A stretch of DNA of 26,467 nt from a virus, in IMG/VR virus record IMGVR_UViG_3300033141_002324, positions 1 to 26,467 of that record. One strand, written 5' to 3'. Every line of letters starts with the position of its first letter. The stretch's first letter is position 1. The notes under the pieces were generated by a model, which did no database searches, had not been told where the DNA came from, and saw nothing but the letters and a program-made list of their open reading frames with translations. The translations under genes were made by a program, and so were the position numbers. Below, piece after piece: positions 1 through 26,467 of this stretch.

Positions 1-2
1 TG

Positions 3-818
3 AAAGAGGTTCGGGTCAATGAAGAGGTAGTGATTGAAGGCGAGTTGAATTTAACGAAGTGCGTTCCGGTTTTTGGTGTATTGCGAATTATGGGTAGGTT
101 AAATTTTGGTTTCAAGTGTGACATAGTTGCTTGGGAAAATTCACGCATATTTGCCCGGCAAAATTCAAGCGTAGAGGCTAGGGGAAATTCAAGCGTAGAG
201 GCTTGGGAAAATTCACGCGTAGAGGCTAGGGAAAATTCAAGCGTAGAGGCTAGGGAAAATTCAAGCGTAGAGGCTTGGGGAAATTCAAGCGTAGAGGCTT
301 GGGGGAGTTCGAGCGTAGAGGCTGGGGAAAATTCACGCGTAGTTGCCCGGGGAAATTCAAGCGTAGAGGCCAGGGGAAATTCAAGCATATTTGCCTGGGG
401 AAACTCAAGCGTAGTTGCTTGGGAAAATTCACACATATTTGCTTGGGAAAATTCACGCGTAGAGGCTAGGGAAAATTCACACATATTTGCTCGGGAAAAT
501 TCACGCGTAGAGGCTTGGGGAAATTCAAGCGTAGAGGCTAGGGAAAATTCAAGCGTAGAGGCTTGGGAAAATTCACGCGTAGAGGCCTGGGGGAGTTCGA
601 GCGTAGTTGCCCGGGAAAATTCAAGCATAGAGGCTAGGGAAAATTCTGTAGTTAGAATAACGGAGGCAATTAAAGATGTTGTGCTTCATGGTTTTTCGGT
701 CTGCTTTAAGCCGGCTGATTTAACGTTTAGAGTAAAGAAAAAATCAAAGAGTGCAATTGTTCAAAGGATTAAATTATTAACTAAGGGCAGGGAATTACGA
801 TCTAAAAAGGCTTTTTAA
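3..818 (+). CDS. Octapeptide-repeat (probable beta-solenoid) protein, 5' end outside window
   Basis: The reading frame is open to the left edge of the window, so the true start probably lies outside it; a GTG at 30 is the first internal start candidate. After about 40 residues the protein enters 22 octapeptide repeats of the form A-W/R-E/G-N-S-S/R/H-V/I-E/F/V (129-653), followed by a 55-residue basic tail. Regular octapeptides with alternating small, polar and aliphatic residues suggest a beta-solenoid (inference). Similar NS-x-V-x-A repeat proteins occur in many phages without known function. The last 13 codons include a 34-bp sequence that also occurs, in another frame, in the replication gene at 1501-1534, so the C-terminus may be a recombination product. 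Function unknown. Confidence 0.75.
   Translation, partial: KEVRVNEEVVIEGELNLTKCVPVFGVLRIMGRLNFGFKCDIVAWENSRIFARQNSSVEARGNSSVEAWENSRVEARENSSVEARENSSVEAWGNSSVEAWGSSSVEAGENSRVVARGNSSVEARGNSSIFAWGNSSVVAWENSHIFAWENSRVEARENSHIFARENSRVEAWGNSSVEARENSSVEAWENSRVEAWGSSSVVARENSSIEARENSVVRITEAIKDVVLHGFSVCFKPADLTFRVKKKSKSAIVQRIKLLTKGRELRSKKAF
129..653 (+). repeat. 24-bp tandem repeat array (22 units)
   Basis: Twenty-two consecutive 24-bp units encode one octapeptide each; the last unit is 21 bp. Units differ at a few defined places: TTGGG or TAGGG at the start, CAAGC, CACGC or CACAC in the middle, and GTAGAGGC, ATATTTGC or GTAGTTGC at the end. These variants are reshuffled along the array. The array also opens false ORFs in other frames and on the minus strand. 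Confidence 0.95.
779..812 (+). repeat. 34-bp direct repeat, copy 1
   Basis: Exact 34-bp match to 1501-1534. Here it forms the end of the octapeptide-repeat ORF and is read in a different frame (T-K-G-R-E-L-R-S-K-K-A) from the downstream copy. Sequence identity stops after GGCT, where the two copies diverge. Confidence 0.9.
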
Positions 819-843
819 GAAAAACAAATTTTAGGAGGACACA

Positions 844-1029
844 ATGAAAAAGTTCTGGATGGTAATAGGGGAATACTCAGCCACAACAAGCAAGAGGCAC
901 GAAACATTAGAGTCTGCAAACACAGAGGCAGAGCGGTTAAGTGCTTGTGAGCACAAGAGATTTTATATTTTAGAGGCAACCTCATTTTGTGAACCGGAAA
1001 AACCTGCTATAGTCTGGCAGAATCTTTAG
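844..1029 (+). CDS. Small conserved phage protein, 61 aa
   Basis: The start ATG follows a strong AGGAGG at about 833. The protein starts MKKFWMVIGE and contains an aromatic-rich strand, a helix of the form HETLESANTEAERLSA and a second strand FYILEA. This layout is common in small phage proteins that pair a short beta-hairpin with an 'E-A-x-x-E-A-E-R-L' helix; no function is established for them. It contains two cysteines (C35 and C48) but no CxxC motif. It sits between the repeat protein and a broken gene. Coding status is well supported by the ribosome binding site and composition; function is unknown. Confidence 0.8.
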   Translation: MKKFWMVIGEYSATTSKRHETLESANTEAERLSACEHKRFYILEATSFCEPEKPAIVWQNL

Positions 1030-1038
1030 GGAGGATAG

Positions 1039-1211
1039 ATGTCTAAAAACGAAGACCAATATAGGCTTTTATGGACAAAGGTTTCTACCTCAAAATACCG
1101 ACATCCTGGGATGTTTTGAGTAATGTTAAAAAATCAAAGAGAAAAGCACCGGACGAGAAACCCGCAGAAATAAGGGGGACATATCGAACTGTTGTTATAG
1201 ATCCCCCTTAA
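1039..1211 (+). pseudogene. Remnant of an MT-A70-type adenine methyltransferase N-terminus
   Basis: A GGGAGG site (1029-1034) precedes ATG 1039, which opens a frame that stops after 26 codons (1117-1119). An overlapping frame from ATG 1071 reads 46 codons and ends in GTYRTVVIDPP followed at once by TAA (1209-1211). YRTxVxDPPW is the start of the MT-A70 (m6A methyltransferase) catalytic core, so the frame stops exactly where the catalytic Trp should be, and the rest of the domain is missing. The most economical reading is a gene broken by an early frameshift (before about 1075) and then truncated. The short match makes the family call tentative; it could also be a short leader ORF that resembles the motif by chance. 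Confidence 0.45.
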
Positions 1212-1217
1212 AAGATA

Positions 1218-1460
1218 ATGCGTGGGGATATTGATTATACATTTTATGGGTTTGCAGATGAATGGGATGAAACCATTATAGCATATATTGTGGGTGATTT
1301 AAAAATTTTCAGAGAAACATTCTGGTTTAAAGAAAAAAGGAAAGATATTAAGTATGGTCAAAAAAACAACAAAGACAGCTCGTCTGATTTTTATTGGTTT
1401 GACTGGCGGACATTGCCGAAAGAGTTTTTAATAGCAGGCAAAGGGAACTTATTTGAATAG
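1218..1460 (+). CDS. Hypothetical protein, 80 aa
   Basis: The protein starts MRGDIDYTFYGFADEW and is rich in aromatic and acidic residues, with a lysine-rich middle (about 48-57). I do not recognise a family. The start is weak: no good Shine-Dalgarno precedes ATG 1218, and the same frame continues upstream into the TAA that ends the methyltransferase remnant. The gene may therefore have lost its original 5' end in the same deletion that removed the methyltransferase body. It ends 12 bp before the replication gene and its last codons carry that gene's AGGAGAGAGG ribosome binding region. Probably coding, possibly truncated. Confidence 0.55.
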   Translation: MRGDIDYTFYGFADEWDETIIAYIVGDLKIFRETFWFKEKRKDIKYGQKNNKDSSSDFYWFDWRTLPKEFLIAGKGNLFE

Positions 1461-1472
1461 GAGAGAGGATAA

Positions 1473-2327
1473 ATGGCAAAAGAAAATCTAACGATAGATG
1501 AACTAAGGGCAGGGAATTACGATCTAAAAAGGCTAATTAAATTCATAAAGAACAGTGATTATAAGTCCCCAACTTTCCCTTTTTATGTCAATGATTGGAT
1601 TTCTGATGAAAAAATTTTCCTTTTTTCTCCTGCAGAAGAAGGTGGTTTTCTCCGGCTTTTATGCTTTTCTTGGTCAAATGATGACTGTGGTTTAGAGGAC
1701 AATGATGCTGAATTAACACAACTTTCTAAGTTGAACGGTGACTTGAACAAAAGCTTAACAAAAGTCAAACAAAGGTTTAGCAAAATAGGAACTAGGCTGT
1801 TCAATGTGAAGCTAGTATTGATTAGAGCAGAGATGATTATAAATCATAATAACCGTTCAGTTGCAGGGGTGAGGTCAGGAAGGGTTAGGAAACTCAAGCG
1901 GTTAGCCAATGAACAGACGTTGAACAAAAGGGGAACAAAAGCTCAACCTTCTTCTTCTTCTTCATCTTCTTATTCTAAAGAACATATTACTTCGGGCAAG
2001 GAATGCCCGAAGAAGCGGAAAGATTTTGTATTCCCGAAAGCTGATTACGATAAGGTCATCAAGGAATATGAACAGTTGAAAAACATAAAGCATCAGGGTG
2101 ATGAATATAAACCAGTTCAACAGGCAATTAAAACTATGTTTAAAAGCGGTAGGACAGTTGCGGATATTATCACCTGCATGAGATGGTTTGGGGGAAGCCG
2201 AGAAGAATGGACAAATAACTGGACAATCAACACAGTCAAAAAGAAAATGGCGGAGTTTAAGGGCGGTTCGTTAGAAGGCAGGGAAAAGCAAGATGATGAA
2301 GTTCAGAAATGGTTAAAGGGGGGATAA
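1473..2327 (+). CDS. DUF1376-type phage replication initiation protein
   Basis: 284 aa. Residues 30-125 match the DUF1376 pattern: a TFPFYVNDWISDEKI start, an SPAEEGGFLRLLCFSW core and a DCGLEDNDAELTQLSKL segment. A serine linker follows (160-168, encoded by a TCT/TTC run at about 1951-1974). The C-terminal domain (about 189-265) contains YKPVQQAIKTMF and a WTNNWTINTVKKKM segment, as in phage replication-organiser proteins that combine an N-terminal DNA-binding part with a helical C-terminal domain. DUF1376 proteins are associated with phage replication genes; origin binding or helicase loading is inferred. Start ATG 1473 is preceded by GGAGAGAGGATAA. The 34-bp sequence 1501-1534 is duplicated out of frame at the end of the first gene. 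Confidence 0.75.
   Translation: MAKENLTIDELRAGNYDLKRLIKFIKNSDYKSPTFPFYVNDWISDEKIFLFSPAEEGGFLRLLCFSWSNDDCGLEDNDAELTQLSKLNGDLNKSLTKVKQRFSKIGTRLFNVKLVLIRAEMIINHNNRSVAGVRSGRVRKLKRLANEQTLNKRGTKAQPSSSSSSSYSKEHITSGKECPKKRKDFVFPKADYDKVIKEYEQLKNIKHQGDEYKPVQQAIKTMFKSGRTVADIITCMRWFGGSREEWTNNWTINTVKKKMAEFKGGSLEGREKQDDEVQKWLKGG
1501..1534 (+). repeat. 34-bp direct repeat, copy 2
   Basis: Exact match to 779-812. In this copy it encodes L-R-A-G-N-Y-D-L-K-R near the N-terminus of the DUF1376 protein. Since this frame continues into a normal domain, this copy is probably the source and 779-812 the acquired one. Confidence 0.9.
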
Positions 2328-2401
2328 AATAAATTAAAGCAGAGCCTGCAAAAAATTATTAATCAAAACGAAACTGAAATCTTAGTTGAAAGGAAAAGGA
2401 G

Positions 2402-2758
2402 ATGAAAAGGCAAGAACTTGTTGAACGCTTAATAAATATTCGCAACTGGAAGGAAATCACATCAAAAGACCTGCAGGAGTATTGTAAACACTTTGCGGAT
2501 ACATCGGAAGACCTGCGCAGGAAAGTATTAACAGAAAGAACGATGGAGTTAATGGGTGTTGCGCTTAAACACCATATCGACAATGCAGCAACACTATTAG
2601 CACAAGGACACTCTACAATGTATCACAACGGAATGTTGTTAATCCCAAAACAGAAAGATGAAACATTAAGAAAGAAATGGGAAAACTATATACCGGATGG
2701 AACATCACCCGATATTTGCAAGATGGCGATCAATAAGATATTAGGCATGAGGATGTAA
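2402..2758 (+). CDS. Hypothetical protein, 118 aa
   Basis: Mostly helical and charged protein starting MKRQELVERLINIRNWKEIT; no motif I recognise. AAAGGA at about 2389-2394 gives a proper spacing to ATG 2402. The 74 bp upstream hold no gene. Its stop overlaps the next start (TAATG at 2756-2760), so the two are translationally coupled. Position between the replication protein and a VRR-NUC nuclease suggests a DNA metabolism accessory role, but that is context only. Confidence 0.7.
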   Translation: MKRQELVERLINIRNWKEITSKDLQEYCKHFADTSEDLRRKVLTERTMELMGVALKHHIDNAATLLAQGHSTMYHNGMLLIPKQKDETLRKKWENYIPDGTSPDICKMAINKILGMRM

Positions 2759-2967
2759 TGATTAAAAACGGTATTACAATTATTGATCATGCGCTGATAT
2801 TAGAGGACGTAGAAAAGCACAGGAATCACGCATGTTTACATTATAGCGAGTGTTTGGATAAGGCAGAAAGGATTATCAGGGCGCTAACACCACGTCCCAG
2901 GGGATATGCAAACCATCCCCTGAAATATTCGTTTAGCTGTATAAATTGCAAGAGGGGAAGCAAATGA
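2758..2967 (+). CDS. Small Cys/His protein, 69 aa
   Basis: Begins in a TAATG overlap with the preceding gene and ends in an ATGA overlap with the nuclease gene, so it is part of a tightly coupled trio. It has a helical middle with CLHYSEC and a C-terminal CINCKRG; the two cysteine pairs could bind one zinc ion. No family recognised. Confidence 0.65.
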   Translation: MIKNGITIIDHALILEDVEKHRNHACLHYSECLDKAERIIRALTPRPRGYANHPLKYSFSCINCKRGSK

Positions 2968-3308
2968 AAAAGCAAGGCAGGGTCTTAGAGAAAGACATTA
3001 CCAAGGCAATACGCAAATGCCTTAATTCCCTTAATGTTTTCCATTGGAAACAGTGGCAGGGCTTAGGATCTACCAGGGGCACGCCTGATATTGTTGGGAT
3101 TTTGCCCGTATCAATAGCAACCCTGAAAAAGCTGGGCGTTAAGAAAGTAGGGTTATTTTTGGGGATAGAAGTTAAAACGGCCAAAGGGAAAGTTACTGAT
3201 TATCAGGCTGCATTCCTAAGTGCGATAAGATCTGCTGGCGGGGTAGCAATAGTTGCCAGGTCAGTTGAGGACATAGACCACCTGGAAGGGATAATTGACA
3301 AGAGCTAG
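2964..3308 (+). CDS. VRR-NUC domain nuclease
   Basis: 114 aa from ATG 2964, which overlaps the previous stop as ATGA and has GAGGGG at 2952-2957; an upstream TTG at 2946 is in frame but poorer. VRR-NUC is a PD-(D/E)xK nuclease fold; stand-alone copies in phages often cut DNA with specific structure. Visible family residues are E9 in the first helix, the GTPD turn (D42), the E69-V-K71 motif in GIEVKTAKGK, and Q81 in the following helix, with the trailing GGVAIVARS strand. The length is typical for phage single-domain versions. Likely role: processing of replication or recombination intermediates (inference). Confidence 0.88.
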   Translation: MKKQGRVLEKDITKAIRKCLNSLNVFHWKQWQGLGSTRGTPDIVGILPVSIATLKKLGVKKVGLFLGIEVKTAKGKVTDYQAAFLSAIRSAGGVAIVARSVEDIDHLEGIIDKS

Positions 3309-3320
3309 CCAATAAAACAC

Positions 3321-3428
3321 CCCTGAGGCTTACGAGGTTTGATTCTAAGCCATCCGTTATGGGCTTTGATACTATTGGGTGGCTAAAACGCAGAAATGCC
3401 CTGAGGCTTACGAGGTTTGATTCTAAGC
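3321..3428. repeat. Pair of exact 30-bp direct repeats, 48-bp spacer
   Basis: Copies at 3321-3350 and 3399-3428 are identical over 30 bp and begin CCCTGAGGCTTACGAGG. Each contains a short inverted repeat GCTTA...TAAGC around a 13-nt loop (GGCTTA...TAAGCC in copy 1). They sit directly after the nuclease stop and before the terminator at 3468-3492. Together with the terminator they fill the 215-bp gap between converging genes. Confidence 0.85.
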
Positions 3429-3467
3429 GTAGTTTTTTAAATGACCAGTGGAAAACTAGTAAATAAA

Positions 3468-3492
3468 AACCCCTCTCAAAATGAGAGGGGTT
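3468..3492 (-). terminator. Rho-independent terminator of the leftward operon
   Basis: A near-perfect hairpin: CCCCTCTCA, loop AAA, TGAGAGGGG, with AA/TT extending the stem to 11 bp. Read leftward it is followed by a T-rich run (TTTTTATTT), the classic intrinsic terminator layout, and it lies 32 bp past the leftward stop at 3524. The rightward side lacks a T run, so it would stop rightward transcripts less well. Confidence 0.85.
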
Positions 3493-3523
3493 GGGTTGCA
3501 TGGTTTTCAGTGATGTAGCAAAA

Positions 3524-4375
3524 TCAATTCTTTGCATCAGCAGGTATTTTTATATTCGCTGGGTTTCCTGCGACAACTGCCAAACTATTTAGGCCGTACG
3601 TTACTTTACGGACTTCCCATCCGGTAGAATACCGACAACCTGATTTGAGATAGTACCCGTTGCCAAACGAATACTTTTCCCTGTGTTCATCTGCTGGGCG
3701 CCACCAGGTTTTATTGTTTTCTGTTCTTTTTTCTCCATTTGCATCTACATCAGGGGCAACCGCCAGATGTTTTGTTTCCTCTGCGTTTCCGGCTGCCCGT
3801 CTAAGCTCGGGGAATAAGTCCCTTGTATGCCGTGACCACGCCAATATAAGGGTTTTTTTATGTTTTGTTGCAAAATAATCGGTCATTGAGTCACAGTCAT
3901 CAACCACATACTCTGCAACAATAGCAGACTTTGCCCAAGCCGGACGATTATTTAAGAACTCACTGCCTTTTCTTTCTAATTTTTTTCTTTCTGCATCTTT
4001 TTGTGCTTTTATTGCCTCACTCTTTTTCCTTTTTTCTTCTGATATCTCCCATATTTCGGACACTTTGTCTTGAGACAATATCTGGTTGGTAATGTAGGCC
4101 TGTATTCTGTTGTCCTTTTTATCTGCCAAATATTCCAAGAGATAGGCATTTTTGGTTGTCTGGGTATAATTATCGAGGTTAACACACAAGTACTGTGCGC
4201 CATACCCAGCGGTAAAATCTGGTATTCCCAAGTTTTTAACGACAACAAAATCTGGGTCAGAGTACCCGTTCAGATGTAAAATTTGTCCAATGGGTAGATT
4301 ATTTTTTGGATCTTTGTTGTCTTGGACGTCAACTCTTTCCATGCCACTGGGGCCGATGCTATATATTTTGGTCAT
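3524..4375 (-). CDS. Hypothetical protein, 283 aa, last gene of leftward operon
   Basis: Start chosen at ATG 4375 because AAAGGAGGTAATT precedes it; the frame is open upstream to 4510 but without a site. N-terminal about 100 residues form a mixed segment, 105-140 is a highly charged helical linker (probable coiled coil), and 146-260 is a second domain with AEYVVDDCDSMTDYF, ILAWSRHTRDLFPELR and a W-R-P-A-D-E-H-R-E-K-Y-S-F-G stretch. I recall this C-terminal pattern from uncharacterised phage or plasmid proteins but cannot give a function. No membrane segment. It is the largest gene of the operon and lies just before the terminator. Confidence 0.8.
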   Translation of the reverse strand: MTKIYSIGPSGMERVDVQDNKDPKNNLPIGQILHLNGYSDPDFVVVKNLGIPDFTAGYGAQYLCVNLDNYTQTTKNAYLLEYLADKKDNRIQAYITNQILSQDKVSEIWEISEEKRKKSEAIKAQKDAERKKLERKGSEFLNNRPAWAKSAIVAEYVVDDCDSMTDYFATKHKKTLILAWSRHTRDLFPELRRAAGNAEETKHLAVAPDVDANGEKRTENNKTWWRPADEHREKYSFGNGYYLKSGCRYSTGWEVRKVTYGLNSLAVVAGNPANIKIPADAKN

Positions 4376-4377
4376 AA

Positions 4378-4437
4378 TTACCTCCTTTTGGTTATAGCGG
4401 TCTGACTGCTCGCCATCTGGGTTACCTTGTCTGTCAT
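4378..4437 (-). CDS. 19-codon leader-like ORF
   Basis: ATG 4437 is preceded by AGGAGG (4450-4445). The peptide is MTDKVTQMASSQTAITKRR; its last codons AAA-AGG-AGG-TAA are also the ribosome binding site of the 283-aa gene, whose ATG follows 2 bp after the stop. This arrangement would couple translation of the next gene. It may be a leader peptide, or the ATG may be only a variant of the TAACCATA box repeated through this operon. Confidence 0.35.
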   Translation of the reverse strand: MTDKVTQMASSQTAITKRR

Positions 4438-4439
4438 GG

Positions 4440-4613
4440 TTATACCTCCTCCCCGAACTGATAGGGTTCGGGGAGGTTATCAATTTTAGTCCATGACATA
4501 ATCTGGCCATGTCCTTTTTCCATGATAAACTCAGCCAGTGCCTGTTTTGTGGGTAGGTAGATAGACGCTATTTCCCTGAACCACGGTTCATAGTAAGTCA
4601 CTTTGTATTTCAT
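4440..4613 (-). CDS. Hypothetical protein, 57 aa
   Basis: ATG 4613 follows GGAGGAGGTAAAAA, a strong site. The protein starts MKYKVTYYEPWFREI and reads as a short beta strand followed by a helix (PTKQALAEFIMEKG) and a polar tail. No family recognised. The end of the gene folds into the hairpin at 4448-4476. Confidence 0.65.
   Translation of the reverse strand: MKYKVTYYEPWFREIASIYLPTKQALAEFIMEKGHGQIMSWTKIDNLPEPYQFGEEV
4448..4476 (-). promoter_or_regulatory. 11-bp hairpin over a ribosome binding site
   Basis: CCTCCCCGAAC and GTTCGGGGAGG enclose a 7-nt loop (4459-4465). In the leftward RNA the 3' arm runs into the AGGAGG that serves ATG 4437, so folding would partly hide it. The hairpin lies inside the 3' end of the 57-aa gene, and no U run follows, so it is not a plain terminator. 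Confidence 0.6.
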
Positions 4614-4650
4614 TTTTTACCTCCTCCTTCAGGTTTTTGTTAATTCTCAT
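4588..4650 (-). CDS. 20-codon coupled ORF (uncertain)
   Basis: ATG 4650 overlaps the stop of the 76-aa gene (ATGA) and has GGAGGC just upstream. The frame runs 20 codons (MRINKNLKEEVKNEIQSDLL) and overlaps the start of the 57-aa gene by 26 bp. It may be a real small coupled gene or a re-initiation relay. Only the overlap and the site support it. Confidence 0.25.
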   Translation of the reverse strand: MRINKNLKEEVKNEIQSDLL

Positions 4651-4877
4651 GGCTTGCCTCCTGTTATGGTTATTGGACGTATTAAGTATCTGTCTTTTGT
4701 CATGTATCTTAAGGCGGCTTTTTTGTGGGTTGTGCCGCTCTCTTCCATCCTGGAATCCCTCTCCTGTAACCCAAGCTCAATACCCAGCTTGGATAATTCC
4801 AACAAATCTCGGATGATCCACTCATCCAGTTCCGCCCAGTCACACTGCAACTGCCTATCCCATCCTTTAATTTCCAT
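4647..4877 (-). CDS. Hypothetical protein, 76 aa
   Basis: ATG 4877 is preceded by GGGAGGGGATAAA. Helical and acidic in the first half (WAELDEWIIRDLLELSKLG), basic later. The C-terminus ITITGGKP is encoded by ATAACCATAACAGGAGG, that is, by the box-plus-ribosome-binding unit that precedes other genes of this operon. Internal stem-loops include CCAAGCT...AGCTTGG and GGATGA...TCATCC. No family recognised. Confidence 0.65.
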   Translation of the reverse strand: MEIKGWDRQLQCDWAELDEWIIRDLLELSKLGIELGLQERDSRMEESGTTHKKAALRYMTKDRYLIRPITITGGKP

Positions 4878-4936
4878 TTTATCCCCTCCCTACTAGCTAG
4901 TTATTGACTTCTATGGTTATTCTTTTATCCCCTCTT

Positions 4937-5206
4937 TTACGCCTCGGTGATGACACCTAACTCAATCATCTTTTTTTCTGCTGCTTCATCGACCGGCTCA
5001 AGCCCATCATAAGAATCTGGCAGATAAATATCATCTGTCAGAAAACAATCCTGGCCATTAGAATCGGTATGGCAAAACACATTACCTGACCCGGTAACCA
5101 TCAGATAAGTTGTACCACTGTAATTACCATTGTTGTAGTGGTCACGCTCTGCAAGTGTTGTAGCTGTGTTGCTATTGTAGAGTTTTCCGTCTATTATTTT
5201 TTTCAT
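4937..5206 (-). CDS. Hypothetical protein, 89 aa
   Basis: ATG 5206 follows AAGGAGGTAATT. Starts MKKIIDGKLYNSNTATTLAE, a pattern shared by a loose family of small mobile-element proteins of unknown function that open with 'MKKIIxGKxYNTxTA'. Continues with beta-rich segments (TTYLMVTGSGNVF) and an acidic C-terminal helix. Its product is soluble; no catalytic motif. A vestige of a second ribosome binding site lies just after its stop (4923-4934). Confidence 0.7.
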   Translation of the reverse strand: MKKIIDGKLYNSNTATTLAERDHYNNGNYSGTTYLMVTGSGNVFCHTDSNGQDCFLTDDIYLPDSYDGLEPVDEAAEKKMIELGVITEA

Positions 5207-5252
5207 AATTACCTCCTTGGTATGTGGTTAATGAAAAATAATGGTCAGGTGA

Positions 5253-5450
5253 TTAAGAATCCCCCTTGTGTGGACAAGTGAGCCACTCATGTAGGCTCAT
5301 TTGCCCGTTAGGTGTCTCACCCTCACATTGCAACCAGTCATACATGGCTACATTAAACTCTTTCACAGTTAGACCGTAAGAGGCCGCTACGTCAGATTTT
5401 TTGCCCCCAACTGGGTCGCTAGGGATTTTATTGGCGATAATATTTTTCAT
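5253..5450 (-). CDS. Hypothetical protein, 65 aa
   Basis: ATG 5450 follows AAAGGAGGTATTGT. Starts MKNIIANKIPSDP; the middle KKSDVAASYGLTVKEFNVAMYDWL looks like a compact helical (possibly helix-turn-helix-like) segment, followed by two cysteines (LQC and LTC) and a short tail. A DNA-binding role is a guess from the helices only. Confidence 0.65.
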   Translation of the reverse strand: MKNIIANKIPSDPVGGKKSDVAASYGLTVKEFNVAMYDWLQCEGETPNGQMSLHEWLTCPHKGDS

Positions 5451-5473
5451 ACAATACCTCCTTTGTCTATGGT

Positions 5474-5839
5474 TTACAGAAGTTTCTGTAGAGCTTTGAT
5501 GTGCCCATCTACACGATGGGCGTTACATTCAGACAGCGTAGAGCTGTCTGCGAATGTCTCATGAGAGGAGTTGTTTATCCACTCATGAGAGACCACAGGC
5601 TCTTCAGGGAAAAGTGCCTGAAGAGCTCGGGCTCGTCTCTTTGCGCCGAATGGCGCATTGAGAAGAGCCTCTAAAATATCCCACATTGCCTCAGCCTTCG
5701 CAACTGAGGCGCAAGGAGGACACAATCCCCTGCCATGCTCATGGCACGGGAAACACAGGATTACACCACAGCGACACCGAGGTGTCTCTATGGTGTCAAT
5801 CTCGCTCCCACAACGGGAACATTTCTCAATATTTTTCAT
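5474..5839 (-). CDS. Cys-rich zinc-binding-like protein, 121 aa, first gene of leftward operon
   Basis: ATG 5839 follows GAGGAGGTAATT. The N-terminal 45 residues contain CSRCG (C7, C10), CRC (C22, C24), CFPCHEH (C29, C32, H33, H35) and CPPC (C40, C43), enough for two zinc sites of a ribbon or B-box-like fold. The rest is helical (AKAEAMWDILEALLNAPFG) with a polar C-terminus. It is promoter-proximal in the leftward operon. The coding DNA is filled with consecutive stem-loops, so the RNA or DNA structure may matter as well as the protein. No specific family recognised. Confidence 0.65.
   Translation of the reverse strand: MKNIEKCSRCGSEIDTIETPRCRCGVILCFPCHEHGRGLCPPCASVAKAEAMWDILEALLNAPFGAKRRARALQALFPEEPVVSHEWINNSSHETFADSSTLSECNAHRVDGHIKALQKLL
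5475..5796. repeat. Array of nine consecutive stem-loops
   Basis: Stems: 5475-5481/5484-5490 (7 bp); 5503-5509/5515-5521 (GCCCATC, 7); 5525-5537/5543-5557 (13 bp with a 2-nt bulge); 5557-5565/5582-5590 (TCTCATGAG, 9, plus 3 inside); 5599-5608/5617-5626 (GCTCTTCAGG, 10); 5630-5647/5652-5669 (three paired blocks, 5+4+6); 5688-5694/5704-5710 (7); 5728-5737/5740-5750 (10 with a bulge); 5763-5778/5781-5796 (ACACCA and GACACC blocks, 6+6). They are adjacent and non-overlapping, apart from one shared boundary base (5557). Confidence 0.8.
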
Positions 5840-5881
5840 AATTACCTCCTCTCTATTGGTTAACGGTTACCCTTATATAGA

Positions 5882-5910
5882 GCAATATCCATGCCAAAAA
5901 AAAAGTGCAA
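5882..5910 (-). promoter_or_regulatory. Candidate leftward promoter
   Basis: On the minus strand TTGCAC (5910-5905) is followed 17 bp later by TATTGC (5887-5882), with a T run in the spacer. Its position 43-71 bp upstream of the first leftward ATG is right, but neither hexamer is a strong match. A nearby TATATAAG at 5879-5872 could be an alternative -10. Confidence 0.3.
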
Positions 5911-5922
5911 TAAAATCAATGT

Positions 5923-5937
5923 GTTCACTAAATGAAC
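5923..5937. promoter_or_regulatory. Inverted repeat GTTCA-N5-TGAAC
   Basis: Perfect 5-bp arms around CTAAA, just upstream of the leftward promoter candidate. The size fits an operator half-site pair for a dimeric regulator. Confidence 0.4.
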
Positions 5938-5972
5938 GGGAAAACAGAGTAAAAATTATCATCATAATAAAA

Positions 5973-6009
5973 TCAAGCACTTACAGGGCAACAGCATGTA
6001 AGTGCTTGA
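5973..6009. promoter_or_regulatory. Inverted repeat with 12-bp perfect arms
   Basis: TCAAGCACTTAC and GTAAGTGCTTGA surround a 13-nt loop. No T run follows on the plus strand; leftward it is followed by GATTTTATTATG. It may be an operator or a structured leader element. It lies between two copies of a 14-bp direct repeat (GGAAAACAGAGTAA at 5939-5952 and 6017-6030, 78 bp apart). Confidence 0.55.
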
Positions 6010-6025
6010 AAATAAAGGAAAACAG

Positions 6026-6087
6026 AGTAACAATAATTGTTACTTGAGTAACAATAATTGTCACTTGAGTAACAATTATTGTTACTT
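6026..6087. promoter_or_regulatory. Three tandem palindromic operators, 21-bp period
   Basis: Units start at 6026, 6047 and 6068. Core is GTAACAA-TAA-TTGTTAC (17 bp, 7-bp arms); unit 2 has one mismatch and unit 3 has TTA as centre. A degenerate fourth copy begins at about 5949. A 21-bp period places the sites on the same face of the helix, typical for cooperative binding of a phage repressor or activator. They lie between the leftward and rightward transcription units, 16 bp upstream of the TTGACA at 6103. Confidence 0.85.
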
Positions 6088-6102
6088 CAGGGCATTTTTT
6101 AC

Positions 6103-6130
6103 TTGACAAAAAAAATAATCGGTGTAGAAA
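6103..6130 (+). promoter_or_regulatory. Candidate rightward promoter
   Basis: A perfect -35 hexamer TTGACA (6103-6108) is followed after 16 bp by TAGAAA (6125-6130); more AT-rich options (TATATT, TATAAA) follow at suboptimal spacing. It is directly downstream of the three operators and points to the structural genes. Confidence 0.5.
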
Positions 6131-6168
6131 TATATTATAAATATTGGTTACAGCCTGGGTTACTTGGT

Positions 6169-6420
6169 ATGTGGTACTCAACCTTGAGGATATGCGCATA
6201 TTGTAACAATATGGACTGCAAGTATAAGTATGGTAACCAGCAGTATGGCAGCGCAGCACCAGCCAGACATGCGTGTCCGTCTAAAGCAGACCAGCAGCAC
6301 GCAACTATACGATATGAGTTAGTCCACTATTACTATAGATTGTCTGACGCACCAGCTATAGTGCGATCGCAGATATTGAGAGAGACCATTAAGCCTAACA
6401 CTCTTATAAGAGTGCAATAA
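6169..6420 (+). CDS. Possible small Cys protein, 83 aa
   Basis: An open frame from ATG 6169 with CAYCNNMDC near the start, an Ala/Gln-rich middle and a basic end. The frame extends upstream to a TTG at 6079 inside the operators. No Shine-Dalgarno site is visible and the DNA is rich in palindromes (6190-6213, 6399-6414), so it may be non-coding. If real it would be the first rightward gene and another small zinc-motif protein. Confidence 0.3.
   Translation: MWYSTLRICAYCNNMDCKYKYGNQQYGSAAPARHACPSKADQQHATIRYELVHYYYRLSDAPAIVRSQILRETIKPNTLIRVQ
6190..6213. repeat. Two overlapping palindromes
   Basis: ATATGCGCATAT (6190-6201, perfect 12 bp) overlaps CATATTGT-A-ACAATATG (6197-6213, 8-bp arms). The second contains TTGTAACAA, related to the arms of the operators at 6026-6087. 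Confidence 0.6.
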
Positions 6421-6438
6421 GAGTGCGATAAGAGTGCA
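6399..6438. repeat. 16-bp palindrome fused to 11-bp tandem repeats
   Basis: CACTCTTATAAGAGTG (6399-6414) is perfectly palindromic. ATAAGAGTGCA/G is repeated three times with an exact 11-bp period (6406, 6417, 6428). One helical turn per unit suggests an array of protein binding sites. It lies 38 bp upstream of the start of the 163-aa gene. Confidence 0.7.
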
Positions 6439-6475
6439 AAACAAATAACCGGTAACTTGATAGATAGCTTAGTAG

Positions 6476-6967
6476 ATGACCACTGACAACAGATGTGTGT
6501 ATATATATCCGGATAACCACAGATGTAGAGCATATCGCCTGAGAGATAGCCTGTACTGTATTAATCATGATCCCGATATCGATAGGACTGAGATTCAGAC
6601 GCGTAATTTGCCCAGCCATATCGTGCCGGATGAGATAACTAAAGACCCCGTACACGTCAAAAAATTCCTCGGCAGATTAATCGTTGATACGCTGCGAGGC
6701 AAGGTCAAGCCAATGACCTGTAACGCAATCACTAACGCAACTGACAAGGTGCTCAAGTGTATTCAATACAGCGACCTGGATACCAAGATGACTGCATTGC
6801 TCAATCAGTTACAGGGTAACAGAGACCAGATACATATCCAGGATATGGATTGCTTCACCGTAGATGAGTTGGCTGAGGCAGGGGGACCGGATGGGCAAGG
6901 GCCAGGGGGACCGGATGGGCAGGGACCAGATGTACCGGATGTATCCGGGGATAAGAGTAATGGATGA
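6476..6967 (+). CDS. Cys/His-motif protein with GGPDG tail, 163 aa; possible packaging or regulatory protein
   Basis: Residues 7-31 contain RCVYIYPDNHRCRAY and SLYCINHDP, a C-x9-C-x10-C-x2-H arrangement seen in many phage and bacterial proteins of the form 'RCxY...RCxA...SxYCxxHDP'; zinc binding is likely. A helical region follows (KKFLGRLIVDTLRGKVKP, N-A-I-T-N-A-T) of the kind found after this motif. The C-terminus is low-complexity GGPDGQGPGGPDGQGP. It is the first solid gene of the rightward operon and precedes TerL, so a small-terminase or regulatory role is possible but not shown. No clear Shine-Dalgarno precedes ATG 6476. Confidence 0.65.
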   Translation: MTTDNRCVYIYPDNHRCRAYRLRDSLYCINHDPDIDRTEIQTRNLPSHIVPDEITKDPVHVKKFLGRLIVDTLRGKVKPMTCNAITNATDKVLKCIQYSDLDTKMTALLNQLQGNRDQIHIQDMDCFTVDELAEAGGPDGQGPGGPDGQGPDVPDVSGDKSNG

Positions 6968-7091
6968 TAATCAAGACACAGATTATCAAGTGGGCAGCGT
7001 AGATATATCTATAAGATACTGGCGTAGTGGGTTGGATGAGGCTGGCGGACCGGATGGGTTAGCTGAGGCTGGCGGGCCGGATGGGTTGGAT
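6875..7091 (+). repeat. GGPDG-coding repeats in two adjacent genes
   Basis: Two units GAGGCAGGGGGACCGGATGG-type lie at 6875-6921 and two 27-bp units at 7038-7091. Both pairs are read as GGPDG although the two ORFs use different frames of the chromosome, so the module was copied in register with each protein. Confidence 0.75.
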
Positions 7092-7151
7092 GATAGCGAC
7101 ATGAGTAATGATGAGGCCCCGGCCAATCCCCCCAGGGGGTTGCGGGAATAA
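6960..7151 (+). CDS. Small acidic protein with GGPDG repeats, 63 aa
   Basis: ATG 6960 overlaps the end of the preceding gene (ATGGATGA). The protein is acidic (MDDNQDTDYQVGSVDISI), then carries DEAGGPDGLAEAGGPDGLDD, matching the tail of its neighbour. The longer frame from 6864 starts inside the neighbour and is less likely. It may be a duplicated and diverged tail domain. Function unknown. Confidence 0.5.
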   Translation: MDDNQDTDYQVGSVDISIRYWRSGLDEAGGPDGLAEAGGPDGLDDSDMSNDEAPANPPRGLRE

Positions 7152-7201
7152 TTGAACCCTCACAACCAGCACACGGCACAAAATCCAGGCAGCGGTTTTA
7201 G

Positions 7202-7357
7202 ATGAGTCATAATGACACAGTAGATAAAAAGGTATACAGAGAGGCAGCCAAACTTCTCATTAAGGGTCTTGAGGGTCGAGGTTATGTTATAGTAAAGAGG
7301 GCAGAGTTAATCAAGAAGGCGGGTCTGATAGTGGCAGAGGAACTGGGGGTTAAGTAG
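7202..7357 (+). CDS. Small basic protein, 51 aa
   Basis: ATG 7202 opens MSHNDTVDKKVYREAAKLLI, a helix, then GLEGRGYVIVKRAELIKKAG and a short C-terminal helix. Its stop overlaps the next GTG start (TAGTG at 7355-7359). No strong ribosome site; the preceding 50 bp (7152-7201) hold nothing recognisable. The helix-strand-helix arrangement and basic charge could fit DNA binding (guess). Confidence 0.5.
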   Translation: MSHNDTVDKKVYREAAKLLIKGLEGRGYVIVKRAELIKKAGLIVAEELGVK

Positions 7358-7542
7358 TGGCAAGCATAAAGAAGGTAGAGAAGGCGATAGACGAGCACAA
7401 TGCCAAGCGGGGCAAGAGTTTAAACGACGTACTGATATATATTCCAGAGCAGTTAAAGGCAATAGATGTAATGCTGGAGAAAGAGTTGGGATTAGTTGGC
7501 GGGGGTAGTGGTGCAGTAGCTGACGGGGGCACAGAGAATTGA
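7357..7542 (+). CDS. Small protein upstream of TerL, 61 aa
   Basis: Starts at GTG 7357, one base overlap with the preceding stop. Helical first part (IKKVEKAIDEHNAKRGKSL) and a second helix (IPEQLKAIDVMLEKELG), then a Gly-rich tail. It ends inside the TTG start of TerL (TTGA overlap). The position directly before TerL would suit a small terminase subunit, but the protein is very short and has no recognisable HTH. Confidence 0.55.
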   Translation: MASIKKVEKAIDEHNAKRGKSLNDVLIYIPEQLKAIDVMLEKELGLVGGGSGAVADGGTEN

Positions 7543-9152
7543 CACCGCAGGAGAGGCATTTTACTAACATATTCAGGTATCTTTTGACGGGAAGGGACAC
7601 AAACTACATGTTCATGTGTCCTTGGGGAAGAAGGTATTTTGAAGAGCAGCTGGCGGCGGCAATAGTGGCGAGGTACAAGACTAATTTAGCGATAAAGCTG
7701 CTTGCCAAGCTGAATCTTTATTTTTTATCCAAGGTAGTATTGAGGTATGAGGATTTAACGTCTACGACTCACCTGCCATTTTGCGAGCATTTACTAAGAA
7801 GCATATCGAAGAACACGAATGTTTTGCCCCGTGGTTATTTCAAGACCACGATTTCCACCAAAGCCGGTGCGATATTCTGCATTATTAACGACCCAAACAT
7901 AAGGATATTGCTGGTTAATGCGACTGCGACCAATGCCGAGCTTATGCTGAAAGAGATAAAGTCACATTTTGAGGCAAATCCTTATTTCAAGCTGTTATTT
8001 TCAGAGCTTATTCCCAAGAATTTTAAGGAAGTGCCGTGGTCGAACAACAAGATGCAGGTTGTGAGGACTGGGAATTACGGTGAACCCACGATTTATGCGG
8101 TTGGGACGGACACTAATGTCACATCCGGGCATTTTAATCTGATTATTAAAGATGATTTGGTTAATGAAGATCATTTGACTTCGCCAGACCAGATGAGAAA
8201 GCCGATTGAGTGGGAAAAAATGAGTCATTCTCTGTATGTTCCTGATTCAGACCCCAGGAAGAAGCTGGATTGGTCAACGGGGACAAGGTGGGCGTACTTT
8301 GATTACATGGCATGGCGGTTAGATATGACCGATGATGAGGAAAAGTATGTTTTATCCTGTTATGATAAGGATGGGAAGTCCACATTTCCCGAGAGATTTC
8401 CGCTTCAAGAGTTGGAAAGGATAAGAAAGAGCCAGTCGGACAAAGTATTCAGTTGCCAGTATTTGAATCAGCCTTTACCTGCCGAGACTGCGACATTCAA
8501 GAAAGAGTGGATTCAGTATTATGATGATATTCCCAGGGGGGTCCCTTTAAGGACGTTTGTTTTGTGTGATCCGGCACTGTCTCTTGATAAACATGCATGC
8601 CACAGGGCGATTGTTGCGGTTTCTATTGATGATTTAAGGAACTGGTATGTAAGAGAGTACACAAGCGGGATATTTCCGGTAGCTGACGAAGAAGGCGGCG
8701 GTAAATTATCCCTGATTGGTGAAATATTCAGGTATCACAGGATTTATAAACCTGATTTCTTCGGGATTGAAGATAATGGATTGCAGAAAGCGTTAATTTA
8801 CCCGCTTAGAGACGAGATGAACAAGAGAAAAATTTATTTCCCCGTTAATTCCCTGCAGCCAACGGGCAGAGAAACAAAAGCCATGAGGATTGAAACCCTT
8901 TCGATCCCGTTTTGTGCAAAGAGGGTTTATATCAGGAAGGATATGGAATTTTTAGAGAATCAGTTGCTTGGATATGGGGCGATTGAGAATGTTGACCTTA
9001 TAGATGCCCTTTCTTACCTTGTCAAGCATGAGGTTGCACCGTCTGAACCGATGGTAAAGGATAAAAACCCCCTGCTTATGGCAAATATCTTACAGGAATT
9101 AAAGGAAGATACAAACAGAATATACCCCTTTAGTGAACAGTTGATAGCATAA
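7539..9152 (+). CDS. terL: Terminase large subunit
   Basis: 537 aa, the motor-nuclease that packages DNA through the portal. Walker A-like LPRGYFKTT at 96-104, a Walker B segment LIIKDDLV at 201-208, and the coupling region around 247-252 (STGTRW). The C-terminal RNase H-like nuclease shows its acidic residues in VLCDPALS (D344), GIEDNG (E411) and VDLIDALSYL (D486/D489). This is the layout of podovirus/siphovirus TerL proteins. The start is TTG 7539: the frame has a stop at 7521-7523 and no ATG before residue 24, and the N-terminal motif TPQERHF looks native. Overlap with the previous gene suggests coupled translation. Confidence 0.95.
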   Translation: MTPQERHFTNIFRYLLTGRDTNYMFMCPWGRRYFEEQLAAAIVARYKTNLAIKLLAKLNLYFLSKVVLRYEDLTSTTHLPFCEHLLRSISKNTNVLPRGYFKTTISTKAGAIFCIINDPNIRILLVNATATNAELMLKEIKSHFEANPYFKLLFSELIPKNFKEVPWSNNKMQVVRTGNYGEPTIYAVGTDTNVTSGHFNLIIKDDLVNEDHLTSPDQMRKPIEWEKMSHSLYVPDSDPRKKLDWSTGTRWAYFDYMAWRLDMTDDEEKYVLSCYDKDGKSTFPERFPLQELERIRKSQSDKVFSCQYLNQPLPAETATFKKEWIQYYDDIPRGVPLRTFVLCDPALSLDKHACHRAIVAVSIDDLRNWYVREYTSGIFPVADEEGGGKLSLIGEIFRYHRIYKPDFFGIEDNGLQKALIYPLRDEMNKRKIYFPVNSLQPTGRETKAMRIETLSIPFCAKRVYIRKDMEFLENQLLGYGAIENVDLIDALSYLVKHEVAPSEPMVKDKNPLLMANILQELKEDTNRIYPFSEQLIA

Positions 9153-9156
9153 GATT

Positions 9157-9273
9157 ATGCCGAAGAAATTAATGAGTTGCGTGAGAAAGGTCAAGCATAA
9201 GAAAGTAAAAAGCCCCTGGGCTGTTTGTGTTAAATCTACAGGGCAGAAGCCGCATAAAAGGAAGAAGAAATGA
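9157..9273 (+). CDS. Small basic phage protein, 38 aa
   Basis: ATG 9157 lies 4 bp after TerL. The peptide contains CVRKVKHKK and SPWAVCVKSTGQ, a pattern (CVxKVKx...NPxAVCxxSTG) I know from short conserved phage proteins near terminase or portal genes. Function unknown. It ends inside the start of the next ORF (ATGATG). Confidence 0.6.
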   Translation: MPKKLMSCVRKVKHKKVKSPWAVCVKSTGQKPHKRKKK

Positions 9274-9449
9274 TGGTATTTAGAAAGCCAAGAGCGAGAA
9301 AAACAACGGGCAAGGTAAGAGGAACATTTACACAACCTACCAGAGGCACGGGCGGCAGGCAGGGGACACCGCCTACAGTAAGTCGAATGTTACCGACAAA
9401 GAAAAGAACAAATAGAAAAAGGGGGACAAAATGGTATTTAGAGCTGTAA
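9270..9449 (+). CDS. Small Arg/Lys-rich protein, 59 aa
   Basis: Starts at ATG 9270 or 9273 (ATGATG) overlapping the previous stop. The peptide is very basic with Gly/Thr (MMVFRKPRARKTTGKVRG) and its start resembles that of the next protein (MVFRAVRKP), as if the same 5' end had been duplicated. It overlaps the next gene by 19 bp. No domain recognised. Confidence 0.5.
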   Translation: MMVFRKPRARKTTGKVRGTFTQPTRGTGGRQGTPPTVSRMLPTKKRTNRKRGTKWYLEL

Positions 9450-9853
9450 GAAAGCCGGTTAGTGAAAGAAGGCTAATTGGCGGAAGAAGGGGAACAGCAT
9501 TAGGGGGAACAAGACAACAAACCCAGCCAGCAACTAAACCAGTTGCTACTAGACAAATGGGCAGAGCTGTAAGAAGGCCGGTTAGTGTAAGAAGGCCAAT
9601 AGGTGGAAGAAGGGGAACAATATCAGGGGGAACAAGACAACAAGCCCAGCCAGCAACTAAACCAGTTGTTACTAGACAAATGGGCAGAGCTATAAGAAGG
9701 CCAATAGGTGGAAGAAGCGGTGGAAGAGTGAGTGTAAGGCCTATAAGACCAGGGGGAACGGTTGGCGGAAGAAGGGGTGTAAGGCCTGTAAGGCCAGGTG
9801 CGAGAAAGCCCAGGCCAAGAAGGCCATATGGCCTGTTCGGAAGGGGCAGATAA
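9431..9853 (+). CDS. Arg/Gly-rich repeat protein between TerL and portal, 140 aa
   Basis: ATG 9431 follows AAAAGGGGGACAAA. The protein has two full 41-residue repeats (RAVRKPVSERR...GGRRGT...GGTRQQ...QPATKPV.TRQMG) and a partial third, then an Arg/Pro/Gly tail ending FGRGR. It has almost no acidic residues and is probably disordered. Such composition suggests binding to nucleic acid or to acidic capsid/scaffold protein; RGG-type RNA/DNA binding is a possible analogy. It ends in a TAATG overlap with the portal gene. No homologue comes to mind. Confidence 0.75.
   Translation: MVFRAVRKPVSERRLIGGRRGTALGGTRQQTQPATKPVATRQMGRAVRRPVSVRRPIGGRRGTISGGTRQQAQPATKPVVTRQMGRAIRRPIGGRSGGRVSVRPIRPGGTVGGRRGVRPVRPGARKPRPRRPYGLFGRGR
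9440..9808 (+). repeat. 123-bp tandem repeat, 2 full units plus a diverged third
   Basis: AGAGCTRTAAGAARGCC recurs at 9440, 9563 and 9686, an exact 123-bp (41-codon) period. Units 1 and 2 are nearly identical, which implies a recent duplication; unit 3 loses similarity after about 30 bp. Confidence 0.9.
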
Positions 9854-11595
9854 TGGCTCCAAGAGAACCAAGGAAAGAGTTAGAACCAAAAGACTGGATT
9901 AGAGAAATAGATTTAGGGATTGAGTTCAGAGAGAAGGTTGGGCAGTCGGGGAATTGGGCAAAGTATAACAAATACTATTGCGGTGATTTTAAAAAAAATC
10001 TTGTTCCGGTTAATCTGATTTTTGCGAATGGGAAAATCCTGGTTCCTAAATGCTATTTCAGAAACCCAAGAGTTAAGGTTGTTGCCAAACACCCGAAGGA
10101 CTGGTATGCCTCACGAATAACCGAGGCGATGGATAATCACCTTATTAAAGAACTGCGGATGAAATGGGTAATGAAGAAAATGATTGAGGATACCTACGTC
10201 ACAGGGATTGGGTTTAATAAACTTGGCTTTGATTCCGAGTATGGGTTTCCGCCGGACACAGAGGAAGATACTACCGTGGTTACAGAGGAAGGGCTGGAGA
10301 GAAATATCGAGTATAACGTAAATATCAAACGGGGATTTCCCTGGCTTGGAAGGATTGAACCGCCGGACATTATTGTTCCTTGGGGGTCTGTTTCTTCTGG
10401 TGACCCTGAAATAACTGGTATCCCCTGGATGGCACACAGATTCGTCAGGCATATTGACGATGTAATTCAAGACACGAAATATGAAAAGAAAGCAATAAAA
10501 GAATTGAAAGAGAAGGGTGGGACTCGCAGGCCTGACATCGAGTACAGCAGGGGCAGTGAGCGGGAAGAAAATTTAGACTATATAGAGATGTTTGAAATCA
10601 AGGATTATGCGACAAATAAAATCTATGTGGTGGCAAGAGAGTTTGAGAACTTCTTTATAAATCAGGATGACGAATTACAGATTGACGGGTTCAACTATAC
10701 CAGGCTGGTTTTTAATACTCATCCCCAATATTTTTGGCCTATCTCTGATATTAAGAACCTTGAACCGCTACAGTTATCATTGAATCTGGCGTTTACCATT
10801 CTTGACAGGCATATAAGGCTTGCGCTTAAAAAAGTTCTGGTGCAGAAAGGAACGGTTGAGTCAGCCGAACTTGATAAGCTGACCTCTGATGTAATTGCGG
10901 CAGCTGTTATGACTAACGGGAATCCGAACGAGTGCGTGAGAGATTTTAACATTACTGTACCCCAGGAACTGTTTCAGTATATCAATGAGTGCAGAAAGAC
11001 GTTGAGAGAACTTGTGGGATATTCAAGGAATGAGGCAGGCGAGTTTGACCAGTCAAGCAGAAGGACTGCAACGGAAGCCAAGTTTGTGAAGCAGGGGTCG
11101 GAAACAAGGTCGTCTGAAAGAAGGGATCAGGTTGCAGATGTATTTGAGAGAAACATTGCGAAAATGAACCAGATTATTTTTACTCATTGGACGGCAGATA
11201 AACCTCAGGTTGTGAGAATAATAGGGGAAGACGGTGTCCAGTATTGGGTAGAATATACAGGGGAAGAGATTAAGGGAGAGTATGATTTAGTGATTAATGC
11301 AGAGGAAGCGCAACCAGTTGACAGCCAGAAGATGACAGAAGATGCGCTGGCACTTTTACAGAACATTGCACAGGATGAAGATTTTAGTCCGGAGGAAAGA
11401 AAGAATGTTAAGCGGGCACTATATGCACAATTCGCTCACCTTGGCTTTGATTTGGAGAAGGCTCTTGCCCCGAAAGAAGGGATGGGCATGAATCCGGAAC
11501 AGCCAGTACCAATGAGAGAATGGGCTAATGGTATGGAAAAGGGCAAGAAGGATGTTGCCATGAAAAAAGCACAGGCGGGGAAACAAGTGGCATGA
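9853..11595 (+). CDS. Portal protein
   Basis: 580 aa. This ring at the capsid vertex is the channel for DNA entry. Evidence: length, position between TerL and scaffold/capsid, an N-terminal KDWIREIDLGIEFREKV segment, the central EPPDIIVPWG and the wing-like region, a long helical portion around LNLAFTILDRHIRLALKK, and a C-terminal part NRxR-type RRTATEAKFVKQGSETRSSERRDQV typical of podovirus-like portals. Start ATG overlaps the preceding stop (TAATG). The acidic C-terminus (ALALLQNIAQDEDFSPEE) fits the family. Assembled with TerL during packaging. Good confidence on the family from context and pattern. Confidence 0.85.
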   Translation: MAPREPRKELEPKDWIREIDLGIEFREKVGQSGNWAKYNKYYCGDFKKNLVPVNLIFANGKILVPKCYFRNPRVKVVAKHPKDWYASRITEAMDNHLIKELRMKWVMKKMIEDTYVTGIGFNKLGFDSEYGFPPDTEEDTTVVTEEGLERNIEYNVNIKRGFPWLGRIEPPDIIVPWGSVSSGDPEITGIPWMAHRFVRHIDDVIQDTKYEKKAIKELKEKGGTRRPDIEYSRGSEREENLDYIEMFEIKDYATNKIYVVAREFENFFINQDDELQIDGFNYTRLVFNTHPQYFWPISDIKNLEPLQLSLNLAFTILDRHIRLALKKVLVQKGTVESAELDKLTSDVIAAAVMTNGNPNECVRDFNITVPQELFQYINECRKTLRELVGYSRNEAGEFDQSSRRTATEAKFVKQGSETRSSERRDQVADVFERNIAKMNQIIFTHWTADKPQVVRIIGEDGVQYWVEYTGEEIKGEYDLVINAEEAQPVDSQKMTEDALALLQNIAQDEDFSPEERKNVKRALYAQFAHLGFDLEKALAPKEGMGMNPEQPVPMREWANGMEKGKKDVAMKKAQAGKQVA

Positions 11596-11939
11596 TTCTC
11601 TACCAGTATAAATGTGAAAAGTGCGGGAATGTATTTGAAGAATTAAAGGAAATAGACCACAGGCATATTGCAACTTGTCCTGTTTGTGGTCAGACTGCAT
11701 TTAAGACAATGAATGGTTCATCACATAATATTAATTTCTGCCCACACTGGAATTATGATATTGCACCGAAACCTGTTTACCTTACTTCACGAAATAGCAT
11801 TACAAAAGTAGCAAATATGCTGGGTAATTATTCTGATGTCCCTTTCACCAAGAGGGAAAATGGTGAGGTAAAGATACCTGACAAACAAAGTAAACAGGCA
11901 TTTTTCAGAGAGTACAGACAAAGGAAAGGAGAATTTTAA
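11592..11939 (+). CDS. FmdB-like zinc ribbon protein
   Basis: 115 aa, starting in an ATGA overlap with the portal. The N-terminus is the FmdB/CxxC zinc ribbon: Y-x-Y-K-C8-x2-C11-G-x-x-F-E-E followed by C29-P-V-C32-G. The remaining 80 residues are unrelated to FmdB and include a basic C-terminus (KQSKQAFFREYRQRKG). Phages often carry this ribbon next to head genes; its job there is not known, though a regulatory or assembly role is likely. Confidence 0.8.
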   Translation: MILYQYKCEKCGNVFEELKEIDHRHIATCPVCGQTAFKTMNGSSHNINFCPHWNYDIAPKPVYLTSRNSITKVANMLGNYSDVPFTKRENGEVKIPDKQSKQAFFREYRQRKGEF

Positions 11940-12109
11940 TGGACTTAGCGTTAAAAAGAGAAGTTGACAGGCAGAACAGAATGAAGAAAGAGGCAAGGGA
12001 AAAGAAAGTTGCCCCTGCCCCTAAAAAGAAGAAAGAAGTGAAGAAGGAAGTAAAACCTAAGAAAGAGAAAACGAAATCAGCGTTTTCACCATTTAAGAAA
12101 AATAAATAG
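11939..12109 (+). CDS. Lys-rich small protein, 56 aa
   Basis: TAATG overlap with the preceding gene. Nearly half the residues are Lys, with runs such as APAPKKKKEVKKEV, and a C-terminus SAFSPFKKNK. Probably disordered; may bind DNA or acidic head proteins. A 61-bp gap without a gene follows. Confidence 0.6.
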   Translation: MDLALKREVDRQNRMKKEAREKKVAPAPKKKKEVKKEVKPKKEKTKSAFSPFKKNK

Positions 12110-12170
12110 GTTAGGACAAGTCGAAAAACCTCATTTCCGCATAGGGGGAATGGTGGTCTAGGGGGGAATC

Positions 12171-12437
12171 ATGGGGGCGAAAACAATCGTTGTAACAATG
12201 GAAGAAGGAAGTCACAAGCCAATATATGAGTTTGAGGGTGATTGGCTTGGAAGAGAGGTAAAGGTTGTTACCCGCAAAATGTGGGATCAGGGATATAAGA
12301 AGTATCAGCAAAGAAAAAGGAAGGAAGCAGAAAAACAAGAAGCGATTAAACCACAAGTAGAGGAAAAAGAAAATGGAACAAGAACAGAGCCGGCAAGAGC
12401 TGGCAGAAAACCAGGGCGAAGAAAACATAAACAGTGA
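12171..12437 (+). CDS. Hypothetical protein, 88 aa
   Basis: ATG 12171 follows AGGGGGGAATC. The N-terminal half is beta-rich (MGAKTIVVTMEEGSHKPIYE, then EVKVVTRKMW) and the C-terminal half is a Lys/Arg/Glu-rich disordered tail. It overlaps the scaffold gene by 65 bp, where the tail is read in another frame. No family recognised. Confidence 0.6.
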   Translation: MGAKTIVVTMEEGSHKPIYEFEGDWLGREVKVVTRKMWDQGYKKYQQRKRKEAEKQEAIKPQVEEKENGTRTEPARAGRKPGRRKHKQ

Positions 12438-13146
12438 GGAAGCGACTTCCTCAGAAGAGAAAAGCGAAGAAGAAAAAGATTTTGAAGCTCTCTATAAAGA
12501 AGAAAAAGAGAAAAGAGAGAAGCTGGAAGAGGAAAAGAAACAGTCGAGGGAATTAGAGTTAAAGAGGAAAACGAACCCGCAGCATATTGACTCTATTCGG
12601 AAAAGGCGAGCAATGCAGAGAGAGAAGGAATTGCTTAATGCTGCTCTGCCTAATGCTATCAGGTATACTGATGAACAGCTTAATGAGATGACTCCTGCAC
12701 AGTTAGCACGGGTACTGCAGCAACAGGATCAGCAAGTGATAAACACTGTGGTGAAAAAGATTGGATTAGTGGAAGAGGGGCGGAAAGAGGAAAAGCATGA
12801 CGAGCAGCTTGCTCGTCTCAATGAGGAATTTCCTGATTGGCTACAGTATCAAGACAGGATGATTGTTCTTGCAGAGGAAAACCCGAATCTGTCACCACGA
12901 CAGCTATTGGGGATTGCTGCACAAGAGGCTGGTGATGAAAAGACAGTGGACAAATTGCTTGGTAGAAAGCCGAAGGAGGAGAAAAAGAAGGTGAACGAGG
13001 AAAAGAAAGCCAAGAATGCAAAAGCGGGGGCGACTCAAAAGCCCTCAATGGCTGCAACTGATACGGTTAAGATTCCCGATAAAAAGATGACACCTGTTCA
13101 GGCTGCGGAAGTAGCACTTGAAAAGTTATCTGCGGGAGCTAAATGA
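12373..13146 (+). CDS. Probable scaffolding protein
   Basis: 257 aa, highly charged, with a Glu-rich coiled coil at about 20-75, a helical core (IRYTDEQLNEMTPAQLARVL) and a Lys-rich helical tail ending in MTPVQAAEVALEKLSAGAK. The low-complexity acidic/helical composition and the position immediately upstream of the capsid gene fit a capsid scaffold, which guides shell assembly and then leaves. The start is ATG 12373 inside the preceding gene; a later start cannot be excluded. Confidence 0.75.
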   Translation: MEQEQSRQELAENQGEENINSEEATSSEEKSEEEKDFEALYKEEKEKREKLEEEKKQSRELELKRKTNPQHIDSIRKRRAMQREKELLNAALPNAIRYTDEQLNEMTPAQLARVLQQQDQQVINTVVKKIGLVEEGRKEEKHDEQLARLNEEFPDWLQYQDRMIVLAEENPNLSPRQLLGIAAQEAGDEKTVDKLLGRKPKEEKKKVNEEKKAKNAKAGATQKPSMAATDTVKIPDKKMTPVQAAEVALEKLSAGAK

Positions 13147-13161
13147 AGGAGGATGATGTAA

Positions 13162-14142
13162 ATGGCATTACCTAGTTCAACTTATGAATGGGATACCTAT
13201 TACACTTCCACCTGGTACAACATCGTTGGGAAAGACCCAATAGACAATATCTTTGACACCAATGCGCTTTTAGTCTTAATGACAAAGAAGGGCAAGGTAA
13301 AGAGACAGTCTGGTGGTTCTGAGATTCATATCAATCTGGAATACGGAGAGAATGATACCGTAACGAGTATCGGGCGTGGTGGAGAGGTTTCCCTGGATGA
13401 TACCGACCCACTGACCAAGGCAATATATTCCTGGAAATATATTGTTGGGAATGTGACAAGGTATTACACAGACGAGCAGGAAAATAAAGGCAAGTCGCAG
13501 ATTGTTGATATGGCTGCGACAAAGATGGGAAATCTGAAAAGGTCAATGAACAAGTATCTTAATATTGCTCTTTTTGGTGATGGTACGGGGAATGGTGGAT
13601 TAGACCCATTAGGGCTTGATGCAATCATTCCAGAAGATCCAACTGCAAGTTCTACTACTTGTGGCGGGATTAACCAAGCTATAGAAACATGGTGGCAAAG
13701 TCAATACTACGACGCTGGCGGGAGAGCAGTTGAAACGTATCTCTTAACCGACATGAGAGATATGCTTGATAACTGTATTCGTAACGATGAGTCACCCGAC
13801 ATAATCGTTACCGACCAAACCTGTTTGCATTACTACGAAGATGAGACAAACGAGAAGTATGTTATTGTCAATAAGATTCTTGGTGATGCCGGTTTTCAGC
13901 ATCTTCAGTATAAGGGGCTGCCGATTATATGGGATAGAGAGTGTAAGGCAAGGTCAATGTACTTTGTGAATACTGACTATCTCTACATTGTAAGTAACAT
14001 GGATAGCGAAGCGAAACTTACAGAGTGGAAGTCAATCCCTAACAAGCTAGACAGGGTTGCACAAGCTGTTTCAGGGTTAAACATTGTAACGTCACAGCGA
14101 AGAGTGCAGGGTGTACTCTTTGATATTGGCGAAGCATCGTAA
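13162..14142 (+). CDS. Major capsid protein
   Basis: 326 aa, ATG 13162 after AAGGAGGATGATGTAA. HK97-fold capsid proteins of the P22/N4-like type: the N-terminal arm (SSTYEWDTYYTSTWYN), an E-loop region with GGSEIHINLEYGEND, the spine helix region (DMAATKMGNLKRSMNKYLNIALFGDGTG), and the A-domain with IIVTDQTCLHYYED and GLPIIWDRECKARSMYFVNTD. Position after the scaffold and before a decoration-like gene supports the call. No delta-domain or protease is visible, so the shell probably matures without cleavage, or the scaffold is removed intact. Confidence 0.88.
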   Translation: MALPSSTYEWDTYYTSTWYNIVGKDPIDNIFDTNALLVLMTKKGKVKRQSGGSEIHINLEYGENDTVTSIGRGGEVSLDDTDPLTKAIYSWKYIVGNVTRYYTDEQENKGKSQIVDMAATKMGNLKRSMNKYLNIALFGDGTGNGGLDPLGLDAIIPEDPTASSTTCGGINQAIETWWQSQYYDAGGRAVETYLLTDMRDMLDNCIRNDESPDIIVTDQTCLHYYEDETNEKYVIVNKILGDAGFQHLQYKGLPIIWDRECKARSMYFVNTDYLYIVSNMDSEAKLTEWKSIPNKLDRVAQAVSGLNIVTSQRRVQGVLFDIGEAS

Positions 14143-14150
14143 TACTCCTT

Positions 14151-14172
14151 CGGGTCTAAGCCAATAGACCCG
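14151..14172 (+). terminator. Stem-loop after the capsid gene
   Basis: CGGGTCTA and TAGACCCG (8 bp) enclose a 6-nt loop. The following bases TTGAGGTTGCC are not a strong T run, so it is more likely a processing or partial-termination element that sets capsid mRNA level against downstream genes. Confidence 0.5.
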
Positions 14173-14208
14173 TTGAGGTTGCCCATAACTTAAAAGGAGG
14201 ATTTTAAA

Positions 14209-14985
14209 ATGGCTGTAGTTCACCAAAAAAGAAGCTACTCGTCTGGGAGCAGAGCAGTAGTCCCAGGACACGGGCTGATGGAAGCAAAGGCAACACCAGT
14301 AACAAAGCTGGGTTCAATAATTGATTTCGACGATGGAAGGGCATTCAGGATGTCACACTATGTAGCGGATACCACTGCTGCATGGCTGGTGTCGCCTGAT
14401 GAGAGTGCTTACAGCGTTGCGGAAGTTGACCAAGAACTAACTACGGATTATGTTGCGGGTTCAAGGTCGGTTGAAATGGATTTGGCAGCAGGGGCAAAAG
14501 ACCTCTATAAAGATGCCTTTTTCTGTATAACCGATGACTCTGGTGAAGGATATATGTATAAAATCAAGGGCAATACAGCCTCTGATGGGACGCATGTAAC
14601 CTTTACCTTCTATGACCCGATTGTAGTTGCAGTTAGTGCAACATCAGACGTAGCTATCATGTCAAACCCCAACTATGGTTTGCGTGGTTGTGTTCCTGGC
14701 ACAGACTGGTCACCAACGGGTATTTGCTTGCTTGCTATGGACGTAAGTGAAGCTGCTTATGGCTGGAGGCAGGTAAGGGGGTCAGCACTGGTTGTGGCTG
14801 ATGCTGCCGCCGCTATTGCGGTTGGAAACCCGCTTTGCCCGTCTACTAACCATGAAGGGGCTGCTATGGTGCTTGCAGAAGCAGACACCAGTTGCGCCAA
14901 TCTTGATGAGCCTATTGTGGGATATGCAAGATTCCTGCCTGATGATACTGGTCATGTAGGACTTCTGCTCACAGGAGTAGATTAA
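14209..14985 (+). CDS. Probable capsid decoration/structural protein, 258 aa
   Basis: ATG 14209 follows AAAAGGAGGATTTTAAA. Beta-rich protein with no signal peptide, sitting immediately after the major capsid gene, where phages often place a decoration or capsid-stabilising protein. Visible features: a basic start (AVVHQKRSYSSGSRAVV), Asp-rich turn segments, and several Cys residues. The C-terminal part GDPLCPSTN-like region (VGNPLCPSTNHEG) and DEPIVGYARFLPDD is typical of beta-sandwich head proteins. I assign it by position and size only. Confidence 0.55.
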   Translation: MAVVHQKRSYSSGSRAVVPGHGLMEAKATPVTKLGSIIDFDDGRAFRMSHYVADTTAAWLVSPDESAYSVAEVDQELTTDYVAGSRSVEMDLAAGAKDLYKDAFFCITDDSGEGYMYKIKGNTASDGTHVTFTFYDPIVVAVSATSDVAIMSNPNYGLRGCVPGTDWSPTGICLLAMDVSEAAYGWRQVRGSALVVADAAAAIAVGNPLCPSTNHEGAAMVLAEADTSCANLDEPIVGYARFLPDDTGHVGLLLTGVD

Positions 14986-15195
14986 GTGTTAATTAAAGCA
15001 CATGGAAGAGTTGCAAAATGTGCATGGTGTGGGGGGGTAATAGATAATCTAACAGCTCGTCCGTTTGGTAACTTCTGTTGCCCCCAGCATCTACTCAAGT
15101 GGAAAGAGAGGTTTGACAGGGGAAATATGGTGCGTATTCCTGGCGGTTATTTATCAACCGGCAGAGATACGATCAGGTTTAAAAGAACAAAATAA
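14986..15195 (+). CDS. Small zinc-finger-like protein, 69 aa
   Basis: Starts with GTG 14986, directly after the previous stop, with AGGAG at 14973-14977. Contains CAWCGG (C12, C15) and FCCPQHLLKWKER (C31-C32, H35), a plausible CCCH/CCHC zinc site resembling a treble clef, followed by a basic tail. A DNA or RNA binding role is likely but unspecified. Confidence 0.65.
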   Translation: MLIKAHGRVAKCAWCGGVIDNLTARPFGNFCCPQHLLKWKERFDRGNMVRIPGGYLSTGRDTIRFKRTK

Positions 15196-15206
15196 AGGAG
15201 CGAAAT

Positions 15207-15596
15207 ATGAAATGGAGACAAAATGGCAAGATGATGGAACCAGAAAAACCAATGGTTTGTTCTAATTGCGGCACACCAATGATTTTAAGGTGGAGTAAGC
15301 TGTCGACTCACGGAGATATATTTCGAGAGGTAGCCAGAAGAGAAAAGAATGGCGAAGATATGTCAGAGGCAAGAGCACTCTGGAACGGGAAAAAGAGCAA
15401 TCTCAGTTATGTAGATGACCAAAGGTGGAAATGTCCGGACTGTCACTTTACTATTATGTTTGGTATCCCCATTTCATTTGACCAATATTGGGAATTATAC
15501 AAAGCAAGAGGAAAGTTTAAACAGTATCAACCCATTGAACAATGGCTTGAGGACGAAACTATTAAACAACGGCTTCAGGATTTAGGTTATTTCTAA
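15207..15596 (+). CDS. Zinc ribbon-like protein, first of a paralogous pair, 129 aa
   Basis: ATG 15207 with AGGAGCGAAAT upstream. Two CxxC knuckles: C18-S-N-C21 and C76-P-D-C79 (in W-K-C-P-D-C). Then FGIPISF and the C-terminal block PIEQWLEDETIKQRLQDLGYF. It aligns over its whole length with the next protein (R-W-S-K, the CxxC pair, FGxP, P-I-E-x-W-x-x-D-x-I-K-x-R-L-x-x-L-G-Y), so the two are tandem duplicates. Family not recognised; zinc binding is strongly suggested. Confidence 0.7.
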   Translation: MKWRQNGKMMEPEKPMVCSNCGTPMILRWSKLSTHGDIFREVARREKNGEDMSEARALWNGKKSNLSYVDDQRWKCPDCHFTIMFGIPISFDQYWELYKARGKFKQYQPIEQWLEDETIKQRLQDLGYF

Positions 15597-15610
15597 CAGA
15601 GGAGCGAATT

Positions 15611-16012
15611 ATGTGGAAACTAACTAAAAACGGTCACGAACCAACAAGTCCATTATGGTGTCCTATTTGTAAAATGAGGGGGCATGATAAAGAAATGGTG
15701 TTAAGGTGGTCAAAAATTCAACCCCATGAAGATATTGCAATGGAGTTGTTTTTTCGCAGGCCAGATAACGAGAGGTCAAAATATTTGTTATCAATCTTTG
15801 ATGAAGTAGAAATGCCATCATGGGTAAATGATATGGCATGGAAATGTCCGACATGCGATTACTGGTGTGTGTTTGGTGTCCCAATGAAAAAAGAGGATGC
15901 TGAACGCATAAGAAAAGAAGAAAGAAATGGGTGTACTACCTTCGTTCCGATTGAGGAATGGTGGCAGGATGCCATTATAAAAGACAGGCTCAGAAATCTC
16001 GGCTACTGGTAG
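15611..16012 (+). CDS. Zinc ribbon-like protein, second of the pair, 133 aa
   Basis: ATG 15611 follows AGAGGAGCGAATT, nearly the same ribosome site as its paralogue. CxxC pairs at C17-P-I-C20 and C79-P-T-C82, then FGVPMKK and IEEWWQDAIIKDRLRNLGYW. Identity to its neighbour is moderate and spread along the protein, so the duplication is old. Both lie within the head gene block, between the decoration-like protein and a small protein. Confidence 0.7.
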   Translation: MWKLTKNGHEPTSPLWCPICKMRGHDKEMVLRWSKIQPHEDIAMELFFRRPDNERSKYLLSIFDEVEMPSWVNDMAWKCPTCDYWCVFGVPMKKEDAERIRKEERNGCTTFVPIEEWWQDAIIKDRLRNLGYW

Positions 16013-16038
16013 TCGGGTATCCTGCAAGGGAGGATAAA

Positions 16039-16269
16039 ATGGGTTTAAGAAGGGCGGTTTTAGAAAAAGTATTTTGTGTAAAGACAACTAATGGCGCATT
16101 TTCAGATGCGGACATAGTGACATTTTCAGCGGCTACAAAAATAACACAATCACCTGCAAGAAAAGGTCAGTTGCTGGTTTATACAGCATCAGCGGCTGTT
16201 AGTAAAGTTTATCTGGCAATAGCAGCGACAGGAACAAAGACCGCAGCATGGTTAGATATAACCCCGTAA
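16039..16269 (+). CDS. Small hypothetical structural protein, 76 aa
   Basis: ATG 16039 is chosen because AAGGGAGGATAAA precedes it; the frame is open to 15958 inside the previous gene without a site. The product is beta-rich and uncharged after a basic start (MGLRRAVLEKVFCVKTTNGA), with Ala/Thr-rich strands, typical of small virion proteins. Function not known. Confidence 0.6.
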   Translation: MGLRRAVLEKVFCVKTTNGAFSDADIVTFSAATKITQSPARKGQLLVYTASAAVSKVYLAIAATGTKTAAWLDITP

Positions 16270-16281
16270 CGGAGGTGTGCC

Positions 16282-16974
16282 ATGACACTGAGAGCTTCCT
16301 TCGTTACGAATGTGCTGGCAACTATTGATAAAAGCGGTACCACTTCCTACCAGGGGGTAACGCTTGAAACGTTAGCGCAGAACGCTTATGCAACAACTTT
16401 GAGGCGGCTGGCAAGGCAAAGGAATTGGGCTGACTTGCTGGACGAGGATACGTCCACTACTACAGTTGATGGGACTGAAACGGTTTCTTTGCCTGGTCTT
16501 ACCAATCGTATATTCAAGGTAATATGGGAAGATGGCAGTAATAGTAGCATCATAGTTGGCAAATCGGCCAGATGGTTTGATGCCAGATTCCCTTATCCTT
16601 CCAGTTTAGGAACAGCTGTCCCTACCTTTTACAAGAGAGTTGGCTCAACCCTTACTCTTGCACATCCCCCTAATGCAGCAAAGACATTAAGAATATTCAG
16701 AAGTATCTGGCCTACGGCTGATGGAACAACTGAGTGCCAGCTACAAAATATGGATGATGTAATTGAAGCTGGTATGGTTGCAGAATTATATCATAAGCTG
16801 TCGCTGGATTCAGAGGCAAATACATGGTGGGCAAAGTTCAAGCAGGAACGGGATGAGGCGTGGGCAAATGATAGCAACAATCCTGATATGTGTGTTGTAG
16901 CGAAGCCTTTTGGTGGTGAAGCACCATATTCAGGGGAATACTGGAAAAACCCCTTCTATTCACAGGATGATTAA
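16282..16974 (+). CDS. Probable head-tail adaptor protein, 230 aa
   Basis: ATG 16282 follows ACGGAGGTGTGCC. N-terminal helices (LASFVTNVLATIDKSG-like start, then ETLAQNAYATTLRRLARQRNWADL) are followed by a beta section with SLPGLTNRIFKVIWEDG, a Tyr/Pro-rich turn and a C-terminal helical part ending in aromatic residues. This is the pattern of podovirus adaptor proteins that extend the portal (P22 gp4/T7 gp11-like arrangement). Assignment rests on layout and fold pattern, not on a strong match. Confidence 0.55.
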   Translation: MTLRASFVTNVLATIDKSGTTSYQGVTLETLAQNAYATTLRRLARQRNWADLLDEDTSTTTVDGTETVSLPGLTNRIFKVIWEDGSNSSIIVGKSARWFDARFPYPSSLGTAVPTFYKRVGSTLTLAHPPNAAKTLRIFRSIWPTADGTTECQLQNMDDVIEAGMVAELYHKLSLDSEANTWWAKFKQERDEAWANDSNNPDMCVVAKPFGGEAPYSGEYWKNPFYSQDD

Positions 16975-16975
16975 A

Positions 16976-18781
16976 ATGAAAGAACTGAAACAGTTATCTA
17001 AATGGGAAATTCTCTTTGGTGTAGGCGTAGTTCTATTGTTTGTATCGCTTATGTTGCACGTCTACTTTAAGCCTATCTATCCGAAATCCACGCTGGATGC
17101 CATGAAGCAGTTGACCGAAGGAAAGACTGCTTATGCTTTCTTCTATGATAAAGAGCCGATGGGGACGCGGAGTATAAAAGACTCTGACCAGATTATAAGG
17201 GCAAATGAACATAGTCTGTATCTTCACTTTAGTGTAGAACACAATATGACACCTGCTACTTATTCTGGTTCTACCAGCTATGGTGAGTCTGGCGATTATG
17301 GGCATCATAAGGAAGGGTCTGCAAGGGTAACGTGGAGTGCAGAAGCACCTGCATCTGATGAAGAAGGCAGGGTGTGGGTTGATGAAGATACCTATATCGT
17401 TCAGGTTGCTGATTCGGGTCAAGTATGGCGAAACATGACAACGGCAGAAGTGGTAAGTGCAAGGGGTTCTGAGTCTGATTTAGATGCCCGTTTAGATGTG
17501 GAGTTAAATGAAGATGGTACGTTAAAAGATGCCCTGCCTGAATCTGGCGGCACAATGACTGGTAACATCAACATGGGTGGATATAGGGTGCTTATGGCGG
17601 CTACACCGCCTACTTCTGGCAGGGAGTTGGCAACAAAGTCCTATGCGGATAGCATTGTTGGTGCTGGTGGACTTCATGCTGCCTCTCATACAGATGGAAC
17701 GGATGATATTCAAAATGCCACTAATTCTCAGAAGGGTTTAATGACTGCGGCTCAGGCCACAAGTCTTGAAGCTAGTATTATTGTGTATCAACCAAAAAAT
17801 TATCTTAGTGGTTCTGTGACAGACGGTATCCAAGAGGCTATTGATGCCGCTCATGCTGCTGGTGGAGGGACTGTGTGGTTGAGTGCTGGCCATTACACTA
17901 TTGATGTTGATGTTGATTTATACTCAAATATTATTGTGGCTGGTGATGGATGGAGTACTGTAGTACAAGCAACCTCTACTTCAACACTCGACCTTGATTT
18001 GGAAGGGGATAGTGGAATTGATACGTCTGTGGCTACTGCAACAATTAATACGTCCCTTGTAGATTTGACTACCACAGCAAGTGCAGGAAATTTTAGTGCG
18101 GGCGATTTAGTCCGTATAGGTAATACGAGTGGATATAATGATTGTTCTTGGTATATTGTAGAAAGTACTTCTGTTAGCGATGGATATGTTAATTTTGGGT
18201 CTAATCTTCTAATGACCTATGATATTACCCCAACGATGGAGATAGTAACTCCCCTAGAAGGTGTTGTCATTAAGGATATTAGTTTTAAAAATGTGCGTGT
18301 TCATGGCAATTTGGCTTCTGAAAATAGTATAGAAAACTGTAAGTTTGATGTTACCTCGGATGAGGGGATATTCTTTGAATACAGTGTTAATAATTTTATT
18401 ACTGGGAATACATTTTATGATTGCGGCGATCACTCAATATATCTAAGTAGAGTAACGGGTTCTTATGTGGCTGGCAACAAGTTCTACGAGGTAACTGGTG
18501 CTGCCATATATGCTAATTATGGATGGCTAAACAATGCGAGTAATAATGTTATTCGTGGTTCTAGTTCTCGCGGGATACGATGGGCATTGAATGATTATGG
18601 TACTATTTCAAACAACCTGATAGAGTCTATTGTTGGAGACGCTATATGGTTGACAAACACTTCCACGTCCAATAGTATTGTTGGCAATTCTTGTCCGCTT
18701 GGAGTAATAGATAATGATAGTACACATAATAGAGGTGCAGGAAATGTTTACTCTACTTGTGAAGATTGTACTTGGAATTAG
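16976..18781 (+). CDS. Membrane-anchored tailspike with beta-helix, 601 aa
   Basis: ATG 16976 is preferred because AGGA (16964-16967) gives correct spacing; ATG 16967 is in frame 9 bp earlier. Residues 11-31 form a hydrophobic helix (EILFGVGVVLLFVSLMLHVY) after a basic start, a membrane anchor or uncleaved signal. Residues 163-265 are tail-fibre-like (GGTMTGNINMGGYRVLM, ELATKSYAD, SQKGLMTAAQ). From 280 on a pectate-lyase-3-like right-handed beta-helix begins (DGIQEAIDAAHAAGGGTVWL), with repeated rungs such as VAGNKFYEVTGAAIYANYG and a Cys-rich end. Phage beta-helices often bind or cut surface polysaccharide. The N-terminal membrane segment is unusual for a virion protein. Confidence 0.85.
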   Translation: MKELKQLSKWEILFGVGVVLLFVSLMLHVYFKPIYPKSTLDAMKQLTEGKTAYAFFYDKEPMGTRSIKDSDQIIRANEHSLYLHFSVEHNMTPATYSGSTSYGESGDYGHHKEGSARVTWSAEAPASDEEGRVWVDEDTYIVQVADSGQVWRNMTTAEVVSARGSESDLDARLDVELNEDGTLKDALPESGGTMTGNINMGGYRVLMAATPPTSGRELATKSYADSIVGAGGLHAASHTDGTDDIQNATNSQKGLMTAAQATSLEASIIVYQPKNYLSGSVTDGIQEAIDAAHAAGGGTVWLSAGHYTIDVDVDLYSNIIVAGDGWSTVVQATSTSTLDLDLEGDSGIDTSVATATINTSLVDLTTTASAGNFSAGDLVRIGNTSGYNDCSWYIVESTSVSDGYVNFGSNLLMTYDITPTMEIVTPLEGVVIKDISFKNVRVHGNLASENSIENCKFDVTSDEGIFFEYSVNNFITGNTFYDCGDHSIYLSRVTGSYVAGNKFYEVTGAAIYANYGWLNNASNNVIRGSSSRGIRWALNDYGTISNNLIESIVGDAIWLTNTSTSNSIVGNSCPLGVIDNDSTHNRGAGNVYSTCEDCTWN

Positions 18782-19052
18782 TTTGCTATTTGTGAGTTTA
18801 TCCTTTGCAGAGCCGTTTTACGAGCAGGAATACACAAATGCAAAGGTAACAATAGAGATATGGCCAATAAAGAACACTTGGTGGAACATTGCGAATATGC
18901 CTTTGTATGTCATAACTTGTTTTGTTGGGACAAGGACAGATGGTGCGGTTGAAACCATTATACTAAAATCTATACCTTTAGAGTTTTATATTTGGTCAAT
19001 AACAACGGGCACAACAACCACAACCATGAAGAACTATGCCAGAGATAACTGA
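18744..19052 (+). CDS. Exported small protein, 102 aa
   Basis: ATG 18744 (GAGGTGCAGGAA upstream) lies inside the end of the tailspike gene, 38 bp overlap. Residues 1-21 form a classic signal peptide (MFTLLVKIVLGISLLFVSLS with cleavage after SFA). The mature part is beta-rich with two Trp and one Cys and ends in TTTTTMKNYARDN. Not recognised. An exported protein here is more typical of a host surface or periplasmic product than of a phage tail. Confidence 0.65.
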   Translation: MFTLLVKIVLGISLLFVSLSFAEPFYEQEYTNAKVTIEIWPIKNTWWNIANMPLYVITCFVGTRTDGAVETIILKSIPLEFYIWSITTGTTTTTMKNYARDN

Positions 19053-19323
19053 ACAGGACGTAAAGAGAATAATTCAGGAAGAATTAAGAAGGTTTCAGCA
19101 TAATGACTTGATGGATATGCCACAGCAGGGGCATGTGAACCGTGACCATGATGGCAGGTATCATAGAAAACATAACACTATTTATTTAGACATTGGAAGT
19201 GCGATTGTGTTTGGGGATCCAGGCACTAATGGTAATTTTAGGATTGTGATTCAGGGTGGTTATCTTGAGGTACAGGTTCGTGATAGTGGTGCTTGGGCTT
19301 ATCGTGGCAGGTGGGCACTTTAA
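19036..19323 (+). CDS. Small fibre-like virion protein, 95 aa
   Basis: ATG 19036 overlaps the preceding gene by 17 bp. N-terminal helix (MPEITEQDVKRIIQEELRRF), a His-rich segment, then a beta part with DPGTNGNFRIVIQGGYLEVQ and GAWAYRGRW; this last block is a common element at the end of phage fibre or fibre-associated proteins. Unlike its neighbours it has no signal peptide, so it would remain in the cytoplasm. Confidence 0.65.
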   Translation: MPEITEQDVKRIIQEELRRFQHNDLMDMPQQGHVNRDHDGRYHRKHNTIYLDIGSAIVFGDPGTNGNFRIVIQGGYLEVQVRDSGAWAYRGRWAL

Positions 19324-22300
19324 TAATGTGGGTGCGTATCAAGTGCCAACATTACAGGTTGATGATTTGACAAGTTGCCTTAATGTTCAGACTGATGCAG
19401 ATGGTGTGATGACTTGTGGACCTGCTGGAACTGGTGGTACGGGAAATATGACATGGCAGGTTTATGACACAGACCATAATGGAACGGTTGATTATTGTGA
19501 AGTTGCCTTAGATGTCCAATGCTCTAATTGCGTCGATGCCTCAGATGTGGCGGCAGATGTAGCTACTCAGGCTGAATTGGATGCTTTGGACTTAGATGAT
19601 GTCTGTGATGTAGGGAGTACGACTAATAATAGGATAACGGTAGATGGTGTTACTATTACAGATGGTAATGATTTAATAATGGATGATATGATATTAAGTG
19701 AATCTCAGGTTACTGTGGCAAGAACAATTAATTTCCCTGATGAGAGTGGGACTATTGTTACTACTTATAGAACGGGGAATATTTTTAATTCTCCTGACGA
19801 GGGAAATGTTTTAAGAGGAACAAAGAGTGGTAAGACGGCGTGGTCAAATGTTTTAGCTCTTGGAGTTGATGGACAAATAAGAGCGTCCAATATACAAATA
19901 AGAGGAGGAGATGAGGGCGATGAAGATGCATCCCTAGTACTATATGAAGGTGGTAGTGGAACAGAATATTATAACAGATTAATAGCTTCCAACCCAACTG
20001 CTTATCGTATTAACTATCTACCAGATGAAACAGGAACAATTCTAACAGATGCTTCCACTTCTCCTTGGGACTTGGATGATGTTTGTGATGTTGGGAGTAC
20101 GACTGACCAGGGTATAACTGTTCTTGATCTTGAAGTTTCTACTCCAAACGCAATTTATAACTTATCACATGACAGTTTTGCAGATTTCACAACCGCTGAG
20201 CATTTCACTATGTTAGATGAGGATATGTTATCATCTGATGATGCCACTAAGGCAGCCACACAACAAAGCATTAAGGCATACATAGCATCTGCCTCTGCTT
20301 CAATAGATGAGGCCGATGAGATTACTATGGAATATGCCACAAGTTCCTCCTATAATAACGTACAGGAATGGTCAAACATGGTTCAATCTGCTGGCTTATT
20401 GGTTGGGGGAACACTGTCTGATAATGGAGATGGTTCTCTTAGTGTGGCTGGTGGTTCGGGATTTGCGAAAACAACGGATTCTGAAACTGGTATCACTACA
20501 TTCATAACTTGGGCAACTGACAACTCCGTCTCTCTTACGGATAACGCAAAAAACACTGTGTATATTGATTATAATGGAGGAAGCCCCTTTGTTGAATCTA
20601 CCACTACTCCATCTGCCACCATTGATCACACAACCAAATTTCCAATTGGAGCAGTTTGGAGGAATGGAACAACCTTACATATAGTTAATGCAGGAACGAG
20701 GATATATAATTGGGCAAGGAGAGGGCATAGGAGAGCCAGGGAATTAAGGAAATATGAGAGGGCTAGTGGATTAGCATTATCAGAGACGGGGACGAGGAGT
20801 ATTGCAACAACTGCAGGGGTTGTGTATGCTGGTTATGATAGATTAACATTGGCAGAAGTTGATACATCCGATGGTGATACATTTACAGCTTATTATAGAG
20901 ATGCGGGTGATAGTTGGACAACGGTAGAGGATCAAACACAGATTGATAATGTAAAATATGATGATGGGGATGGGACATTAGGGGATGTTGCCAATAATAA
21001 ATATGGAGTACATTGGGTTTATTTAGACAATGATGGGCATTTACTTGTTCAATATGGACAGGGGAGTTATAAGTTGGCTGAGGCAATAGAGGCAGGAGTT
21101 CCACCTGCCCCAGAATACTTAAATGATTTTGCTATTATAATTGGCAAAATTATTATTTTGAGAGATGCACCATCCTTTACAAGTGTTTTATCTGCCTTTG
21201 TTACACAGTTTGAAATGAATGTATCTGTAAATCATAATGACCTTGGGGGGATACAAGGAGGAACAAATGATGAATATTACCACTTAACCTCTGCCGAACA
21301 TACTGGTTTTTTCAACAAAGACGTACATGATTCAGATGATATAACAGAAGGTACTTCGCATTATTTTGATGATGATGGAGTAGATGCTAACACTAATGCT
21401 GACACAGAATGTTCAGGAGATACTACTTATTATAGTGGTGAAGGGAATTGTAATGATTTAGATAATCAATATGTTGAATTAACAGATAGTGTTGGTGTCG
21501 TTGCAGATGTAGATACCACAACAGACCCACCAGAGCGGGATGATGTTTTGAAATGGAACGGCAATAATTGGGTAGCTGCTGCTTATGATTATTCATTTGT
21601 ATTTGATTTTGATACCTTTAGTGATGGACAGTCCTCACCACAGTTGCTCGGTAGTGGGATATGGAAAGATATTGGAGCTATTACTTTTACTGCCTCATAT
21701 TCAAACGGCCCACCTACAAGCTGTGTGATTACCATAGCGGGTGATTTTGATGGTGGAAGTGGAAGCGGTTGGACAGATGATGAACTGGAAATGGATGATG
21801 GTGATAAGACTTCTGAAAGCACAGATGAAGCCACTAACTACCCAGATGATTCAGGGGATACGATTTCATTTAATGCTGTAGCTGATACTTTAACTCCAGA
21901 TAGTAACGATTACCAGGTAACATTCTATAATTATTTTATTCATGATGACTTTGCTTCTAACAATGGGTTTGATGATGGTGATTTAGATACTATCGCAAGT
22001 GGGGGTACGCAGATTGTTACATCTGACCATACCAGAACATTTACTCAATCTATCGGTGATTCAAACTACTTAGTATTTGCTCATAGAAAAGCAGGGACAA
22101 CGGTAACTCAGGTAAGATGTGGTACAGACAGTAATGCCTTAACCGTTGCCATGAACAAGAATGATGCTACGGCAGTGACACCTTTAAAGGAAACTGTTAG
22201 CCACTCTAATGCAGCCAACAACCCTAAGACCGAGGATTTTTATGTCTATGCCAGCAAGGAACAAAATATAGATGCTCATTCGAGTTCGTTCACTACCCTG

Positions 22301-23026
22301 ACAAGCTCTACTGTCTCTAATTACCTAAGAGCAGGACTTGATGACCAAAACACAGGCTGGAGCAATGCAGATTTCTTAGCATTAACTTATAAATATGCCA
22401 GTACCTCAGATGAAACAAGAACAACTTCATCCTTAACCCCTGGGGCGAACGATTATCTTGTTTATATGTATCCTGATGGATGGGGAAATTTAACGGTTGG
22501 AACGGATTATGAAACCGATGGTCATGGTACATCTTTCTTGTTCGATGGCGTAACGGCAGCAATGGCCTATGAAGGACTTAATAACTGCACCAATGAAGTA
22601 GGCTTTCAGGATTCCTACAGAGTGTATGTGTCCACAGGCAAAGACTATGGTAGTGGGTCCGGGACTTTAGTTGGTGGTTCGGTACAAACTTTGAATCCTA
22701 TATACTATGGAAAAACAACCGATGCAAGTGGCTATAATGAGGCAGATGTAGAGGGATGTGCAAATTCCACCATTTCAAATGATTACACACAGGTATGGGA
22801 TGCAGTAACCCTTGGTTCGGGAGAATATGGATTATGGTGTTTCCCAAAGAGGATGGGGTCTAAGGGAGTTGAATATACGTTCTGGGATCATGACACGGGA
22901 TTTGGATTTGATTTTCAGGATGCTGAAACGGTTAGTGTAACAAACTACTCAAATTGGACTGAAGATTATTATGTGTATAGGACTACCAATTCTAATTTAG
23001 GAACTATTACGGTCGAAACGAAATGA
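19256..23026 (+). CDS. Large fibre protein with export signal, 1256 aa
   Basis: Start GTG 19256 gives a signal peptide-like N-terminus (MVILRYRFVIVVLGLIVAGG, possible cleavage before YQV); GTG 19280 or 19328 are later options. The protein is Asp/Thr/Ser/Gly-rich with Cys pairs such as QCSNC. It contains the twice-repeated DLDDVCDVGSTT (about residues 117 and 273), fibre motifs NDLGGIQGGTNDEYYHLTSA (about 660-680), AEHFTMLDED, and long beta-sandwich segments in the C-terminal third. These are typical receptor-binding fibre modules. It overlaps the preceding gene by 68 bp and the next by 4 bp. Confidence 0.8.
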   Translation: MVILRYRFVIVVLGLIVAGGHFNNVGAYQVPTLQVDDLTSCLNVQTDADGVMTCGPAGTGGTGNMTWQVYDTDHNGTVDYCEVALDVQCSNCVDASDVAADVATQAELDALDLDDVCDVGSTTNNRITVDGVTITDGNDLIMDDMILSESQVTVARTINFPDESGTIVTTYRTGNIFNSPDEGNVLRGTKSGKTAWSNVLALGVDGQIRASNIQIRGGDEGDEDASLVLYEGGSGTEYYNRLIASNPTAYRINYLPDETGTILTDASTSPWDLDDVCDVGSTTDQGITVLDLEVSTPNAIYNLSHDSFADFTTAEHFTMLDEDMLSSDDATKAATQQSIKAYIASASASIDEADEITMEYATSSSYNNVQEWSNMVQSAGLLVGGTLSDNGDGSLSVAGGSGFAKTTDSETGITTFITWATDNSVSLTDNAKNTVYIDYNGGSPFVESTTTPSATIDHTTKFPIGAVWRNGTTLHIVNAGTRIYNWARRGHRRARELRKYERASGLALSETGTRSIATTAGVVYAGYDRLTLAEVDTSDGDTFTAYYRDAGDSWTTVEDQTQIDNVKYDDGDGTLGDVANNKYGVHWVYLDNDGHLLVQYGQGSYKLAEAIEAGVPPAPEYLNDFAIIIGKIIILRDAPSFTSVLSAFVTQFEMNVSVNHNDLGGIQGGTNDEYYHLTSAEHTGFFNKDVHDSDDITEGTSHYFDDDGVDANTNADTECSGDTTYYSGEGNCNDLDNQYVELTDSVGVVADVDTTTDPPERDDVLKWNGNNWVAAAYDYSFVFDFDTFSDGQSSPQLLGSGIWKDIGAITFTASYSNGPPTSCVITIAGDFDGGSGSGWTDDELEMDDGDKTSESTDEATNYPDDSGDTISFNAVADTLTPDSNDYQVTFYNYFIHDDFASNNGFDDGDLDTIASGGTQIVTSDHTRTFTQSIGDSNYLVFAHRKAGTTVTQVRCGTDSNALTVAMNKNDATAVTPLKETVSHSNAANNPKTEDFYVYASKEQNIDAHSSSFTTLTSSTVSNYLRAGLDDQNTGWSNADFLALTYKYASTSDETRTTSSLTPGANDYLVYMYPDGWGNLTVGTDYETDGHGTSFLFDGVTAAMAYEGLNNCTNEVGFQDSYRVYVSTGKDYGSGSGTLVGGSVQTLNPIYYGKTTDASGYNEADVEGCANSTISNDYTQVWDAVTLGSGEYGLWCFPKRMGSKGVEYTFWDHDTGFGFDFQDAETVSVTNYSNWTEDYYVYRTTNSNLGTITVETK

Positions 23027-24483
23027 AAAGATTAATCATCATTCTTATACTTTTAATATGTGTACCTGTTTATGGAGATATAGAGTTAACAGGGAAAGTA
23101 GCTCCGAAAAACGATGGCTTTACGGGGATAGTGGATGCAAGCCAAGTATTAGGTGGAGGGGGTAGTGGAGTATTGCCAGATGCGTGTTTTGATGATGTAT
23201 GGATTAATGTAGATGGTGGCACTTTGGAGATACCAAATAGCACTTCTCTTCCAGCCAGTTGTAATGATGGCGAGATATATATGGATACCGATGCAACAAG
23301 TGGGCAACAGATATATGGTTGTGAAGGTGGTGCTTGGGTATTGCAAGGTGATGGCGGTGGCGGAGGTGGCGGAGATAATATTACTGTTAATGGTTCAGCC
23401 GCAGATACAACGGCTAATTTTAAAGACGGTGATATAGATTTTACTTTAGTTGATGGTGGAGCTGGTGGCCCTGATGATGTAACGGCTACAGTTGATTGTT
23501 CTGGTTGTATAGATGCAACGGATATGGGAACAGATAGTGTTAGTGCGGATGAACTAAATGCCACTGGTGTAGAGGCTGAATTAGAGGGTGTGATGGATTT
23601 ACAGGACATGCAAGGAGCAGTTACAGATGGGCAAGTTCCTAATGATATTACTATTGACTTATCAACTTTGGCAACAAACTTCACCTGTACTGATAATGAA
23701 TCTACAGATGAGAATAATACAATAGTTTTTGTTGATGGAGCTACTGGCTCGCAAGGAGCAGAGACAGATGGGGATTTTTATTATAACCCTTCAACTGGAG
23801 TGGTAACTGCAACGGGATTCGCTGGTGCGTTAACGGGGAATGTTACAGGTAATTGTTCTGGTTCTAGTGGAAGCTGTACTGGTAATGCTGCAACGGCAAC
23901 TGCCTTAGCTACTGATGGCACAGACTGTAATGCTGGTTATGCTGCAAGGGGTATTGATGCAAGTGGTAATGCTGAATTGTGTTTTGATGTATGTACCCAG
24001 GCTGAACATGATGCAGAGGATGAATGTAGTGAAATATCTGGGTGCTTAACAACTATTGATATTTCAGAAAATACCAATCTAACTGGTGGCAAGTATCTTA
24101 CCTTAACAGGTGATGATTTATTGTTGGATGAAAAGATAGCTACCGTTGGACATCATATTACATTGGAAGACCCAAGCACAAGCGATACAGCTATTGTGAG
24201 GTTGGCATGGGCGTATGATGTGTCTGTTACAAAAGTGAGTTGTTCTACCGACATGGGAACGGCTACAATACAGTTTGATGAACGTGGAGAAACAACACCC
24301 AATACTAGTGGGACTGATATTCTAAGAGCGGCCTTGGTATGTGATACCGATTCTCAAATGACTCTTGATTTTTCAAATACGGGGATAGCTGCTTTTTCAA
24401 CTGCATCAATGGATGTTGATGCTGTGTCTGACCCTGCTCCCAATCAAGTAATAATTCATGTATGGGTGGTGAAAGATGATTAA
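23023..24483 (+). CDS. Fibre protein with signal peptide, 486 aa
   Basis: ATGA overlap with the large fibre. Signal peptide MKRLIIILILLICVPVYG then mature DIELTGKVAP. Follows: a Gly-rich linker (GDGGGGGGGDN), a CSGC pair, a fibre repeat FYYNPSTGVVTATGFAGALT with GNVTGNCSGS and GNAATATALA (the tail-fibre 'TGNVTGN' module), many Cys, and a C-terminal beta domain. The Cys content suits disulphides formed outside the cytoplasm. It overlaps the next gene by 8 bp. Confidence 0.75.
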   Translation: MKRLIIILILLICVPVYGDIELTGKVAPKNDGFTGIVDASQVLGGGGSGVLPDACFDDVWINVDGGTLEIPNSTSLPASCNDGEIYMDTDATSGQQIYGCEGGAWVLQGDGGGGGGGDNITVNGSAADTTANFKDGDIDFTLVDGGAGGPDDVTATVDCSGCIDATDMGTDSVSADELNATGVEAELEGVMDLQDMQGAVTDGQVPNDITIDLSTLATNFTCTDNESTDENNTIVFVDGATGSQGAETDGDFYYNPSTGVVTATGFAGALTGNVTGNCSGSSGSCTGNAATATALATDGTDCNAGYAARGIDASGNAELCFDVCTQAEHDAEDECSEISGCLTTIDISENTNLTGGKYLTLTGDDLLLDEKIATVGHHITLEDPSTSDTAIVRLAWAYDVSVTKVSCSTDMGTATIQFDERGETTPNTSGTDILRAALVCDTDSQMTLDFSNTGIAAFSTASMDVDAVSDPAPNQVIIHVWVVKDD

Positions 24484-25588
24484 ATACATTCTTCTAATAC
24501 TACTATTTACTTCTACAGCAAGTGCTCAAAATATATTAGACGTGCCCACACAATTAAAGTGCATGAAGGAAAAAATCTTATTTCATAGAAAAATACCAGA
24601 AAGCAAGGTCTTTATACATAATGAAGTATCAAAGAAAATGGAAGAATGGAGTTTGCCCGAACATGTACATTATTTATATATCTCTGATAAGAGAGTTATG
24701 GATGAAAAAGGTGAGATTGTTTCTAAGAGAACCAAAAACGCGCGATTCTTTGAAGCGGGTAGAGCTATAAGTGGAAAACAGGAGTGGAAAGCTAAACTTT
24801 ACACAGGTGAACCATTTTATCATAATAAGGAATCAAACACATGGTATCTCACAGAATCAGATATGATTACACCAGGAGAATATGAGAGACAAACCAGGTT
24901 AAGTTGGTGGGAAAAATTGGGGATAGCTTATGCTGCCAGTGGTGACCCAATTTATTCAGGTGCAGGTGATGGTCATATTTATAGATATTTAGACTGTGGG
25001 TATGTTAATTGTTGGGATACCATCCACGATTACACATCTGGTACTCCAAACCATACTGGTAATAATCTTGAAGTAATAGCAAGAAATGATATGCACGGTT
25101 CTTACGAGTGGGAACATTGGATTTACAGAGGGTTCTTTCCAGTAGATACATCCGGCCTGCCAGATGATGCAAACATTACCTCTGCTACAATGAATTTGTA
25201 TTGTACTTATAAATTTGGTAGTTGGGAGTTTAGACTAGTTGAAGCTACTCAAGATTTAACATGGATGTTAAAAACTACTGATTATGATGAATGTGGTGCG
25301 GTAGATGACCCTACTGCTTTAGCAACTGATATTGCACTTACGGCAGGTCAATATAACGTATGGACGCTTAACCAAACCGGATTAGATTTAATTGATGTTG
25401 AGGGTTGGACAAAATTTGGATTAAGGGAATGGAAATTTGATGGAGATGACGTTGAGCCTGGGTACAATCAAGTTTCAAGGGGAACGTTTAGTTCCAGCGA
25501 GCGTGCAGGAACAGAACAAGACCCATATCTGGAAGTAGTTTATACGATTGGTGGAGAAGCAGCAGCAAGAAGGATAATGTTATATTAA
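24476..25588 (+). CDS. Exported surface-type protein with DNRLRE-like domain, 370 aa
   Basis: ATG 24476 overlaps the previous stop by 8 bp. Signal peptide MIKYILLILLFTSTASA with cleavage before QNIL. The first 130 mature residues are mixed alpha/beta and basic. The C-terminal half has YRGFFPVDTSGLPDDANITS and SATMNLYCTYKF, then W-x-L-rich strands and DPYLEVVYT, the layout of DNRLRE/disaggregatase-like jelly-roll domains found in secreted bacterial and archaeal surface proteins. Four or more Cys. Last gene of the fibre block. Confidence 0.7.
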   Translation: MIKYILLILLFTSTASAQNILDVPTQLKCMKEKILFHRKIPESKVFIHNEVSKKMEEWSLPEHVHYLYISDKRVMDEKGEIVSKRTKNARFFEAGRAISGKQEWKAKLYTGEPFYHNKESNTWYLTESDMITPGEYERQTRLSWWEKLGIAYAASGDPIYSGAGDGHIYRYLDCGYVNCWDTIHDYTSGTPNHTGNNLEVIARNDMHGSYEWEHWIYRGFFPVDTSGLPDDANITSATMNLYCTYKFGSWEFRLVEATQDLTWMLKTTDYDECGAVDDPTALATDIALTAGQYNVWTLNQTGLDLIDVEGWTKFGLREWKFDGDDVEPGYNQVSRGTFSSSERAGTEQDPYLEVVYTIGGEAAARRIMLY

Positions 25589-25599
25589 GGAGGAAGCAG

Positions 25600-25902
25600 A
25601 TGGCTGAAAAGAACGGCACTACGAAGCGGGTACTGATTAGTATTATTATTACACTTGGGACACTTCTTTTGGGATATAGCGTAACTTTTATCAGCTACAA
25701 CTATGCAGAGGATGCGAAAAGAGATGCCAGGATAGAGGAAGTAAAAAGGATTATTTCAACATGCAAAGAGGTTGATGCTACGCAGACCGCCAACATTGAG
25801 GCCATTAAGGATGACATAAAAGAAACAAAGGATGACGTAAAGACAGTTATGCAGGATGTCAGGGATATTAAGCATTTGCTCATACAGATAAACAGAAAAT
25901 GA
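25600..25902 (+). CDS. Spanin-like inner membrane coiled-coil protein, 100 aa
   Basis: ATG 25600 follows TAAGGAGGAAGCAG. One N-terminal transmembrane segment (about 11-33, VLISIIITLGTLLLGYSVTF), then a long helix with heptad-like charge pattern (ARIEEVKRIISTCK, IKDDIKETKDDVKTVMQDV). This is the architecture of Rz-type i-spanins or holin-associated proteins (XhlA carries its membrane segment at the other end). Next to the amidase it probably helps lysis. No outer-membrane partner is visible. Confidence 0.65.
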   Translation: MAEKNGTTKRVLISIIITLGTLLLGYSVTFISYNYAEDAKRDARIEEVKRIISTCKEVDATQTANIEAIKDDIKETKDDVKTVMQDVRDIKHLLIQINRK

Positions 25903-26012
25903 GGCATTCATGGCAATGGCCCAAAAGAAAATTTATGATAACCATATCGTTTGAAACAATCAGAAAGATTTGGGAGTTTTTTATTAATCTTACAAAGGGA
26001 GAGAAGAAATGA
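25899..26012 (+). CDS. Small ORF of the lysis cassette, 37 aa
   Basis: ATG 25899 overlaps the stop of the spanin-like gene (ATGA) and the stop TGA 26010-26012 overlaps the next ATG at 26009. The peptide is basic at the start (MRHSWQWPKRKFM) then amphipathic (ETIRKIWEFFINLTKG). The overlaps on both sides argue for coding, though no strong ribosome site is present. A short amphipathic helix could interact with the membrane. Confidence 0.45.
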   Translation: MRHSWQWPKRKFMITISFETIRKIWEFFINLTKGEKK

Positions 26013-26197
26013 AAACAATAATCATAAACCTGATACTGAAAGCGTTACAAAAGGTTCTTACGCCAGATATGTTAAAGGCTATTGTGAAACAAGGGCTGGA
26101 AGCATTGAAAGAGTATGCGGCTGGGACAGAAAACGAGTTTGATGATAAGCTGGTTGCCTGGTTAGCTGATTTTATTATTGAGGCATTTGACCTTTAA
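26009..26197 (+). CDS. Small lysis-region protein, 62 aa
   Basis: GGGAGAGAAGAA precedes ATG 26009. A hydrophobic/amphipathic N-terminal helix (MKTIIINLILKALQKVL) and a second helix with WLADFIIEAF. Proteins of this shape sit directly before endolysin genes in several phages and may be antiholin- or holin-like, but there is no clear transmembrane span. Stop overlaps the amidase start (TAATG). Confidence 0.6.
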   Translation: MKTIIINLILKALQKVLTPDMLKAIVKQGLEALKEYAAGTENEFDDKLVAWLADFIIEAFDL

Positions 26198-26467
26198 TGA
26201 CTAAGCACAGATACATAATCATTCATCATTCGGCCACTAAGGATGGGGATGTTGTAGACTGGCAAGCTATCAGGAGGTATCACAAGTCTTGGGCGTATCA
26301 GGGGAAGATCATAAAAGAAGCTGATGCAAGAAATCTGATAGCAGAGGGGAAAGAAGTAAAACATCCTTGGTATGATACGGGTTACAACTTTGGCATTGAG
26401 AAAATCAATGGTGAGATAGAAACACTGGTTGGTAGGCCGCTAACGTTTGTTGGCGCTCATACTAAGG
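26197..26467 (+). CDS. N-acetylmuramoyl-L-alanine amidase (endolysin), 3' end outside window
   Basis: Amidase_2/PGRP family: cuts the bond between muramic acid and L-Ala of peptidoglycan. 90 residues are visible from ATG 26197 (TAATG overlap). First zinc His in YIIIHHSAT (H10, aligning with T7 lysozyme H17), a VDWQAIRRYHKSW helix, DTGYNFGIEKING, and the second zinc His in TFVGAHTK (H88, matching T7 lysozyme H68). The rest, including the third ligand, is beyond the edge. It shows the host has peptidoglycan. Confidence 0.92.
   Translation, partial: MTKHRYIIIHHSATKDGDVVDWQAIRRYHKSWAYQGKIIKEADARNLIAEGKEVKHPWYDTGYNFGIEKINGEIETLVGRPLTFVGAHTK

Follow-up and report, generated by a model that had tools for sequence, protein, structure and literature searches.

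Five of the six open reading frames (ORFs) in the tail fibre and tailspike cluster of the window, i.e., the whole 26,467-nucleotide stretch of viral DNA analysed here, open with a basic n-region and a hydrophobic core, and these signals lie within the ORFs and are lineage specific. The accepted view is that tailed phages fold and assemble their fibres in the cytoplasm, and the tailspike and fibre proteins of the window depart from the tailed-phage norm in possessing an export signal. Since the signals are real, unusual for tailed-phage fibres, and recurrent in other viruses, export is the best reading, and we place the probability that proteins of the cluster are exported and their signals cleaved at about 0.85. 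The signal-tagged (hereafter, tagged) fibre-like proteins probably leave the inner compartment of the host before lysis, unlike the fibres of well-studied tailed viruses, and on sequence grounds we read the pattern as a route, recurring among uncultivated tailed phages, by which fibre modules are exported through Sec.

Export signals in the fibre and tailspike cluster

All window features described here lie on the plus strand. The left edge of the tagged block is marked by a signal-free SU10-type adaptor gene (16282..16974; Pfam PF24175, E value 1.4e-10; negative under the signal rule given below). The 601-aa ORF (16976..18781) begins with MKELKQLSKWEILFGVGVVLLFVSLMLHVYF and encodes a right-handed beta-helix, tailspike-like protein (PHROG tail spike match, 4e-15; Pfam matches to NosD, Beta_helix, and Pect-lyase; the family scans used a longer ORF from start 16910). 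Its hydrophobic segment, at residues ∼12 to 33, has no AXA site and resembles a signal anchor. The 102-aa ORF (18744..19052), which has a ribosome-binding site of its own, carries the signal MFTLLVKIVLGISLLFVSLSFA, with the cleavage site between SFA and EP; the 486-aa fibre-type protein (23023..24483) carries MKRLIIILILLICVPVYG, with the site between VYG and DI; and the 370-aa protein (24476..25588) carries MIKYILLILLFTSTASA, with the site between ASA and QN. These three are textbook cleavable Sec signals, with an n-region, an h-region, small residues at −3 and −1, and sites of the signal peptidase (SPase) I type. The 1256-aa fibre protein (19256..23026) has a signal-like N terminus, VVILRYRFVIVVLGLIVAGGHFNNVGA, provided that translation starts at GTG 19256, and the 95-aa ORF (19036..19323) is untagged. 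Both the five hydrophobic N termini and the minimum of three normal cleavage sites put forward by an earlier sequence-only reading of this DNA were therefore recovered. That reading had also pointed to many cysteines, which holds for the 486-aa protein (16 Cys, 3.3%), the only tagged window protein of high Cys density, and not for the 1256-aa protein (14 Cys, 1.1%, ordinary for this genome). By eye, the 102-, 486-, and 370-aa proteins have no lipobox with Cys at +1, their A/G sites being followed by E, D, and Q, and no outer-membrane anchor or sorting signal was seen in the tagged proteins of the window; surface display, one of the options in the sequence-only reading, is thus not directly supported.

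Signals were called with a rule devised for this analysis rather than with SignalP. Among control coding sequences, the rule was positive for 5 of 70 in lambda, 4 of 67 in P22, and 4 of 53 in T7; most of these positives are genes for envelope proteins, holins, or spanins, and one, the T7 terminase, is false. None of the five known fibres and spikes of these phages was positive, which bears out the earlier claim that Sec signals are unusual on tailed-phage fibres. In the 41-kb contig, which extends past the window, eight of 28 genes on a list that was the authors' own choice, with small ORFs dropped, were rule-positive, and all eight fell in a block of 10 genes that the 601-aa ORF opens and a 162-aa ORF closes (8/10 versus 0/18 outside; hypergeometric P = 1.4e-5); three dropped ORFs outside the block (contig positions 12565 on the minus strand, 39573, and 40143) are all rule-positive. 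A mechanical list of 61 ORFs of the contig, which omits the overlapping 102- and 95-aa ORFs, gave positives for 7/10 in the block versus 3/51 outside (Fisher P = 2.8e-5), or 6/10 versus 3/51 with first starts only.

Pfam and PHROG matches identify a P22-type portal, an SU10-type adaptor, and an amidase in this phage. The tagged block lies downstream of the terminase, portal, capsid, and adaptor genes, i.e., in the structural module, and the fibre cluster belongs to a plus-strand run in common with late structural and lysis genes. To its right are a 100-aa protein with a single N-terminal transmembrane (TM) segment in a holin- or spanin-like position (25600..25902; weak spanin match, 0.015) and an untagged amidase/endolysin that leaves the window at its end (26197..26467; full 175 aa in the 41-kb contig). 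Past the window, two further tagged ORFs (118 and 162 aa) with an n-region, an h-region, and small residues at −3 and −1 follow the amidase, and a virion structural gene (phrog_3287) lies downstream of the lysis genes. Outside the tagged block, the 605-, 346-, 443-, 385-, and 890-aa late genes of the contig have no PHROG match to a tail fibre or spike, and searches of the contig with the PF13550 and phrog_1640 families gave no such match either; several of its late genes have no family match at all. No end repeat of 20 to 299 bases was found in the contig; its sequence may therefore not be complete, and the absent part could include an untagged fibre gene. Foreign cargo was rejected on composition, with a G+C content of 38 to 44% at the cluster versus 38 to 46% elsewhere in the window and no clear break.

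Beyond distant domain matches, close relatives of the window proteins came from the same virus only, at 100% identity. The 486-, 370-, and 102-aa proteins have no PHROG match and no Pfam match above the cut-off; the homologue search with the 370-aa protein returned the same virus only, and its single-sequence AlphaFold model has a pLDDT of 31.6. Searching solved structures by sequence gave no match for the 370-aa protein and only weak epimerase matches for the 601-aa protein. A tblastn search of these two proteins and three tagged fibres of other loci (L061, L075, and L067) against 50,697 phage records returned nothing, and no cultured relatives with tagged fibres were found.

The 486-aa protein and the two-gene fibre unit

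The signal of the 486-aa protein (23023..23076) is followed by an N-terminal module (A3; 23077..23202) that coincides with the predicted mature start. In 12 other independent viral loci with this module, 11 copies lack the signal and begin, with M(A/P/S)I..L, where cleavage is predicted in the window, and one is tagged (L103). Judged by these N termini, signal cleavage in the 486-aa protein would restore that of its untagged relatives. Starts conserved downstream of the hydrophobic part had been named in the sequence-only reading as evidence against the signals, and such starts are what these 11 loci show; they do not remove the window's own tag, since no in-frame ATG, GTG, or TTG occurs there between 23023 and 23131. 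Because the signal and the conserved module are not separated by any start codon, a start-site artefact is ruled out for this protein, and its tag stands despite the 11 untagged homologues because of this and because 16 carriers of its repeat look tagged (see below). Partial matches of the 486-aa protein were found in genes of immuto and marine virus AG-345-E15, both of which start untagged, and of S-RIM8, whose gene start lies outside the stretch examined.

A conserved fibre unit of two genes has the C-terminal part of the 1256-aa protein (21458..23026) as its first gene and the 486-aa gene as its second. Both genes are tagged in the window and in L103, and neither is in the other assessable units (10 of 10). 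The untagged units (L016 and L090 to L100) have the same gene pair, gene order, and N-terminal module as the window but no signal on either gene, and two of them (L016 and L095) have a capsid gene upstream in the same locus. The 1256-aa protein matches no PHROG family and is 27 to 35% identical to genes that carry a tail fibre or virion structural protein annotation (its match H26 was left out of the relatives examined). When started at GTG 19256, its ORF overlaps the 95-aa ORF by 68 nt; an alternative GTG at 19328, just past the 95-aa ORF, would yield an untagged protein. A tagged 272-aa homologue of its C terminus in L103 supports the tag without proving it, and the true start of the 1256-aa protein is ambiguous. 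Its shared fibre domain (A1; 20312..21301, residues 353 to 682) was examined in a set of 22 different phages or viral contigs, three of which are tagged (the window, L014, and L017). A pattern-based scan of genome contigs with the 1256-aa query yielded three stretches and no confirmed relative.

Tagged fibres in other viruses

The 75-aa SADEL repeat of the 486-aa protein (A2; 23476..23700) was picked blind to N termini. All 16 assessable viral carriers look signal tagged, and 14 of them are tagged under the uniform rule, versus 3 of the 22 carriers of A1 (Fisher P = 7e-6); the tags of the window and L061 were known before the scan, and without these two the counts are 12/14 and 2/21. In L073 the tagged start is internal to the longest ORF by 57 codons, and in L078/L077 by 242 to 243 codons; the favoured start is not the first in L072, L080, and L082, all of which pass the rule within 50 codons. 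One locus with an ORF cut at its 5′ side (L076) was excluded, and each set of identical contigs entered the counts once (L070/L071, L077/L078, L061/L068, L021 to L025, L019/L026, and L092/L093/L097; L101 and L056 are one contig, as are L102 and L016). PHROG virion genes adjoin 11 of the 16 carriers; for the remaining five, L067 has a weak tail-fibre match only, and no virion gene turned up among the few scanned neighbours of L072, L073, L074, and L080. When 84,980 species genomes were scanned for the repeat pattern, 159 stretches came back, one of which was confirmed (L085, a Gammaproteobacteria metagenome-assembled contig that is signal-like at an internal start), and with this single locus a bacterial origin of the repeat family was rejected.

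Tags are also concentrated among neighbouring genes. Thirty-two of 88 genes beside tagged fibres are tagged, versus 5 of 136 beside untagged ones (Fisher P = 1.3e-10), a comparison in which the neighbours alone serve as the control because the untagged group was selected as untagged; L014, L017, and L103, which are outside the 16 SADEL carriers, entered the tagged group because they are tagged, and the gene caller gave no evaluable result for two of the 31 control loci (L091 and L100). A modest difference in Cys content was observed, with a median per 100 aa of 0.92 in tagged (n = 19) versus 0.37 in untagged fibres (n = 27; P = 0.001, or 0.006 with the first 25 residues removed). Ribosome-binding sites precede many tagged starts, and tagged clusters include LamG-type lectin and beta-helix domains. 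In L075 and L078, head-type genes come before the tagged cluster and tail-type genes after it. The gene order of G019 (a capsid gene, a 170-aa gene, six tandem tagged genes, an endopeptidase, tagged genes, and a virion structural gene) is similar to that of the window, and blastp at 1e-5 matches none of its head genes to the window's virus. One tagged 927-aa gene of G019 matches an amidase family (phrog_5107, 3.5e-12), so tags there reach beyond fibres. Two tagged viruses also encode untagged conventional proteins, a 1499-aa PF13550 protein of the tail-tip type in G003 and a 568-aa protein with a phrog_1640 tail domain in G006, and the exported proteins there need not be receptor-binding fibres.

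Fate of the exported proteins

We propose that the tail fibre and tailspike module may have been re-routed through the host Sec pathway. Late in infection, precursors would be made and translocated across the inner membrane, where signal peptidase I would cut the 102-, 486-, and 370-aa proteins and the 601-aa tailspike would remain membrane anchored. Folding would take place outside the cytoplasm, in a setting that permits disulphides, and the proteins would meet virions once the lysis proteins break the envelope; assembly would end with their attachment through the N-terminal module exposed by cleavage. That virions gain these proteins outside the cytoplasm is our first choice, held tentatively and at somewhat less than even odds; the anchor of the 601-aa protein, with no obvious removal route, counts against it. 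The most complete version is more doubtful still: the whole fibre and spike set would be Sec exported, matured by SPase, oxidised in the periplasm, and joined to virions outside the cytoplasm, with signal gain switching export unit by unit and a pool of modules shared across otherwise unrelated uncultivated tailed phages. If fibre modules with Sec signals do form a recurrent class, some uncultivated phages would send their host-recognition proteins through the envelope first, the site of fibre maturation would change, disulphide-stabilised fibres would be allowed, and superinfection exclusion or late assembly would include an unstudied step. The signal together with the SADEL repeat would be a simple marker for finding such phages.

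The exported proteins could instead be free adhesins of the envelope or extracellular space, occupying receptors on cells or debris, excluding rival phages or, in the case of the 601-aa beta-helix, modifying surface polysaccharide. This is a possibility to be taken seriously, if not one we would bet on, given the conventional untagged genes that G006 and G003 retain beside tagged proteins and the lectin and beta-helix domains of tagged clusters. It fits less well with an N-terminal module and two-gene unit common to untagged relatives, including the two with an upstream capsid gene, with the lack of any surface anchor visible by eye, and with a virus in which no other fibre gene was recognised. 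It is unlikely that the exported proteins act in lysis or disrupt the envelope, with their fibre-type domains binding cell wall or outer membrane. Tagged proteins reach 2234 aa and include fibre-type repeats, beta-helix domains, and lectin domains, unlike known spanins and endolysins, and the L075 and L078 clusters lie between head-type and later tail-type genes. In favour of such a role, tagged genes occur on both sides of the amidase and TM gene in the window's virus and of the endopeptidase in G019, and one tagged G019 protein matches an amidase.

Prophage-borne adhesins (morons) expressed in lysogens for host fitness would also be exported lectin- or fibre-type proteins, and bacterial fibres with signal peptides exist in Bdellovibrio (excerpts of PMC10769870); a plus-strand run shared with late structural and lysis genes, a repeat confirmed in one place among 84,980 species genomes, which is little for a lysogenic trait, and a 41-kb contig in which no integrase was noticed render this reading quite improbable. 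Least credible, and very improbable in our judgment, is that the hydrophobic N termini are due to chance or wrong starts and that the true proteins are ordinary cytoplasmic fibres beginning downstream. The untagged homologues in 11 of 12 module loci, the overlap of the 1256-aa signal with another ORF, and the two SADEL carriers tagged only via an internal start (L073 and L078) speak for it, but the 486-aa ORF has no internal start, one rule separates 14/16 from 3/22 carriers, tagged neighbours cluster, and many tagged starts follow ribosome-binding sites.

Relation to known systems

Searches of the open-licence PMC literature found no description of signal-tagged fibre clusters in tailed phages. 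Excerpts of PMC5723332 report signal peptides in two rumen Bacteroides phages, two in one and one in the other, with the proteins not named there; those of PMC6199706 describe phage DGR target proteins without signal peptides; and those of PMC3338817 and PMC8143477 mention signals in methods and references only. The MAT chimeric fibres of Bdellovibrio are phage-fibre-like proteins with N-terminal signal peptides and, as a family, a conserved ∼130-aa beta-rich domain straight after the signal (excerpts of PMC10769870). They are, however, cellular genes of a predator whereas the window genes form part of a phage structural operon, and the likeness is one of description, not alignment. Tailspikes of the P22 type (PHROG 2234) share the right-handed beta-helix with the 601-aa protein, but P22 gp9 is rule-negative and the 601-aa spike has a membrane anchor in front.

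The virion coat proteins pIII and pVIII of filamentous phages leave the cytoplasm through Sec, and their assembly takes place at the membrane; these phages differ in being non-tailed and extruded without lysis, and pIII and pVIII are unrelated to the window proteins. Llp of T5 and Cor of phi80 are exported superinfection-exclusion lipoproteins encoded by phages and acting at the envelope and, unlike the tagged proteins of the window, are small and not fibres. PblA and PblB of Streptococcus phage SM1 have, to our knowledge, no Sec signal. They are tail components that end on host cells, with release depending on holin and lysin (excerpts of PMC7600539). They resemble the arrangement proposed here in placing phage tail components outside the cytoplasm, and the window differs from them in bearing Sec signals on neighbouring genes.

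Virus, gene order, and N-terminal signals

The virus, a tailed phage whose head genes are of P22 type, was also found in a 41,139-base IMG/VR contig, which is offset from the window by 454 bases and differs from it by 177 mismatches, none of them beyond window position 235. The gene order runs from a terminase through a P22-type portal, a capsid protein (phrog_9953), and an SU10-type adaptor to the fibre cluster (16976-25588), followed by a 100-aa TM protein, an amidase, two small signal-bearing ORFs, a virion structural protein of 605 aa, and still other genes. The left end of the window (30-818) encodes a protein of ∼10-residue tandem repeats (NSSVEARGN/NSRVEAWEN), with another repeat ORF at the right end of the 41-kb contig. 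An adjacent pair of CxxC-rich paralogues, 129 and 133 aa long with 32% identity, occupies positions 15207-16012; a further CxxC ORF is located at 11592, and its counterpart in the viral locus L084 adjoins the portal. In the late module of the 41-kb contig (31271-32602; L036 11271-12602), a 443-aa protein contains 14 Cys and CPxGxRWDxxxxxCVP-like motifs in repeated copies; neither a signal nor a PHROG family match was found for it.

N-terminal signals were called with a rule of our own (an uncharged stretch whose best 10-residue mean hydropathy is at least 2.2, an n-region of net positive charge, and core start by residue 22), calibrated on the CDS of lambda, P22, and T7. The rule was positive for 13 of these 190 CDS, mostly envelope, holin, or spanin genes with one clear false positive, and for none of the five known fibres or spikes of the three phages. 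In our chosen gene list for the window's virus, 8 of 28 genes were positive, and every one of them belongs to the block of 10 genes that begins with the 601-aa tailspike and ends with a 162-aa ORF; the entire mechanical ORF list gave 7/10 inside the block versus 3/51 outside. The sequence-only reading, in which five of the six cluster ORFs carry Sec signals or membrane anchors, holds with small corrections. In the 102-, 486-, and 370-aa proteins, a short basic n-region leads into a hydrophobic core and then a predicted cleavage site with small residues (SFA, VYG, and ASA, respectively), and the 118- and 162-aa ORFs of the 41-kb contig show the same arrangement. The hydrophobic segment of the 601-aa tailspike is longer and without a small-residue cleavage site, and is better called an anchor, while the 1256-aa ORF is signal-like only if begun at GTG 19256, inside the 95-aa ORF. 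The end of the 95-aa ORF (19036-19323) overlaps this start by 68 nt, and another boundary could be used by either gene.

The signal as an added part

The residues behind the predicted cut of the 486-aa protein (DIELTGKVAPKNDGFTGIVDASQV) form a module common to other viruses, and a scan with this N-module recovered 12 independent viral loci in addition to the window virus. The sequence-only reading had looked to homologues for conservation of the signals, with conserved starts downstream of the hydrophobic segments counting against it, and most relatives have such starts: 11 of the 12 genes begin with M and A, P, or S immediately ahead of I..L and have no signal, whereas L103 starts with MKKLLYLLFLLPISLWG|ADG and continues into the module. 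The predicted cut coincides with the N-terminus of the untagged relatives. No start codon occurs in the window from the signal to position 23131, beyond the conserved core of the module, and the signal is thus necessarily translated with it. In the 486-aa protein, the signal is an added part.

Together with the gene immediately upstream, the N-module gene forms a two-gene unit. Compared over the N-module loci except L101, this upstream gene is a homologue of the last 500 residues of the 1256-aa protein, which holds that place in the window. It is untagged in all 10 untagged loci with a visible start, and in L103 its 272-aa product bears a clear signal. Across the 12 assessable loci, tags thus fall on the same two loci for both genes (chance of 1 in 66 by our arithmetic), and this pairing supports, short of proof, the 19256 start.

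Distribution of tagged fibres among viruses

A 75-aa repeat from the middle of the 486-aa protein (the SADEL repeat) was chosen as a query because its position carries no information on N-termini. The search matched 19 viral loci, reduced to 16 assessable proteins by merging duplicates and dropping one 5′-cut locus, with the window and L061, which has the repeat too, counted in. Inspection found a signal-like N-terminus in all 16. Under a uniform rule permitting starts within 50 codons, 14/16 repeat proteins were tagged, in comparison with 3/22 distinct phages or viral contigs (the window, L014, and L017) for the shared fibre domain at residues 353-682 of the 1256-aa protein (Fisher 7e-6) and 2/13 N-module proteins, which suggests that export is a mark of particular fibre families only. 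Virion genes by PHROG adjoin 11 of the 16 repeat proteins and likewise the tagged genes of L014, L017, and L103. The sole repeat match confirmed in a pattern scan of 84,980 species genomes, L085, has a signal-like fibre start on a 14.5-kb Gammaproteobacteria MAG contig and is possibly a binned phage contig.

The pattern of tagged fibres extends well past the window. Runs of tagged genes number three in L014, four in L075 and in L067, and six in L074 and in G019 (the contig of L103); a tagged neighbour within three places is absent at 6 of 19 tagged loci. Rule-positive genes make up 32/88 of those up to three places from tagged fibres versus 5/136 near untagged ones, the tagged group taking in three loci selected for being tagged. 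The layout of G019 resembles that of the window, with a capsid gene, a 170-aa gene, the tagged run, an endopeptidase, tagged genes, and a virion structural gene. Its tagged 927-aa protein (25729-28512; L106 5729-8512) has a near-C-terminal amidase match (phrog_5107, 3.5e-12) and adjoins a separate untagged endopeptidase, so the tag is not confined to fibres. Predicted exported fibre proteins of L061, L073, L074, and L081 have common modules (50-85% identity over 30-100 residues), and their phages gave no match among the remaining genes.

In blastp comparisons, the portal and capsid genes of the window's virus have matches in L084, and a few other virus pairs have some non-fibre genes in common. 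Most pairs are alike in fibre modules only, and the modules therefore seem to move among otherwise unrelated viruses.

Probable export and possible fate of the tagged proteins

Export is the simplest reading of the tagged proteins. Filamentous phage coat proteins use Sec. A literature search returned no recognised description of signal-tagged fibre clusters in tailed phages, and tblastn of tagged proteins (601 and 370 aa of the window, and those of L061, L075, and L067) against 50,697 phage records gave no match. The phage SM1 tail components PblA and PblB, which end up on the surface of the host, are described as released by holin and lysin (PMC7600539), and bacterial phage-like fibres bearing signal peptides are described in Bdellovibrio (PMC10769870). 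According to a DGR survey, most cellular target families have N-terminal TM or signal segments, and viral target families of several clades are annotated as tail proteins (PMC8144416).

We tentatively favour attachment of the exported proteins to virions outside the cytoplasm (probability of roughly 0.4) on three grounds: the predicted cleavage leaves the N-module whole; the gene pair, in untagged form, lies downstream of capsid genes in other phages (L016 and L095); and no further fibre gene emerged when the remaining late genes of the 41-kb contig were scanned against PHROG. Counting against virion attachment, two viral contigs with tagged genes also hold an untagged tail-type gene, namely a 568-aa protein with a phrog_1640 tail domain in G006 and a 1499-aa PF13550 tail-tip-type protein in G003, which we take to be T7-type and lambda J-like, respectively; the exported protein may therefore do something else there. 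The Cys content of tagged fibres is higher, a modest effect that fits folding in an oxidising place.
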